Below, one piece after another: positions 1-55,538 of a stretch of DNA of 55,538 bases. A model generated the notes under the pieces. It was not told the origin of the DNA. It saw nothing but the letters and a program-made list of their open reading frames with translations, and made no database searches. The translations under genes were made by a program, and so were the position numbers. How positions within the stretch are numbered: the first letter of the stretch is position 1; the number at the start of each line of letters is the position of its first letter. The stretch is from Defluviitaleaceae bacterium (GTDB lineage Bacteria > Bacillota > Clostridia > Lachnospirales > WRAA01), in contig WRAW01000006.1 in NCBI GenBank assembly GCA_009780015.1, positions 1 through 55,538 of the forward strand, in the 5' to 3' direction.

Positions 1-77
1 ACGCGGCGTCGCCGCTTCCTAGATTGGCAAAAAATCGCCTCTTCTAGCCATCATTTCGGATATTGACCACAGGTTCT
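1..77. repeat. Dispersed palindromic element, copy 1 (left side cut by window edge)
   Basis: The segment reads into the conserved right half of the element: a GGCaAAAAATCGCC hairpin, the CTTCTAGCC box, a TTTCGG.TATTGA box and the terminal ACAGGTTCT. It matches the right ends of the copies ending at 6240 and 12266 almost base for base. The left half lies outside the window. Confidence 0.85.
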
Positions 78-238
78 TAAACGTAAAAAATTCGTACCGC
101 CCTTACACTCCGTGCTTGTCCTAAATTATAAATCAATATATTGTAAGCGTCAACATTATTTTGTCAAATTGGGAGAGGTTAAGTCGTAATAGTATTATGA
201 GTGATAACGGGTTCCAAGTATCAGTGCAAACAATTGTA

Positions 239-267
239 TTGACATTAACTGCTAATGATAGTATAAT
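239..267 (+). promoter_or_regulatory. Consensus sigma-A promoter for hutH
   Basis: TTGACA at 239-244 and TATAAT at 262-267 are separated by exactly 17 bp, a perfect match to the housekeeping consensus. Transcription would start near 274, giving an untranslated leader of about 58 nt before hutH. The rest of 78-238 is AT-rich and I see nothing else in it. Confidence 0.9.
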
Positions 268-331
268 TACATAATTATACTGCTGATAAATTGGTCACTA
301 TGTACAAGAGCGCTGTTGCGGGAGGCTTGTT

Positions 332-1867
332 ATGAACGCCGTATTGATAGACGGAAAGAGCCTGAATCTTGAGGATGTCGTCAAGGTAGCCAGGCATGGA
401 TGCAGGGTGGAATTGACGGAGGGGGCAATGGCCTCGGTGAGGAAGTCCCGCGAATACGTTGACCGCCTTGTGCGTGAGGGCAGGGTGGTGTACGGCATTA
501 CCACAGGCTTTGGCGAGTTCAGCAAGGTGAGCATCGCTAACGAGCAGACGGAGCTGCTGCAGAAAAACTTGATTGTAAGCCACGCATGCGGTATCGGCAG
601 GCATCTGCCGGAAGACAGCGTGCGGGCGCTTATGCTGCTTAGGATAAACGCGCTGTCGCAGGGATTTTCGGGGATACGCCTGGAAACCGTGCAGGCGCTG
701 ATTGATATGCTAAATACCGGCGTCGTCCCGGCCGTACCGGAAAAGGGATCGCTTGGGGCGTCGGGGGATCTCGCGCCTTTGTCGCACATGGTTTTGCCGC
801 TGATGGGCCTGGGTGAAGCGTACATCGGAGGGGAATTGATGCCGGGGGCGAAGGCTCTTGAGCGCGCCGGGCTGACGCCCGTTGTCCTTACATCCAAGGA
901 AGGCTTGGCGCTTATCAACGGGACTCAGGTAATGACCGGGATAGGCGCGCTGACTGTGTACGACGCGCTGAACGTGCTGAAGCTTTTCGATATCGCGGCG
1001 GCGCTGGTGGCCGAAGCGCAAAACGGCGTTACCGACGCGTATATTTCCGACATACACGAGATCAGGCCGCATCAGGGTCAGCTTGACACGGCTTCCAATA
1101 TGCTCAGGCTGCTGGAGGGCAGCGAGCGAACTACGCGCTCCGGCCAAGTCCGCGTACAGGACGCTTACAGCCTCCGCTGCGTGCCTCAGATACACGGGGC
1201 CAGCAAGGACGCCGTGCGCTACGTACACGGCAAGGTCGCGGTCGAGATGAATTCTGTTACCGATAATCCAATAATACTAGCGGACAAGGACATGGCCATT
1301 TCAGGTGGTAATTTCCACGGACAGCCGGTAGCCCTAAGCTTTGACTTTTTAGGCATAGCTTTGGCAGAGCTCGCAAACGTATCCGAAAGACGGATCGAGC
1401 GGCTCGTAAACCCGGCACTCAGTGGGTTACCGGCTTTTTTGACCAGACAGGGCGGGCTTCACTCGGGCTTTATGATTGCCCAGTATTCCGCCGCCGCCCT
1501 TGTTTCCGAAAACAAGGTGCTGGCGCACCCCGCCAGCGTAGATTCCATCCCGTCCTCAGCCGGGCAAGAGGACCATGTCAGCATGGGAACCATCGCAGCC
1601 AGAAAGGCTCGGGAAATCTACTTCAACACCAGCCGCGTCCTTGCGATCGAGCTGGTTGCGGCTGCACAGGCCATCGATCTGAACGAAAAGTACCAGGGCA
1701 GGAAGCTTGGAAAGGGAACCCAGGCGGCGTATGATACGATCCGTTCCGTTACGGATACCGTCGTCAATGACAGGGAACTTTACCTGGACTTCGAGAAGGT
1801 CGCTGCGCTTGTCGACTCGAACAGGATTGTCGAGGCGGTAGAAGCAGTTGTGGGAGAGCTTGCATAG
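332..1867 (+). CDS. hutH: Histidine ammonia-lyase
   Basis: The enzyme deaminates L-histidine to trans-urocanate and ammonia, the first step of histidine breakdown in the cytoplasm. The 511-residue length is normal for the family. The Ala-Ser-Gly triad that cyclises to the MIO cofactor is visible at residues 143-145 inside GSLGASGDLAPLSH, and the active-site tyrosine is Y54 in the VYGITTGFG motif. The ATG has a GGGAGG ribosome site six bases upstream. A perfect promoter lies about 90 bp upstream. No hutU, hutI or hutG is nearby; the next gene is a transporter. The stop codon TAG overlaps the first bases of a palindromic element. Confidence 0.97.
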   Translation: MNAVLIDGKSLNLEDVVKVARHGCRVELTEGAMASVRKSREYVDRLVREGRVVYGITTGFGEFSKVSIANEQTELLQKNLIVSHACGIGRHLPEDSVRALMLLRINALSQGFSGIRLETVQALIDMLNTGVVPAVPEKGSLGASGDLAPLSHMVLPLMGLGEAYIGGELMPGAKALERAGLTPVVLTSKEGLALINGTQVMTGIGALTVYDALNVLKLFDIAAALVAEAQNGVTDAYISDIHEIRPHQGQLDTASNMLRLLEGSERTTRSGQVRVQDAYSLRCVPQIHGASKDAVRYVHGKVAVEMNSVTDNPIILADKDMAISGGNFHGQPVALSFDFLGIALAELANVSERRIERLVNPALSGLPAFLTRQGGLHSGFMIAQYSAAALVSENKVLAHPASVDSIPSSAGQEDHVSMGTIAARKAREIYFNTSRVLAIELVAAAQAIDLNEKYQGRKLGKGTQAAYDTIRSVTDTVVNDRELYLDFEKVAALVDSNRIVEAVEAVVGELA

Positions 1868-2040
1868 TGTTCCATCCGGCTTAAAACCGTAGTATCTTTG
1901 CGGTCAATTTTCTACTATGTGTCGTCAGCGGGCACGCGTCCACCCCACGAAGCCAAAGATGGGCTTTGCGGGGGTCGCTTCCTGGCCTGGCGAAAAATTT
2001 CCGCGTAAGTCTACTCTGCTTTTAAACCGGATGAAACACT
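1866..2040. repeat. Dispersed palindromic element, copy 2 (AGTGTT-ended subtype)
   Basis: The ends AGTGTTCCATCCGGCTTAAA and, in reverse complement, AGTGTTTCATCCGGTTTAAA form an inverted repeat. The interior has the family's CCCCACGAAGCC...GGGCTTTGCGGGG hairpin and a GGCGAAAAAT box. The element starts inside the hutH stop codon and ends a few bases before the ribosome site of the transporter gene, so it fills the intercistronic spacer. Confidence 0.85.
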
Positions 2041-2058
2041 AGGATTGGAGGTAATCTT

Positions 2059-3414
2059 ATGAATCCGGTGGTAGTTTCTGTTGTTGTGCTTACAGCGCTT
2101 TGTTTATTGAAGTTTAACATTATAATCGCGATAATATTATCCGCTGTGCTGGCCGGATTAATGGCGGGCATGGACATGAACACGATCATGATAGCGTTCA
2201 TAGGCGGAGAGATCGATGGGGTTCGGTACGGGGGAATGGCCGGTTCCAACCAGGTCGCGCTGTCGTATATATTGCTGGGCGCTCTGGCGTACGGCATATC
2301 GGGAACGGGGCTTGCGGCCAAGTTCGCGGATGTGCTCGAAAGGGTATTCGGCAAGACGGGCAAGTGGTTTGTCGTTATACTGGCGGGAGTCGCCAGCCTG
2401 TCTCAGAACGTAATACCGATCCATATCGCGTTTATCCCGATATTGATTCCGCCGCTGCTGTACCTCATGAACAGAATGAAGATTGACCGGCGCGCGGCTG
2501 CCTGTGCGCTTACATACGGTCTTAAAGCTCCTTACATGCTTGTTCCGATGGGCTTCGGCATTATATTTCACGGCATAGTTTCCGGCAACATGACCGCTAA
2601 TGGCATGGAAATATACGCCGGCGAGATCTGGTCGGCGGCAATATTGCCGGCAATTGGTATGACGGTGGGGCTGTTTGTCGCCATATTTATAACTTACAGG
2701 AAGGATCGCCACTATGAAGACCTGCCGCTAATCGGTATGCCCGAGGCTGACGAAGAGTCCAAGAAAGGCTTCACAATCCGTCACTGGGGCGCGCTCGTCG
2801 GCGCGCTTGCGGCCTTTGCCACACAGATGATTCTTCGTTTTATCACAGGAACTAGCGCGATGTGGGCGCTGCCGCTTGGCGCGACTATCGGTATACTCAT
2901 AATGGTCGCCACAGGAGCGATCAGGTACAAGGAATTTGACAAGACGCTCAAGGGCGGTATTGGTCTGATGGGCTTTATCGCGTTCATCATGCTGGTGGCG
3001 TCGGGCTACGGTTCGGTTATGAGCGCCACGGGCGGCGTCGATTCCCTTGTTGAATGGGCTCTTGGCGTGGTAGGCAACAACAGGCTTGGGGCGATCATCG
3101 CCATGCAGTTCGTTGGGCTGCTCATAACAATGGGCATCGGTACGTCATTTGGGACAATACCCATCATTGCGGCGATATTTGTGCCGTTTTGTCTGGCGAT
3201 GGGCTTCAGCCCGATGGCTACGGCCGCTCTGTTAATATCGGCCGGTGTTACGGGCGACGCGGGCACTCCGGCGTCTGACTCCACCCTCGGCCCGACGGCG
3301 GGTCTTGCGGCTGACGGTCAGCATGACCACATTTATGACACGTGTATCCCAACGTTCCTGCACTTTAATATACCTATCATTATAATGGGCACAATCGCCG
3401 CATACATCCTGTAA
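2059..3414 (+). CDS. NhaC-superfamily ion/amino-acid transporter (YuiF-like), possible histidine permease
   Basis: A 451-residue polytopic membrane protein with about ten to twelve hydrophobic segments and short loops. It resembles the NhaC/YuiF group of Na+/H+ antiporter-like carriers, including the conserved C-terminal GDAGTPASDSTLGPTAGL stretch. YuiF homologues are, to my knowledge, linked to histidine in Firmicutes by regulon studies. Its position directly after hutH supports histidine uptake, but this is inference; sodium/proton exchange is the alternative. GGAGG lies seven bases before the ATG. It is probably co-transcribed with hutH through the palindromic element and ends at a strong terminator. 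Confidence 0.8.
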   Translation: MNPVVVSVVVLTALCLLKFNIIIAIILSAVLAGLMAGMDMNTIMIAFIGGEIDGVRYGGMAGSNQVALSYILLGALAYGISGTGLAAKFADVLERVFGKTGKWFVVILAGVASLSQNVIPIHIAFIPILIPPLLYLMNRMKIDRRAAACALTYGLKAPYMLVPMGFGIIFHGIVSGNMTANGMEIYAGEIWSAAILPAIGMTVGLFVAIFITYRKDRHYEDLPLIGMPEADEESKKGFTIRHWGALVGALAAFATQMILRFITGTSAMWALPLGATIGILIMVATGAIRYKEFDKTLKGGIGLMGFIAFIMLVASGYGSVMSATGGVDSLVEWALGVVGNNRLGAIIAMQFVGLLITMGIGTSFGTIPIIAAIFVPFCLAMGFSPMATAALLISAGVTGDAGTPASDSTLGPTAGLAADGQHDHIYDTCIPTFLHFNIPIIIMGTIAAYIL

Positions 3415-3427
3415 CATGCAGAAATCT

Positions 3428-3474
3428 GGGCGCGAAGCTTTTTCGATGAAGGGTTTCGCGCCCTTTATTTTTAA
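3428..3474 (+). terminator. Rho-independent terminator after the transporter
   Basis: GGGCGCGAA at 3428-3436 pairs perfectly with TTCGCGCCC at 3455-3463 and is followed by TTTATTTTT. It lies upstream of the chosen RDD-gene start, which argues against the longer reading of that frame from 3416. Confidence 0.85.
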
Positions 3475-3487
3475 TCGGGGGCAAAAC

Positions 3488-4249
3488 ATGAATGAAGAAC
3501 TGAAAAGGGCAAGCTTTGAGAAGCGTTTGTGCGCTTTTCTTATAGATCACGTGGCCCTAACCGTATTTCTGATGATCGGGTTATTCGGTTTCGCTTGGGA
3601 TTATTTGCAGACCTCGATAGAGTATGTGTTACCTGTTTTTATGCTCGTTGTCTTGATCTGTTACTGCTCGAAAGACATATTCGGCGGAGCCGGCTTAGGA
3701 AAAAGGGTAATGGGTTTGGCCGTCAGAAGCAGCGAAGACGCTGAGTTGACGCCGTCTCCCTTCAAGCTGTTTTTAAGAAATATTCTTACCTTCGTTTGGC
3801 CGCTGGAAGTGATAATGCTCCTGTGCAGCAACGACAAAAGAAAGATTGGCGACAGAATTGCCGGGACTGATGTTTATGCCATTTCACAAAAAATCAGACC
3901 TGCGGTTGTCATTGCTGTCGTGATTTCGTTGCTTGTCGTTTTTGCATCTTCCTTGGTTCTCGTGGTAAATTCGATACTGAGGAATCATGAATCGTACATG
4001 ATTGCAATAGCCCATATAGAATCAAGCGAGGAAGTTAGAAGCATTGTCGGCGACATAACCAGATTTGGCTTTTTTACTAGTGGCAGCTTGAGCACCAACA
4101 CCAGTGGTTTTGGCGAAGCTGTGTACACAATAAGAGTTGCAGGTGAGCATAGCACAATGCGTGTGCGTGACAGCTTGATAGAACTCCCGATGAAGGCTGG
4201 GCGATTATTGGAGTTCGATATAATTGATATTAATTGCAAAGTATATTGA
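3488..4249 (+). CDS. RDD-family membrane protein with a Coa1-like extracytoplasmic tail
   Basis: About 253 residues. The N-terminal part (FEKRLCAFLIDHV, then GLGKRVMGLAVR, then the DRIAGTDVY motif) is a typical RDD domain with three hydrophobic helices. A fourth membrane segment near residues 140-165 leads into a C-terminal domain of about 85 residues resembling the Coa1 fold seen after RDD or DUF4190-type membrane domains in Firmicutes. The function is unknown; RDD proteins are often suggested to be transporters. The frame is open from 3416, but that start lies in a terminator, while the ATG at 3488 has GGGGGC just upstream. Confidence 0.75.
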   Translation: MNEELKRASFEKRLCAFLIDHVALTVFLMIGLFGFAWDYLQTSIEYVLPVFMLVVLICYCSKDIFGGAGLGKRVMGLAVRSSEDAELTPSPFKLFLRNILTFVWPLEVIMLLCSNDKRKIGDRIAGTDVYAISQKIRPAVVIAVVISLLVVFASSLVLVVNSILRNHESYMIAIAHIESSEEVRSIVGDITRFGFFTSGSLSTNTSGFGEAVYTIRVAGEHSTMRVRDSLIELPMKAGRLLEFDIIDINCKVY

Positions 4250-4250
4250 A

Positions 4251-4284
4251 TTAGGCCAAAGATACGCTCTTCGGTCTAATTTTT
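4251..4284 (+). terminator. Terminator between convergent RDD and cca genes
   Basis: TTAGGCC at 4251-4257 pairs with GGTCTAA at 4273-4279 (one G-T pair), with AGA/TCT extending the stem, followed by TTTTT. It overlaps the last codon of cca on the other strand. Confidence 0.6.
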
Positions 4285-5502
4285 GCCTGCGAAACGCAGC
4301 GCCAGCGATTTCAGTTGGTCGGGATGGTTTTGGGAGGGGTCTTTGCAGACCTCATCCAGGAGGTAGTTTAGAATTGCGCCTATTTGTGCGCCTTCGGCAA
4401 GGCCGAGCTGCTTTAGTATGTTTCCGTCAATGGTCAGGGCGCTGATCGTGTAGGCGTCGTTGTTTTCGTGGATACGTGTTATTTGGCTGTGAACTTCGTC
4501 GATTTCGTGCAGTGATTGGGCATTGGCGGATTCTTCCGCGACTATGCGCTGCAGATACAGAATGTTTTTCAGGCAATCGCGCCCGAAAACGCCGAGTGAT
4601 CTGCGCACGCTGTACGCGTCTGCGCCAAATGCTTGGTTTATGCCGCGTACAAGGGTGCGTACGGTTTTTAGCGTAAGGTTGTCGAACTTTAGGAGCTTGA
4701 GCAGCCGTATGACTTCGGCGTCGCAAAGCCGCATGAAGAGTAGGCTCAGCCGGTTGTGAGGGTTGGCGTCGCAGGCGGCGACAAGCGGCCGGATATGGCG
4801 GAAGGTTGCGGAGAAGAGGGGCAGGCTCGGCGGATCGACGGCCTGCCATAGGCCGGTAGTCAGCAGGTCGGCAAATCTGTCGCTGCCGCCGGATACAAGG
4901 AGCTTTATAAATTCGACGCGGACGCGTTCGGGCGAGACGTTGGCAAGTGTGTGCGCGTGCTGCCGGATGGCGTCAAATGTGGCGGGTTCTACCGCAAAAC
5001 CAAGCTGAGCAGAGAAGCGCACGGCGCGCAACATCCGCAGCGCGTCTTCTCCGAAGCGCTGTGATGGATCGCCAACGCAGCGTATGCAACCGGACATGAT
5101 GTCGGCGGCGCCGCCGAATGGGTCGATGAAACCGACGTCAGGGTGGTAGGCTACGGCGTTCATGGTGAAGTCGCGGCGCGATAGGTCGTCGCGCAGCGAT
5201 GTTGTAAAGGTGACATGGCTTGGGCGGCGGTTGTCCAGGTATTCACCGTCTTGACGGAAGGTCGTGACTTCGTAGGAGCGGCTGCCAAGAAGGACTGTGA
5301 CTGTGCCGTGTGCAATTCCCGTGTCTACGGTGCGGCGAAACAGCGCCTTGACCTGGCTGGGTGTGGCGGAGGTCGTGATGTCGAAATCTTCGGGCGTTCG
5401 ACCCATCAGCGCGTCGCGTACGCAACCCCCGACCACATAGGCTTCGTGGCCGCCGTTGTTCAGCGTGGCAATAAGGTCTGCGACGTTATTTGGGAGCCGC
5501 AT
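4276..5502 (-). CDS. cca: CCA-adding enzyme (tRNA nucleotidyltransferase), class II
   Basis: Adds or repairs the 3' CCA of tRNA in the cytoplasm using CTP and ATP. At 408 residues it is normal for the bacterial class II family. Motif A, GGCVRD at 25-30, is followed by the catalytic DFD at 39-41. RRDFTMNA at 109-116 is the second head motif, and the GEDALRMLRAVRFSAQ neck motif follows near residue 150. There is no HD phosphohydrolase domain. Its start overlaps the stop of the small membrane-protein gene upstream, so the two are translationally coupled in the 6809-4276 operon. Confidence 0.95.
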   Translation of the reverse strand: MRLPNNVADLIATLNNGGHEAYVVGGCVRDALMGRTPEDFDITTSATPSQVKALFRRTVDTGIAHGTVTVLLGSRSYEVTTFRQDGEYLDNRRPSHVTFTTSLRDDLSRRDFTMNAVAYHPDVGFIDPFGGAADIMSGCIRCVGDPSQRFGEDALRMLRAVRFSAQLGFAVEPATFDAIRQHAHTLANVSPERVRVEFIKLLVSGGSDRFADLLTTGLWQAVDPPSLPLFSATFRHIRPLVAACDANPHNRLSLLFMRLCDAEVIRLLKLLKFDNLTLKTVRTLVRGINQAFGADAYSVRRSLGVFGRDCLKNILYLQRIVAEESANAQSLHEIDEVHSQITRIHENNDAYTISALTIDGNILKQLGLAEGAQIGAILNYLLDEVCKDPSQNHPDQLKSLALRFAGKN

Positions 5503-5957
5503 TATTTGAAGGGATTAAGGCGGGACAAGAAGGATGTATTACCGCTCTTGCCCTTTCTCTGAGCCATTTCTTCCGCTGATTTTCTGCCCTTGAAGTCTAC
5601 GATGTAAATTCCGGCCACGTCAACATTGACCTGCTTTTGCAGCGGAATTGCCTCGTAGACCTTGGGATCGCACATGAACGTCATTATCTGCGCACCAACC
5701 TTGGCTTTTACGAAGGGCATCTTCATAATTTTGGCGCGCCTGGGCATGTTATCGGACACGACTTTCGGCAGGCTTGCCTCGGAGGGGCGGCACTTCTTCT
5801 TGTCAATTGTAAATATGGCCATGCTTTGCTTTGTCTGGTCAATCATTTTTTGCTGTTCGACCATCTTTGTGGACGACCAGCGGTTGAGGAAGTAAAGGCC
5901 GACGAATATTGCGATAAGTACTACGGTTACGATTAATAAGATGTCTAGCCAAGGCAA
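5502..5957 (-). CDS. Small membrane-anchored protein, function unknown
   Basis: About 151 residues: one N-terminal membrane helix (LDILLIVTVVLIAIFVGLYFL), then a basic soluble region rich in Lys and ending in NPFK. I do not recognise a family with certainty. The frame can open at a GTG at 5966, but that codon overlaps the AAGGAG ribosome site. The TTG at 5957 sits eight bases after AAGGAG and is the better start. Two cysteines (KKKC and FMCDP) are present. The gene overlaps cca and lies one palindromic element downstream of the flavoprotein gene. Confidence 0.7.
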   Translation of the reverse strand: MPWLDILLIVTVVLIAIFVGLYFLNRWSSTKMVEQQKMIDQTKQSMAIFTIDKKKCRPSEASLPKVVSDNMPRRAKIMKMPFVKAKVGAQIMTFMCDPKVYEAIPLQKQVNVDVAGIYIVDFKGRKSAEEMAQRKGKSGNTSFLSRLNPFK

Positions 5958-5987
5958 GCGGATCACTCCTTATTGGGGTTAGGTTTT

Positions 5988-6240
5988 AGAACCTGCATTC
6001 AATGACGCTCAACGCCGTCTAGAAGGTCAATTTTCCGCCACAGTCCACCCCATAAAGCCAAAACCGGGCTTTATGGGGACCCCGGGTCGTCAGTGGCTCC
6101 TAGCGTACCACTGCGGGTACGCTCAGTCCACCCCACGAAGCCAAAACCGGGCTTCGCGGGGACCCCGGGCGTCGCCACTTCCTAGATTGGCGAAAAATCG
6201 CCGCTTCTAGCCGACATTTCGGTTATTGAATACAGGTTCT
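5988..6240. repeat. Dispersed palindromic element, copy 3 (complete)
   Basis: Begins AGAACCTGCATTCAATGACG and ends with the complement of AGAACCTGTATTCAATAACC. Complementarity continues inward through the CTAGAAG boxes for nearly 50 bp. The interior holds a CCCCATAAAGCC/GGGCTTTATGGGG hairpin, a GCGTACC/GGGTACGC hairpin, a CCCCACGAAGCC/GGGCTTCGCGGGG hairpin and a GGCGA/TCGCC hairpin. It spans exactly from the flavoprotein stop codon to just before the next gene's ribosome site. Confidence 0.9.
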
Positions 6241-6809
6241 TATGATGCGGGTCTTTCGCTTAGTTTCGCGGCAAGTTCTATGACTTCACGCCGGACGGCT
6301 TCGTCTTCGTAGACTGGAAGGGTGTCGGTTTTCCAGGCTATGACGGTTCCAAGCAATTCGGCGTTGTTGAGTTTTAGGAGCATTTTGGAGGAGGCCAGAG
6401 CCGCTTCGGGGCCGTACTTGCTGGGGTCGAAGCCGCCAAGGTTCAGAATTATTGCGCCGTGTTTGGGTTTTAGCGATACGCTTTCGCGGCGGATATTGCG
6501 CGCCGCGAAGATCAGTTGAAAGCGGCTGAGGATGTTGAGCATGGGCCCGGGGAGGGCGGCGAAGTATATGGGCGCGGATATGACAATATTGTCAAAGGTG
6601 TTCATAGCGTCGTAAACGATGTCCATGTCGTCGATGATACTGCATCCGAATGTATGTGTGCAGTACTTGCAGTCAACGCACGGCGAAAGGTTTGCGCTAA
6701 AAGAACTCAGCGTTGTGACATCGCCGGACATGTGCTGTTTGAACAGGTTTTCGAGAAAGGCGGTCTGACCCGTGGGGTTGGGCGCGCCGGAGATTAGAAG
6801 GGTTTTCAT
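6240..6809 (-). CDS. Flavodoxin-fold NAD(P)H/FMN reductase of the iron-sulfur flavoprotein type
   Basis: About 189 residues. The N-terminus, MKTLLISGAPNPTGQT, is the FMN phosphate loop of the NADPH-dependent FMN reductase family. A cysteine motif C-x2-C-x2-C-x5-C (around residues 45-56) precedes SIIDDMD, as in iron-sulfur flavoproteins and related COG0655 proteins, so a [4Fe-4S] cluster is possible. The role is probably electron transfer or redox and xenobiotic reduction. The ATG at 6809 has AAGGAG eight bases upstream; the longer frame to 6875 would run into the promoter. The stop codon's last base is the first base of a palindromic element. Confidence 0.8.
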   Translation of the reverse strand: MKTLLISGAPNPTGQTAFLENLFKQHMSGDVTTLSSFSANLSPCVDCKYCTHTFGCSIIDDMDIVYDAMNTFDNIVISAPIYFAALPGPMLNILSRFQLIFAARNIRRESVSLKPKHGAIILNLGGFDPSKYGPEAALASSKMLLKLNNAELLGTVIAWKTDTLPVYEDEAVRREVIELAAKLSERPAS

Positions 6810-6823
6810 GCGGTGGGCTCCTT

Positions 6824-6872
6824 GGTATGTTTGTACGCATACCATTCTAGCACTTTTTTCCGCAATAGTAAA
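6824..6872 (-). promoter_or_regulatory. Promoter and probable operator of the flavoprotein operon
   Basis: Reading the minus strand, TTTACT (6872-6867) and TAGAAT (6849-6844) are spaced 17 bp. Immediately downstream, GGTATG and CATACC arms at 6824-6829 and 6838-6843 form an inverted repeat over the expected start site. Such a position suits a repressor site, for example of an HxlR-type redox regulator, but the regulator is not in this window. Confidence 0.6.
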
Positions 6873-6914
6873 CACTGAAATTAAACGGTAAAATTAATTC
6901 GACGCCGACACCGC

Positions 6915-7022
6915 TATAGTAATATGCCTCTCAAACAGTAACACGCGTCGGGGTAAACAGCGGGAAATCTCCCGATTTCCCGCACCCCTCCTTTGTTACT
7001 GTTTCGAGGTCACATTACTATA
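6915..7022. repeat. Isolated palindromic element, unrelated to the main family
   Basis: The outer arms TATAGTAATATGCCTC..AAACAGTAACA and their near complement at 6993-7022 enclose a perfect 10-bp hairpin, GCGGGAAATC/GATTTCCCGC (6960-6983). GGGGT/ACCCC arms flank that hairpin. It lies between the flavoprotein promoter and the SLH gene terminator. No coding potential is seen. Confidence 0.65.
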
Positions 7023-7051
7023 AAAGCTGTGGAAACGTCGATATGTGTAAA

Positions 7052-7082
7052 TTTAAAAACCCCGCAACGCTAGATTGCGGGG
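7052..7082 (-). terminator. Rho-independent terminator of the SLH protein gene
   Basis: CCCCGCAA (7060-7067) pairs perfectly with TTGCGGGG (7075-7082). On the minus strand the stem is followed by TTTTTAAATTT. It starts 16 bp after the stop codon. Confidence 0.9.
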
Positions 7083-7097
7083 TAGTTGTGGTATGAG

Positions 7098-10000
7098 TTA
7101 TTGTCTTGGCACGGCTGCGCTCATGATATAGTTGAACGCCCAATGCCAATCGGGTACATCTACGAAGCGCTGCTGTTGCAGTGGCTGCATACCTCTGCCG
7201 TCCGCACGCGCCAGCAAGGCTACGGCTTCGGCGCGGGAGAGTGGATTGTTGGGGCCGAAGGTGCCGTTGGGATAGCCGTTGATGATACCGCGATCCGCCG
7301 CTAGGCCAATGTAGTTAGAAGCCCAGTGGCCTTGCGTGTCGATGAATTGCGCCGATCCGAAGCCGGTTAGGCCGTAAATGCGGCTTAGTACTGCGGCTGC
7401 TTCGGCACGGCTCAGTTGACCGCCGGGTCTGAAGGTACCGTCTGGATAGCCGTTCATGAAGCCTCTGGCGGATACGAAGCTGATCGCCTGGTTAAACGGC
7501 GAGTTTGCCGTATCGCTGAACTGTACTCCGGGACCCGGAGGAACTCCGGAGCTGGCCTGCAGGTTGAATATTGCCTGAGCAAGCTCACCGCGCGATACCG
7601 CTGCGTCGGGAGCGAAGGTGAACCCGGCGCGCCCTGGGAAGAATTCCCCGGCAGCCAAGTTTGTGCCTCCGACCTGAGTTCCGGGAGGAACAGTTCCGGC
7701 CTGCGTGAGCATTATCAGAATACTTGCGTCGCCGGTTACGACATACGTCCAGTTCGGCGGCCAGACGGTGTATCCGGCCGGAATTGTGAAGTTGGACGGA
7801 TTAACCGTGGAGCCTATTGTGGATGTTATCTGAGCAGTGCCGCGTTCTTGACCGGCGAGAGTTCTGAACTGTACGTTAATGGTCGCCTGCGCGCCGGGAG
7901 TTGTAACCTGAGATGTGGTCGTAAGAGTTACGACATTGCCGTAATATACTCTGGTCGGCGTTCTGAAGAATGCCGATACATAGTAGGTGTTGTTGGCCGA
8001 AAGGTTGGAAAGCGTCATGGTGTAAGTGCCGAAGTTGTTGCTTTGTTCGCGCACTACGTTGTTGGAAAGCGTAGGCATTCTGTTGGTGGAAGACCATACG
8101 AACCCGCGTTCGAGGATTCTGTTGTTCCAGTCATTCCAGCCTGAACCCCATACACGGTTTGGAATGTGAGCGGATAGGGTCGCGCTGCTTGACGTAACTT
8201 CCGTTGGTTGGTTGGTTGTGATGAAGTTACGGTCGCGGTTGGCGCCGGCCCATGTGCCGTAGCCCCACCATCCCCAATGTCCGGGATGACCTGGGCCCCA
8301 TCCTTGACCCCACTGATTCCACTGGTTCCAGTTTCCGATCCAGTTTACGTTTGCGCGGAACGATTGAGTCGGGCCGAACATGCGAGTGCTGCCGGTAGAC
8401 TGTACAAACGCGCGAATATAATAAACCTGGCCGGACTGAGTGCTGAAATTAATTGTTCCTGAGTGGTGGTTCTGGGTAAAGCTTCTGGCGCCGCTGAAAT
8501 TCGGATTGCGGGCAACTTCTACGCCGACCCAGTTGATGGGCCCGTGTGTGCCTGCAGTCCAGTGCGGCCAATGGCCGCCATGCCAGCCGCTTGGTATGTT
8601 CGGCCAGCCCCAGGCGTGGACACGTACGGTTGTGTTGTGCATATGCAAAGCAACAGGTTCAACGTGTATCCATGGGTGAACGTTCCAGTTCGGGAACCCT
8701 CCCCCGGTTGCACCAAGGGTTGTGAACGAACCGACAAAGAATAACTGGTCAACGCCATTGATGTTGAGAATAAGGTGAACGCTGAACGTTGTGCTTGAAT
8801 GAAGGCCGCTTATTGAGCCGATGTAACTGATTGCGCCGGCGCCGGTTACAAGTGGATCAAAACCGACATAGAGCGCGTGGGACAGTCCCCGTCCACGAAT
8901 ATCAGGAGATCCCTGCTCGAACACTTCACACAGACAAATTTCTTCTCCGGTAACGGGGCAAGGACCTTCGCTCTGTTGTCCGGGAGTTGGTGTCGGGGTC
9001 GGTGTTGGGAACGGAGCCGGAACTGATGGGGCCGGAATTACCGGAGCCGCGGTAGGCATCGGAACCGGAACAACCGGAGCCGGAGCGGCTTCTGGCATAA
9101 CAGGAGCCGGAGCGGCTTCTGGCACAACAGGAGCCGGAGCGGCTTCTGGCACAACAGGAGCCGGAGCGGCTTCTGGCACAACAGGAGCCGGGATTACCGG
9201 AACAACCGGAGCCGGAGCGGCTTCAGGCATAACAGGAGCCGGAGCGGCTTCTGGCACAATAGGAGCCGGGATTACCGGAACAACCGGAGCCGGAGCGGCT
9301 TCAGGCATAACGGGAGCCGGCTGCGGATTCATCCACGCCGGAGGCGCTGCCGAAATTGGCTCTGGTGTATACGCCGGTTGAACAGCTTCAGGCATGGAAT
9401 CGGAGTATGCCGACTGATTCATCCACGCTGGGACAGAAGCGCCGTGTAAGCCGTAACCGTTGATTCCATTAGCGCCGTTGAGGCCGTAACCGTTGATTCC
9501 ATTAGCGCCGTTGAGGCCGTAACCATTGATTCCGTTTTCACCGTTAAGGCCGTAACCGTTGGTTCCGTTTTCGCCGTTAAGGCCGTAACCGTTGGTTCCG
9601 TTTTCACCGTTAAGGCCGTAACCATTGGTTCCGTTTTCGCCGTTTTCGCCATTGTTGACGACGCAGTCGAGGCACTCGCAGTAGTCGGGGTGGCAAACAC
9701 AAATATCGGTGTCGTAGCAATCGCAGTTTGTGACGTAAGAACCGTTGTAGCCACCGTTAGAACCGCCATCGTAGCCACCGTTATAGCCGTAGCCATCATC
9801 AGGGTAGTAGCCGCCGCCGCCGGCGTCAACGTAATAGTCAACGATCAGTTCGTCAAATGAAACGGCCAGTCCGGCGGGTGAGGTTGACGTAACACTAGCT
9901 CCAATAGTTTGAGTGAAGCCAGGGCCGTCCACCCTGAAGCGCGGGTTCAAGACCGTTGCTCCGGCCGATGGAGTGATAGTTGCGGTAAATGTCGCTCCGC

Positions 10001-10151
10001 CGCTTGTTACGCTGGAAATGTTTGCTGCCGTGAGCGAGTTGGCTTGTACGGTGCTAAGAGGGGCGTTTGGGCTGAAAAATACAAAGCTCAGAAAAATCGA
10101 TGCTGCTGTTGTTGCGCTTATGGCTTTGTACAATTTGCTTTTATAATGCAT
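7098..10151 (-). CDS. Large S-layer-homology surface protein with low-complexity repeats
   Basis: A secreted protein of about 1017 residues. MHYKSKLYKAISATTAASIF opens a signal peptide ending near STVQA. Then come a Gly/Tyr-rich segment (111-140), a Cys cluster with seven Cys (143-163), six copies of an 11-residue NGENGTNGYGL-type repeat (about 168-236), Pro/Ala-rich PEAAPAP repeats (about 281-362), a His/Trp-rich middle, and a fibronectin-like domain around LSAHIPNRVW. Three SLH modules (about 828-994) plus the start of a fourth end the protein. SLH modules bind secondary cell-wall polymer, so it is probably displayed on the cell wall. The ATG at 10151 has AAAGGAGG five bases upstream; the frame further upstream has no such site. 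Confidence 0.9.
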   Translation of the reverse strand: MHYKSKLYKAISATTAASIFLSFVFFSPNAPLSTVQANSLTAANISSVTSGGATFTATITPSAGATVLNPRFRVDGPGFTQTIGASVTSTSPAGLAVSFDELIVDYYVDAGGGGYYPDDGYGYNGGYDGGSNGGYNGSYVTNCDCYDTDICVCHPDYCECLDCVVNNGENGENGTNGYGLNGENGTNGYGLNGENGTNGYGLNGENGINGYGLNGANGINGYGLNGANGINGYGLHGASVPAWMNQSAYSDSMPEAVQPAYTPEPISAAPPAWMNPQPAPVMPEAAPAPVVPVIPAPIVPEAAPAPVMPEAAPAPVVPVIPAPVVPEAAPAPVVPEAAPAPVVPEAAPAPVMPEAAPAPVVPVPMPTAAPVIPAPSVPAPFPTPTPTPTPGQQSEGPCPVTGEEICLCEVFEQGSPDIRGRGLSHALYVGFDPLVTGAGAISYIGSISGLHSSTTFSVHLILNINGVDQLFFVGSFTTLGATGGGFPNWNVHPWIHVEPVALHMHNTTVRVHAWGWPNIPSGWHGGHWPHWTAGTHGPINWVGVEVARNPNFSGARSFTQNHHSGTINFSTQSGQVYYIRAFVQSTGSTRMFGPTQSFRANVNWIGNWNQWNQWGQGWGPGHPGHWGWWGYGTWAGANRDRNFITTNQPTEVTSSSATLSAHIPNRVWGSGWNDWNNRILERGFVWSSTNRMPTLSNNVVREQSNNFGTYTMTLSNLSANNTYYVSAFFRTPTRVYYGNVVTLTTTSQVTTPGAQATINVQFRTLAGQERGTAQITSTIGSTVNPSNFTIPAGYTVWPPNWTYVVTGDASILIMLTQAGTVPPGTQVGGTNLAAGEFFPGRAGFTFAPDAAVSRGELAQAIFNLQASSGVPPGPGVQFSDTANSPFNQAISFVSARGFMNGYPDGTFRPGGQLSRAEAAAVLSRIYGLTGFGSAQFIDTQGHWASNYIGLAADRGIINGYPNGTFGPNNPLSRAEAVALLARADGRGMQPLQQQRFVDVPDWHWAFNYIMSAAVPRQ
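9066..9311 (-). repeat. In-frame 27-bp tandem repeats (PEAAPAPVV/M)
   Basis: Nearly identical 27-bp units encode PEAAPAPVV or PEAAPAPVM, interrupted by VIPAP variants. The high identity at DNA level suggests recent slippage or recombination and a flexible wall-spanning stalk. Confidence 0.85.
9438..9650 (-). repeat. In-frame 33-bp tandem repeats (NGENGTNGYGL)
   Basis: Six units of 33 bp encode an 11-residue Gly/Asn-rich repeat in which Gly often falls every third residue (GEN GTN GYG), a short collagen-like pattern. Units vary E/A and T/I. Copy-number change would keep the frame. Confidence 0.85.
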
Positions 10152-10221
10152 GTTAACCTCCTTTATAATTAGAGTGGTGTTGTTGAAAAGAAATAGATAG
10201 GCCCCAACCATAGCCTACTAC

Positions 10222-10253
10222 AGTATATCACAGTATGCCCATTGTTGCAACAA
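10222..10253 (-). promoter_or_regulatory. Promoter of the SLH protein gene with overlapping palindrome
   Basis: On the minus strand, TTGCAA (10250-10245) and TATACT (10227-10222) are spaced 17 bp. A perfect 12-bp palindrome, TTGTTGCAACAA (10242-10253), covers the -35 box, and a second palindrome, ACAATATTGT, lies at 10270-10279. A regulator may bind there. The leader to the ATG is about 65 nt. I see nothing else in 10280-10410. Confidence 0.65.
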
Positions 10254-10410
10254 TGCATAGCCCTTTGTAACAATATTGTCAGATGTAATATTATGGAAGT
10301 TAACGGTACGATGAAGGACAAGCTTGTTACATTTTACCAAATTCAGGGGTTATAGGATAGAGATCAGGATTTCGGAAAAAGCGCCTCGACAACTTTAGTT
10401 CTCTAACATC

Positions 10411-10443
10411 TATAAAATATACCCACCTCATTAGTGAAGTGGG
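10411..10443 (-). terminator. Rho-independent terminator of the protease gene
   Basis: TACCCACCTCA and TGAAGTGGGTA (10420-10443) form an 11-bp stem with a four-base loop. On the minus strand it is followed by TATTTTAT. It starts 14 bp after the protease stop codon. Confidence 0.8.
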
Positions 10444-10456
10444 TAAGCGTTGGAAT

Positions 10457-11710
10457 TTATCTGCCGATGTTTGCGCGAAGAGAGTCCATCGCGGCTGTTA
10501 GCTGTTCGTCCTGCCATTGTTCCAGGGACATGATGCGCATAGATGTCTCTCTGTCGGTAGGTATGAGGATGTCGGGCGTGATGCCTTCGCCATGGATGCT
10601 GTAGCCGCCGGGGGTGTAGTATCTGGCCACGGTTACCCTGATGCCGGAGCCGTCGGAGAGCTGGAAGAGGCTCTGGACTACGCCTTTGCCGAATGTGGTG
10701 TTGCCGACCAGGATGCCGGAACCGGTGTCGCGCACGGCGCCGGCCAGCACTTCCGAGGCGCTTGCGGAGTTCTCGTTGACCAGGATTACCAGCGGTATAT
10801 CTAGTTGACGGGAATTGCCGCGCATTTCTTCGCGGTTGCCGTGCTTATCCTCTGTGTAGACTATCAGGCCGCGGGGTACAAGTTCGTTGGTTATGCGCAC
10901 TACCGAATCCAGAAGGCCGCCGGGGTTGTTTCGGACGTCGATCACAAGGCCGCGCATGTTGGACTGGCCAAGGCTGTTCAGTGCGGTCATAAACTGCGGA
11001 TATGTCATGCGGTCGAAGTTGGATATTCTGATGTAACCGATTTCGTCGTCCAGCATCCTGTGATCTACGGACGGAACTTCGACTTCGGCGCGGGTTATTT
11101 CCACATCGAACGTGCCGGCTTGGGCCCGCAGAATTGTCAGGTTGACACGGGTGGCCGGAGTGCCGCGCATCATTGAGATTGCTTCGTCAAAGTTTGAGCC
11201 GGATACCTCCGTTCCGTTTACCCGCACTATTTTGTCGCCCGGCTCAAGGCCTACGTGGGCGCTTGGGCCGTTCGGGAACACCTGCAGTATTTGTATGCGG
11301 TTGTCGAGCGGATCAAGCTGTACGCGTACGCCTATACCGGCGTAGCGGCCCTCGGTGTTCTCGAGGAACGAGGCCAGAGTCCTCCTGTCCATGTAGGCGG
11401 TGTACGGATCGCCCACGCCGTACAGCAGCCCGATGAACATGGCCTCGGTCATTACCTCGATATCAAAATTGTTTACGGAGTGACTTTCCAGTATGGCCAT
11501 GATCTCCTGTATCTTGGCCGACGGGTCAAGCACATGCGTGGACGCCGGACGGCCTGCGCCGCCGACAAAAAATGCCGCGCTGAGTACAATGAGCACCGAT
11601 ACAATACCAAAGATCAAGCCTCTTATGAAGTGAGCGCGGTGCGCGCCTCGTTCCCTTGAAACATCTTCCCTGATCTCTCTAAGATCTCTGATTTCTCGTA
11701 GTTCTTCCAT
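10457..11710 (-). CDS. C-terminal processing serine protease (S41 family, CtpA-like)
   Basis: A 417-residue membrane-anchored protease. After a charged N-terminal tail, one membrane helix (about 29-51) places the rest outside the membrane. A PDZ domain (about 120-205; GIGVRV, GLEPGDKIVRVNG) is followed by the S41 catalytic domain. S317 in NENSASASE and K342 in FGKG form the Ser/Lys dyad with the family's usual spacing of 25. The family cleaves proteins near the C-terminus; substrates here are unknown. The ATG has GGGGAGG six bases upstream. It lies just upstream of the SLH gene but is separated from it by its own terminator. Confidence 0.93.
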   Translation of the reverse strand: MEELREIRDLREIREDVSRERGAHRAHFIRGLIFGIVSVLIVLSAAFFVGGAGRPASTHVLDPSAKIQEIMAILESHSVNNFDIEVMTEAMFIGLLYGVGDPYTAYMDRRTLASFLENTEGRYAGIGVRVQLDPLDNRIQILQVFPNGPSAHVGLEPGDKIVRVNGTEVSGSNFDEAISMMRGTPATRVNLTILRAQAGTFDVEITRAEVEVPSVDHRMLDDEIGYIRISNFDRMTYPQFMTALNSLGQSNMRGLVIDVRNNPGGLLDSVVRITNELVPRGLIVYTEDKHGNREEMRGNSRQLDIPLVILVNENSASASEVLAGAVRDTGSGILVGNTTFGKGVVQSLFQLSDGSGIRVTVARYYTPGGYSIHGEGITPDILIPTDRETSMRIMSLEQWQDEQLTAAMDSLRANIGR

Positions 11711-11738
11711 TCGCTGCCTCCCCGCAAAATCTCTGCCA

Positions 11739-11941
11739 AGAACCTGTATTCATAGGATGGGAACGGCGTCTTAGCGGTCGATTTTCCGCCACAGTCCGCC
11801 CCATAAAGCCAAAACCGGGCTTTATGGGGGCCCCCGGATCGTCGGTTCCATCTTGCGTACCCTCTGTACGCGGCGTCACCTCATAGATTGGCGAAAAATC
11901 GCCTTGCTAATACGCCATTCCCACCTATGAATACAGGTTTT
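11739..11941. repeat. Dispersed palindromic element, copy 4
   Basis: The left end AGAACCTGTATTCATAGG and the reverse complement of the right end (AAAACCTGTATTCATAGG) pair with each other, a terminal sequence not shared with most other copies. The interior has the CCCCATAAAGCC/GGGCTTTATGGGG hairpin, a GCGTACC/GTACGC hairpin and GGCGAAAAATCGCC. It lies 29 bp upstream of the protease start. Confidence 0.9.
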
Positions 11942-12011
11942 GAATATTGCCATTTCGTATAGTTTATATTCGGCGCACGAAATTTAGAACTGTTTTCTAT
12001 GTTTAAGCCTC

Positions 12012-12266
12012 AGAACCAGCGGTTAATAACACTCAACGCCATCTGGAAGGCCGAACTCCACCCCACGAAGCCAGAAGCAGGCTTCGTGGGGGCCCCGGTT
12101 TTCCACCACTCGTCGTCAGCGGATCCTTGCGTACCACTATGGGTACGCTCAGTCCACCCCACGAAGCCAAAACCGGGCTTCGCGGGGACCCTGGGCGTCG
12201 CCGCTTCCTAGATTGGCGAAAAATCGCCACTTCCAGCCAGCATTTCGGTTATTGACCGCTGGTTCT
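12012..12266. repeat. Dispersed palindromic element, copy 5 (overlaps pcp 3' end)
   Basis: The ends AGAACCAGCGGTTAATAAC and, in reverse complement, AGAACCAGCGGTCAATAACC pair. The interior carries two CCCCACGAAGCC-type hairpins and a GCGTACC/GGGTACGC hairpin. The right 59 bp are translated as the last codons of pcp. Only 70 bp separate it from copy 4; I see no gene between them. Confidence 0.9.
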
Positions 12267-12873
12267 CAGATATGCAAGCCAGTACGCAAGCCTGCAAGCC
12301 GTCGGTGATCTGCTGCATGGAAAGCGACGGCTTGTCCGGTTTGTCGAGGATTTGCTCAGTGGCATAGGGGACGTGTACGAAGCCGCCGCGGATTCCCTCA
12401 AATTCGGGTACGGTGGCCAGCATGTGCAGCAGGCCGTACATGACGTGATTGCATACATATGTGCCGGCGGTGTTGGATACGGAAGACGGTATTTTGACGG
12501 CGCGCACCGCGTCAACCATCGCCCTTATGGGAACTGTGGCGAAGTAGGCGTTTTGGCCGTCTTCAAAGATAGGAAGGTCTATGGGCTGGCTGCCGGAGTT
12601 GTCGGGAATTCGCGCGTCGTCGATGTTTATGGCTACGCGCTCGGGTGTGACGGCGAAGCGTCCTCCTGCTTGTCCGATACACAGCACCACTCCGGGGCTG
12701 TGCGCGCGGATCGCGTCCTCCAACACGCTGAGAGATTCGTAGAACACACAAGGCAGCTCCAGTTTGACGATATGACAGTCTCCGATGATATCGGGCAGAA
12801 GCCGTACGGCTTCATAGGACGGATTGACGCTTTCGCCGCCGAACGGCGCAAAGCCCGTAATCAATATGCGCAT
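12208..12873 (-). CDS. pcp: Pyroglutamyl-peptidase I
   Basis: A cytoplasmic cysteine peptidase that removes N-terminal pyroglutamate from peptides. About 221 residues with the start at MRILITGFAPFGG, the usual family N-terminus; the frame extends 29 codons further upstream but those codons are hydrophobic, unlike the family, and cross the -10 side of the rpoB promoter region. The catalytic Glu lies in TPERVAIN, the Cys in NTAGTYVCN and the His in FVHVPYATEQ. The last 20 residues or so, from SENQRSITEML, are encoded by a palindromic element and replace the native C-terminus. Confidence 0.93.
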   Translation of the reverse strand: MRILITGFAPFGGESVNPSYEAVRLLPDIIGDCHIVKLELPCVFYESLSVLEDAIRAHSPGVVLCIGQAGGRFAVTPERVAINIDDARIPDNSGSQPIDLPIFEDGQNAYFATVPIRAMVDAVRAVKIPSSVSNTAGTYVCNHVMYGLLHMLATVPEFEGIRGGFVHVPYATEQILDKPDKPSLSMQQITDGLQACVLACISENQRSITEMLAGSGDFSPI

Positions 12874-12941
12874 AAAATTTCGGTTCCCCCTGCTACATTT
12901 AGTGCATAATACAAAAAACAACACAATAAAGGAAACAACGC

Positions 12942-12970
12942 TTGACAAGTTTTTCCGCACGTGTTATAAT
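12942..12970 (+). promoter_or_regulatory. Consensus sigma-A promoter for rpoBC
   Basis: TTGACA at 12942-12947 and TATAAT at 12965-12970 with a 17-bp spacer form a perfect consensus. Transcription would start near 12977, leaving an untranslated leader of about 420 nt before rpoB. No closer promoter of similar quality is visible. Confidence 0.9.
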
Positions 12971-12976
12971 ATATTT

Positions 12977-13396
12977 TCGGTATTATTGAAGTGAAGTGAT
13001 TTCCGCTGTTGATTATTGCCGTGTAATCATAATAACACATCGGCTCGTACAGTTCAACATGTTTTTTCATTTTTCGATCGAAACAGCAATTGGCTCAACA
13101 ATTAATTGCGAAATGTTCAACAAAAGGTGGCCTGAATTTGACCTCAAATCATAACGATATGCACTTTCTGCGTACCGTCATAATTACACAAAGTATGTAG
13201 TACTTATAACTCGAATTATATTACTGCATTATTTTTTATGTTTATCGTATGCGGAGACTGCTAAGTTTATTTCTAAAAATACGATATTATGGAAATAATG
13301 CTGACATACATGTACTTGCTTTCGCAAAATAGACCTGTCCGGGAATCCTGCGATGTCGGACTCCCGGACAGGGTTAATATCAAAGGGGTGTGCTAA
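12977..13396 (+). promoter_or_regulatory. Long rpoB leader with terminal hairpin
   Basis: No open reading frame with a ribosome site is seen in these 420 bases. At the 3' end CCTGTCCGGGA (13334-13344) pairs perfectly with TCCCGGACAGG (13362-13372), and TCC/GGA extend it after a mismatch. No T-run follows, so it is not a simple terminator; it ends ten bases before the rpoB ribosome site. It could be an RNase III-type processing site or a translation control element. Confidence 0.6.
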
Positions 13397-16300
13397 TTGG
13401 AAAAACGCAGAGTAAAGTCCATGAGCTACGGGAACGCGGCGCGGATGAGCTATTCGCGCATTGACGAGGTTCTCGAAATGCCGAACCTTATTGAGGTTCA
13501 GAAGAACAGCTACAACTGGTTCCTGTCCGAAGGGCTGCGCGAGGTGTTCCAGGATATATCCCCCATATCTGATTTCAGCGGCAACCTTGTACTGGAGTTT
13601 GTCGACTTTAAGCTTGACAGCGAACCAAAGTACTCGATAGACGAGTGCAAGGAACGAGACGCCACATACGCCGCGCCCCTGCGTGTCAAGTGTCGCCTGC
13701 GCAACAAGGATCTTGACGAAATCAAGGAACAAGAGATATTCATGGGCGACTTCCCGCTCATGACGGACAACTGCACGTTCATCATCAACGGCGCGGAGCG
13801 CGTCATCGTCAGCCAGCTTGTGCGTTCGCCCGGGATATACTATGCCGTGGACTATGACAAGGTCGGCAAGCAGTTGTTCTCCGCCACGGTGATACCAAAC
13901 CGCGGAGCGTGGCTCGAGTACGAGACCGACAGCAACGACGTGTTCAGCATACGCGTCGACCGCACGCGCAAGGTTCCCGTTACGGTGCTTCTGCGCTCGC
14001 TCGGCGTAAGTACCGACGCCGAGATTATAGAGCTGTTCGGCGAAGAGCCGAAGATACTTAATACAATCGAGAAAGACGTCTCCAAAAACTATGAAGAAGG
14101 TCTGATCGAAATATACAAGCGCGTACGCCCCGGCGAGCCGCCCACAATCGAGTCGGCGGAATCGCTGTTGCGCTCCATGTTCTTTGACCCGAAGCGCTAC
14201 GATCTGGCCAAGGTCGGGCGGTACAAGTTCAACCAGAAGCTTTCCATGCGCAACCGCATAAGGGGCTACTATCTGGCCGAGGACGTTATCGACACCAACA
14301 CCGGCGAGATCGTGGCCGAAGCCGGTGACAAGGTTACGTTACAGACAGCCGACGCCATCCAGAATTCCGGCGCGGGATTCGCCTGGGTACAGGTGGAAGA
14401 CCGCAAGGTAAAGGTGCTAAGCAACCTGGCGGTGGTCGCGAACGACTATCTCAAGCCTTACGGAATCGATCCTCTGGAGGTCGGCATTAAGGAAAACGTG
14501 TACGCGCCCGTATTGATGGAACTGTTGGAAAAGTACGAAGACCCGCGCGAGCTAAAGGACGCCCTGCGCAACAACCTGTCGCGCCTTGTTCCCAAGCACA
14601 TAACGCTTGAGGACATAATGGCCTCTATAAACTATGTGATAAATCTGGATTACGGCATTGGCGGAAAGGACGACATAGACCATCTTGGCAATCGCCGGAT
14701 CCGCGCGGTGGGCGAGCTTTTGCAGAATCAGTTCCGCATCGGCCTCACGCGTATGGAGCGCGTCGTAAAAGAGCGTATGACCATTCAGGATATGGACGTG
14801 GTTACGCCGCAGGCGCTGATAAACATCCGCCCCGTCACGGCTTCCATCAAGGAGTTCTTTGGAAGTTCGCAGTTATCGCAGTTTATGGATCAGACGAATC
14901 CGCTGGCCGAGCTCACACACAAGCGCAGACTGTCGGCTCTGGGGCCCGGGGGGCTTTCGCGCGACCGCGCCGGTTTCGAGGTTCGCGACGTTCACTTCTC
15001 GCATTATGGGCGCATGTGCCCCATCGAGACGCCTGAAGGCCCAAACATCGGCCTGATAAACTCTCTTGCGACTTACGCACGTATCAACGAATACGGATTT
15101 ATCGAATCACCTTACAGATACATTGACAAAACCGGCAGCGTTCCGGTGGTTTCTCAGAAATTCGCGTACATCACCGCCGACGAAGAGGAAAACTACACCG
15201 TCGCCCAGGCCAACGAGCCGCTTGGAGATGATGGGCGCTTTCTGCACAGGAAGGTGGCGGGGCGTCACCGCGAGGATATTATTGAGCTTGAAGCGGCGAA
15301 TATCGACCTGATGGACGTATCGCCCAAGCAGATCGTGTCCGTGGCAACCGCCCTTATACCGTTTTTGGAAAACGACGACGTAACCCGTGCCCTGATGGGC
15401 TCCAACATGCAGCGTCAGGCCGTGCCGCTCTTGTGCACCGATTCGCCGATAATAGGCACGGGCATGGAATACAAGGGGGCAAGAGACTCCGGCGTTGTGG
15501 TGATCTCCAAGCAGCCCGGCGTGGTTGACAGCGTGGTGGCCAACGAGGTCATAATCCGCACGGAAGACGGCAAGCGTCAGTCTTACAAGCTCACCAAGTT
15601 CATGCGCAGCAATCAGGGTACGTGCATCAATCAGCGGCCGCTGGTCTTCAAGGGTCAGGTTGTGGAAGCCGGCGAAATTATCGCCGACGGCCCGTCAACC
15701 GACCACGGAGAGCTTGCGCTGGGTAAGAATCCGCTGATAGGCTTCATGACATGGGAAGGCTTTAACTACGAGGACGCAATCCTCCTTTCCGAAAAGCTTG
15801 TTGAAGAGGACGTCTACACGTCCATTCACATAGAGGAATACGAACTGGAATCCCGCGATACAAAGCTGGGGCCGGAGGAAATAACGCGCGACATCCCCAA
15901 CATCGGCGAAGACGCCATGAAAGACCTGAACGAACACGGTATAATCCGCATAGGCGCCGAGGTCGGCCCCAACGACATACTTGTCGGCAAGGTGACCCCA
16001 AAGGGCGAAACGGAGCTGACCGCAGAGGAACGCCTGCTTCGCGCCATATTCGGCGAAAAGGCGCGCGAGGTGCGCGACACGTCCCTGCGCGTGCCGCACG
16101 GTGAAAGCGGCATAATCGTAGACGTAAAAATATTCTCGCGCCTCAACAGCGACGAGCTGCCGCCCGGTGTGAACCAGCTTGTGCGGGTGTATATCGCCCA
16201 GAAGCGCAAGATTTCCGTGGGCGATAAAATGGCCGGAAGACACGGCAACAAGGGCGTTATATCCCGCGTGCTGCCTATCGAAGACATGCCGTTTCTGCCG

Positions 16301-17479
16301 AACGGCCGCCCGCTTGACATCGTGCTGAACCCCCTGGGCGTACCGTCACGCATGAACATCGGCCAGGTGCTTGAAGTCCATCTTGGCCTTGCCGCCAAGG
16401 TATTGGGCTGGAAGGTCGCCACGCCGGTATTCGACGGCGCGAACGAATACGACATCATGGACACCCTCGATCTGGCAAACGACTACGTGAACATGGAGTG
16501 GGAAGCCTTCTCCGTTAAGTGGAAGGAAATCGTGGAGGAAGACATTTATAACAAGCTCTATGAAAACCGCCACAACCGCGAGGAGTGGAAGGGAGTGCCC
16601 ATCAGCCGCGACGGCAAGATAGAGCTTCGCGACGGGCGTACCGGAGAGAAGTTCGACAACCCCGTAACCGTGGGCTACATGCACTACTTAAAACTCCACC
16701 ATCTGGTAGACGACAAGATACACGCGCGCTCGACGGGCCCGTACTCGCTTGTAACTCAGCAGCCGCTTGGCGGCCGCGCGCAGTTCGGCGGGCAGCGCTT
16801 CGGCGAAATGGAGGTTTGGGCGCTGGAAGCCTACGGCGCGTCCTATGCGCTGCAAGAAATTTTGACGGTCAAGTCCGATGACATTGTAGGAAGGGTCAAG
16901 ACCTACGAGGCGATTGTCAAGGGCGAAAACATCCCCGAACCGGGCGTGCCCGAATCTTTCAAGGTGTTGCTCAAGGAGCTCCAGGCCCTTGCGCTGGACG
17001 TCCGTATTTTGATGGCCGACCAGACAGAGGTCTTAATCAAGGAATCCATTGAAGACATCGACGACCTCAACGTCAACATCGAGGGCGCGGAGCCAAAGGG
17101 CGACGATATCGCGCAGAGGAGGAGCCTGGCGTTCAGCGACATTGAAGACTCCGAAGGTGATTTTGACGACGATCTCGACGACGAGTTGGATGATGAAGAT
17201 GAATTGGGCGACGAACTTGACGACATTGGCGATGAGGAAGACGAAGAACCGGAGGGCGAAGCCTTTAAAAGCTTAGACAAGGGTATGAAGAGCGGCGCAA
17301 AGTCTGCTAAGTTCAGCTCCGCTCCCGACTTCGACGGCGAAGAATTTGAAAAAGGTATCGACGATCTAGACTCAGCGCAAGCCGAACTGTTCGCGTCCTC
17401 AAGAATAATGAGCTCGAAGGTTCCCGAGGCGCTGGAGTCTTTCGACGACGACTTCTCCGATCTGGACGATGAGTATTAA
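13397..17479 (+). CDS. rpoB: RNA polymerase beta subunit with acidic C-terminal extension
   Basis: Catalytic beta subunit of RNA polymerase, 1360 residues. The rifampicin-binding region (about 488-520, [12 protein letters not shown]...[12 protein letters not shown]) is of the sensitive type. The conserved core ends near residue 1216 ([11 protein letters not shown]), after which about 145 extra residues follow, very rich in Asp and Glu and finishing SDLDDEY. Clostridial homologues usually end soon after the core. The start is a TTG eight bases after AAAGGGG; an ATG eight codons later is a weaker choice. rpoC follows after 21 bp. The usual rplJ-rplL genes are not upstream. Confidence 0.98.
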
Positions 17480-17500
17480 TACTATATAAGGGTGATTCCA

Positions 17501-20500
17501 ATGGCAAACCCGAACCAGAATGACCAAGCGATATCGTTTGATTCCATAAAAATCGGCTTGGCCTCCCCCGAAAAGATCAGGGAATGGTCGAAAGGCGAGG
17601 TCAAGAAGCCGGAAACAATAAATTACCGCACGCTAAAGCCCGAGCGCGACGGCCTGTTCTGCGAGAAGATATTCGGGCCGAACAAGGACTGGGAGTGCCA
17701 CTGCGGAAAGTACAAGCGCATACGCTACAAGGGCGTTGTATGCGACCGCTGCGGCGTCGAGGTTACAAAGTCGAAGGTGCGCCGCGAGCGCATGGGGCAC
17801 ATCGAACTGGCCGCGCCGGTATCGCATGTATGGTACTTCCGCGGAATACCCAGCCGGATGGGTCTTATACTGGCCATGAGTCCGCGCGCTCTTGAGAAGG
17901 TGCTCTACTTCGCGTCGTACATTGTACTTGACCCCGGTGAGACGGGGCTTACCTACAAGCAGCTTATGACCGAAAAGGAGTACCGCGAGGCTATCGAGAA
18001 GTACGGCTCATCCTCGTTCAAGGTGGGGATGGGTGCCGAGTCCATTAAAGAATTGCTGCAAAACATCGACCTGGAGGGCGAATCCGAAGAACTTAGAAAG
18101 GGTCTTCGCGATTCCGCCGGGCAGAAGCGTTTGCGGTACATCAAGAAGCTGGAGGTCATAGAATCGTTCCGTATTTCGGGAAACAGGCCGGATTGGATGA
18201 TACTGGACGCGATTCCCGTTATCCCGCCGGATTTGCGCCCGATGGTGCAGCTTGACGGCGGACGCTTCGCCACCAGCGACCTTAACGACCTTTACCGCCG
18301 TGTTATAAACCGCAATAACCGCCTCAAGCGTCTGCTAGACCTGGGCGCGCCGGATATAATTGTGCGCAACGAGAAGAGGATGCTCCAGGAGGCCGTGGAC
18401 GCGCTGATCGACAATGGGCGGCGCGGACGTCCCGTCACCGGGCCCGGCAACCGTGCGCTCAAGTCCCTGTCGGACCTGCTGAAAGGCAAGCAGGGCCGCT
18501 TCCGTCAGAACTTGCTTGGAAAGCGCGTGGATTACTCCGGTCGTTCGGTAATAGTCGTGGGGCCCAACCTCAAGATTTATCAGTGCGGGCTGCCCAAGGA
18601 AATGGCCATAGAGCTCTTCAAGCCGTTCGTAATGAAGAAGCTTGTGCAGGAGAACTTCGCCCACAACATCAAGTCCGCCAAGCGTATGGTCGAGCGGCTG
18701 CAGCCGGAAGTCTGGGACGTCCTCGAGGATGTCATAAAGGAACACCCTGTAATGCTCAACCGCGCTCCGACTCTGCACAGGCTGGGTATACAGGCTTTCG
18801 AGCCGGTGCTGGTCGAAGGGCGCGCTCTCAAGCTTCATCCGCTTGTGTGTACGGCGTTCAACGCCGACTTCGACGGCGACCAGATGCCCGTGCATGTGCC
18901 GCTCTCCGTAGAGGCGCAGGCCGAGTGCCGCTTCCTGCTTCTCGCGCCCAACAACCTGCTCAAGCCTTCGGACGGCGCGCCCGTAACGGTGCCGTCGCAG
19001 GACATGGTGCTTGGGATATACTACCTGACAATCGAAAAAGAGGGCGAGCTCGGCGAAGGCAAGTACTTCCTGGACGAAAACGAGGCAATACTGGCATATG
19101 AAAACGGCGCGATAACCCTTCACGCAAAGATACATGTCCGTCGTACGATAGAAGTAGGCGGTGAGCGATACCAGAAAGTGATTCCTACTACTGTGGGGCG
19201 GATAATATTCAACGAAGCCATTCCGCAGGACATCGGCTTTGTTGACCGCAGCGTCTTCGACAACAAGTTTCTGTTTGAGGTCGACTACCTTTGCGACAAA
19301 AAGGCGCTGGGCCGCATAATCAGCCGCTGTATTAACAAGTACGGCTCGATCAACACATCGATTGTGCTGGATAACATCAAGCAGCTGGGCTTTAAATACT
19401 CGACAATCGGGGCGTTCACCACGTCCGTATACGATATGGAGGTTCCCGAGGTAAAGGCGAAATACCTGGAGGAAGCCGAGACCGCCGTAGACAACGTGGG
19501 CAAGATGTTCCGCCGCGGCCTCATGACCGACGAGGAACGCCACAACAAGGTAATAGAGATATGGAGCAGCGCGAACGACAAGATCGCCGACGCTCTAATC
19601 AAGGGTCTTGGCCGCTACAACCCCATATTCATGATGGCGAACTCCGGCGCGCGCGGCTCCAACAACCAGATAAAGCAGCTGGCGGGAATGCGCGGCCTTA
19701 TGGCCAGCCCCAAGGGCGGCGTTCTGGAGCTGCCGATAAAGTCCAATTTCCGCGAGGGTCTGTCCGTGCTTGAGTACTTTATATCGGCGCACGGCGCGCG
19801 CAAGGGTCTGGCGGACACTGCGCTGCGCACGGCGGATTCGGGCTATCTGACCCGCCGTCTGGTGGACGTGTCTCAGGATATAGTAATCCGTGAGTGGGAC
19901 TGCGTACAGCCGGAGGAAGAGAAGCCCGGCTTGTGGGTATCGGCGTTTATGGACGGCAGCGAGGTTATCGAGCCGCTGGTTGACAGAATCCGTGGTCGCT
20001 GGTCTCTGCTTGACATTGTCAATCCGTCCACGGGCGCGCAGATTGTCGCGGCGGACTCCCTGATCAGCCCGGATCAGGCCGAAAAGATTGTGGAAGCCGG
20101 AATCGAGAACGTATACATCCGCACAGTGTTGACGTGCCGCTCCCGCGTAGGGCTGTGCTCCAAGTGCTACGGCGCGAACATGTCGTCGGGCAGAGCCGTC
20201 CGCATCGGCGAGGCCGTGGGCATCATCGCGGCTCAATCCATCGGCGAGCCGGGTACGCAGCTTACAATGCGAACATTCCAGACAGGCGGCATCGCCAGCA
20301 ACGAGGACATCACCCAGGGCCTTCCCCGCGTCGAGGAGCTCTTCGAGGCGCGCAAGCCCAAGGGTCTGGCCATTATCGCCGAATTCGGCGGCAAGGTGCT
20401 GGTCAGCGACACAAAGAAGAAGCGAGAGGTCGTCGTCACCAACGAAGAGACTGGCGAATACAAGGACTACTTGATACCATACGGTTCCCGAATAAAGGTA

Positions 20501-21073
20501 TACACCGGCGACGTGATAGAGGCCGGCGACGAATTGACGGAGGGCAGCGTCTACCCCCACGACATACTCAAGATAAAGGGCATACGCGGCGTGCAGGATT
20601 ATATGCTGCAAGAGGTTCAGCGCGTATACCGGCTTCAGGGCGTTGACATAAACGATAAGCACATCGAAGTTATCGTCCGCCAGATGCTAAAGCGCGTCAA
20701 GGTCGAGGAGAACAACGACACCACACTCCTGACCGGGTCGCTCACAGACTGGCTGGAATTCGAGGAACTTAACGAAAAAGCCACGGAACACGGCCTGGAA
20801 CCGGCCATCGGCCAGCGTGTGCTGCTGGGCATCACCAAGGCTTCCCTCGCCACGGACTCGTTCCTGTCCGCGGCATCCTTCCAAGAGACGACGCGCGTGC
20901 TTACAGAGGCCGCGATAAAGGGCAAGATCGACCCGCTCATCGGCCTCAAGGAGAACGTCATCATCGGCAAGCTGATTCCGGCGGGCACGGGTATGCAGTC
21001 CTACCGCGACATCGACGTCAAGCCGGCCGCAGAGCAATTTGCCAGCTATGACCTTGGAGCCGTCGGTGACTAA
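17501..21073 (+). CDS. rpoC: RNA polymerase beta' subunit
   Basis: Catalytic beta' subunit, about 1190 residues. The N-terminal zinc site is seen in CHCGKYK and CDRCGVEV. The active-site magnesium loop NADFDGDQM is at about 454-462, and a second zinc site lies in [11 protein letters not shown]. The frame opens at a GTG at 17492, but AAGGGTG is best spaced for the ATG at 17501. It is co-transcribed with rpoB and followed by a terminator-like hairpin rather than by rpsL-rpsG-fusA. Confidence 0.98.
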
Positions 21074-21083
21074 TAAGCATTTC

Positions 21084-21140
21084 AAAGGGTTCAAAGGCGG
21101 GGGCTTTGTAAAAGCTTTCCGCCTGAGCCCTTTTGCTGTT
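21084..21140 (+). terminator. Terminator after rpoC
   Basis: AAAGGGTTCAAAGGCGG (21084-21100) pairs with CCGCCTGAGCCCTTT (21119-21133) over most of its length, with an inner AAAGC/GCTTT helix. TTTTGCTGTTT follows. It probably separates rpoBC from the secreted-protein gene. Confidence 0.7.
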
Positions 21141-21173
21141 TCTGATAACATACATATTACAGGGGGTTTCATC

Positions 21174-22499
21174 ATGAGAACGGTGTTTAAGAAGTGCTTT
21201 ACAACATTGCTTGCAGGTTTGATGATAGGTCAGTTGCTTGTCGTTTCAGTCTATGCTGAAATTCCCGCTCAGAGCGCCAGGGAAGAATTGTCACGATGGG
21301 TTGTGGGTACGGGGGCAATACTTAACGTCCGATCCGGGTTACATCACCGAAGCTTCGAGGGTGAAAGGCATGAGCAAAGGGTAGACCCGAGAGCGCAAAA
21401 TCTTTATGAACGTCTTTATGAACAAGATCCAGAGATTGCGGCTTTTTATCGCGCATCTGTTATAGATGGGGCGGCACAATTAAATGATATGGCCTTTGTG
21501 AGGCGCGCTCTTGAGGGGTCGTGGAACATAAGAAGTGCGGAAGACTTAGAGCGGCAGATAGCAAATTTGCTTGAGGGCAGGGGGCACAGCCGTCAGTTTA
21601 TGGAATCTTATGAGGTATTTAGCGCGGCCTTGGTCGAGTTTGCGGATTTTGACGAGGCTTATGGGCTTGATGAAGAGCTTGTGCTGGAACGTTTTCTGAT
21701 GTATTTCATCGAACAAAGCTTCGACGTCGAAGCGGTGGGGCTTGTCGAGAGTATACTCTATTTTGGCGAAAAGTGGGGAGACAGGGGTATCGCAGCATGG
21801 GATTGGGTGCGTGTGGGCACATTGGTTAACATGGGATATATAGCGGAGTTTATCAGCCATGAAGAAGGGATCAGGTTGATGGAGCCGGCGTCTAACCTTC
21901 TGAAGCTGCACTTTTCTGATTGGGATGAGGTAATAGATAATTATATGGATGGTTATGTTTACTGGGCCAGGGCAGGAGGTACAGCCGCCGTTACTGTCAA
22001 TCTCGAAGTGGTACGGCGAAGGCTGGATTTCCACAGGTTAAGGCTTGACTATCTTAGGCTTGGCGATAATGATTTAAACCCATTTAACGATGACTTTTTT
22101 GATAGGACGCCGATTGTTAATTTGGAAAGGACTATCCGACTGACACAAGAACTGTTACTTGGATACTGGTATTTAGAGAATGAGTGGAATAATGTTGAAC
22201 ACTACTTTAACGTTGATGGAAGCTTTATAAGCGTGTTTGATCGTGCGGACGGTACATCAATGAAGCTCACGGGCGCTTATCGTATTGACGATAGGGGAGC
22301 TCTTCGCCTCAGACATTATAATATGGACACAGGCGATGGTTTGAGGCCTATAGATGACGACCAAGTACGATTGTTGGGTTCTTTTGGCTTTCTTACAAGT
22401 GACGGCAACAATTTGGTAAACATAAGTGTTTTTAATGGACAACCAAGTATAGCGACAAGAAGCGAAGGTACATTGATTGAAAGTTTTGGGCAGCGCTAG
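21174..22499 (+). CDS. Secreted protein of unknown function
   Basis: About 441 residues. MRTVFKKCFTTLLAGLMIG begins a clear signal peptide with cleavage expected after VSVYA. The mature part is acidic and helical for about 300 residues (many Glu, Leu and Phe; the EELVLERFLMYFIEQSF stretch is typical). It ends in a beta-rich segment of about 110 residues with regularly spaced Gly and aromatic residues (VDGSFISVFD, LRLRHYNM) that loosely recalls lipocalin-like domains. I do not recognise the family. The ATG at 21174 has AGGGGG upstream; earlier in-frame codons run through the rpoC end and terminator. The radical SAM gene starts 12 bp downstream. Confidence 0.75.
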   Translation: MRTVFKKCFTTLLAGLMIGQLLVVSVYAEIPAQSAREELSRWVVGTGAILNVRSGLHHRSFEGERHEQRVDPRAQNLYERLYEQDPEIAAFYRASVIDGAAQLNDMAFVRRALEGSWNIRSAEDLERQIANLLEGRGHSRQFMESYEVFSAALVEFADFDEAYGLDEELVLERFLMYFIEQSFDVEAVGLVESILYFGEKWGDRGIAAWDWVRVGTLVNMGYIAEFISHEEGIRLMEPASNLLKLHFSDWDEVIDNYMDGYVYWARAGGTAAVTVNLEVVRRRLDFHRLRLDYLRLGDNDLNPFNDDFFDRTPIVNLERTIRLTQELLLGYWYLENEWNNVEHYFNVDGSFISVFDRADGTSMKLTGAYRIDDRGALRLRHYNMDTGDGLRPIDDDQVRLLGSFGFLTSDGNNLVNISVFNGQPSIATRSEGTLIESFGQR

Positions 22500-22510
22500 G
22501 TGGGGAAGTT

Positions 22511-24334
22511 ATGAGACTGGAAAATTTACTGACGCGGGTCGAAAAGCCCGCAAGATACATCGGCAACGAGATAAATATGGTTGTGAAACCGCCGCAAAGC
22601 GTAGAGATACGCTTTGCGTTTGCGTTCCCCGATGTTTACGAGGTCGGGATGAGCCACATGGGGCTGTGGCTGTTGTACTTCATGCTGAACAGGCGGGAGG
22701 ATACGTATTGTGAAAGGGTGTTCGCGCCGTGGCTGGACATGGAGGAGCTGATGCGAAGCGAGGGCGTGCCTCTGTGGGCGCTCGAGACAGGGGACGATAT
22801 TGCCGGCTTCGACTTCCTTGGCTTTACGCTGCAATACGAGATGAGCTACAGCAATGTGGTTAATATGCTTGATTTGGCGGGGATGCCGATACTGGCGAGT
22901 GAGCGCGCGGACGACGGGCCGGTTGTGATAGCGGGGGGGCCGTGCGCGTACAATCCCGAGCCGCTGGCGGACATTGTCGACGTGTTCTACATCGGCGAGG
23001 GCGAGGCAAGCTTGAACATTGTGTTGGACAAATATCGCGAACACAAGAGAAGCGGGGGCGGCAAGCGCGAGTTCCTGGAGTCAATACTCTACGTGGAAGG
23101 TGTGTACGTGCCGCGTTTCTATGACGTCGGCTACAATAGCGACGGAACGCTTCGCGCGTTTGAGCCGAACCATCCCGGTGCGCCGAGGACGGTGATCAAG
23201 ACGGCTGTGCGCGACCTCGAGGCGCTGGAGTATCCGGCGGTACAGCTTGTGCCGCTGATCGAGACGGTGCATAACCGCGTGATGCTGGAGTTGTTCCGGG
23301 GGTGTGTTCGGGGCTGCCGCTTCTGTCAGGCGGGCTTTGTCAGCCGTCCGGTGCGGGAGAACAGCCCGGCCAAGCTGCTTTCCCAGGCCGAAGGATTGAT
23401 AAGTGCGACGGGTCATGAGGAAATATCCCTGTTGTCCCTGTCTACCAGTGACTACACGGGTTTTGCTGAGCTTACGTCCGGCCTTGTGGATGCCTGTACG
23501 CCCAAGAACGTCAACCTGTCCCTGCCGTCGCTCAGGGTGGACGCTTTTCCTCTGGAACTGATGCGCAAGGTGCAGGCTGTGCGCAAGTCTTCGCTGACAT
23601 TCGCGCCGGAGGCGGGGAGCCAGCGCATGAGGGACGTAATCAACAAGGGTCTGACCGAGGAAGAGATCCTGACGGGAATCAGGACGGCTTTCGGCGGCGG
23701 ATGGCAGCGTCTGAAGCTGTACTTCATGATCGGGCTTCCGGGAGAAACGGACGAGGATGTACTGGAAATAGCGCGGCTGTGCGAGAAAATTGCGGACGCG
23801 TATTACGAGAACAACAAGAAGGTGCGCCCGCTTAGCTTGATTGTGAGCGTATCGGGATTTGTGCCCAAGCCTTTTACTCCATTCCAATGGGAAGGGCAGA
23901 CCGGCCGCGTCGAAATCGCGCGCAAGCAGGAACTGCTGCGCAAGGCCATCCGTAAGCGCCAAATAACGCTGAACTACCACGATTCGCTGCTTTCCTGCGT
24001 GGAGGGGGCGATCTCCCGGGGGGGAAGGAGAGTTGGCGCGGCCATAATAAGGGCGTGGCAGTTGGGCGCGCGCTTTGACGGCTGGAGCGATCATTTCAAG
24101 TACGAGACGTGGCGGCAGGCGTTTGAGGAAGCGGGGCTTGACATGGACGCGGGCGAAAAAGGACGCGCCTCGGACGAGCTTCTCCCGTGGGGTCACATCG
24201 ACGTAGGTGTGAGCCGCGCGTACCTTCTGCGCGAACGCGACAACGCCTTTGCAGGCATAGTCACGCCGAACTGCCGTGAAGGGTGTTCCGGCTGCGGCGC
24301 TGCGGCATTCGGGGGAGGTGTGTGTCACGGCTGA
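22511..24334 (+). CDS. B12-binding radical SAM protein, TIGR03960 family
   Basis: A 607-residue cytoplasmic protein. The N-terminal half resembles a cobalamin-binding domain, and the radical SAM cluster motif C265-x3-C269-x2-C272 lies in RGCVRGCRFCQAGF. The LTFAPEAGSQRMRDVINKG and FMIGLPGETDEDV stretches are typical of the core barrel. This family is nearly always paired with the DUF2344 protein that follows here and often sits beside rng-rplU-rpmA, which suggests an RNA or ribosome-related modification; the reaction is not established. The ATG has GGTGGGGA upstream. The C-terminus has a CREGCSGCG cluster. Confidence 0.93.
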   Translation: MRLENLLTRVEKPARYIGNEINMVVKPPQSVEIRFAFAFPDVYEVGMSHMGLWLLYFMLNRREDTYCERVFAPWLDMEELMRSEGVPLWALETGDDIAGFDFLGFTLQYEMSYSNVVNMLDLAGMPILASERADDGPVVIAGGPCAYNPEPLADIVDVFYIGEGEASLNIVLDKYREHKRSGGGKREFLESILYVEGVYVPRFYDVGYNSDGTLRAFEPNHPGAPRTVIKTAVRDLEALEYPAVQLVPLIETVHNRVMLELFRGCVRGCRFCQAGFVSRPVRENSPAKLLSQAEGLISATGHEEISLLSLSTSDYTGFAELTSGLVDACTPKNVNLSLPSLRVDAFPLELMRKVQAVRKSSLTFAPEAGSQRMRDVINKGLTEEEILTGIRTAFGGGWQRLKLYFMIGLPGETDEDVLEIARLCEKIADAYYENNKKVRPLSLIVSVSGFVPKPFTPFQWEGQTGRVEIARKQELLRKAIRKRQITLNYHDSLLSCVEGAISRGGRRVGAAIIRAWQLGARFDGWSDHFKYETWRQAFEEAGLDMDAGEKGRASDELLPWGHIDVGVSRAYLLRERDNAFAGIVTPNCREGCSGCGAAAFGGGVCHG

Positions 24335-25001
24335 TTTTGTGGACTATCGCTTGGAGTATTCTAAACTTGAGATGATGAAGTACATCGGGCATATCGACCT
24401 GATGAAGCTGTTTCACAAGCTGTTCAGGATGTCGGGGCTGCCGATAGTTTTCTCTCAGGGCTTTAACCCGCATCAGATATTCACTATTGCTCACCCCTTG
24501 TCCCTTGGAATGGAGGGGCAGAGCGAGCTTGCCGATTTTCGATTGAGCGCCGAAGTGGACGCCGCTGAAATAGTGGACGCGCTAAATTCGTGTGCGCCGG
24601 TCGGCTTGTGTGTCAGCCGCGCGCGTACGCTTGTCAAGGGCGAAAAAAACTGCGCCGCGCTTGTGGCGGCGGCGGATTACAGGGTGTGCTGCGGAGCGCA
24701 CGCGGGCTTGTCCGTCGCTGTTCTCGCCATTTTGTCGCGCGACGAAATCGTGACCGTCAAGCGAACTAAGTCGGGCGCGTCTCAGTCGGACATACGCAAG
24801 GATATAATCGGTCTGACCGAACACGGGCCGGGCACGCTCGATATGCGTATTTCCGCGGGCAGCGCCGCGAATCTCAAGCCCCAGCTCGTCATGAGCGAAG
24901 TATTCCGCGAACTGGGCGCGCAGTACGACGAAAACACGCTGAATTACACGCGGATACAGCTTCTGCGCCGCCAAGGCGACGGCTTCGAGCGGCTGGATTA
25001 A
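24318..25001 (+). CDS. DUF2344 / TIGR03936 family protein, partner of the radical SAM protein
   Basis: About 228 residues. YSKLEMMKYIGHIDLMKLFHK and LPIVFSQGFNPHQ are hallmark motifs of the family, which is always found beside TIGR03960 radical SAM proteins and is fused to them in some species. The start is uncertain: GTG at 24318 is inside the GGGGGAGGTG ribosome-like sequence, and other in-frame candidates are GTG 24339 and TTG 24351. In every case it overlaps or abuts the radical SAM stop codon, so translation is probably coupled. The TAA stop's last base is the first base of a palindromic element. Confidence 0.88.
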   Translation: MCVTADFVDYRLEYSKLEMMKYIGHIDLMKLFHKLFRMSGLPIVFSQGFNPHQIFTIAHPLSLGMEGQSELADFRLSAEVDAAEIVDALNSCAPVGLCVSRARTLVKGEKNCAALVAAADYRVCCGAHAGLSVAVLAILSRDEIVTVKRTKSGASQSDIRKDIIGLTEHGPGTLDMRISAGSAANLKPQLVMSEVFRELGAQYDENTLNYTRIQLLRRQGDGFERLD

Positions 25002-25137
25002 GAACCAGCGGTCAATAACCGAAATGCTGGCTAGAAGTGGCGGAAAACCGGGGACTGTCCCATGAAGCCCGGTTTTGGCTTCGCAGGGTGGAGTTCGACC
25101 TTCTAGACGGCGTTGAGCGTTATTGATCGCTGGTTCT
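25001..25137. repeat. Dispersed palindromic element, copy 6 (short, complete)
   Basis: 137 bp. The ends AGAACCAGCGGTCAATAAC and, in reverse complement, AGAACCAGCGATCAATAAC match at 18 of 19 positions; CTAGAAG boxes pair further in, and a central GAAGCCCGGTTTTGGCTTC hairpin forms the tip. Its arms resemble those of copy 5 in reverse orientation. Confidence 0.9.
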
Positions 25138-25172
25138 TAGCTTTGTATATCAAATGAAACACGTCGAGCAAC

Positions 25173-25201
25173 TTGTATTTTCTTAGCATATATGTTATAA
25201 T
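25173..25201 (+). promoter_or_regulatory. Promoter of type I toxin, locus 1
   Basis: TTGTAT (25173-25178), 17 bp, TATAAT (25196-25201). The same -35 box and spacing are found upstream of the two other toxin copies. In the leader CCTCAC (25246-25251) can pair with GTGAGG (25278-25283) and so mask the ribosome site. Confidence 0.85.
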
Positions 25202-25287
25202 CCGCTCAATCACACCGTATAGGGCGGTTATTTGGGCTTGCACACCCTCACGTAACAACATCACTAACAGAGGGGAGGTGAGGCCCC

Positions 25288-25404
25288 ATGTCGGCGTATG
25301 AAACTGCTATGCTTATCCTGGTAAGCTTGTCAATGGCTATTTCGCTTGGTAATTTTGCTGTGAGGCATGTCCTGAAATTTTTGGACGACAGGTACAAAAA
25401 ATAG
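25288..25404 (+). CDS. Type I toxin peptide, Hol-Tox/TxpA-BsrE-like, locus 1
   Basis: 38 residues: MSAYETAMLIL..., one membrane helix (about 6-30), then a charged tail LDDRYKK. The M(S/T)xYE start, single helix and short basic tail are the signature of the putative holin-like toxin family, whose known members (TxpA, BsrE and clostridial relatives) insert in the membrane and are silenced by antisense RNA. GGGGAGG lies nine bases upstream of the ATG. A convergent antisense RNA gene overlaps its 3' end. It differs at seven of 38 positions from the two identical copies at 30815 and 31246. Confidence 0.85.
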   Translation: MSAYETAMLILVSLSMAISLGNFAVRHVLKFLDDRYKK

Positions 25405-25519
25405 CCGCTCCTGAATTCGCGTTCGGAATTGCGGCTACTTTTCAGAGTAGTGCGCAAGCCTTAACCGTCTTAATACGATGTGGCCAGAGGGCGCCTGCAA
25501 ACGCCCTCGTTTTTATTGT
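25396..25519 (-). ncRNA. Antisense antitoxin RNA, locus 1
   Basis: Driven by the minus-strand promoter at 25526-25554 and ending at a hairpin made by GTAGCCGC and GCGGCTA arms followed by six T (25396-25440). It is complementary to the toxin mRNA 3' untranslated region and last codons, about 120 nt of overlap, as in txpA/RatA and bsrG/SR4. End positions are inferred from promoter and terminator. Confidence 0.8.
25487..25515 (+). terminator. Terminator of toxin mRNA, locus 1
   Basis: GAGGGCG (25487-25493) pairs with CGCCCTC (25502-25508), followed by GTTTTTATTG. The same hairpin occurs at the other two loci. Confidence 0.9.
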
Positions 25520-25525
25520 ATCCTT

Positions 25526-25554
25526 ATTATATCACGCTTATGATCTTATTGCAA
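25526..25554 (-). promoter_or_regulatory. Promoter of antisense RNA, locus 1
   Basis: On the minus strand, TTGCAA (25554-25549) and TATAAT (25531-25526) are spaced 17 bp. Both boxes are identical to those of the two right-hand antisense promoters. Confidence 0.88.
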
Positions 25555-25604
25555 GTATTTTTAAAAATACTTGAGCCTGGTGAGCAAAAATTTTGTTATA
25601 GATA

Positions 25605-25633
25605 TTGCAATTGGTCATGTTATCTGGTAGAAT
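25605..25633 (+). promoter_or_regulatory. Promoter of rpmB
   Basis: TTGCAA (25605-25610), 17 bp, TAGAAT (25628-25633). The start site would be near 25640, leaving a leader of about 30 nt. Confidence 0.8.
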
Positions 25634-25669
25634 GTGATGATTGTTGAAAAGTCAAAGGAGGTGCAAGAG

Positions 25670-25870
25670 ATGGCAAGGTGCAATTTATGCGACAAGAGCG
25701 TCCGCACGGGGCGTAGAATAAGCATTACGCGCAGCCAGGTTTCACGCCGCGCGAACCGTACATGGAAACCCAACATAAAGAAGATCAAAGTCAACGACAA
25801 CGGCACTCACAAGACCGTGAGCATCTGCACAAGATGTTTGCGCTCGGGCAAGGTTACAAGGGCGGTATAA
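25670..25870 (+). CDS. rpmB: 50S ribosomal protein L28
   Basis: A 66-residue ribosomal protein. CNLCDK near the N-terminus and CTRCLRSGKV at the C-terminus supply the four cysteines of the zinc-binding (C+) form. SQVSRRANRTWKPNI is the conserved basic core. AAAGGAGG is well spaced to the ATG at 25670; the open frame 12 codons further upstream overlaps the promoter start region and is not needed. It is monocistronic, with its own promoter and terminator. Confidence 0.97.
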   Translation: MARCNLCDKSVRTGRRISITRSQVSRRANRTWKPNIKKIKVNDNGTHKTVSICTRCLRSGKVTRAV

Positions 25871-25894
25871 TTGCATGGCGTACACTCGAAGCTT

Positions 25895-25921
25895 AGGCAT
25901 TGCATGGGCAATGCCTTTTTG
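25895..25921 (+). terminator. Terminator of rpmB
   Basis: AGGCATTGC (25895-25903) pairs perfectly with GCAATGCCT (25908-25916), followed by five T. Confidence 0.92.
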
Positions 25922-26147
25922 CGTTGTTACTCATCTGCCAGGTTTATGCAATATTTGCAGTTTTCGATCAATTGTTCCTCTATCGTGGGCGTGTATGTGA
26001 CCTTATTAGCCGTTTCTACCAGCAGATAACGCAGCATTGCCTTTGTGCGACAAGGGATAGACTTTGGGGTAAAATATTGTATTGTTTTGCAGTCCGTACT
26101 TGTGATAGAGTTGTATGCAACCAACTTTATTCAGAGGAGGAATGCTA

Positions 26148-27668
26148 TTGTCATTATCTATGCTTGCTAACCGCTATGCTCACTCCACTCTCTCGTTTAG
26201 TAATCTTAGGGGCAGCCGCCGTCATGAACTTACTCAGCAGATGTTGCAAAGCTATCTTGAAGGTGCTAATGATGTGGATGTCGAAATGCAGGCGGCAATT
26301 CGTAGAGGGTATGTGCCTGTAAGGCGCGCAGGAAATGTCAATACGCAACTAGGCCAATCCCTACTTGAAGAACTTGAACGCGCACTGGACAGGGTATTGG
26401 AGTACGAGGAGCTAGACGAGGAATCAGGCAGAGATTCTTCGCCTCGTGCATTGCAGATAATCAGATACCTTCAAAAGCAAGCTTATCTAACCGGGGCGGC
26501 AACAAGGCGTGCAGACTTCGGTGAGAATCTTGTGCTTGTGGTTCTTCGCAGAACAGGGACGGAGGATTGCGCAAGATATGTTGGACGTGTCTTCGTAGAT
26601 GATGTATACTCAAGTGGAGAGATGTACCAAACACCACGCGGTTACAGTTCTTGGCACGCTGTAACCGGACGTTTTATGCGGCGTACAAGATACCCTTTGC
26701 TTTCAGAGGCCATTGCCGGAGGCTTGTATCACTACGGTTGCAAGTGCTGGCATATATCCTATTTTGATGGTGTAACCCAAACGGATTATCAAGGAGAACG
26801 CCTGCCGAGCTTTGTGGATTTTGACCCCGGATTTGACGGAAGCTTTGGCGAAGACGATGCTCTGTATGCTGTCAGAAGTTATCTAAACCAACAAAACATT
26901 AACCCGTCAGCTATGCGCGGATTTTGGACTTCAAGAAACGTCCACTATCAGCGTAATGTTCCGGCTTCGCTGGACGAACGCATAAGGCAATATCTGGTGT
27001 ATATTCTTGGTGAGGAGCATGGCGATACACACGAAGCCTACTTTATCTATCACAACTTGCTCAACATTTTGGCGGCACAAATGCTCTTACGCGGTGACTT
27101 TGACCCAACATCAATAAGTAATGAGGAAATTAGCAGCCTACTAACAAACCTCCTTGCTGGTCGTAGTTCAAGTGGCAGGAACAGCATGGGTCAAAGCTTT
27201 GGCGGCATAAACGACATGAGCAGCTACGCCGAATTCAGACGGTTATACGCCTTCTTGCAGAACTTCGATGATGCATCCAGTCTGGACGTAGCTTTTGTGG
27301 TGAGTTTCTTCCGCTATATGGACAACCACAGCGATGTGAGCCTTACGAACATATCACAGAGCAACGTTCGCATATCTGGTGCTAGGGTTGTAGTCGATTT
27401 CCTGAATGGCATTAGCGACGAAGAGGCGATGTTCTTATTCTTGTCCTACGTTTGGGCGACCAATTCCGGCAGAACATACGAACAAAGCCGGGCTATGTTC
27501 AGCTTCGGCCAAGCCGGCGCTGGGATTATCCTTGGTGCTGCCGGGGCTATGGCCACAGGCGCGGCTTCAGCGGGAGCAGTTAGAGGGATTAGCACTACAA
27601 CAAGACACGGAAATCCAGGCAGGCATCTTGAATGGCCACATGAGCATGGTCCGCGCGCCAGTAACTAA
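26148..27668 (+). CDS. Polymorphic-toxin-like protein with phage minor-capsid-like domain
   Basis: About 506 residues from the TTG at 26148, seven bases after AGAGGAGG; an ATG at 26115 precedes the ribosome site and is unlikely. After a helical N-terminus, residues about 130-210 (RRTGTEDCARYVGRVF ... YPLLSEAIAGGLYHYGCKCWH) match the pattern of phage minor capsid (MuF or min_cap2) domains, with a C...C-x-C-x-H set that may bind metal. A long helical middle leads to a Gly/Ala-rich segment (GAGIILGAAGAMATGAASAG), the usual pre-toxin region. Only about 20 residues follow it (ending HLEWPHEHGPRASN), so the toxin tip may be lost or swapped. A probable immunity gene follows. Confidence 0.6.
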   Translation: MSLSMLANRYAHSTLSFSNLRGSRRHELTQQMLQSYLEGANDVDVEMQAAIRRGYVPVRRAGNVNTQLGQSLLEELERALDRVLEYEELDEESGRDSSPRALQIIRYLQKQAYLTGAATRRADFGENLVLVVLRRTGTEDCARYVGRVFVDDVYSSGEMYQTPRGYSSWHAVTGRFMRRTRYPLLSEAIAGGLYHYGCKCWHISYFDGVTQTDYQGERLPSFVDFDPGFDGSFGEDDALYAVRSYLNQQNINPSAMRGFWTSRNVHYQRNVPASLDERIRQYLVYILGEEHGDTHEAYFIYHNLLNILAAQMLLRGDFDPTSISNEEISSLLTNLLAGRSSSGRNSMGQSFGGINDMSSYAEFRRLYAFLQNFDDASSLDVAFVVSFFRYMDNHSDVSLTNISQSNVRISGARVVVDFLNGISDEEAMFLFLSYVWATNSGRTYEQSRAMFSFGQAGAGIILGAAGAMATGAASAGAVRGISTTTRHGNPGRHLEWPHEHGPRASN

Positions 27669-27688
27669 TAAATGAGGAGGGTTTAAAC

Positions 27689-28048
27689 ATGCCCATCGTA
27701 TCTTTTTGTGATTTTGCAAGAATTATGTCGTATGACGTAAGCAGGAAATCAGACCCCTGCATTGAAGTGTCGTTTAAAGTGAGCGATTCGTTGCGATACC
27801 AAGATTCATGGCTTGGTAAAATGCTGGATAAAGAAACAAATCAACCGGTTTATTGGCTAGGGCTAGTTCCAGATGGGTCGGAAGCGTATGACTATGACAG
27901 CTTTGAAATGCTTTCAAATGCCGCTGTATTTAATGGCAAGAGCTTGAGAGAAATTTGGGGGAAGCTCATCATTGTTTCAATCGACGGGGGAGATGTCTCA
28001 GATATTATTCCATATTACCTAACAACTATAGTAAACGACATTGAATAA
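27689..28048 (+). CDS. Probable immunity protein 1
   Basis: A 119-residue acidic cytoplasmic protein (WLGLVPDGSEAYDYDSFEML, SIDGGDVSDIIPYYL). I recognise no family. AGGAGGG lies seven bases before the ATG and only 20 bp separate it from the toxin-like gene. Small, acidic and directly downstream of a polymorphic-toxin-like gene is the normal setting of an immunity protein; the assignment rests on that context. Confidence 0.55.
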   Translation: MPIVSFCDFARIMSYDVSRKSDPCIEVSFKVSDSLRYQDSWLGKMLDKETNQPVYWLGLVPDGSEAYDYDSFEMLSNAAVFNGKSLREIWGKLIIVSIDGGDVSDIIPYYLTTIVNDIE

Positions 28049-28125
28049 GTTGATTTCCTCTCACTATTATAAAAGCCGTTTGCTATAACAAAGACTATCA
28101 TTTATAGTCAATAAATTGACTCACA

Positions 28126-28164
28126 TCAAGGTGCATATCATGGTTAAGTTGATATGCACCTTGA
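28126..28164. repeat. Perfect 15-bp stem-loop after immunity gene 1
   Basis: TCAAGGTGCATATCA pairs perfectly with TGATATGCACCTTGA around a nine-base loop. No T-run follows. The same stem, one base changed, follows immunity gene 2, and the next 70 bp are also similar after both. It probably marks the cassette boundary and may also act as a terminator. Confidence 0.8.
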
Positions 28165-28200
28165 ACTACATACTCTTGCAAATCTAATCTTAATGCGGTA

Positions 28201-29295
28201 TTGCAAAGTCAATCCCCGTCAGCTATGCGAGGGTTCTGGGTTTCAAGAAATGTTCACTATCAGCGTAATGTTCCTGCTTCGCTGGACGAGCGTATCCGGC
28301 AGTATCTTGTATATCTTCTTGGTGATAATCATGGCGACTCTCATGAAGCCTACTTCATCTATCACAATCTGCTAAACATCTTGGCGACCCATATGATGCG
28401 TAGCGGTGACTTTGACCCAACATCCATAAGCAATGAGCAAATAAGCAGTCTGCTTGTGAATTTTCTTGCCGGGCGTGGTTCAAGCGGGCGTGACAGTACT
28501 GGGCAGAGCTTCGGCGCTATAGGCGACCTGTCCAGCTATGATGAATTTAGGCGATTGTAAGCATTCTTGCAGAACTTTGATAACGCACTGGGTTTTGATG
28601 TAGCTTTCGTAATGAACTTCTTTCGTTATATGGACAATCGCAGCGATGTAAGCCTAACTAACATCTCGCATGGCAATGTTCGCCAAGCGGGTGCAAATGC
28701 TGTTGCAGGTTTTCTCCAAGACATTAGCAACGAAGAGGCGATGTTCTTATTCTTATCCTATGTATGGGCGACCAACTCTGGCAAGACTTATGAAGAAAGT
28801 CGCGTTATGTTCAGCTTCGGGCACGCCGGTGCGGGGATTATCCTAGGTGCTGCTGGTGCTATGGCTACAGGTGCGGCTTCAGCTGGAGCAGGCAGAGCTA
28901 TTAGTCCTACGACAAGTCGACTACCAATGCAACAACGACCAAGTGTGTGGACACATAGGGAAGCGCCAATGCGCACTCTGTGGAATACTCGAGAAGAATT
29001 TAACTTCTCACCATATGCAGATGCACATATGCGTAATTTCAGAAGATTTGTGCCAGTTCAATCTCTAAGAGAAGTCATACGATATAGGACGAGTGTACCT
29101 GATCCGCGTGGAAGTGTTTCACGGATGTACTATTCAACTGCCTATATACATCGGAACGGTAGGTGGGCTAGGTATAACATCGAAGTTTTGTTCGATAGTA
29201 ATACCAACACAATTTGGCACTTTAAGTACACCGATGAAGCAATTGGTAACCTACCTGCAATAACGACAAATCCACCAAGAATACCACGACGATAG
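28201..29295 (+). pseudogene. Second toxin cassette, orphan and interrupted by a stop codon
   Basis: Homologous to the 3' two thirds of the toxin-like gene at 26148: the SAMRGFW..SRNVHYQRNVPASLDERIRQYL region, the helical middle and the Gly/Ala segment. No N-terminal capsid-like domain and no ribosome site are present, as for displaced toxin cassettes. TAA at 28558-28560 replaces the TAC (Tyr) of the intact copy. After the Gly/Ala region the sequence diverges completely into a basic C-terminal domain of about 100 residues (MRTLWNTREEF ... YNIEVLFDSNTNTIWHFKY), probably a different toxin; the final strand recalls small RNase-fold toxins but that is a guess. Confidence 0.7.
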
Positions 29296-29305
29296 GAGGA
29301 TACGT

Positions 29306-29761
29306 ATGGGATTTAGCTCGAAAGATATGCTTGGCAAGACAGGTGATTTACACCACCGTATGAAGTACAATTTTGGGGGGCATCCAGATGACTTTGAAGC
29401 GGTATTTGGTGCAGTATTTCATGGCATTGACGCAGGTGCAATTTCAAGTGAAGAGCTTGAGCAAATACTTGAGTTCTTCAAAATGAATGGGCGTGAAAGA
29501 TTGTTTTACTTAGTTGATTCTTATATCAACGAGAAATTCAATAGCTACACATTTGAAAGCATATTCCATGTACTGTATCGTGATGAGTGGGGCACAGACC
29601 TATCTAAAGAAGAGCGTGAACTTATGGGGCATATCTTTGACATAGGTTCGCGATTCTCACCTAATGAAGAAGACCACAAAAACTACCCTGGCATGTACTA
29701 CACCGAGCAAGAATTAAGAGCCGTAGCAGACAAAGTATATCGGACTTTAATTGACAAGTAA
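29306..29761 (+). CDS. Probable immunity protein 2
   Basis: A 151-residue acidic helical cytoplasmic protein (SSEELEQILEFFKMNGRERLFYLVD; LSKEERELMGHIFDIG). I recognise no family. AGGAGG lies six bases before the ATG, ten bp after the orphan toxin frame. By position it should neutralise the basic C-terminal domain of the interrupted cassette. Confidence 0.55.
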   Translation: MGFSSKDMLGKTGDLHHRMKYNFGGHPDDFEAVFGAVFHGIDAGAISSEELEQILEFFKMNGRERLFYLVDSYINEKFNSYTFESIFHVLYRDEWGTDLSKEERELMGHIFDIGSRFSPNEEDHKNYPGMYYTEQELRAVADKVYRTLIDK

Positions 29762-29768
29762 GCTAACT

Positions 29769-29807
29769 TCAAGGTGCATGTCACAGATAATACGATATGC
29801 ACCTTGA
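29769..29807. repeat. Stem-loop after immunity gene 2
   Basis: TCAAGGTGCATGTC pairs with GATATGCACCTTGA (one G-T pair). It is the counterpart of the stem at 28126-28164 and is followed by the same GCTACATA-type sequence. Confidence 0.75.
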
Positions 29808-29889
29808 GCTACATATCACGTAAATCCAGCGCTTATGCGTCGTTGTAAAGTTCATCCCCTGAGCGACAAAGGGTTACCTTTGCCGACGA

Positions 29890-30141
29890 TCAACTACCAT
29901 ATGTATAATCACAGGGAACAATCACATGAAGTACAATATTTTCATATTTCTGCTTTAGATGCCGCACTGTGTATCCGGCCTTTATGTCGAAATCCCATTT
30001 GATGCCGCATATGAAGGTTGTTATGCCCTCTTGGATCAGACTTTCAACCACAGCCCAAAGGCGTGGAATCATATCGAGAATTTCCGAGTCCGATATTCGA
30101 CCATGTCCCGCAAAGAAAGCCATTTATTGTTTATTACTCAT
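29890..30141 (-). pseudogene. Truncated SLOG-family (DUF1273/YpsA-like) gene
   Basis: The readable part, MAFFAGHGRISDSEI ... TTFICGIKWDFDIKAGY ... IVLHVIVPCDYTY, matches the N-terminal half of DUF1273 SLOG proteins, which sense nucleotides and usually run to about 180 residues. Here the frame stops after 77 codons, just past the conserved PC. The best ribosome site (GAGG) belongs to an ATG at 30141 whose frame hits TAA after five codons, directly before the readable part. The gene is therefore damaged at both ends. Confidence 0.65.
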
Positions 30142-30255
30142 ATGTAACCTCGTACATTTTTTTACAGTATATCACAAATAATAGTTGTTAACAACAACTA
30201 AAATAAGTTTCATAAATCATACTGTAATTGTTACGATATATGTAGGTGATAGAGC

Positions 30256-30613
30256 ATGGAAAGATTGAAGTTATTACGTGGAGAAAAAGGAATTAGTCAG
30301 GAAAAGCTGGCTGAAAAGGTCGGTAGTTCTCAGCAACTTATCCATAAATACGAACATGGAAGTGAACCGGATATAGAGGCAATGAAGCGAATTGCCAATT
30401 TTTTCAACACGTCAATAGATTATTTTGGTCAGCAACTCAGATTTACGATTTAAAACTGAATACTATCTGGAAGAATTTGAATTGAACGTACATGAAGTTT
30501 GTCACATAGAAAAGTATAGAAGTCTGAAGCCTCATATACAAGACGCGGCGGCTCTGCTGATTGGCGAGCTGGCCAAGATACCCGCTGAAGACAGCGAAGA
30601 TTGTAAACCTTGA
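30256..30613 (+). pseudogene. XRE-family regulator split by a frameshift
   Basis: The first frame (30256-30453) is a complete helix-turn-helix domain: LRGEKGISQEKLAEKVGSSQ, then the IHKYEHG recognition helix and FFNTSIDYF. The second frame (from about 30425) carries the usual continuation of such regulators, VSNSDLRFKTE ... EKYRSLKPHIQDAAALLIGEL. Removing one T from the run at 30423-30426 joins them into one protein of about 118 residues. It may be a pseudogene, a slippery switch or a sequencing error. A TTGTTAACAA palindrome at 30184-30193 lies between it and the divergent SLOG gene. Confidence 0.75.
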
Positions 30614-30668
30614 TTTGCGACATTAATATCTTCCTTAATATCTTCCTTGCCGTACTTAGAAAAAAGTA

Positions 30669-30697
30669 TTGCAAAAAAGTCATAGGTGCGGTATAAT
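30669..30697 (+). promoter_or_regulatory. Promoter of antisense RNA, locus 2
   Basis: TTGCAA (30669-30674), 17 bp, TATAAT (30692-30697), followed by the conserved AAGGATACAATAAAAACGAG start region. Confidence 0.88.
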
Positions 30698-30703
30698 AAG
30701 GAT

Positions 30704-30823
30704 ACAATAAAAACGAGGGCGTCTGCTAACGCCCTCTGGCCACATCGTATTTAGACGGCTAGACTTGCACGACCTGTAAAAATAGCCGCGCTTCCTAACC
30801 AGAATCAGGAGCGGCTATTTTTT
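30704..30823 (+). ncRNA. Antisense antitoxin RNA, locus 2
   Basis: Runs from the promoter at 30669-30697 to the terminator formed by AATAGCCGC and GCGGCTATT arms plus six T at about 30823. Its 5' part is the complement of the toxin terminator hairpin (GAGGGCGT/ACGCCCTC) and its 3' end covers the toxin stop codon. Confidence 0.8.
30706..30736 (-). terminator. Terminator of toxin mRNA, locus 2
   Basis: On the minus strand, GAGGGCGT and ACGCCCTC arms (30715-30736) are followed by GTTTTTATTG. Confidence 0.88.
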
Positions 30824-30931
30824 ATACCTGTCGTCCAGAAATTTCAGGACATGCTTTACTGCAAATTTACCGATTGACATAGCCAATGGCAAGCTTACGA
30901 GAACAAGCATAGCAGTTTCATATGCCGACAT
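30815..30931 (-). CDS. Type I toxin peptide, Hol-Tox/TxpA-BsrE-like, locus 2
   Basis: 38 residues, MSAYETAMLVLVSLPLAMSI..., one membrane helix and the same LDDRYKK tail as locus 1. GGGGAGG lies nine bases upstream of the ATG. The stop codon sits in the stem of the antisense RNA terminator. The protein is identical to the locus 3 copy although the DNA differs at silent sites, so both are under protein-level constraint or very recent. Confidence 0.87.
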   Translation of the reverse strand: MSAYETAMLVLVSLPLAMSIGKFAVKHVLKFLDDRYKK

Positions 30932-31017
30932 GGGGCCTCACCTCCCCTCTGTTAGTGATGTTGTTACGTGAGGGTGTGCAAGCCAAATATACCGCCCTAG
31001 TACGATGTGGTTGACAA

Positions 31018-31046
31018 ATTATAACGCGGCTGTTATGGAAATACAA
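31018..31046 (-). promoter_or_regulatory. Promoter of type I toxin, locus 2
   Basis: On the minus strand, TTGTAT (31046-31041), 17 bp, TATAAT (31023-31018). The CCTCAC and GTGAGG pair that can mask the ribosome site is conserved in the leader. Confidence 0.85.
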
Positions 31047-31100
31047 GCTGTTCATATATCACAGCGTCGATATCTTCCCTGTCGCATTTAGAAAAAAGTA

Positions 31101-31129
31101 TTGCAAAAAAGTCATAGGTGCGGTATAAT
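31101..31129 (+). promoter_or_regulatory. Promoter of antisense RNA, locus 3
   Basis: TTGCAA (31101-31106), 17 bp, TATAAT (31124-31129); identical to locus 2. Confidence 0.88.
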
Positions 31130-31135
31130 AAGGAT

Positions 31136-31254
31136 ACAATAAAAACGAGGGCGCGACAACGCCCTCTGGCCATACCGTATTTAGACGGTTGGACTTGCAC
31201 AGCTAATAAAAATAGCCGCGTTTCCCAACTACTAATCAGGAGCGGCTATTTTTT
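31136..31254 (+). ncRNA. Antisense antitoxin RNA, locus 3
   Basis: From the promoter at 31101-31129 to the AATAGCCGC/GCGGCTATT terminator near 31254. The hairpin near its 5' end has a shorter loop than in locus 2, so the two antisense RNAs are not identical. Confidence 0.8.
31139..31166 (-). terminator. Terminator of toxin mRNA, locus 3
   Basis: On the minus strand, GAGGGCG and CGCCCTC arms (31147-31166) are followed by GTTTTTATTG. Confidence 0.88.
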
Positions 31255-31362
31255 ATACCTGTCGTCCAGAAATTTCAGGACATGCTTTACTGCAAATTTA
31301 CCGATTGACATAGCCAGCGGCAAGCTTACGAGAACAAGCATAGCAGTTTCATATGCCGACAT
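31246..31362 (-). CDS. Type I toxin peptide, Hol-Tox/TxpA-BsrE-like, locus 3
   Basis: 38 residues, the same protein as locus 2. GGGGAGG upstream of the ATG, one membrane helix, basic tail. It is the right-hand unit of the tandem duplication. Confidence 0.87.
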   Translation of the reverse strand: MSAYETAMLVLVSLPLAMSIGKFAVKHVLKFLDDRYKK

Positions 31363-31448
31363 GGGGCTTCACCTCCCCTCTGTTAGCGATGTTGTTACGT
31401 GAGGGTGTGCAAGCCAAATATACCGCCCTAGTACGGTGTGGTTGACAA

Positions 31449-31477
31449 ATTATAGCATGGCTGTTATGGAAATACAA
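31449..31477 (-). promoter_or_regulatory. Promoter of type I toxin, locus 3
   Basis: On the minus strand, TTGTAT (31477-31472), 17 bp, TATAAT (31454-31449). Confidence 0.85.
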
Positions 31478-31498
31478 GCTGCTTATGCTGTAAAATGC

Positions 31499-31533
31499 AA
31501 AAGAGATTGAGCGCGGGCCCAATCTCTTTTTTG
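31499..31533 (-). terminator. Terminator of the SPOCS/LysM gene (bidirectional)
   Basis: AGAGATTG (31502-31509) pairs with CAATCTCT (31520-31527). T-runs occur on both sides: TTTTGCATTTT on the minus strand and TTTTTTG on the plus strand. Confidence 0.85.
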
Positions 31534-31535
31534 TG

Positions 31536-33095
31536 TTATCGCAGCAGCAGAAGTTTCTGGCCTTGCTCGAGCGCCTTGGGGTTTTCCAGCTCGTTGAGAT
31601 GGAGCAGCCCGTCTATGGAGGTGTTGTATTTCTTGGCGATATTCCAGAGCGTGTCGTCCTTCTGGACTACGTAGAGCACCATGCTGGCCATGGAGCCAAG
31701 CTTTGCGGGCTCGATGTCGGAGAATGAGATGTCGGTAATCATGTTGCACTGGCGTTCGTCGACGACCTGTATTCCGAAGGAGAGCAGGAAGCGCAGCTCG
31801 ACCTCGGAAGTGCTGAGCATATTGAAGCCCACGTGGTCGTTGGAGAGGTCCATGATGATGTTCATGCCGGGGGACGAGCCCTTTGTGTCTATGAGTTGGC
31901 GGAACGGCAGTATTGTCTTGTGCGAAAACAGCGGAACGTCGTCGTTTTCCGCGACGTACAGTATATCCGCCGCGATGATGCCCTCGACCACGACCTTGTC
32001 GTCCATCACCTTGCAGTCGTCGATAGTGGGCTTGCCGCTTACGCGCAGGATCGAGAGCATCGGCGGCGCGTCGGACGGAAGCTGTACGACCTCCTTGAAG
32101 GGACACTGGTTCTTGTTGCGGGAAATCAGTTTGGGGTACTTGATTGGTGTTTTCGATATGTCCAGCTCTTTGTTGATGCAGTAGGCGTCCTCCAGCACGT
32201 CAAGGTTTTCGACGGAGTGTATCTTCGCGACGACCGCCAGGGTTACGTCGACGTCGATCACGCGGTCTTCGCCGTCGGAGTCCTGCGCGACCTGGGCGCT
32301 TATGTGCTGTACCGTCAGCGATACGTCGGCGATCATGTCTTCGCGCGCGGCGTCGACCTCCAGCACGCCGGAGAAGGGAAGTTCGTTTTCCACGATCTCT
32401 ATCAGGCGTCCCTCTTCCTGTTCGCTGTACAGGTTTGTTACCACCAGTTCGCCGTTTATCGTAACCTTGCCGCTGCTTACGCGTACGTCCTGGCGCCCAA
32501 GCGTCGCGTATGTCTGCAATATGCCGCCGATGTTGGGCTTGCCGACGGGAATTATGAACGACTCGCCGACACTGATCCTGTCGGTGCGGTTCTCTACACG
32601 GCGGTTGATCGCCAGGCTGGTCTTGAGAAGCTGATTGGCGGGGATGTCGCTGATGTTTACCACGACCTCGTGCTCTTCGGTGCGTTCGCAGCTTACGCTT
32701 ACGTCGGCCACCGCGCGGTAGCTTATTTTGCGGTCGTTTAACATCTTATAGTCGACGTTTGTGAGCTCCGCCGCGACTTCCACCCACATTTCGCGGGTTA
32801 CGCCGTCTATGTTTATGAAGTCGTCGATAGGCGTGCTCAGGCTCATGCTATGTACCGGCTTCGACGAGCCGCGCCCAAGGTACAGTATGGATATCTCGAG
32901 CCGTCCCATAAAGCTGACCCTGTCGTTGCTCACCTCGAACCTGTCGATGCCCACCTTTGCGTCGCTCTGTAGTATCACCGACATGTCGGGCTTTACGTCC
33001 GGCACTATGATGTCGCCCTCCAGCAGAACCTGTGTGGTGTTGCGGCCTATCTTCTGCTCCAGGACGATTTTCTCCTTGATTAGTTCATGTCCCAA
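31536..33095 (-). CDS. SipL-like spore coat morphogenesis protein (SPOCS/DUF3794 repeats plus LysM)
   Basis: 519 residues. At least two and probably three SPOCS (DUF3794) domains of about 110-130 residues are seen, at VLLEGDIIVPDVKPDMSVIL, at FIIPVGKPNIGGILQT and at LRVSGKPTIDDCKVMDD. A C-terminal LysM follows (YVVQKDDTLWNIAKKYNTS). In Clostridia, SipL uses this arrangement to tether the SpoIVA basement layer to the forespore, so the organism probably sporulates or descends from spore formers. The start is TTG at 33095, seven bases after GGAGGG. No sigma-E-type promoter was identified with confidence. Confidence 0.88.
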   Translation of the reverse strand: MGHELIKEKIVLEQKIGRNTTQVLLEGDIIVPDVKPDMSVILQSDAKVGIDRFEVSNDRVSFMGRLEISILYLGRGSSKPVHSMSLSTPIDDFINIDGVTREMWVEVAAELTNVDYKMLNDRKISYRAVADVSVSCERTEEHEVVVNISDIPANQLLKTSLAINRRVENRTDRISVGESFIIPVGKPNIGGILQTYATLGRQDVRVSSGKVTINGELVVTNLYSEQEEGRLIEIVENELPFSGVLEVDAAREDMIADVSLTVQHISAQVAQDSDGEDRVIDVDVTLAVVAKIHSVENLDVLEDAYCINKELDISKTPIKYPKLISRNKNQCPFKEVVQLPSDAPPMLSILRVSGKPTIDDCKVMDDKVVVEGIIAADILYVAENDDVPLFSHKTILPFRQLIDTKGSSPGMNIIMDLSNDHVGFNMLSTSEVELRFLLSFGIQVVDERQCNMITDISFSDIEPAKLGSMASMVLYVVQKDDTLWNIAKKYNTSIDGLLHLNELENPKALEQGQKLLLLR

Positions 33096-33163
33096 TTTCG
33101 TTCCCTCCTATCTCTCATATGCTAAGTATATTATGCGGGATAGGCAAATATGCGTTTGGCAAT

Positions 33164-36100
33164 TTACTGATCTTCAAAAATGTCCTTCAAAACATTCAGG
33201 GTTTTTAAAGCCGCGGCAAAATTTAAAGTCTTAATTTGTCTGACCAGCACAGCCGTTTCCGGTATCATACGAAGCTCATCCAATAAGTTTAAGCTGCCGG
33301 AACTGCGAGATTCCAGCAAAGGGCTGAGCTTGTCGAAGGTTGCAAAGGCTTTATCCCTGTCAAAGGCTTTATTGGCTGAAAGCTCCAAGGCTTTCGTTTT
33401 CGGCTTGACAATGCCCTCAAGTATGCGCGTCAGTTTATTATCTAAAGCAGATAGCTGATTGTCGGTCGGAATTTCCCCATTTTCCAACAAATTTTCTATT
33501 TCCTTGGCGCTTTGCGACAACGCGGCTTCGTTAATCAGACCGGCTAACCCCTTGAGAGTATGAGCCAGGCGGTGGGCTGTTTCGATATTTCCCGTATCCA
33601 AGGCTTTACGTATGTCAATTAACGTGCTTGTTTGTTTCTTTGCAAAATCTGACCGCAATGTTTCCAGCACTTCGGCGTCATGCTGATAATCATCAATATT
33701 TCCGGCAGGCTTAGAAGTGTTCTTCACAGCCGCTTCAATTACTTCCGGCGGCTGCTTGTCCTTTATATACTTGATTAAAATAGTATTCAAATGAACCGTT
33801 TGAATCGGCTTTGAAATAAAGCCGTCAAACCCGCTTTTTATGAATTCCTCCGCCTGGCCTATAAGCGCGTTTGCCGTAAGCGTGACTATCGTCTCGGTAT
33901 AGCCCATATCACGCAGCCTGTGCATAGTCTCGGTACCGTTTAGACCCGGCATCATCTGATCCATAAACACGATGTCGTATACGTTGCCTTCCTTAATTTT
34001 TTCTATCGCGTCATAACCGCTTTCGCAAGTCTCTACTTGCAAGCTGTAAAACGCGAGCAAGCCGCGGGCCACATATAAATTGGCGCTTACGTCGTCCACC
34101 ACAAGCACGCGGCCATAAGGCATGGGCTCCGGTACAAATTTAAATCTGTTATGGACTGACTGTTCGCTTACCTCAAAGCGCTGAAGGCTTTCAGCCATGT
34201 CCTTTCCCAAGATCGCGGAGCCGGTTGTTTTCTGCGGAATGCTTACCGTTACGCTTGTACCTGACCCTACTTCGCTTTCTATGTCAACGTTTGCGCCCAT
34301 CATTTCCGCCAGGCTGTACAAAATCGGCATACCCAGCCCCGTGCCGGACACCGAGCGTATTTCGCGCTCGTGAAAGCGCGTGTAGTCGTGGTACAGCATG
34401 TCAAGCTGCTCCGAAGTCATGCCGAGGCCGGTGTCGCGTGTAACAATTACTAACCTCACATAATTTTCCTCAGAATTTCCTTCTTCCCTTTGACATTGCA
34501 AGGACAATTCCACCGAGCCTGATTCCGTGTATTTAAATGCGTTTGACAATATATTATTTATGATCTGCTTAATGCGAAGAGCGTCGCCTACAAGGATTTC
34601 CGGAAGATTCTCGTCTATACGCACATGAAATTCTATGTCCTTGCTGTTCAGGTTTACTATGTGAGGCTGTACGGCGTCCACAATCAGGCTTGCGACTCCG
34701 TATTCCTCAAGCAGCAAGTCCATTTTGCCGGCTTCTATTTTAGAGAGATCCAAAATATCGTTTACAATGCCGAGAAGTATATTCGACGAATCATAAATTT
34801 TGGCAAAAGATTCCTCAACAGTTATCGGCAAAGCCGGGTTTTGAAGTTGGATTTCCGAAATGCCCAGAACCGCCGAAATCGGCGTACGTATTTCGTGACT
34901 CATTCTGGCCAGAAACTTGCTTTTTGCCCTGCTGCTTTCCTCCGCTATTTCAATGCGCTGCTTTTCTTTCTGCATTTCTTTCAACAGAGTGACATCCTTG
35001 GTATAGGTAATTACGATGACGTCATCATTATACTCTGTGCGTACGCCGTCAACTTCCTGAAAAGTTTCCTTGCCGTCATGTATTTCAAAAAACTCGAAGC
35101 TGCCGGATCCATCGGCAAATATTTTATCTAAATGCATATTCCAGTATTCCTTTGAGGGAATGCCGCACGGCTGGAAATCAGGCGCATACTTAAACAAGTT
35201 GCCGCTATACTCCTCCTTGCTGGAAAATCGGTAGTAGTCGAGGGTGGTTTGATTGCAGTCAAGGGCCCTATGATCCTTATCCCAATATTCAATTGCGAGG
35301 GGCGCCGCATTAAACATAAGCCGGATACGCTCGTTCATCTCCTGTTCACGTAATTGTATTTCCAGCTCGCGTTCCCTTTTCATCGCGGCTTTAATCGGAC
35401 GCAGATCATTTTGATAACAGGCCATCGCAGGCCGGCCCTTATAGCTTACGCGAACCAGTGTGACCTCGCAGGGAATAAGTTCGCCGTCCGTCCGTCTATG
35501 GGTAAACTCGAAACGATGGCTGCCTTTTTCAAAAGCCGATATCACATCGTTGAGAAATAAGCTTGCGATAGACATGCCTTCCGAAAGCTTGGGGAAAATT
35601 TCATAAAATCTGGCAATCGCCTCATCCTTAGTGGAAAAGCCAAATAACTCCAGCGCGGCTTTGTTGTAATCAATGGCCTCAAACTGCGCTTCCCCGCCTT
35701 CCTCGATAACATGTCTACCCAAAAAACATGAAAGAGGCGTCGCGTCCATCATTAGCGAGGCACGCTCGTCCGCTTCGCTGGTTTGGGCAATCGCTTCTTT
35801 TATTCCGCGCAAGTCGTGGGTATATCCAACAATCATAACCTTGCCGTTTAGCTCCACACGTACGCATGTAACTTCAACCGGCAGCGGTTTTCCATCTGAA
35901 AATTGGTGCATCCATTCGTGCCGGATGATACCTTCCCGCAGCACCTTATCCGCATAATAATCACTCAATACGCTCGAAAGCGTACCGCATGGCTGAAATT
36001 CGGGTGAAAACTCGTTGTATCGGCTTATATATTCTTCCTTGCTTGAAAGGTCGAACATCTCAAGGGTTTGGCGGTTGCAGTTGATTATGTTGAAATCTTC

Positions 36101-36583
36101 GTCCCAGATTTCGATAAGCATAGGCGACGCGTCAAGAAGCATTTGAGTCAGCTCGCCGGCTTCCCACTCTTTCCGCTTAGCGTGGGTTAGCTGTTCGGTG
36201 CGTTCGAGAATGGCTTCGCTCATGTCTATGTGAAGCCGAATCCGGTTAAGAAGCACAGGGGTGGAAATTGGTTTTATTATGAAGTCTACTACTCCCATTT
36301 CCAGAGCCTTCGTTTCGGCTTTGGCATCCCTAAGCGCAGTCAGGAATATGATAGGAATGTCTTTGAATCTTTCATTGTGTTTCAAATGACTCAAAACATC
36401 AAAGCCATCCATATCAGGCATTTCAATGTCCAGCAGGATCAGATCGGGTTTGACCTTTTCCAAAAGAGAAATAGCCTTGCTTCCCGATTGCATTGTCATC
36501 ACGGTATAATGGTTTTCCAGCGCCTCTTCGGAGGCCGTTAGGCTGGCGATGCTGTCGTCTATAATGAAAACAATTTTTTCCAT
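33164..36583 (-). CDS. Cytoplasmic hybrid histidine kinase (REC-PAS3-HisKA-HATPase-REC-HPt)
   Basis: 1139 residues and no membrane segment. Receiver 1 has its phospho-acceptor at D52 (LLDIEMPDMDG). Three PAS domains follow, each with the CNxxxLxxF and ExQPCG pattern. The HisKA box has H563 in RMSHEIRTP, the ATPase has DTGLGM and GTGLGM boxes, receiver 2 has D875 (FMDQMMPG), and the C-terminal HPt has H1008 (LAHTLKGLAG). All four phosphorelay sites are present. It starts six bp after the stop of the membrane kinase gene, with AAGGAA inside that gene's end, so the two are one operon. No DNA-binding output protein is nearby. Confidence 0.93.
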   Translation of the reverse strand: MEKIVFIIDDSIASLTASEEALENHYTVMTMQSGSKAISLLEKVKPDLILLDIEMPDMDGFDVLSHLKHNERFKDIPIIFLTALRDAKAETKALEMGVVDFIIKPISTPVLLNRIRLHIDMSEAILERTEQLTHAKRKEWEAGELTQMLLDASPMLIEIWDEDFNIINCNRQTLEMFDLSSKEEYISRYNEFSPEFQPCGTLSSVLSDYYADKVLREGIIRHEWMHQFSDGKPLPVEVTCVRVELNGKVMIVGYTHDLRGIKEAIAQTSEADERASLMMDATPLSCFLGRHVIEEGGEAQFEAIDYNKAALELFGFSTKDEAIARFYEIFPKLSEGMSIASLFLNDVISAFEKGSHRFEFTHRRTDGELIPCEVTLVRVSYKGRPAMACYQNDLRPIKAAMKRERELEIQLREQEMNERIRLMFNAAPLAIEYWDKDHRALDCNQTTLDYYRFSSKEEYSGNLFKYAPDFQPCGIPSKEYWNMHLDKIFADGSGSFEFFEIHDGKETFQEVDGVRTEYNDDVIVITYTKDVTLLKEMQKEKQRIEIAEESSRAKSKFLARMSHEIRTPISAVLGISEIQLQNPALPITVEESFAKIYDSSNILLGIVNDILDLSKIEAGKMDLLLEEYGVASLIVDAVQPHIVNLNSKDIEFHVRIDENLPEILVGDALRIKQIINNILSNAFKYTESGSVELSLQCQREEGNSEENYVRLVIVTRDTGLGMTSEQLDMLYHDYTRFHEREIRSVSGTGLGMPILYSLAEMMGANVDIESEVGSGTSVTVSIPQKTTGSAILGKDMAESLQRFEVSEQSVHNRFKFVPEPMPYGRVLVVDDVSANLYVARGLLAFYSLQVETCESGYDAIEKIKEGNVYDIVFMDQMMPGLNGTETMHRLRDMGYTETIVTLTANALIGQAEEFIKSGFDGFISKPIQTVHLNTILIKYIKDKQPPEVIEAAVKNTSKPAGNIDDYQHDAEVLETLRSDFAKKQTSTLIDIRKALDTGNIETAHRLAHTLKGLAGLINEAALSQSAKEIENLLENGEIPTDNQLSALDNKLTRILEGIVKPKTKALELSANKAFDRDKAFATFDKLSPLLESRSSGSLNLLDELRMIPETAVLVRQIKTLNFAAALKTLNVLKDIFEDQ

Positions 36584-36589
36584 ACGAGA

Positions 36590-39500
36590 TTATTCCTTCC
36601 CTTTCGACACTGCTTCCGCCGCTTGTTTCGCAAGCGCGGCTGACTCCTCAAACTCGCCCAGCAGCAAGCCGGTTTCAATTTTATCGAGCGCTGCCTTTGT
36701 CTGCTTTGAAAGCGGGTGTTGTTTCAACATGCTTAGTGTATTTTTAGCGCCCTTTTTATCGTAGGCTTCACAAGCTTGGGAAATAGCCAGCAATTGTTCG
36801 CCGATGAAAGCGGAATCCGCGGCAAAGTCTAGAGAGTCGTCATTTACGCGCGCTTGATATGTTTCAATTATTTCCCGCAGGCTCTCCAGAAAATACGGCG
36901 TCCTTGATTTTATAATTTTCAAGTCCCCATTTCGCCCGGCTTCCTCCAGCGCGGCCGCTGTCCTGGAAAGTTCAAGGCGGCCGATATTGGCAAGCGCGCT
37001 CTTCATTCCATGTGCCTGGGTGGTGTATATTTTAAGGGCTGTGCTGTCCATGTCGCTCTGCATAATAGGCTCTAAAGCGGCCAGGGATTTTTCGGCGTCT
37101 GTCATGAAAAGCTTTATAAGTATGTCTGATAAATCCTTGGTATTATCTTCGGGCCGGCTCAGATACCGGGCTTTTGCGGCGGCTGTCACTTCCTCCGGCT
37201 GCTTATCGTGGATAAGCTCCATCAGGCAGGCATCCAGCTTGTTAGGGTCGATAGGCTTGGAAATAAACCCTGAAAAGCCGTTGCTCATAAACATTTGGGA
37301 AGCCCCGAAAGTGGCGTTGGCCGTAAGAGCCACAATAGGATGCCGGTATCCGATGTCACGTAATATTTTTACGGCTTGAATACCATCCATGTCAGGCATC
37401 ATGTGATCCATAAATATAATGTCGTAAACCTGGCCTTCTTCGATCAGGGCAATGGCTTGCGGGCCGCTGTTTACGGTTTCTACCGCGAGCTTATAAGGCA
37501 AAAGGAAGCCCCTTACCACATACAAGTTGGACTCCACATCATCCACAACCAGTACGCGGCCATAAGGCATAGGTTCATGCGCTTTAACGGACATATTCCT
37601 AAGATATATTTTGGCGGATTGCAGATTCTTCAGATTTTCCGCCGTCTCGGTGCCCAACACCTGGTCGCCTTCTATTTTTTGCGGTATATATACTGTGAAA
37701 ACGCTGCCCTTATCAGGCTCGCTCTCTACCTTGATTCTGCCGTCCATCATTTCAACCAGCGAGCGCGTGATGCTCATTCCCAGGCCGCTGCCCTCAATCG
37801 CGCGGTTTTGATCCAAGTTGAACCGTGTGTACTCTATTTCAAACAAGCCTGCAAGCTGCTCCTTGTTAATGCCCTGCCCCGTATCGGTTACACTGATAAC
37901 AAGCGTGATATCATCCGTGCCGGATACATCATCCAGCCCAAAAGCTAGAGTTACTTTACCTTCCGGGGTATATTTGAAGGCGTTGGAAAGAAGATTGTTC
38001 AGAATCTGTTTTATGCGAAGCTCGTCGCCAATAAGATGGGACGGTAATTTTTCATCTACCTCAAGAGTAAATTCAATTCGTTTGCTTCCGATGTAGATAA
38101 GATTAAGCTGGACAGTATCCGCAATCAGACTCGCCATTTCATATACGGCTGGTACAATCTCCATTTTGCCCGCTTCCACCTTTGACAGATCAAGTATGTC
38201 GTTGATAATGGCAAGCAGAAGCCTTGAGGAGTTATAAATACGCTTGAAAGCTTCCTCAGTTTCTTGTGGGTGGATGTTTTTTTGCAGCTCGATTTCCGTA
38301 ATGCCCATAACCGCGTTCATGGGTGTGCGGATCTCATGACTCATACGAGCAAGAAAGCGGGTTTTCGCCTGGCTCTCTTCCTCAGCTTCGCGCTCTTTCG
38401 CCATTGCGTCCTTAATCGGGCGCAAGTCTTGGCTGTATCCTACCGCGATGTCCTCATTCCCTCTTTTGAGACGCATATATGTAACGTCAACAGGCAGCGG
38501 GTCGCCGTCAAGCGTAATGTGCATCCACTCCGCATGGGAAGAGCCGTCTCTGAAGCATGATTTTAAAAGCTCGCGGATTTTTATAGACGAAAGTGCGCCG
38601 CAAGGCTGATACTCAGGTGAAAGCCGGTTGAAAAGCTTTACGTACTCCTCTCTGCCGGCAAGACCAAACATCCTTGCCGTCGTATCGTTACATTCCAGCA
38701 GATTCAAATTACTATCCCAAACTTCCACGAAGAAGGGCGCGGAGTCAAGGAATGTTTGGGTCAGCTCATAGGCTTCCCTTTCTTTTTCCATCGACGCTTT
38801 AATTGGGCGCAAATCATTTTGAAAGCAGGCTAAAACTTGTTCGCCTTTATAGTTCACTCGTATTAAGGTGACTTCGCAGGGAATAAGTTCGCCGCTCATG
38901 TGCCTTTGTGCAGACTCAAATCGTTTGAGACCGTTTTCCATCGCCTCAGACACATAACCGTCGACTATGTCCGCATAGTCGGTATCATCCAAGGATTTCG
39001 GCAAAAAGTCATGAAACCGGGAAATAGCGTCCGCTTTATCTGAGAAGCCGAATAAATCTACCGCTGCTCGGTTACAGTCTATGACCTCAAAGTTCATTTT
39101 ACCGTTTTCCGGGGTAACCCGCCTGACCATGAAACATGAAAGGGGTGTGGCGTCCATCATAAGCGCGGCCCACTTATCCGCCTCATGAATTTTAGCCATC
39201 GCGTCCTTAATCTCACGCACGTCATGACTGTAGCCCAGCACTTCGTAGCGTCCGTGACGCGTGACGCGGATAAACTGAGATTCGTAAGGCACAGGTTCGC
39301 CGTTTGCGGTCTTATGAGTCCACTCAAACCTTGCGAAGCCTTCCCGCATGGCTTTGTCAAGCATATCATGCAGTTTTTCCGACGAGGCCGTGCCGTCCGG
39401 CTGGTAAGAGGCTGAGAATTCCTCAAAACGATCCTTGTACTGCTCGAAAGTATCCAAACCCGATATATCCAGCATTTGCTGGTTGCAATAGATCAGCTCT

Positions 39501-41410
39501 CTCTTATCATTCCACATTTCTATACAAAGCGGAGCGCAGTCCAAGAAGAGCTGGGCGAGCTCATTAGCTTCGCGTTCGCGTTGCTTGACGGCTTCTTCTT
39601 CGGTTAGATCACGCAAATATTCAACTACCACAAAATTATCCTTATATTTTACGCGTACCCACGACGCTTCCGTCGGGAAGAGTGTGCCGTCCGTTTTCAT
39701 ACTTATAAATTTAGCCTGAGCGTAGCCTTCTTCAAATGCCTGCGCGATCATTTCCTCAAGAAGCTCTTTTGATTTCCTGCCGCCAGGCTGATAAAGAGGC
39801 ATTGTTGTTATCGCTATAGCAACGTATTCCAATCGATGGGGAAGTCCGAACATTTTCAAGGCTTCCTGGTTGCAGTCAATGGTACTCGAGCTTTTGTCGT
39901 ACAGGCTTATTGCCAGCGGAGTTGCGTCCAGCATAAGCTTAATCCGTTCCTCGGCTTCTCTGAGGTTGTTTGCCGCTTCCCGCATTGGGCGCAGGTCTTG
40001 AAGGTAGGCGGCTATTATTCTGCTGCCTTGCTGGTCAATCCTCACCAACGTAAGGTCGCAGGGAATCAATTCGCCGTCAGCATGCCGCTGCGTCCACGTG
40101 CAACGCACATGGCCTTCTTCCAGCGCTTGCGCAAACAGCTCCAGGGCCTTTGCTGCTGAGGGCGTTCCGCAAGACTGGTTTTCCGGGTGAAAATCAAATA
40201 ATTTATCAATATATTCCTGTTTATTGGAAGCTCCAACCAATTCGGCCGCGGCGTCATTGCAGTCGAGAATATTAAGATCATCGGCCCAAAGGCTGGCGGA
40301 AATAGGATTTGCGTCATATATATGCTGCTGGCGTAAAATAGACTCAGCCATTTTGCGGGTGCCGGAAAACAATTGTCCGAGCTCATCCTTTGAGGAGGGG
40401 GGAATGTCCAGTATCTGCATGTTGCCTTCCGATAACTTTGATACTATTTGTATAGCGCGTTTTAGAGGAAGTACGATTATCTTGTTATTGACGAACCGGC
40501 TTGCCAAAAACACAAGCGCAATAACCAGTGCTGAAAAACCAATCGATACCAGGAACACCTGTCTTTCGATATTCCGCACGTCGGTAAGGTTTTGCCCCGT
40601 AAATATCAGACCCAGGACTTCCCCGGTCTCATCCAGAAAGGGTCTGTAATAGGCGAGGAACAACTCTCCGGGGCGGGGCGCGATTTCCGTCTCCATATAA
40701 AAAATGTCACGCTCGCCCAGCACTACATCCGCTATATGAGGGGCAATTCTAAAGCCGTATGACCTATCGCCCGTTTCGGCCGACACAATTGTGGTCATAA
40801 TTGAAACATCATAGGCAAAAACCGTGATTTCCGAGTTGGTTATGTGTTGGAGATAGTCTACGAAAGCGGGCTGCCCCATGTCGTAGCCGGTGGACACAGT
40901 TCCGATCATCGTACCGTCTGCGATAATAGGTACGGTTGAAACAATACCTAATGAGGATTCCCCGTCGGGTTCGATATCCGATGTATATAGTCCGTTAATG
41001 GCGCGTGAAACCCCGCGTCTATCTGCGATATTGTCTCCGGTTTGACCGCTGTGCGCTCGGGCAAGAACAATACCTTGCGAGTCTGTTATCGTGACAAAGC
41101 TTGGATCGGGAAAGATGAGCGGGTCCACGAAGAGAGCGGTTAGAGCGTTTGTCAGTTGATGATTGTCGCCTGCCTGTATGGCGGAGGTTATATCCGGGTT
41201 TTGAGCGACTAATGTGGACACGCCCAATGTACTTCTCCGCATACGATCCACGCTGGCTTCGATAGTATTCATGGACGATTGCATATCTCCCATGGCCAGT
41301 TCGTTTATTATTTGCGTCATACCAACCAGCGTAGGGATCAAAACAACCGTAGTGGTTAAAATGATACTGGCCAGTGAAATTAGAAACAGCTTGGTACTGA
41401 TTTTTCGCAT
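36590..41410 (-). CDS. Membrane hybrid histidine kinase (Cache-HAMP-PAS5-HisKA-HATPase-REC-HPt)
   Basis: 1606 residues. An N-terminal membrane helix (about 9-32), an extracellular Cache-like sensor region (FVTITDSQGIVLARAHSGQTGD, GIVSTVPIIADGTMIGTVSTG), a second helix (about 290-310) and a HAMP segment precede five tandem PAS domains. H1025 (RMSHEIRTP) is the kinase histidine, D1335 (FMDHMMPDMDG) the receiver aspartate and H1467 (QAHGMKSAL) the HPt histidine. AAAGGG lies eight bases before the ATG. The PAS domains resemble each other and those of the downstream kinase, so the pair arose by duplication. Confidence 0.93.
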   Translation of the reverse strand: MRKISTKLFLISLASIILTTTVVLIPTLVGMTQIINELAMGDMQSSMNTIEASVDRMRRSTLGVSTLVAQNPDITSAIQAGDNHQLTNALTALFVDPLIFPDPSFVTITDSQGIVLARAHSGQTGDNIADRRGVSRAINGLYTSDIEPDGESSLGIVSTVPIIADGTMIGTVSTGYDMGQPAFVDYLQHITNSEITVFAYDVSIMTTIVSAETGDRSYGFRIAPHIADVVLGERDIFYMETEIAPRPGELFLAYYRPFLDETGEVLGLIFTGQNLTDVRNIERQVFLVSIGFSALVIALVFLASRFVNNKIIVLPLKRAIQIVSKLSEGNMQILDIPPSSKDELGQLFSGTRKMAESILRQQHIYDANPISASLWADDLNILDCNDAAAELVGASNKQEYIDKLFDFHPENQSCGTPSAAKALELFAQALEEGHVRCTWTQRHADGELIPCDLTLVRIDQQGSRIIAAYLQDLRPMREAANNLREAEERIKLMLDATPLAISLYDKSSSTIDCNQEALKMFGLPHRLEYVAIAITTMPLYQPGGRKSKELLEEMIAQAFEEGYAQAKFISMKTDGTLFPTEASWVRVKYKDNFVVVEYLRDLTEEEAVKQREREANELAQLFLDCAPLCIEMWNDKRELIYCNQQMLDISGLDTFEQYKDRFEEFSASYQPDGTASSEKLHDMLDKAMREGFARFEWTHKTANGEPVPYESQFIRVTRHGRYEVLGYSHDVREIKDAMAKIHEADKWAALMMDATPLSCFMVRRVTPENGKMNFEVIDCNRAAVDLFGFSDKADAISRFHDFLPKSLDDTDYADIVDGYVSEAMENGLKRFESAQRHMSGELIPCEVTLIRVNYKGEQVLACFQNDLRPIKASMEKEREAYELTQTFLDSAPFFVEVWDSNLNLLECNDTTARMFGLAGREEYVKLFNRLSPEYQPCGALSSIKIRELLKSCFRDGSSHAEWMHITLDGDPLPVDVTYMRLKRGNEDIAVGYSQDLRPIKDAMAKEREAEEESQAKTRFLARMSHEIRTPMNAVMGITEIELQKNIHPQETEEAFKRIYNSSRLLLAIINDILDLSKVEAGKMEIVPAVYEMASLIADTVQLNLIYIGSKRIEFTLEVDEKLPSHLIGDELRIKQILNNLLSNAFKYTPEGKVTLAFGLDDVSGTDDITLVISVTDTGQGINKEQLAGLFEIEYTRFNLDQNRAIEGSGLGMSITRSLVEMMDGRIKVESEPDKGSVFTVYIPQKIEGDQVLGTETAENLKNLQSAKIYLRNMSVKAHEPMPYGRVLVVDDVESNLYVVRGFLLPYKLAVETVNSGPQAIALIEEGQVYDIIFMDHMMPDMDGIQAVKILRDIGYRHPIVALTANATFGASQMFMSNGFSGFISKPIDPNKLDACLMELIHDKQPEEVTAAAKARYLSRPEDNTKDLSDILIKLFMTDAEKSLAALEPIMQSDMDSTALKIYTTQAHGMKSALANIGRLELSRTAAALEEAGRNGDLKIIKSRTPYFLESLREIIETYQARVNDDSLDFAADSAFIGEQLLAISQACEAYDKKGAKNTLSMLKQHPLSKQTKAALDKIETGLLLGEFEESAALAKQAAEAVSKGKE

Positions 41411-41465
41411 TATGAGTACCCTTTCAAGTTTAGTTCACATACGCGAGCACATGCGGTCAATATTT

Positions 41466-41494
41466 ATTTTACATTCATTTTACTTGCAAAGCAA
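41466..41494 (-). promoter_or_regulatory. Probable promoter of the histidine kinase operon
   Basis: On the minus strand, TTGCTT (41494-41489), 17 bp, TAAAAT (41471-41466). A TATAAT at 41504-41499 could serve a second start site. Confidence 0.5.
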
Positions 41495-41521
41495 CACTAT
41501 TATAGCTATGATGCGCAATTT

Positions 41522-41563
41522 ATACGATATACGCCGTATATACGCGATATCCGCGATATCCGG
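41522..41563. promoter_or_regulatory. Clustered CGATAT repeats in the divergent promoter region
   Basis: Two exact 9-bp direct repeats, GCGATATCC (41544-41552 and 41553-41561), are preceded by the related CGATATACG and CGTATATACG, roughly one helical turn apart. They lie between the kinase operon and the nucleotidyltransferase gene and may be regulator sites. Confidence 0.45.
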
Positions 41564-41622
41564 GAGAATACAGGATTGCGAATGCAGGGAATAGTACGTC
41601 AGTCTTGTTACGAAAATGTTGC

Positions 41623-41651
41623 TTGAAATTGAATCCGGCATGGTGTAGAAT
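41623..41651 (+). promoter_or_regulatory. Promoter of the nucleotidyltransferase gene
   Basis: TTGAAA (41623-41628), 17 bp, TAGAAT (41646-41651), with a start site about 25 nt before the ATG. Confidence 0.7.
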
Positions 41652-41682
41652 AAGTTTGATGTAAAATTAGGAGAGGTGTGTC

Positions 41683-42609
41683 ATGAAGCCGACAATAGTT
41701 GTGATGGCAGCCGGGATGGGAAGCCGCTTCGGAGGGCTGAAACAGCTTTCTCCCGTGGGCCCAAGCGGCGAGAACCTGATGGACTATTCGGTGTACGACG
41801 CTTTTGCGGCTGGGTTCGGCAAAGTTGTATTTGTTGTCAAGAGGGAGACGGAGCAAGCTTTTCGCGACGCGTACGGCAGCAAGCTGGAGAGGGTCGCGGA
41901 CGTTCGATATGTCTTCCAGGAGATTGAGAATGTTCCGAACGGCGTAAGCGTTCCTCCCGGACGCGCAAAGCCCTGGGGTACGGCGCACGCCGTGTTGTCC
42001 GCCAAGGGCGCGGTGACTGAGCCGTTCGCGGTTATAAACGCCGACGATTTCTACGGCGCGGGCTCATTCCGGGCGCTTCGTGACTTTTTGGCCGCTCCGC
42101 CGGAGCGTGCGCGTGAGAAGCATCGGTACGCAATGATGGGTTTTGCCCTTTCAAATACGCTGAGCGACGGCGGCAGCGTTTCGCGCGGTATATGCCGCCG
42201 CGACGCGGACGGCCGCCTGATAGAAATAATCGAGCGTACTAGGGTGGAGCGCCGGGATGGTGCGCCGTGCTACTCCGAAGACGGCCAAAGCTTTGTCCCA
42301 ATTGACGAAGACGCCGTGGTATCCATGAACATGTGGGGATTCAATCCAAGCATATTTAATGAAATCGAACGCAAGTTCGCCGAATTTTTTGAACGAAATC
42401 AAGCGCGGCTTGACACCGCCGAGATGTATTTGCCGACAGTGGTCGACGCGCTCATAAAGGAAGGAAGGGCGGACGTCAGCGTGCTGGACACTGCGGATCG
42501 CTGGTGGGGTCTTACCAACCCGGGCGACCTTCAGGCGGTGAGAGAGGCTATCGCCGGAATGGTGGCCGACGGAAAGTACCCCGAAGACTTGTGGGGGATT
42601 GTGAGCTAA
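41683..42609 (+). CDS. Sugar-phosphate nucleotidyltransferase family protein
   Basis: 308 residues. The N-terminal MAAGMGSRFGGLKQL loop is the nucleotide-binding signature of the GT-A-like NTP transferase family, and INADDFYG supplies the metal-binding aspartates. PWGTAHAV is the conserved base-contact segment. It would activate a sugar phosphate to an NDP-sugar, but the sugar and nucleotide cannot be told from sequence; the asymmetry with GalU/RmlA lengths fits an uncharacterised subgroup. GGAGAGGTG lies upstream of the ATG. TAAGAATCTG at its end resembles the start of a decayed palindromic element. Confidence 0.82.
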   Translation: MKPTIVVMAAGMGSRFGGLKQLSPVGPSGENLMDYSVYDAFAAGFGKVVFVVKRETEQAFRDAYGSKLERVADVRYVFQEIENVPNGVSVPPGRAKPWGTAHAVLSAKGAVTEPFAVINADDFYGAGSFRALRDFLAAPPERAREKHRYAMMGFALSNTLSDGGSVSRGICRRDADGRLIEIIERTRVERRDGAPCYSEDGQSFVPIDEDAVVSMNMWGFNPSIFNEIERKFAEFFERNQARLDTAEMYLPTVVDALIKEGRADVSVLDTADRWWGLTNPGDLQAVREAIAGMVADGKYPEDLWGIVS

Positions 42610-42629
42610 GAATCTGCTCCGAGTCCATA

Positions 42630-42891
42630 AGAACCTGTTTACTATCTTTTCACCATTGACTTGGCGGCCAGACTCCACCCCACGAAGCCAAAACCTGGCT
42701 TCGTGGAGACTCTGGTTTTCCACCCTTTGTCGTCGTCAATTCCTTGCGTACCAACTCAGGTACGCGGCGTCATCTCCTCCGCCTACGCTGGCGCTTCGGA
42801 TGCTAAACGTGTACCACCGGCACACAGCATCCTAGAATGGCGAAAAACTGGACTCGCCAATCCAACGGCAAAAAGATAGTAAACAGGTTCT
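42630..42891. repeat. Dispersed palindromic element, copy 7
   Basis: The ends AGAACCTGTTTACTATCTTTT and their exact complement at the right (about 21 bp) form the most perfect terminal pair in the window, with a sequence unlike other copies. The interior has a CCCCACGAAGCC/GGCTTCGTGG hairpin, a GCGTACC/GGTACGC hairpin, a TACGCTGGCGCTTCGGATGC segment shared with copy 9 and a CGTGTACCACCGGCACACAG segment. Confidence 0.9.
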
Positions 42892-42929
42892 AACGACAAC
42901 GATAAGCATGAATTAGGGGAGGGGACTTG

Positions 42930-44246
42930 ATGAAGCGTCGTATGTTAACAATCTGTCTGACCACGGCTCTTACGCTGAGCGCGTGCCTGTCCCCCGGCTC
43001 TCCCGCTGTCGAGCGGCTGGGAGTGGCCAACGCCGAGTTAAACTACTTCAGCTCGTTCCACATAGACGACCCCTTTGCGGTGGTGATCGCCGGAGCCATT
43101 GCCGAATATGAGGCGACGTCCGGCAACCGCGTCAACATAATCTGGAATGGCGGGGAATCGGCCGAAGAGGTTCGCGCCCGCCATGAAAGCGGAGTCCGCG
43201 TGGATATCTGGGACGGCGACATTGAGTTCCAGATGAGGCAAAACGCCGAGCTAATGCTCGACCTAACGAATTTATACGACAGATCATATACACTCCTTGG
43301 CAATCAGTCCATGTCCGACATTATAAACCCGTTCCTTTGGAACTTCGCCGGGCAAATGTCAAGGCGCTTCGCGCCGGAAGACTCGCCCGACGTCCTGCTG
43401 ACCGTGCCTTTCGCGCCCTACAACGTGGCGTTTGTGTACAACCAGGCGATGTTCGCGAGCGCCGGTATTGCAAATCCGCCGCGTACCTGGGAGGAATTCC
43501 TGGCCGTTTGCGAATTGCTGAACGCCAGAGGATTCATGCCGCTGTCAGGTCAGATGCAGCCCAATCTTGCCTACGGATACTACCTGGCCCGCACAATGGG
43601 AACCGACTGGGTAGAGGAGCTTATGCACAATCCGTCCATGTGGACCGACCCGGCGGTATTTAGAATGGCCACCCATTTCGAGCGGCTGATCCGCGCCGGA
43701 AGCGTAAGCCGCCACGAGAGCCGCGCGCATCCCGGCCCTCACGCCATACTGAACGACAGCGTGGCAATGTGGCTTATGAGAACGTCCGACATCCGTAAGC
43801 TTGTGGAGTCCCACGATCCGGGAACGACCTTTGGAGCGTTCAACTTCCCCCGCCTGGAGGAGGAACGCGGCGACCTCGACAGCCTTGTCGGAGAGACGCC
43901 CCAGGGTACATTCGCGACGATGCACGGCGCCCACGGCTTCTTCATCTCCGCGGATACGCGCTATGCCGATTATGCGTTCGAGATGATCGTCACCGTCTTC
44001 AGCCCAAACTTTGACCAGCAGCTATCCGTCGAGACATCTACAGTGCCGTTTGCGGCCGACATACCATGGCCGCCTGAAATACGCGGCATAGAGCGGAGCT
44101 TTCGCGAAATAGGCGCGTGGCTTCCATACGGCGGGGGAACCATGTCAAACCCATTCACGCAGTACCGCGCCGACGTCGGCTTCCGCAGAATGATCCACGA
44201 CCGCGCGCCGGCGAGAGAATTCATAACGGCAATGATGCGAGAGTAA
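42930..44246 (+). CDS. Lipoprotein extracellular solute-binding protein (ABC family 1 type)
   Basis: About 438 residues. MKRRMLTICLTTALTLSAC is a lipoprotein signal with lipobox LSAC, so the protein is anchored outside the membrane. The rest follows the family 1 sugar-binding pattern: an aromatic start (LNYFSSFH), VDIWDGDIEFQM, VPFAPYNVAFVYNQAMFASAGI and PPRTWEEFLAVCELL. The ligand is probably an oligosaccharide but this is inferred. No permease or ATPase gene is adjacent. AGGGGAGGGG precedes the ATG; a TTG one codon earlier is less likely. Confidence 0.85.
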   Translation: MKRRMLTICLTTALTLSACLSPGSPAVERLGVANAELNYFSSFHIDDPFAVVIAGAIAEYEATSGNRVNIIWNGGESAEEVRARHESGVRVDIWDGDIEFQMRQNAELMLDLTNLYDRSYTLLGNQSMSDIINPFLWNFAGQMSRRFAPEDSPDVLLTVPFAPYNVAFVYNQAMFASAGIANPPRTWEEFLAVCELLNARGFMPLSGQMQPNLAYGYYLARTMGTDWVEELMHNPSMWTDPAVFRMATHFERLIRAGSVSRHESRAHPGPHAILNDSVAMWLMRTSDIRKLVESHDPGTTFGAFNFPRLEEERGDLDSLVGETPQGTFATMHGAHGFFISADTRYADYAFEMIVTVFSPNFDQQLSVETSTVPFAADIPWPPEIRGIERSFREIGAWLPYGGGTMSNPFTQYRADVGFRRMIHDRAPAREFITAMMRE

Positions 44247-44335
44247 AAATATTCCTTGTGTAAATATTCCTTTTGCGTTAAAAATATGTAGACAACATGT
44301 ATCGCGATCCCAAGAACTATCCGGGGAGGATGTTA

Positions 44336-47300
44336 ATGAAAATCGTAAAGAAAAGAATCGCGCTGATAATGGCTTTCGTAATGATGTGGTCGTCCGTAAC
44401 GCCCATAACCGCGCTTGCCGAGCCGCTTATCGGCATAGACCCGCTTACGGTCGTACTTCCTACGGCTCCCGGCGGGTCGCTCAGGGTAGATTCGAGAACA
44501 TTTCTTCAGCCCGGCGGCGATATAAGCACGTCGCCAAACCGCGTGGATCCAAATCCGCCAACCGTAGGCAACGCGCCTCTGCACTCCTACTTCATGAGCT
44601 GGCCGGTAGACATAACTACCGAGTACAGACTGTCGTTCTTCCTGACCAACACTCGCAGGGCAGACCTGACGGTTGTGCCGTCAGGGGGAGCGCTTGACGT
44701 TTTCTACGAAGTGTTCGACATCACAAACGGAGGAGATATCCGCAGCGGCGGAACCAACATGAATGCCACCGGCCCGCACGGCTTCATGATTCACCACGCC
44801 GCCGGCCCGGGAACCGCGCTGTTCAGGCCGATTACCCCTCAGGCCTTTATCGAGGGTCAAATAATGCCGATTCCTATACCGGGTCTGGGTATTATTCAGC
44901 ATGTATTGGATTTTGACTACAGATATGGGAGAACAAATGATTTCGGTGCCGAAGATGAGGCTGATCGCCCCCCGGGCGAATTTCTGTTCCCGATGTTTAG
45001 AATACAGCAGGGGCAAGGCTTCTCGTTCAGATACCTTAATGAGGAGATACACTTCCGTTGGGACTTGGCTACGGACGAGTTTGAGTTCAGCATCAACGCC
45101 GTGCCCGCGACTGCCGTAAGCGGAATTCATCAGGGACGGATATATGACTTTTGGCTGTTTAACAGAACCCTTAACAATATAACAAATACAGCTAACGAAC
45201 ACCGGCCGTCGGAAAATGCGGCCGACTGGCTGACATGGAGAAATAGCTGGCCAGACGACAGGTACAGGTATATAAGGGCGATATCGAGTCTTGATCTTGC
45301 ACGCGTACAAAGCATACCCAGGTCAAACTACCCTTTTACCCCTGATCGAGACAGATACCCTGATCTTGCGCTGACCGGAAATCCGCCTCCATACGGGCAT
45401 TACCGCGCTTCGCGCGACGCTGTAATTGGGATGGACTCCGCCGCTGTACTGGAAAATAATGAACACCCCGGCGCCAGGGACGTCAGTCTGGAGTTTAGGG
45501 TTCCGCTTCCGACGTTTTGGGGTACGGAGCGTGATGCTGCCGGCGTCCCTACCGGTAATCATTTCTATACTAATAACCCTCTGTACTTGCCGGGGTATCC
45601 GAACGAACTATCGACTCTTGATTTGCGCGTAGACCTTGTAAGAGATACCGGTCAGCCGGGCCCCCAGCCGCGGACGATTGGTCTAAGGATATATGATATA
45701 TTTGGACTGGGAGACGTTCCCGACGTTCCGGTGTTGCCCAACGACCCGACACATACATTCATTGGAGGGGCCGAAGAAGTGCAGCTTGTGTTTCAGCCTT
45801 GGCTGACTTCCGAGACAGTGACGGAAGGCGGAGTTACATTTGACCGCCACTTCGTCGTATTTGAGTTTATGAATAGGGGTACCGGCGAAATGCTGGCTCC
45901 CAGCGTTATATTTGAACAAGCCAGAATTTGGCTTGTTCCGCAGCAAGGGGACATGGTCGTAAGGCAGTCGCTGGCATCCATGATAGTGCCCCAGAGAATC
46001 TATACCCTGCTGGAGTTCTGGCCGGAGATACACGACAACTTCTATCATATTGCAGTCAATCCTTACAGCGGGCATCGCGGATACTATGTACTGCATGTTG
46101 GTGATACGCGGGTTCCCGGAAACCCGTTCCCCGCGCCGCCCGGTTCGCACAGAGTATTTTCGGACGGAACGGAAGACTTTATTTTGTTCACTACCGGTTT
46201 GTCGGTAATGGAGCTTAACAGCCCCGAGGCGCTTTACTTCCGTGTGGAATTTATCCCCGAAGGTACGGTAAGCCCGGGCATAATGTCGCAGTGGCTGTAC
46301 TTCAGGCCGTATCCGCAGCCGGGGCAAATAAGCTCGCCCCAGATGTTTAATATAATCAACGTTCAACATACGCCTGTTTCGCGCCAGGTCAGGCGTGACG
46401 AGGGCGTTCTCGAAATGACCATGCAGTGGGATATCGGTTCTCAGGAAATTATCAGGGGTCTGCTGGAGCAGTCGACTCAATTTGATGCGGCTGGAAACCC
46501 GTACATTGTCATAGGGTACGATGTCAGGTTTTCGCTGTCGCACGACGTAGACGACCCGGATCATGATGATCTGCCGTTTTTGTGGGTTCCGATCAGGATT
46601 ACCTCCGGCAGCACATTGGGGATAACCGCGACTTTAGATGGTGACACTCACTGGCCGGGCGGCCCGCCGGAATGGCCTTCTGGAATGGCTGAAATAACAA
46701 TAGAGCCCGGAGAAGCTTTTCAGGTAGGCGCGTGGGGTTCGCCGCCGCGCTTCCAAGTTTCAATTCCTGTGAGAGTAAACACTTATCACATTGCGCGCCA
46801 GGGTACGCTTGACCGAAATGGTGTGCCGATCATTACCACACCCGGTAATTATACAAGATACCCCCTATTCCCGTTTGTACACTTCTTTAACGTGCGGCCG
46901 GTCTTGCAGAGCGGTGTACTGCTGTCGCCGATTGTAGCGCCTTCGGAGTATCGGTCGGTTACGCTTAGCGACCTTACGATGCCGGATGTGCCGCCGCCGC
47001 AGAATGTCACGATACCGGAGGTTAGCGTCGTAAGCCGCGCCGTCGACATACTTGACCCTGATACGTCGGACCCGGGCGATCCGCGATTGTCGGATCATCA
47101 CCGCGTATCGTTTGATATTCACTGGGAAATTCCGAGGCAGGGGCTCCGAAACTTCCTCAGATATTCATATAGGGCGACCCCGGCAAGTCTGACCTTGAAC
47201 ATGTATATCTCCGCAAACGAAGATTTCATGGTTAATACATTCGCGAACAGAGGCTGGCCGCAGCGGGCGGATGCGGACGACGTCGCGACCGTCGGTATGC

Positions 47301-50137
47301 CCGGCCCAAGGATACCGCACCAGCATACTGAAGAGTTTGCGATGTATTTCTCGGGCAGCGTAGGCGAAGCAGATGCCGACGGAAATTTTATTCCCATTGA
47401 TCCGAGCCTTGTCCTTAGAGACGCAGCCGGAACAGAGGCGCGGGAACTTCTGCGCCAGACCGCTCTTCCGGGCGGGCCGAACGTCGTGCGTGTGTCGGGC
47501 GTGGCTCTGGACATTGTGACTTCCGCGTTATACAACAACCAAATTACGCTCGGTGAAATTGCCGCGTGGCTGGAAACAGGCGCAGGTATTGACGATCCGT
47601 TCCCGTTCAGATTTACGCTGGACGGGCTGGACAATAATGAGAGGTACTTCATCTTCCTTGACCTGGTGGTAAGCTACGAACCTCCGTATTACCTGTATGA
47701 CCAGGACAACGATCCCATACTGCCCAGGCATCAGGACGCGTCCCTGCTGTCGCCGCTGACGGGCGTGACGACGCAGAGCCTTCCCGACGTGCCGACCGGC
47801 GAGGATATGGTTCCTCCCGCGCCGCAGCTTGATTACCGCGACGTCGGAAGTGACACGGCTACGGTGTTCTGGCCGCCTATCACGGATGTACACGAAACCG
47901 CCGCCATCGAATACGAGATAATCCGCATACGCTCGTCGCAGATGCTTCCGCCCGGGCTGTGGGACAGCCGCGTACCGTTTGCCCAAATTGCGCCGTACCT
48001 GCCGGCAGACTTCGAGTGGGTCGCGTTCCGTACGCAGGCGCTTGAGCCGGACGAGGACGGAATGATCGACTACGAGCTTCTGCAATGGATCGGAGGCAAC
48101 AGCTTCACCGGCGGCGTAGACCCGGACGACTTCTCGTTCAGCATCGCCCAAAACCCGGAAACCGGCTTTATGGAGGCGGTGTTTGTCGACAATACTGTGC
48201 TGGCCAACGAGATATACTTCTACTATGTGCGTACTGTGCGCACAATGAATGTTACAACCACGTTTTCCGTGTGGAGCTTCATTTCGGTGACTACGTATCC
48301 GATCGGACGGCCCATACGCCTGACTCCTGCGCCGGAGCTGATGAGGGAGCAGGACGACCCGATGACCGAGATATGGCTGGGCTTTGACGTACCGCTCCAG
48401 AGTCTTGATATGCTTGGAACCTATCGTCACCTCCAACTGCAGGTACGAGCCGACGGCGAGGAATGGCAGCCGGCCGTCAGGGGCGAGGACGGACAGTGGG
48501 TCGGCGTAATAGAGCTAGACCCCGATACCCTGATAAACGGGCCGTTTAGACCAGGGGTAGCAAACCCGCCGGCGGATATAGCGGACAGTGAGCGTCCGCC
48601 GTTCACCAGGGGCTATCGCTTCTTCTACCTTGCTTCGGGGCTTGCGCCCGGAACTACGTATCAGTTCAGGGTACGCATGATCGACCAGGTAGGTAACGCG
48701 TCGATGTGGTCAAACATAGCGACGTGGATCACTGAGCTCGACCAGGATCAGGCGGAGGACGACCGCGCCGCCGAGGACTGGCGCAGATGGCTGCGTGACG
48801 AGATGTATAGATTGCTGAGGACTCCGTACTGGGTCGCGGTGAACACGGAACACGTGTTTGAGGCGATATTCAGGCCGACCATGACTTCGGTGATCCTAAA
48901 CAGCACGCCTGATTCCCAGATTCGCCTGCCAAGTTCGCCGTTTGATAACGTCAACCGCACAATCTACCACATTCCAATGTCGGTGTACCAGGCGGCAAGC
49001 TCCGCCGACATGGGCTTTGTAGCAATAAACGGCGACATGCGGGTAATGCTGCCGCCAAACTTCATAGACCTGGCTAACAACCCCGCTGTGCTGGCAATGC
49101 GCACGGCAATCGACAACCGCGACTTCGCGGACTCGATAATCCGTGTGAGCATCGGCTGGGCGGACTACGACGAAGTAGACGGCAACGAGACCCTCAGCCG
49201 CGTGGCTGATATCGACATCTCAATAATCGGAGCAAGTCAGGGCATCACCGCCTGGGATAACAATCTGAGGCAAAGTCTTGAGGATTATGTCGAGCGCTGG
49301 GCGAATGATCCGCAATATTTCCAGGCGATTCTAAACGCGGTGAGAAGTCAGGTCACCAATCAGGATATCTCCAGATACCTCCTGGCTGTCCTGGAAGCGA
49401 CCGAGGCCAACATCGTCAGTGTCGTGAACCGCGCGATGTCAAACATGGTGCGCTCCGGCTTTGAAATCGGAACCACCGACCGCGCGATGCAGATCATCCT
49501 GACCGGGCTTGACGCAAACGTCGCCGTTCAGGGGCTTATGAACTTCGGAGCCGGCTGGCTGGCGACGGAAGTCGGAATTATGGGCGTTGGACGCGGCTTC
49601 CCGTCGAACCGCGCTGGAAGGCACGTGTTCACCGGGCGTATAGTGGTTATACCGGGTATTGGGCAGTATGCCCGCGGAGGAACCGTTACCGAAATTGTCG
49701 CAAGGTTTGGCCTGGACGACTTCATGGGCGTCGGAAACATCGATATCAACGCTCCGGCCACCCGTGAGATGGTAGTCGGCTCCGTGGCAAGACTCTCCGG
49801 TTCGCCGCGCGGCGCCGACCCTGTAAACTGGATGAGGCAGCAGGGCATCAACGTGCCGGCGCGTAACCTCGGCCAGGAAATAAGCGGTCAGGAAGCCGTG
49901 GCCCTCATAATGCATGTTTACGAAGTCCGCACGGGAACAGGTATCGCCACCATCAGGATACGCAACAACAACGCGATCAACGGTATAGGCGACTTCGACC
50001 CGAGCTTCACGGAAAGCTTGCGTGCCGCGCTCGAATTGGGCATAATAGATCAGGACAGCTTCAACCCGCGCGAACGCCTGTTGATCCGTGACCTGCTCAG
50101 GATGCTGGACGAAATAGACAGAAACGTCAGAGTATAA
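44336..50137 (+). CDS. Giant secreted surface protein with fibronectin-III-like domains
   Basis: About 1933 residues. MKIVKKRIALIMAFVMMWS starts a signal peptide ending near ITALA. The N-terminal two thirds are beta-rich, acidic and Pro-rich. Fibronectin-III-like modules are visible around PAPQLDYRDVGSDTATVFWPP and YRFFYLASGLAPGTTYQFRVRM. The last 200 residues or so have SLH-like features (ATREMVVGSVARL, ALIMHVYEVRTG, ESLRAALELGIID, NPRERLLIRDLLRML), similar to the end of the next protein, so it is probably cell-wall bound. GGGGAGG is spaced for the ATG at 44336; an in-frame ATG at 44297 has no such site. An adhesin or envelope role is likely but unproven. Confidence 0.8.
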   Translation: MKIVKKRIALIMAFVMMWSSVTPITALAEPLIGIDPLTVVLPTAPGGSLRVDSRTFLQPGGDISTSPNRVDPNPPTVGNAPLHSYFMSWPVDITTEYRLSFFLTNTRRADLTVVPSGGALDVFYEVFDITNGGDIRSGGTNMNATGPHGFMIHHAAGPGTALFRPITPQAFIEGQIMPIPIPGLGIIQHVLDFDYRYGRTNDFGAEDEADRPPGEFLFPMFRIQQGQGFSFRYLNEEIHFRWDLATDEFEFSINAVPATAVSGIHQGRIYDFWLFNRTLNNITNTANEHRPSENAADWLTWRNSWPDDRYRYIRAISSLDLARVQSIPRSNYPFTPDRDRYPDLALTGNPPPYGHYRASRDAVIGMDSAAVLENNEHPGARDVSLEFRVPLPTFWGTERDAAGVPTGNHFYTNNPLYLPGYPNELSTLDLRVDLVRDTGQPGPQPRTIGLRIYDIFGLGDVPDVPVLPNDPTHTFIGGAEEVQLVFQPWLTSETVTEGGVTFDRHFVVFEFMNRGTGEMLAPSVIFEQARIWLVPQQGDMVVRQSLASMIVPQRIYTLLEFWPEIHDNFYHIAVNPYSGHRGYYVLHVGDTRVPGNPFPAPPGSHRVFSDGTEDFILFTTGLSVMELNSPEALYFRVEFIPEGTVSPGIMSQWLYFRPYPQPGQISSPQMFNIINVQHTPVSRQVRRDEGVLEMTMQWDIGSQEIIRGLLEQSTQFDAAGNPYIVIGYDVRFSLSHDVDDPDHDDLPFLWVPIRITSGSTLGITATLDGDTHWPGGPPEWPSGMAEITIEPGEAFQVGAWGSPPRFQVSIPVRVNTYHIARQGTLDRNGVPIITTPGNYTRYPLFPFVHFFNVRPVLQSGVLLSPIVAPSEYRSVTLSDLTMPDVPPPQNVTIPEVSVVSRAVDILDPDTSDPGDPRLSDHHRVSFDIHWEIPRQGLRNFLRYSYRATPASLTLNMYISANEDFMVNTFANRGWPQRADADDVATVGMPGPRIPHQHTEEFAMYFSGSVGEADADGNFIPIDPSLVLRDAAGTEARELLRQTALPGGPNVVRVSGVALDIVTSALYNNQITLGEIAAWLETGAGIDDPFPFRFTLDGLDNNERYFIFLDLVVSYEPPYYLYDQDNDPILPRHQDASLLSPLTGVTTQSLPDVPTGEDMVPPAPQLDYRDVGSDTATVFWPPITDVHETAAIEYEIIRIRSSQMLPPGLWDSRVPFAQIAPYLPADFEWVAFRTQALEPDEDGMIDYELLQWIGGNSFTGGVDPDDFSFSIAQNPETGFMEAVFVDNTVLANEIYFYYVRTVRTMNVTTTFSVWSFISVTTYPIGRPIRLTPAPELMREQDDPMTEIWLGFDVPLQSLDMLGTYRHLQLQVRADGEEWQPAVRGEDGQWVGVIELDPDTLINGPFRPGVANPPADIADSERPPFTRGYRFFYLASGLAPGTTYQFRVRMIDQVGNASMWSNIATWITELDQDQAEDDRAAEDWRRWLRDEMYRLLRTPYWVAVNTEHVFEAIFRPTMTSVILNSTPDSQIRLPSSPFDNVNRTIYHIPMSVYQAASSADMGFVAINGDMRVMLPPNFIDLANNPAVLAMRTAIDNRDFADSIIRVSIGWADYDEVDGNETLSRVADIDISIIGASQGITAWDNNLRQSLEDYVERWANDPQYFQAILNAVRSQVTNQDISRYLLAVLEATEANIVSVVNRAMSNMVRSGFEIGTTDRAMQIILTGLDANVAVQGLMNFGAGWLATEVGIMGVGRGFPSNRAGRHVFTGRIVVIPGIGQYARGGTVTEIVARFGLDDFMGVGNIDINAPATREMVVGSVARLSGSPRGADPVNWMRQQGINVPARNLGQEISGQEAVALIMHVYEVRTGTGIATIRIRNNNAINGIGDFDPSFTESLRAALELGIIDQDSFNPRERLLIRDLLRMLDEIDRNVRV

Positions 50138-50145
50138 AATAGTAT

Positions 50146-50225
50146 AGTGTTTCATTGGCCTGCAACCATCGAAGACTTGCTAGGCGGTTTTTCGCAGGAT
50201 AATGTTGCGGGCCGGATGGAACACT
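50146..50225. repeat. Dispersed palindromic element, copy 8 (minimal, AGTGTT-ended)
   Basis: AGTGTTTCATTGGCCTGCAA pairs with the complement of the right end, which in reverse complement reads AGTGTTCCATCCGGCCCGCAA. The 80-bp element has lost the CCCCACGAAGCC hairpin but keeps a GCGGTTTTTCGC tip. It follows the first giant surface gene by eight bp. A GGCCGG/CCGG-rich hairpin fills the rest up to 50280. Confidence 0.75.
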
Positions 50226-50295
50226 AAAGGCCGGAGGCCGGAAATCGCAGCCGCGATCCGGGTTTCCGGCTACATACCACTGAAAGGAATGTCAT

Positions 50296-53200
50296 ATGAG
50301 GACAGTTACGAGAATCACCGCGTTCCTGCTTATGTTCGTAATGGCGCTGAGTTCCGTACCGCCCGTAGCGATACTGGCGAATCTGCAAAGCCCGGTGCCT
50401 ACCTTAAATATCGTGACCCACGACGCTGCGGTCGGAGACCCGGGGAGCGCATACAACATCGGCTTGACGTGGGGCGTACCGCCTGTATTGCCGCAAAATC
50501 CGAATCATGGGCTTTACGATCCCGGAAATCACCCCGTAAGGGGTTTTGATGTGATAATGAGGAACGCGACGCTGGGTCAGCCGTTCCAGTACTTTCCGAC
50601 CGCGCCGCTGGCGGAGGTTTTGCCCACAAATCATGCGCATGACCTCATGATGATGGCGCTTGCGCCAAGTTCGATATATTCGTTCCAAGTGATACCTTGG
50701 CATATGCACAGACCTCTTGTGACTCTTCCGAGTCCGCCAAATCCTCCCGGGACGACGGGGCCGGGGGGAGAGGAGCGCGCGCCGTACTCGGTGCCTTTCG
50801 CTCAGATGCCGGAGGCGATGTTCCTTACAGACATCGAGGTGACATACGCCTCAGCCGCCGGGAATGCCCTTACCGTGGAATGGAACCACCCCACATTCTT
50901 GGGGCAGGATATATTCAGCGGCTATCGCATCTACTGGCGACGGGTTCAGCCGGCTATGGCTCCGTTTAACCGCGATAACATCGCCCAGAGCGTACATGTC
51001 TCGCTTAGCTCCGACTTGCTTGAGAGTCCGGGTGCAAATATGCTCAGGTACACTTTCAATGTAGCTGACGGTCTGCTTCCCGGAGAATGGTACGTCATAA
51101 ACGTCGAACCTACTCACAGCGCGGGTCAGCTTGTAAGGGGAACAAACCCCATGACGTCGGTGCTGGTCGCCGACGGCAGAACCTTGCCTCTTGCGTTTTC
51201 CCAGCGTGAATACACAGGCGCGAGCGCGTATGTTCAGCCTGTGCTTACCGTGGGCTTCATAGGCCAGCAACTGCGTCTTAGCTGGATACCGTTTATCGGC
51301 AGGACCGACTTGCAGCAGCTGGAGATATGGAGCAGCACCACCGTTCCAAACCCTGCGGAGGATGATAATCGGCCGCAGTCAACCATGCTTGTTACATTTT
51401 CAGGGCTCGAGGCTCAGACCATGTGGCATTTCCTGGTGACGCCGACGCCGACAGTTCCGACGTTCTTTCAGTTTAGAGCAATATTCGATGACGGGAGCGA
51501 GATGTTCTCGACTTCCGAGTTGTTCAACCCTCAGGATGCCGACTTCTTGGCGTACGCGCCGACAATAATTAATATAACGGATAACAGCGCCACCGCCGCG
51601 ACTCTCGCCGACCTTTCCATGGGCGTCGATTTCAGGGCATTTGTAAGGCCGCCGTACACCGACCTTGAGCGAAACAGCCCGTATATGGACGTGCTCCCCG
51701 GTATGTTCCTTGACAGAAACATTGTGTACGATGTTTTTGTTACCGACCGTCTGCAAAACTTGATGCCTCCTGGACGTAACAGCTTTATGATTCATCAGGG
51801 TCTGCCCGCCAGTACTCTGCCGTTCAGTGTGGGGCCGGATGTAGTGGATGACCTGGGACACCCGGCTGTCTTGTACACATTGCCGCCGATAACCGAATAC
51901 GTCACGGTTAACGACCTTGGCATACCCGAGCGCAGAACACAGCTTGACGACAATACGGTGTACTATATCCTGATCGTCGCGCGGCGCGTAGACCCGATTA
52001 CCGGCGATGAAAGCAATCTTGCCTCGCAGGATGCATTCGGTTCGCACTATATACCTCCGTATGGGCCGCTGCATCTGCGTCCGCAGTCTATGCAATCACC
52101 GCCTCTGCGCACGCGTGTCGAAAACGGCATTGAGCAGATCGGAACCGACGAGTTTACTATACAATGGCAGCTTAGATGGGTCGAGGTCTATGACCCGGAA
52201 ACGAACGACTGGTATACAATTGTCGGTGTCAACAACGACGGAAGGATAGTTTACGGAAGGGCCGCGGCCGCCATACCCGACACAAGCCGGGTTGTCCGAC
52301 TATATCCGTTATCGGACGTACCTCCGCCCGGTAATCAATGGCTTCCCAACCATCCGGCGCTTGCCGGCGCAAACCCTGCCCTCAACCCAGAGCTGGCGGC
52401 GGGAATGCCCATGAGGGTCGTAGACCTTAGCGCGGGCGTGCCGAACAACGGCGAGCTGACCTTCGAGATGCACGTCGTTGAGTACGACCAGATGATCGAG
52501 GATGCCGGAAGCTATGATGACTATCTCCTAGGCTTATGGAACCTGCCCGCCGGACACGCCAGATGGACTGAGATCGACCTCCCCGACCCCGACACGGAAG
52601 GATTTAACCCCGCTCATCCGCACTACACCATTACAAGTGTGAACAACCCCCCCGGAGCGGTTGAGCCCAACACGGCGTATGTGGTGTTTGTCAGGCCGGT
52701 TATCTCCGTGAACCAATCGCGTACCGCGTGGTGGCCGGCGTATATAGCCGTAACAACACTTGATACCAGGGAGCCTTTGGCCATAAGGCCGACAACTCCG
52801 CGGCTCGAGGTCGTTCATTCAATGACCGACATGACCAGCATTACGGTACGCTGGAATTATACGCTGGCACAGCCGCCGATGGACTACAACCTGCGCTGGC
52901 ATGAACTCATAACCGCGTACCCCGAGGACGGCGTAGAGATCACGCCCCAAGATATCCGCGACAACAGTTTTTCGCTGACCCCGGGCTGGATTTACTACAC
53001 AATTACCGGGCTGTTTCCGAATACGATGCACTATTTCTGGATAAACGCGGAACATGTGAGCTATCCCGATCCTTCGCCGTGGAGCAACCCGGTGGAAGAA
53101 CGCACTCATAACATTCAGCCTCCGGCGCCGCCCACAGGGCTGGGCATTATATCGGGCGACAGCCTTGAGGCGTACAACAGGGAACACGGCACGACATGGC

Positions 53201-54888
53201 GGGGCATGGGCTTTACGGAGGAAGGCGAGACGCGTATCCATCACATGATTATACAGTGGATGCGCATACACGCCGACTTCCTGAACAACACCGACGCGCC
53301 GGAAACGCGGCCGGATGGTTCCGACACATTCGCGAGCGTGCCCGGTGTTGACGGCGCTTGGATGCAAGCCGCAATATTCGACGAGATCGGAACATATGTC
53401 GCGCGCCTCTTCAACCTCCGGCCAAATAGGCGATACTACCTTCGCGCGCGTACCGTACTGACGGTAACACGCAGGGGGGAGCTTGGCGAAGGAATCTACC
53501 GCTTGTACTCATATCGCCTGCAGATATCGGAAACAGAAGACTTCACCGACTTCTTTGAAATCAGGATCCCCGCACTTGAACCGCCTGATTCCCAAGTCGA
53601 CTCTGTAAGCTCGCTCCGTGCCGAGTCTGACTGGACTCGCGTTGTGAGCTTCGTGTCCGGACGAGACGAAGATGTGTTTGACGGCGTCAACCCCGACATG
53701 TTCCCGCTGCCCGACCAGGACTTTGAAGTGACGTATGATTCGGAGACCCAGACGCTGCGCTACCGCTTCCGTTCAGACCAAGTCGGCGCGGATGGTCTTC
53801 GCGACCAGCAGGTTGACCAGCGCTTCATTTCCCGCTTGGTGGCGAACAGAACCTTCAACTTCGAGATCGACATGAGCTTCCACAGAGACTACCTGATAAG
53901 CAGGCGGGTTGTGGAGATGCCGTATTCGATATTCGCCGCGTTCCAGGAGCGTCAGATCAACTTCAGGATCACCAGCGGGCCGACGACGCTCGTCGTCCCA
54001 TACGGTGCGCTTGATGTGGCGGAAATTGCGCAGCTGCCCGATTTCGGCAGGACGTCTACCATAACGTTTATTATTGATTCGCAGCCCGGCGACACGCCGT
54101 ATCTGACGCACGTGCAAGCCTACAGCACAAATCCGCAGAGCATCGCCATCAATGTGGCAAGCCCGACCCGCACGCTAAACATCACCAGCTTCGCGCGTGA
54201 GGTTGGAATAGAGCTTACGCTGAACGACCCGGCTGAGCGCCTGCTCAACAATGTAACCCCGTTCTGGAGCCACCCCGACATACACGGCTGGCAGCCGCTT
54301 CGCGCCGGCTTCAACGAAGTTAGCGGAGTGTTTTCCACATCGGTGTATCGCGTAGGTACGTTCGCTATTATCTCTACGGGGGCGCCGTTAACGTCATATG
54401 AGGTAGAGGGGCTTCAACCCGGCCCGGACAACTTCAGCGAAGCCCTATATATCGTCAATTCGGCGATTATAATAAGCGACTTGATAATATTTGACCCCGA
54501 CGAGTTGATTGAGGCCAACCAGTTCAACAATATAATGCTGGCATTCATGACGGACTCCCAGACTGTCGCCATGAACCGTAGTATGCCGCGGTCGGAACAT
54601 CAGTCTCTGGGCCGCGCGGGACTTCTGGCTACAGGAGCGCACGTCCAAAACGACGCCGCTATCTCCACATTCGCAAGGCTCTACGAGCTGCGCACAAGGT
54701 CGGCAATACAAGGGTTCTCAGGAGCCAATGTCGCGGACATTGACCAGGCGCGGCCGCAGTTTAGGGAAGGCATCCTCAAGGCCGCTCATGTCGAGCTGTT
54801 CGAGGGCAACCGCGCAAACCCGAGGGATTATCTGACATTCGGCGAGTTTATGCACATGCTGTCGATCCTGATAGTAGACGCGGGGTAA
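50296..54888 (+). CDS. Second giant secreted fibronectin-III-like surface protein
   Basis: 1530 residues. MRTVTRITAFLLMFVMALS opens a signal peptide ending near AILAN. Several fibronectin-III-like modules are visible, such as those ending FNVADGLLPGEWYVINVEP and YTITGLFPNTMHYFWINAE. The C-terminal 80 residues (AAISTFARLYELRTRSAI ... YLTFGEFMHMLSIL) align with the SLH-like end of the preceding protein, so both are likely attached to the wall in the same way. AAAGGA lies seven bases before the ATG. It is probably co-expressed with the preceding gene across palindromic copy 8. Confidence 0.8.
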   Translation: MRTVTRITAFLLMFVMALSSVPPVAILANLQSPVPTLNIVTHDAAVGDPGSAYNIGLTWGVPPVLPQNPNHGLYDPGNHPVRGFDVIMRNATLGQPFQYFPTAPLAEVLPTNHAHDLMMMALAPSSIYSFQVIPWHMHRPLVTLPSPPNPPGTTGPGGEERAPYSVPFAQMPEAMFLTDIEVTYASAAGNALTVEWNHPTFLGQDIFSGYRIYWRRVQPAMAPFNRDNIAQSVHVSLSSDLLESPGANMLRYTFNVADGLLPGEWYVINVEPTHSAGQLVRGTNPMTSVLVADGRTLPLAFSQREYTGASAYVQPVLTVGFIGQQLRLSWIPFIGRTDLQQLEIWSSTTVPNPAEDDNRPQSTMLVTFSGLEAQTMWHFLVTPTPTVPTFFQFRAIFDDGSEMFSTSELFNPQDADFLAYAPTIINITDNSATAATLADLSMGVDFRAFVRPPYTDLERNSPYMDVLPGMFLDRNIVYDVFVTDRLQNLMPPGRNSFMIHQGLPASTLPFSVGPDVVDDLGHPAVLYTLPPITEYVTVNDLGIPERRTQLDDNTVYYILIVARRVDPITGDESNLASQDAFGSHYIPPYGPLHLRPQSMQSPPLRTRVENGIEQIGTDEFTIQWQLRWVEVYDPETNDWYTIVGVNNDGRIVYGRAAAAIPDTSRVVRLYPLSDVPPPGNQWLPNHPALAGANPALNPELAAGMPMRVVDLSAGVPNNGELTFEMHVVEYDQMIEDAGSYDDYLLGLWNLPAGHARWTEIDLPDPDTEGFNPAHPHYTITSVNNPPGAVEPNTAYVVFVRPVISVNQSRTAWWPAYIAVTTLDTREPLAIRPTTPRLEVVHSMTDMTSITVRWNYTLAQPPMDYNLRWHELITAYPEDGVEITPQDIRDNSFSLTPGWIYYTITGLFPNTMHYFWINAEHVSYPDPSPWSNPVEERTHNIQPPAPPTGLGIISGDSLEAYNREHGTTWRGMGFTEEGETRIHHMIIQWMRIHADFLNNTDAPETRPDGSDTFASVPGVDGAWMQAAIFDEIGTYVARLFNLRPNRRYYLRARTVLTVTRRGELGEGIYRLYSYRLQISETEDFTDFFEIRIPALEPPDSQVDSVSSLRAESDWTRVVSFVSGRDEDVFDGVNPDMFPLPDQDFEVTYDSETQTLRYRFRSDQVGADGLRDQQVDQRFISRLVANRTFNFEIDMSFHRDYLISRRVVEMPYSIFAAFQERQINFRITSGPTTLVVPYGALDVAEIAQLPDFGRTSTITFIIDSQPGDTPYLTHVQAYSTNPQSIAINVASPTRTLNITSFAREVGIELTLNDPAERLLNNVTPFWSHPDIHGWQPLRAGFNEVSGVFSTSVYRVGTFAIISTGAPLTSYEVEGLQPGPDNFSEALYIVNSAIIISDLIIFDPDELIEANQFNNIMLAFMTDSQTVAMNRSMPRSEHQSLGRAGLLATGAHVQNDAAISTFARLYELRTRSAIQGFSGANVADIDQARPQFREGILKAAHVELFEGNRANPRDYLTFGEFMHMLSILIVDAG

Positions 54889-54895
54889 TGAATAT

Positions 54896-55336
54896 ATGAT
54901 AAAAAAATATGCCACGATCAACCGTGACGAGGCAATTGAGTTATTCATGGGGGTGTTCTCAGCCGAGCCGTTTTGTTATACATGGCTCAGGCGTGAGGCC
55001 GTCGAGCGTTATTTCACGGACTTGGCCAACACCCCCGCGGCGCTGTCATTTCTATACTACAATAACAAAGGCCTGTTGACAGGCCTTTGTTTTGGCGCTA
55101 TGAACGACTATTTTATCCACAAGCTGTATGATATCAAGGAGTTTGCCGTAAGAAAGGATGCGCAAGGCAAGGGCGAGGGCAGACGGATGCTAGAGGAAAT
55201 ATCAGGCTGCCTGAAAAGTGAAGGCGTAGCCGCGGTCACCCTTTCAACGCAGCGTGAGATCCCGGCATATGAATTCTATCTCAAGAACGGATTTGTAGCG
55301 TCGAAGTCGAGTGTGACTCTCAGTAAGAAGATTTAG
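54896..55336 (+). CDS. GNAT-family N-acetyltransferase
   Basis: 146 residues. The acetyl-CoA-binding loop is seen in EFAVRKDAQGKGEGRRML (pattern Q-x2-G-x-G/A), and the family C-terminal strand and helix in IPAYEFYLKNGFVASKS. The acceptor is unknown. It begins eight bp after the giant surface gene, with only a weak ribosome site, so translational coupling is likely. A perfect 12-bp inverted repeat lies within its coding region. The TAG stop overlaps the first two bases of a palindromic element. Confidence 0.85.
   Translation: MIKKYATINRDEAIELFMGVFSAEPFCYTWLRREAVERYFTDLANTPAALSFLYYNNKGLLTGLCFGAMNDYFIHKLYDIKEFAVRKDAQGKGEGRRMLEEISGCLKSEGVAAVTLSTQREIPAYEFYLKNGFVASKSSVTLSKKI
55064..55093 (+). terminator. 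Terminator-like hairpin inside the GNAT gene
   Basis: AACAAAGGCCTG (55064-55075) pairs perfectly with CAGGCCTTTGTT (55080-55091) around a TTGA loop, followed by two more T. It lies at codons 57-66 and could cause partial termination or slow translation. Confidence 0.5.
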
Positions 55337-55538
55337 AACCTGTGTTCATAGGATGGGAATGCCGTCTTGTCGGTCGAATTCCACCCCACGAAGCCAAAAT
55401 TGGGCTTCGTGGGGACGGTTTTCCGCCACAGTCCACCCCATAAAGCCAAAACCGGGCTTTATGGGGACCCCGGGTCGTCGGTTCCTCCGCCTACGCTGGC
55501 GCTTCGGATGCTAAACGTGTGCCACCGGCACACAGCAT
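55335..55538. repeat. Dispersed palindromic element, copy 9 (right side cut by window edge)
   Basis: Starts AGAACCTGTGTTCATAGG inside the GNAT stop codon. The interior shows a CCCCACGAAGCC/GGGCTTCGTGGGG hairpin, then CCCCATAAAGCC/GGGCTTTATGGGG, then the TACGCTGGCGCTTCGGATGC and CCACCGGCACACAGCAT segments shared with copy 7. Confidence 0.88.

Follow-up and report, generated by a model that had tools for sequence, protein, structure and literature searches.

The usual view of bacterial MITEs is that they are passive remnants in which nothing but the ends is conserved. The BOX repeat has been known for decades and is in use as a typing primer. It is a small, dispersed, non-autonomous and modular repeat with a stable RNA fold, found in Streptococcus pneumoniae and S. 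suis (Croucher et al. 2011, PMC3049150), and in S. suis different flanking modules are seen around the same boxB (PMC3049150). The BOXA1R primer has the sequence CTACGGCAAGGCGACGCTGACG (PMC7291552). Among other repeats of this general kind, some Correia/NEMIS and ERIC transcripts are processed by RNase III or RNase E (PMC10969869, PMC3049150).

Here we analyse a family of dispersed palindromic elements in a 55,538-nucleotide stretch of DNA (the window) that comprises one whole contig of the 2.77-Mb, 183-contig genome of a Defluviitaleaceae bacterium. A first-pass annotation had listed nine such stretches, and all nine contain what was described (Table 1). We consider that the copies belong to a non-autonomous, BOX-like mobile element with a conserved chassis, whose folded strand, probably as RNA, is under selection, a reading to which we give a probability of roughly two in three. 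The observations behind it are a common core, a constant length combined with differing ends, target site duplications (TSDs), a nested insertion, modules in fixed slots, covariation in the stems and a strand bias of mismatches.

Anatomy of the element

The element consists of a chassis of ~165 bp that carries between zero and four hairpin modules of ~45 bp each, such that element sizes cluster near 165, 208, 255, 300 and 348 bp. There are three module slots, each with its own hairpin version: CACG in slot A, ATAA in slot B and either CACA/GCAA or CACG/GCGA in slot C. Mixed hairpins are also found which look like products of recombination between slots. Copies are abundant: a pattern with GAACC-type ends (TWAGAACCNGYNNTC) has 210 matches in the genome against six for the reversed pattern (six expected), whilst the core pattern identifies 89 exact copies in the source genome and none for the control. 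Several other contigs of this genome start or stop inside such repeats.

Table 1 Copies of the element in the window and their component parts
Feature	Position	Strand	Remarks
Complete element	5986..6242	minus (folded strand)	two modules, slots B and C; TSD TTA at 5986-5988 and 6240-6242; ends GAACCTGYATTCAATRAC
Slot B module hairpin, ATAA version	6048..6078		
Slot C module hairpin, CACG/GCGA version	6131..6161		
Complete element	12010..12268	minus	modules in slots A and C; TSD TCA; core is covariance-model match 12096-12225, E 4.2e-9 (R1)
Element, single slot B module	11739..11941	minus	end class GAACCTGTATTCATAGG; mutated outermost right base (AAAACC)
Element	42628..42893	minus	TSD TAA; end class GAACCTGTTTACTATCTTTT, similar to IS5-type ends in L258 and L261
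Shortened copy, reverse orientation	24999..25139	plus	135 bp between flanking TAA and TTA; middle lost
Element, different end class AGTGTTYCATCCGG, same core	1866..2040	minus	TA flanks; model match 1905-1999
80-bp copy, AGTGTT end class	50146..50225		without core
Right half of element, cut by contig end	1..77	minus	
Left part of element, slot A and B modules, cut by contig end	55335..55538	minus	

The first-pass annotation proposed that the left end of each complete copy pairs with the right whilst the end sequence varies between copies. Both ends indeed match within the copy in six of the stretches (14-mers, no more than two mismatches), and the source genome alone has at least 12 distinct matched end sequences. 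It also took two paired versions of an inner hairpin as evidence of matched change. Both versions exist, but they are position-specific modules, mostly inherited paralogues, and hence represent few covariation events; the real covariation is in the outer arms and the core.

Some copies depart from the basic plan. The copies at 42630-42891 and 55335-55538 have in common a further insert (CTCCGCCTACGCTGGCGCTTCGGATGCTAAACGTGTRCCACCGGCACACAGCAT), a second module type. In the near-complete genome G706, two tandem core units lie ~110 bp apart, apparently without terminal repeats (L195, 1501-1698), from which it may be that the core exists as a unit of its own. Tiny palindromes (TWAGAACCTGTGTTCATAGGTTCT) in which both ends are joined with nothing between them (L237, 1660; L244, 1812; L254, 3072) are possibly deletion remnants. 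Finally, four elements in the window supply or abut the stop codon of a neighbouring ORF (at 1865-1867, 6240-6242, 24999-25001 and 55334-55336). Because stop codons can be read in the TSD and element end (TAA/TTA, TAG), a gene readily tolerates an insertion at its end.

A conserved fold

In the minus-strand orientation, the core runs in the order stem 1, C-WAGGA, stem 2, GACGMC, capping stem, WAGGA, stem 2', GACGMC-G and stem 1'. It forms one extended hairpin in which two 5x6 internal loops (5'-C-WAGGA / GACGMC-G-3'), the same motif in opposite orientations, enclose a short variable stem and the capping hairpin. Readings of these loops as CsrA-binding sites or kink-turns were dropped, as the GGA of the second loop is not conserved and the C-stem would set C opposite C.

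In a plain MAFFT alignment of 30 cores, compensatory changes are seen in 18 of 27 pairs, with a covariation score of 0.421 against 0.126 for shuffled alignments (none of 500 reaching the observed value) and at most 0.114 for slid controls. In a wider alignment, fitted to the model and so biased towards its structure, compensatory changes occur in 25/27 pairs, 90.5% of cells are paired and the score is 0.549 against 0.185 (0/500 shuffles). RNAalifold, applied to the whole element, predicts 46 pairs, 36 of them with compensatory change. As the copies are related, the cell counts in these covariation tables do not represent independent events. Selection on pairing, which the first-pass annotation had suggested, is thus supported by the covariation of the stems, and is in addition strand-specific, a property invisible to that annotation.

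Strand bias and the nature of the folded molecule

The strand on which the model was built folds better than its complement in all 41 elements examined from six genomes, and the same strand folds better in 37 of 40 cores from 16 further genomes (in 15 of the 16 on average). In Omnitrophica copies the two strands fold about equally well (mean difference -0.3 kcal/mol). Transition mismatches between the arms are strongly asymmetric: 111 are G.U-compatible on the model strand as against 16 on the other, the corresponding figures for the terminal repeats being 40 and 6 (p 3e-7). When mismatches are compared with the nearest relative that retains the pair, C>T (85) and A>G (58) account for G.U, whilst T>C (14) and G>A (14) account for A.C. 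A simple mutational bias of one strand is an unlikely cause of this double enrichment of G.U, since pure C-deamination would not raise A>G. Nor does a double-stranded binding site give any reason for the asymmetry, and the mismatches therefore point to selection on a folded single strand.

Might this strand be DNA rather than RNA, formed as an intermediate of transposition or replication? G.T pairs are tolerated in DNA hairpins too, DNA energies favour the same strand in 38 of 40 cases, and insertions show little preference for one orientation with respect to adjacent genes (34 both-sense versus 20 both-antisense), so that the folded strand cannot be the transcribed one in all copies. (This bias is also too weak to be used as proof of a role in mRNA, an argument that we rejected.) However, IS5 and IS630 transposition uses double-stranded ends and we know of no strand-specific intermediate for either family; moreover, the mean energy difference between the strands is larger with RNA parameters (-14.4) than with DNA parameters (-5.2). 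For these two reasons we favour RNA. There is, in addition, no obvious replichore pattern in the orientations of the copies listed for two complete Paenibacillus-like genomes, where copies are few and the origin was assumed to be at base 1. Taken together, these points make single-stranded DNA a rather unlikely form of the selected molecule.

Distribution: a constant core with changing ends

Within the same order, the core pattern recognises related copies in a further five genomes, with BLAST identifying others, and a pattern search extends the distribution to Peptococcaceae and Gracilibacteraceae MAGs and to Omnitrophica UBA6210. Of two covariance models, R1 was tied too closely to the capping stem to give BOX a score and R2 was built to generalise; with these models the element is found in 14 of the 268 Bacillota genera sampled, the genomes compared being largely MAGs and the model E-values rough. 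Among the genomes so identified are two complete ones of 6.5 Mb, in which the copies show an 80% match to a replicon of Paenibacillus cellulosilyticus. Across genomes the length of the chassis is mostly 159-166 bp despite completely different ends, the end classes including GAACCTGTRTTCA, GARCCTGTTTARTATC, GAAGCTGTRTTCA, GACCTGTCCGGAAA, TATAGTTGATTGAG, TATAGCCATTCAACTT, TATACTCCTTAAC, TTATACTCGTGTACGG, GTGTTYCATCCGG, GGGCGTGTCTGA, CTAGTGCCCTGTCAACC, CTAGTACTCTGTAAAC and AGGACCTG amongst others.

Pattern matches in Rhodococcus, Streptomyces and others were set aside as coincidental palindromes or as coding matches to the capping hairpin alone. Several Rhodococcus scaffolds (L098, L104, L105, L111, L154 and L156) have a different dispersed palindrome of their own, CGTCGTGCGCCTTTTGCGTACC...GGTACGCAAAAGGCGCACGACG.

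Mobility and the probable origin of the ends

Of 42 GAACC-class elements, 33 lie between identical 3-bp TNA repeats and, where both flanks read TWA, the two agree in 32 of 37 (p 3.7e-6). The AGTGTT end class has TA flanks. In one case (L092), a GAACC element is inserted into another chassis element with duplication of TAA (CCCACTAA|GAACC...GGTTC|TAACAGTT), and the other arm of the host element preserves the uninterrupted site, CCCACTAACAGTTA. This nested insertion with its intact sister arm demonstrates mobility and fixes the boundaries of the element.

The ends appear to have been taken from insertion sequences unrelated to one another: four end classes are similar to the termini of IS630- or IS5-family members present in the genomes studied. 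The source genome encodes an IS630 element of 105 + 181 amino acids (DDE_3), the ends of which (TATACTCATTCAACTTAAAAACAGTCCA) are identical at 24 of 28 positions to an element class of a sister genome (TATAGCCATTCAACTTGAAAACACTCCA). An IS5-type element in genome G039 has ends TAA|GAAACTGTTTAACATC, which match those of elements (TAA|GAACCTGTTTAATATC) at 21 of 26 positions; a broken or degraded IS5-type copy in the source genome (L261) has a similar end near its degraded gene. Also in the source genome, an IS5-type orfA starts 80 bp inside TTA|GGGCGTGTTTGAAAA, and GGGCGTGTTTGAAAA is the end of other chassis elements. In the source-genome stretches examined near unpaired ends, no autonomous insertion sequence with the dominant GAACCTGTRTTCA (GAACC) ends was found. 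Searches of the source genome gave no match to PF13586 and three to PF01609, all weak or broken, and blastn found no homologues of the window elements in plasmids. Elsewhere, an IS5-type element was seen inside an IS256-like transposase gene whose frame ends ...TTNAVEGFHRML (L256, G000:C149, 270-284).

The first-pass annotation saw no transposase, which is correct for the window, but end classes similar to those of the elements are present on IS630 and IS5 elements in the source genome or its same-order relatives. This makes the element MITE-like after all, with many end classes in place of one: it has terminal inverted repeats and a TSD, and its ends resemble those of insertion sequences in four classes, though not in the dominant one.

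Could the copies simply be ordinary MITEs, that is, several unrelated insertion sequences with internal deletions, palindromic in appearance only through their matching ends and with a core that has no function? The TSDs, the IS-like ends and the nested insertion are all MITE features, and matching ends within a copy are to be expected, since one transposase binds both. Deleted insertion sequences, however, keep their ends whilst the middle decays; here it is the middle that is kept, across Bacillota families and Omnitrophica, and the ends that differ. Neither strand-specific tolerance of G.U nor invariant internal loops would be expected of such remnants. Since elements whose ends are unrelated have the core in common, its derivation from any one insertion sequence by deletion seems less likely. 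The earlier view that this is not the simple decay of one insertion sequence is supported. We regard the ordinary MITE explanation as quite improbable.

Least probable of all is arm conversion, in which template switching during quasi-palindrome replication copies one arm onto the other and pairing is not selected: the nearly perfect terminal 18-20 bp and the many double changes of transversion type (AU to UA, CG to GC) accord with it, but conversion would erase asymmetries that are kept across genera (the 5x6 loops, GGTC versus AAAAATCC, AACG versus CATT) and would be indifferent to whether a mismatch is G.U or A.C.

A model for the spread of the element

How might a BOX-like element selected as a folded strand spread and persist? 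Copies would be moved by transposases able to recognise their ends, encoded by IS630, IS5 and comparable elements. Both ends would change together, the terminal stem drifting whilst being kept paired and occasionally meeting a new transposase. The selected molecule would be an RNA made when transcription runs across the element or, less probably, the same strand as single-stranded DNA. As to what is selected, the RNA might limit the harm done to the transcripts in which it lands, or might serve the element's own spread; this is the weakest step of the model. With ends that vary and a strand-specific fold that is conserved, a mobile non-coding element seems here to be selected as a folded molecule.

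Relation to BOX and other known systems

The first-pass annotation could not match the element to any named family. None of the Rfam covariance models matches at the gathering threshold or at E up to 1. The annotation had not, however, listed the pneumococcal BOX repeat, which is close in both architecture and motif. Overall, the earlier interpretation is partly supported.

Correia/NEMIS and ERIC, like the present elements, are dispersed palindromic repeats; they are named here as functional analogues only. MITEs of IS5 and IS630 (such as RUP) likewise have IS-like inverted ends and TNA or TA duplications, are intergenic and have no coding capacity. The present elements differ from them in having one core for many end classes, conserved internal loops and strand-specific covariation.

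The comparison with BOX rests on a single real copy (L218), from an S. pseudopneumoniae satellite phage. In our elements, the counterpart of the BOXA1R primer is the stretch made up of the capping stem, second WAGGA, stem 2' and GACG. In this one copy, C-TAGGA-AGCT / AGCT-GACGTG-G forms the same 5x6 loop as that defined here, and the copy also shares CAAGG on the other strand side, an inserted boxB and (T)ATACTC-like ends. Insertion of ~45-bp modules in variable number is alike by analogy, the sequence and slots of the modules differing from those of boxB. BOX differs further in having been reported from streptococci (PMC3049150) and in its capping stem and U-tract side, and the copy shows no clear strand preference in fold energy (-51.5 versus -49.4). 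Model R2 places it in the expected register with 8.1 bits (E 0.26), and its score for the three-part motif is reached by 2 of 1500 dinucleotide shuffles, but 11 of 165 unrelated genomic chunks, many being GC-rich, reach it as well. One viral contig (L235) has a match to BOXA1R that was discarded, since it is GC-rich and looks like coding sequence rather than an element.

The architecture of the element is thus BOX-like, whilst membership of BOX is not proven. The element appears to be a widespread and previously unrecognised relative of the pneumococcal BOX repeats. More tentatively, and with the odds somewhat against it, there may be an unrecognised superfamily of mobile structured RNAs in Bacillota and Omnitrophica that includes BOX, in which the folded RNA would be the unit of selection and the ends would be interchangeable, taken from whichever transposases are available. 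BOX would then fall inside a wider family, and the 5x6 loop motif offers a concrete candidate for testing for a binding partner.

Follow-up and report, generated by a model that had tools for sequence, protein, structure and literature searches.

A second promoter facing the rpoBC promoter in Defluviitaleaceae and related Clostridia suggests control of RNA polymerase synthesis by convergent-promoter interference

How bacteria outside the enterobacteria control the level of their RNA polymerase is poorly known. In Bacillus subtilis, sub-inhibitory rifampicin induces helD and pps through two convergent promoters; mutation of the antisense -10 element releases the sense promoter, and the spacing between the promoters matters (PMC12802891, NAR 2026). 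The searches described in the accessible part of that paper required 45-55 bp between the two -10 elements in B. subtilis, or, in a wider version that covered only the 300 bp before each gene, 45-100 bp between promoters; rpoB is named there only as a mutant background or as a mass standard. In mycobacteria, sub-inhibitory rifampicin induces rpoB-rpoC through an interplay of promoters I and II, as summarized in the accessible part of PMC6181997. Searches of the freely accessible main literature for facing or antisense promoters, promoter interference and attenuators at rpoB listed no paper that reports a convergent pair there.

The stretch of DNA analyzed here (the window) comprises 55,538 nt from a Defluviitaleaceae bacterium whose assembled genome (G000) is incomplete, with 2.77 Mb in 183 contigs and an estimated completeness of 83.6%. 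We compared it with the only congener in our genome set (G001, rpoB locus L051); Defluviitaleaceae bins such as that of the congener are presumably of termite-gut origin. In the window, rpoB (13397-17479, plus strand, TTG start; PRK00405/TIGR02013) is preceded by a Shine-Dalgarno sequence, AAAGGGG (13382-13388), that is kept in the congener, and is followed by rpoC (17492-21073, plus strand; TIGR02386). Upstream lies the divergent gene pcp, encoding pyroglutamyl-peptidase I (12208-12873, minus strand), and GC-rich palindromic units of the types GAAGCC...GGCTTC and CCCCAT...ATGGGG occupy the intergenic DNA on both sides of pcp (11800-11840 and 12060-12190). The sequence-only reading had assigned rpoB a consensus promoter of its own, and this is borne out: the sigma-A-type sense promoter at 12942-12970 (plus strand; TTGACA-17-TATAAT with a TG extension of the -10) matches 12 of 12 consensus positions, recurs as a near-identical 29-mer in the congener, and is the sole perfect site among the nine promoter-like sites that a scan of 3 kb returned (2.9 expected). 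Such a promoter turned out not to be unusual: among the 110 rpoB loci retrieved solely through RpoB, 103 have both a sense promoter that reaches a score of 10 and a leader long enough to test (six had no such promoter and one leader was too short). In three loci with rplL upstream of rpoB (L006, L057 and L059), an inverted repeat, AGACCTTGACAGGTCT, contains the rpoB -35 element.

What the sequence-only reading overlooked is a second, opposed promoter. On the minus strand, the element at 13057-13029 reads TTGAAC-17-TGTTATTAT, with the -35 hexamer at 13057-13052 and the -10, in the context TG-n-TATTAT, at 13034-13029; it matches nine of 12 consensus positions in the promoter scan and in addition carries the TG extension. 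The two -10 elements are 58 bp apart. The congener has a counterpart in the same place, TTGAAT-17-TGTTATAAT, 46 bp from the sense -10.

Removal of 18 near-duplicates from the 103 leaders obtained by RpoB alone left 85 non-redundant ones. The motif TTGAnn-17-TGnTAWnnT occurred on the opposite strand in 23 of these, against 0.09 in shuffled leaders (first-order Markov resamplings rather than exact dinucleotide shuffles). Its spacing was nearly invariant: across spacers of 12-22 bp other than 17, only 12 and 18 gave a match, one each, and a same-strand control of the 85 leaders gave none at any spacer. A relaxed motif raised the count to 34 of 85 (0.24 expected from shuffles). The gaps between the -10 elements cluster at 41-63 bp in relatives, with two outliers at 82 and 85 bp, and in an alignment that includes pattern-chosen loci the information lies in the -35, TRTG and -10 of the antisense element, with a weak A-tract upstream of the -35 and little in the spacer.

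A strict pattern for the whole pair, designed after inspection of some loci, which makes part of the named loci a discovery set, gave 74 matches in 65 of the 246 genomes of the order, and the reversed pattern gave none in the same genomes. At least 51 of the 74 matches have rpoB downstream, 49 by coordinates (147-817 bp upstream on the same strand) and two by tblastn (L154 and L155); ten lie elsewhere and 13 are unplaced. Of the 246 genomes, 229 yielded an rpoB, 51 of them with the strict pair upstream, so that the arrangement is present in about one fifth and is not universal. Specificity is illustrated by the window's own genome, where the sense half alone matches 181 sites and the full pair matches once, at rpoB. 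Among 291 genomes at the class level, 26 carried the strict pattern, with 28 matches between them, and rpoB was found at only two of the 25 class-level loci L167-L191, namely L178, which is the window itself, and L187, so that its presence at rpoB is largely characteristic of this order. Other Clostridia showing the rpoB pair among the named loci are L109, L112-L120 and L128.

The pattern built on rpoB also picks up helD in other Clostridia: at L169, L170 and L171 the gene matches HelD_BACSU above the cut-off, and one of the 13 unplaced strict-pair matches (G098:C115:2890-2995) adjoins the start of a helD gene that occupies 1610-2839 of that contig on the minus strand. The same geometry, with 46-51 bp between the -10 elements, is seen at the clostridial helD loci L169, L170, L171, L211, L213, L215-L217, L225, L229 and L231. 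By one common score, the regions upstream of clostridial helD showed a convergent pair in eight of 29 cases, spaced 46-51 bp, and the rpoB regions, a set that was not de-duplicated, in 37 of 106; shuffles gave none in either case, and the window scores 22 at its gap of 58 bp. Among the genomes that carry the strict pair at rpoB, 15 of 51 had a HelD match (E<=1e-60), versus 92 of the 195 others (Fisher p 0.026, uncorrected for relatedness), which is no more than suggestive of a complementary distribution of helD and the rpoB pair among the genomes of the order.

By analogy with helD and pps, we consider it probable that rpoBC is under convergent-promoter interference and that its output increases whenever working RNA polymerase runs low, as under rifamycins. 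The sense promoter would read rpoBC, while antisense transcription would begin near 13022, about 45 bp past the sense start, and read back across it. We infer that both promoters are active and interfere with each other and that the signal is the availability or inhibition of RNA polymerase: polymerases meeting head-on would, through collision and occlusion, keep rpoBC below its maximum, and a shortage or arrest of polymerase, such as that imposed by a rifamycin, would weaken the interference and yield more sense transcripts. The gene so released would encode the drug target itself. From a 25-residue stretch, and judged by the residues that matter for the drug, the rifamycin pocket of the window's RpoB is of the sensitive type. 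More tentatively, the amount of free working polymerase might itself set the collision frequency in front of rpoBC, giving RNA polymerase synthesis in these Clostridia a self-measuring feedback that needs no dedicated regulator and of which drug sensing would be a special case; we give this wider version less credence than the interference itself. Hairpins further downstream would form secondary layers at most.

The predicted leader extends on the plus strand from a start placed near 12977 by the promoter to the TTG of rpoB, 12977-13396, so that the length of ~420 nt given by the sequence-only reading agrees with ours. The own promoter and the long leader are both supported, and an independent setting of the RNA polymerase level is their likely purpose, as that reading had proposed. 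The leader folds better than 100 of 100 shuffles (z -3.06). Its conservation extends to the congener, in pieces that are 70-72% identical, but nothing convincing was found by DNA beyond the genus in the genomes searched. The statement that the leader has no reading frame holds for frames of at least 80 aa but not for shorter ones, as a candidate upstream ORF of 20 codons with a TTG start lies at 13138-13200 (plus strand), unproven, behind a Shine-Dalgarno-like AAAGGTGG. The block CAAAAGGTGGCnTGAAnTTGAC at this ORF is kept in the congener, while the peptide itself is poorly conserved; we do not claim a conserved upstream peptide because MTSNHNDMHFLRTVIITQSM of the window and MTLNDTLRTVS of the congener (translated by eye) have little in common and the gaps between conserved stretches do not amount to complete codons. 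No Rfam family matched the whole window at gathering score, and the leader gave only four chance-level matches at E up to 10. Lacto-rpoB RNA is located in front of rpoB. It has been described as a candidate structured RNA named after that gene (RF01709; accessible part of PMC2864571), and the leader of the window has no match to its covariance model, whether the cut-off is the gathering score or is relaxed to E up to 10.

A different structured RNA was observed in the rpoB leaders of one family of the order, f18 (L131-L151, L019, L054 and L067; for example L054:2855-2944). It is ~97 nt long, with the core TGATCAAAG and AAAGGTCTAG, and is found as a single copy in 19 of 196 genomes of the order, all of them f18. 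The alignment contains 23 pairs, eight of which are changed on both sides, with 93.9% of cells paired, and none of 500 shuffles reached its score. In the loci tested, no Rfam 15 family matched it at gathering score. Upstream ORFs that seemed conserved in L054 and L067 were rejected because they run through this RNA and are broken in L144 and L145.

The antisense promoter might be explained more plainly by overlapping divergent units, in which it is simply the promoter of pcp and happens to overlap that of rpoB. The start of pcp is ~70 bp from the rpoB -35, a minus-strand gene stands upstream of rpoB in most of the 16 relatives inspected, and in the window and the congener the antisense promoter could indeed simply read pcp or serve it in addition. 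We consider this explanation unlikely. Inspection of ORFs showed that the pair is kept with a plus-strand upstream gene in L052, L054, L057, L059, L100 and L117 of the 16, that these co-directional genes include rplL, a plsC-like gene and others with the antisense promoter at the same spacing, and that the antisense promoter occurs also in genomes with quite different neighbors; the pair is therefore not merely serving a divergent gene. An own sense promoter is so common at rpoB among these relatives that the locus might also be read as a plain constitutive promoter followed by a long unused leader, yet this leaves aside an antisense element conserved far beyond chance at a fixed spacing, and we regard it as quite improbable.

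The leader offers two further sites at which control might be exerted. An AT-rich hairpin followed by TTTTTT (13195-13237, plus strand, -8.6 kcal/mol) resembles a terminator and is a possible attenuator that, perhaps coupled to the short ORF, would stop rpoBC transcription and place control in the read-through. The hairpin has a counterpart in the congener (-11.7 kcal/mol) in the same place and with the same U-run, and the f18 RNA provides a precedent within the order, as its covarying structure has an outer stem that runs into a U-run in the manner of a terminator. Against this, the folding energies are modest, with 5 of 200 and 20 of 200 shuffles folding as well; the f18 covariance model (R1) finds no match in the window, in L051 or in either of the two genomes; and a generic terminator scan of 41 selected leaders (40 scored, L056 lacking a sense promoter by the criterion of that scan) gave 8 against 7.6 expected, so that terminators were rejected as a general feature of rpoB leaders. 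Attenuation as the main control is doubtful, and the hairpin is weakly supported as a second control layer. The other site is the 14-bp stem ten bases before the ribosome-binding site, which the sequence-only reading proposed as a possible processing (RNase III) or autogenous site specific to rpoB. The stem itself is present (13334-13372, plus strand), ending 10 nt ahead of AAAGGGG, with 11 contiguous pairs, one mismatch and three further pairs; it is very stable (-28.1 kcal/mol, z -4.81), and the congener has a stem at the same place with different arm sequences and full pairing (-34.5 kcal/mol). It is nevertheless a short member of a scattered inverted-repeat family (AATAGACCTnT...), whose pattern ATTAGACCTNTNNNGRAA matches, with one mismatch allowed, 43 times in the window's genome, 51 times in the congener and 92 times in G010 versus 0-6 times in five other genomes, while a control pattern gave 0-1 matches in G000, G001 and G010. 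Copies also lie inside or between unrelated genes, and a dedicated role of the stem at rpoB is highly improbable. With the own promoter common in relatives and the stem part of a repeat family, neither is special to rpoB here, and the facing antisense promoter is the better-supported regulatory device than the stem. The family, with the motif AATAGACCTnTnnnGRAA (window 13328-13378; L161-L166), is interspersed in G000, G001 and G010, and many of its copies face a partner on the other strand at a distance of about 120-270 bp, an arrangement that we take to be MITE-like.

If interference between the facing promoters does control rpoBC, the recently described rifampicin alarm would reach beyond resistance genes to the target of the drug, and rifamycins or fidaxomicin would be predicted to make many gut Clostridia produce more RNA polymerase. 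The conserved pair would thereby supply a testable mechanism of RNA polymerase control.

Among the known systems, the helD/pps alarm, as described in the accessible part of PMC12802891, is the closest: both have two facing sigma-A-type promoters with -10 elements about 45-60 bp apart and an extended -10 in the antisense promoter, and in both the controlled gene is tied to RNA polymerase, although here it is rpoBC, the drug target itself. The 58-bp gap of the window falls outside the narrow 45-55 bp filter of that study but inside its wide range of 45-100 bp, and the pair, at 455 bp from the start codon (fewer than 300 in many relatives), lies beyond the 300-bp limit of its search. Two differences count against a mere copy of the helD scheme: the antisense promoter dominates at helD, whereas the sense promoter of the window matches the consensus more closely (12 versus 9 of 12) and is by that measure the stronger, and the antisense spacer is 19 bp in helD/pps but 17 bp in the window and the scored relatives (17-18 bp at clostridial helD). 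Mycobacteria share with the window an rpoBC operon of its own with two promoters, but according to the accessible part of PMC6181997 promoters I and II are in tandem and their effect requires the transcribed region between them, whereas the pair of the window is convergent. In E. coli, following the same source, rifampicin raises rpoBC output through the rplL-rpoB attenuator, as is proposed here by another route, but this works by read-through within a ribosomal-protein operon, whereas the rpoBC of the window is detached from rplJL. Since rifampicin raises rpoB transcription in mycobacteria and E. coli by other means, the response would be conserved and the device different.

Follow-up and report, generated by a model that had tools for sequence, protein, structure and literature searches.

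The palindromic elements that abut stop codons in the 55,538-nucleotide stretch analysed here (the window) are non-autonomous miniature transposons (MITEs) of several families, and that they overlap stop codons follows largely from which targets they choose and which insertions survive; it does not speak for a special role at the ends of messages. The main family, F1, is, judging from its ends, best assigned as a MITE to the IS1031 subgroup (IS5 family), since a full-length insertion sequence (IS) from a relative and the published ISLrh have matching ends and 3-bp duplications. Target chemistry and the loss of genic insertions account for most of the stop overlaps, and a modest preference for co-directional spacers remains unexplained.

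The window is a complete contig (C6) of a draft genome (G000) of 2.77 Mb in 183 contigs, which is 84% complete and broken at repeats; the analysis set comprised 59 contigs (1.87 Mb). The only comparison genome of the same genus, G001 (the congener), shows 73% nucleotide identity and was represented by ~0.63 Mb and selected further loci. Genes were taken from a simple home-made caller (1810 genes, 87% coding), which missed DUF2344, added by hand. For the radical SAM protein encoded at 22511-24334 the nearest named relative is the Defluviitaleaceae bacterium MAG Lab288P1bin14 (80% amino-acid identity), presumably of termite gut origin. Since 48 of the 118 contig ends of the draft lie in element sequence, copies are undercounted; a whole-genome pattern search suggested several hundred element ends.

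The F1 family and the copies in the window

F1 is present in 88 copies with paired inverted ends in the 1.87 Mb, with the termini GA(A/G)CCTG...CAGG(T/C)TC. The copies are mostly 124-263 bp long (range 65-412) and fall into length groups around 164, 207-216, 257-263, and 346-348 bp, as though modules had been added. They are thus short, numerous, without a transposase ORF, and bounded by terminal inverted repeats and a target duplication, as expected of MITEs. Identical 3-bp flanks are found in 66 copies (TAA in 37, TTA in 26, TCA in 2, and TGA in 1), while 11 copies have TAA on one side and TTA on the other. A 2-bp TA duplication is ruled out for F1, as the third base agrees in the 66 copies and TCA and TGA pairs exist. 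The target is therefore TNA and not TA, as the TCA/TCA duplication (12010-12012 and 12266-12268) of the minus-strand window copy at 12013..12265, away from any stop, also indicates. The target choice at T-A-(A/G) that had been proposed earlier is essentially right, with TAA or TTA in 63 of the 66 duplications. In the TAA orientation the preceding base is C, A or T and the following base G or A, never T, which gives the context (C/A/T)TAA(G/A). Of all TAA/TTA sites 75% are coding (34508 vs 11535 non-coding), and F1 copies are nearly all intergenic.

The four stop overlaps described in the earlier note are real. The stops of hutH (332..1867, plus strand; TAG at 1865-1867), the flavoprotein gene (6240..6809, minus strand; TAA at 6242-6240), DUF2344 (24276..25001, plus strand; TAA at 24999-25001), and GNAT (54896..55336, plus strand; TAG at 55334-55336) adjoin or share the ends of palindromes. 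What was taken for one element is two families: three of the copies are F1 (5989-6239, 25002-25136, and 55336 to the contig end), whereas the hutH element begins TA|GTGTTCCATCCGG and has a 2-bp TA duplication in place of the 3-bp TNA of F1. That the stops share bases with the elements holds for the TAG stops, which consist of the duplicated TA and the first G of the element; the TAA stops are the target duplication itself.

The F1 copy at the DUF2344 stop (25002..25136, plus strand, 135 bp) has the stop as the left copy of its target duplication and TTA on the right (25137-25139), so its flanks differ in the middle base, a minority pattern. It folds into a single long hairpin (z = -7). The copy at the flavoprotein gene (5989..6239, minus strand) has two inner hairpins and the duplication TTA (5986-5988 and 6240-6242). 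In the GNAT copy (55336..55538, plus strand), preceded by TTA (55333-55335), the right part is lost at the contig end. The hutH element (1867..2039, plus strand) lies between TA duplications at 1865-1866 and 2040-2041, and shares an inner hairpin with F1. As claimed previously, it reaches up to the next ribosome site, ending at 2039 just before GGAGG, and the flavoprotein-gene element likewise stops shortly before such a site. A putative fifth, decayed case, TAAGAATCTG (42607-42616) at the nucleotidyltransferase stop (42607-42609), contains no element end; an intact plus-strand F1 copy with TAA/TAA flanks lies 21 bp past that stop (42631..42890). The remaining F1 sequences in the window are a degenerate copy of no assigned strand, lacking a clean target duplication (11740..11940), and a minus-strand right end, truncated where the contig begins and followed by TTA (1..76).

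Related insertion sequences, other families, and known repeats

In a relative of the same order, the locus L255 (1477-2317) holds an 841-bp IS5-family element with ends identical to those of F1 and the same target duplication (TAA|GAACCTGTCTACAATAA...|TAA). A second IS there (L246, 1170-2005) is flanked by TAA/TTA and has an end, TTATTGACCGCTGGTTC, nearly identical to that of the DUF2344 copy. The transposase halves of both match the DUF4096, DDE_Tnp_1, and IS5_3 models; the L255 ORFs match PF13340, PF01609, and NF033580, with the gene split in two ORFs and NF033580 below the full-protein cut-off. ISLrh, of the IS1031 subgroup, has the ends GAACCTGTCTAGTATCT, a TNA target, 3-bp repeats, and two overlapping ORFs (PMC12016507). 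F1 resembles it in the GAACCTGT... termini and the 3-bp TNA duplication, and the F1 copy at 42631 starts with GAACCTGTTTACTATCT, identical at 15 of 17 positions to the ISLrh end. The 840-860 bp partner of F1 in the relative has two ORFs, as ISLrh does. Unlike ISLrh, F1 is only 65-412 bp long, lacks a transposase gene, and carries nested hairpin modules inside.

Within the own genome, 84% complete and broken at repeats, only degraded pieces of IS1031-type transposases were found and no intact one; at C25:17993-18768 such a degraded transposase is accompanied by a decayed F1-like end. An end-based search of the 1.87 Mb for a full-length F1-type IS returned only composites and one chance pair on contig C55. 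For the DDE_Tnp_1_2 family there was no match in the own genome, and the search with DDE_3 (IS630-type) gave two matches, on the small contigs C147 and C151. These transposases are possible partners of the TA-duplicating families, including those whose ends start with T.

Every family found duplicates either TA or TNA. Besides F1 there are at least four more types of end, each with a TA duplication: GACCT-, GGGYGTGT-, GTGTTCC- (the hutH copy), and the TAGTG/TAGCTG/TAGTCA type. The preferred target of the GGGYGTGT and GTGTT families is C-TA-G, a further agreement with the target choice proposed earlier. The families are mosaics, since the inner hairpin modules GAAGCC...GGCTTC and GCGTACC...GGTACGC are common to F1 and others. 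The inner hairpin CCCCACGAAGCC...GGCTTCGTGGGG, also common to MITE families with different ends, is found in the window at 1938-1973, 6043-6161, 11794-12187, 25053-25092, 42673-42708, and 55379-55466. T-leading MITEs that duplicate TA, with the ends TATAGTCA, TATAGTGA, or TATAGCTG, are found in G000 on contigs C12, C24, C25, C27, C49, and others.

Among known repeats, RUP of Streptococcus pneumoniae is, like F1, a structured MITE whose ends match a resident IS, but it is 107 bp long with IS630-type ends, whereas those of F1 are IS5-type with a 3-bp duplication (PMC3049150). ERIC/RU-1 and NEMIS/Correia are, like the elements described here, MITEs in the form of long intergenic palindromes, and may be co-transcribed (PMC2229807, PMC2759123). 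They duplicate TA, as do the GGGYGTGT and GTGTT families, with no sequence relationship known. F1 differs from ERIC, NEMIS, and RUP in its 3-bp TNA duplication, the 2-bp TA being found here only in the other families. In one RU-1 case a stop codon was removed (PMC2759123), whereas the elements here restore stops. BOX elements are similarly modular, structured, and of variable length (67-637 bp) (PMC3049150), with other ends and modules; here the inner modules are common to families with different termini. REP/BIME sequences (20-40 bp palindromes, RAYT-linked) were rejected as an assignment for F1, as size, termini, and duplications differ.

Placement of the elements relative to stop codons

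The placement test covers the 66 F1 copies with clean duplications, so that the DUF2344 copy, with its TAA/TTA flanks, stands outside it. As the null, all non-coding TAA on both strands outside elements were used, weighted by the flanking-base preference. Exact overlap with a TAA stop is observed in 12 of the 66 copies vs 5.0 expected (p=0.0037), and with stricter gene sets the figures are 12 vs 4.2 (p=0.0008) and 11 vs 2.8 (p=0.0001). Overlap with TAG through the TTA orientation occurs in 4 copies vs 2.5 expected. The genome-wide excess at stops predicted in the earlier note is thus present, but the stop is not special within the 0-30 nt zone, because the excess is just as large at positions 1-30 nt past stops (14 vs 5.4 expected). 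The share of exact stops in this zone is 12 of 26, with 48% under the null, so that with the 3'-proximal zone counted the prediction is borne out only in part. In respect to target choice within the spacers actually used, there are 16 overlaps vs 12.4 expected (P=0.086). The sample of the congener shows stop overlap in 4 of ~9 F1 copies.

The first base of the element matters in the families that duplicate TA. In G-leading families (TA+G = TAG) 8 of 25 copies overlap stops vs 1.7 expected (p=0.0002), whereas in T-leading families, whose insertion would change the stop to TAT, none of 13 does so (Fisher p=0.034 between the two); both sets are small and their limits were drawn by eye from the end motifs, with the hutH copy placed by hand in the G-leading one. 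This contrast is what the survival of harmless insertions predicts. Given spacer and target context, the GGGYGTGT and GTGTT families show 6 stop overlaps vs 3.7 expected (P=0.039), and G-leading families may have a small true preference for stops.

Elements are depleted in divergent spacers and far from genes. In co-directional spacers there are 51 vs 37 expected (strict genes), while convergent spacers show no excess (7 vs 11). The F1 duplication in co-directional spacers reads TAA in the gene direction in 35 cases and TTA in 15, where about 19:17 is expected. Simple tolerance does not explain the last two observations, which leave room for an RNA-level effect that, by analogy, might resemble that of ERIC and NEMIS.

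The stops are older than the insertions, because the congener orthologs end at the same place and are mostly free of an element. Stops lying elsewhere in relatives, named in the earlier note as counter-evidence, were not observed: for 13 genes with a stop-overlapping element, the orthologs (at least 49% identity) end within -4 to +3 residues. In 11 of the 13, including hutH, GNAT, and DUF2344, there is no element at the stop. What looked like an element of a second family at the DUF2344 stop of the congener was rejected on inspection. After the ortholog of the gene at C22:30872 comes a short GGGCGTGTTT...AACACTCCC palindrome, which may or may not be an element, and the ortholog of the gene at C48:1262 has an F1 copy of another subfamily at its stop. 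In this pair, G001 C15:12437-12648 and G000 C48:1262-1425, different F1 subfamilies stand at the stops of orthologous genes, four residues apart, by either independent insertions or replacement.

Origin of the stop overlaps

Very probably, the elements are ordinary MITEs with stop-compatible targets, moved in trans and sieved by loss from genes. F1, with its IS1031-subgroup ends, would most likely be mobilised in trans by a transposase of that subgroup, which would duplicate the 3-bp TNA target, here almost always TAA or TTA. Insertions into genes would be lost, presumably by purifying selection acting as a sieve, and those in spacers would remain; in short spacers the TAA stop of the upstream gene may often be among very few usable targets. 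Duplication of the target (TAA|GAACC...GGTTC|TAA) leaves the stop intact. The G-starting families that duplicate TA would be harmless too, as TAA or TAG becomes TAG, while the T-starting ones would destroy the stop, and they are absent from stops. Several observations sit less easily with this explanation: no intact IS1031-type transposase turned up in the incomplete own genome, the GGGYGTGT and GTGTT families are in slight excess at stops, TAA is favoured in the gene direction, convergent spacers show no enrichment although an insertion there ought to do no harm, and one congener ortholog carries the other F1 subfamily at its stop.

The earlier note had also considered that the elements act at message 3' ends, by termination, stabilisation or uncoupling. 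In such a reading, copies at stops would be kept because their long hairpin terminates, protects or cleaves the transcript and uncouples neighbouring genes. The strong fold (z about -7) and the excess in co-directional spacers agree with it, as do the analogues, co-transcribed mRNA stability being reportedly altered by ERIC and, as proposed, by NEMIS (PMC2229807), and the general clustering of stable stem-loops within 50 bp after stops (PMC1590033). But between 24950 and 25300, around the DUF2344 copy, the search for an intrinsic terminator found only one weak minus-strand 5-bp stem, at chance level, and no sense-strand U tract, and no Rfam family matched anywhere in the window. With the stop itself not favoured over the other positions of the 30-nt zone, no enrichment in convergent spacers, and most congener orthologs free of the element, the proposal gained no positive support and is unlikely. 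That several unrelated MITE families were recruited, their stop copies in co-directional spacers being kept for a message-end or uncoupling role, is quite improbable.

An active preference for stop codons, by the transposase or by a process coupled to translation or its termination, would agree with the exact F1 overlaps, those in the congener sample and in the TA|G families, and the orthologous gene hit by different subfamilies in two species. We consider it very unlikely, as the 30 nt past stops are equally enriched, the spacer-conditional test gives P=0.086, the GGGYGTGT and GTGTT families exceed their context-weighted expectation only slightly (6 vs 3.7), and the empty T-leading set points to survival rather than targeting. 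Insertions might in principle also have created the stops by truncating longer genes: TA+G from the element can make TAG of TAT or TAC codons, and every in-frame TA insertion of a G-leading family forms TAG. An in-frame TAA duplication, on the other hand, implies a pre-existing TAA stop, and the conserved ends of the 13 orthologs rule this origin out; the chance that it is correct is negligible.

The preferred explanation, trans-mobilised MITEs sieved by survival, needs only simple rules: an IS that targets a stop-codon word and duplicates it on insertion can enter the last codon of a gene harmlessly. Full-text searches, with subscription papers mostly outside their coverage, returned no earlier report of such a stop-overlap rule for IS1031-type MITEs. 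The contrast of G-leading and T-leading families (8/25 vs 0/13) is a small natural experiment on selection acting on the end sequences of mobile elements. For palindromes that abut stops, target-site bias should be subtracted before function is deduced.

Two other kinds of repeat were observed in the window. A small locus at 25220-25562, with an ORF at 25288 that we take to resemble holin-like toxin peptides, recurs as an inverted copy and further in tandem at 30638-31486 (minus strand; 84-96% alike). At 9040-9672, 27- and 33-bp tandem repeats lie within a long minus-strand gene (7098-10211).
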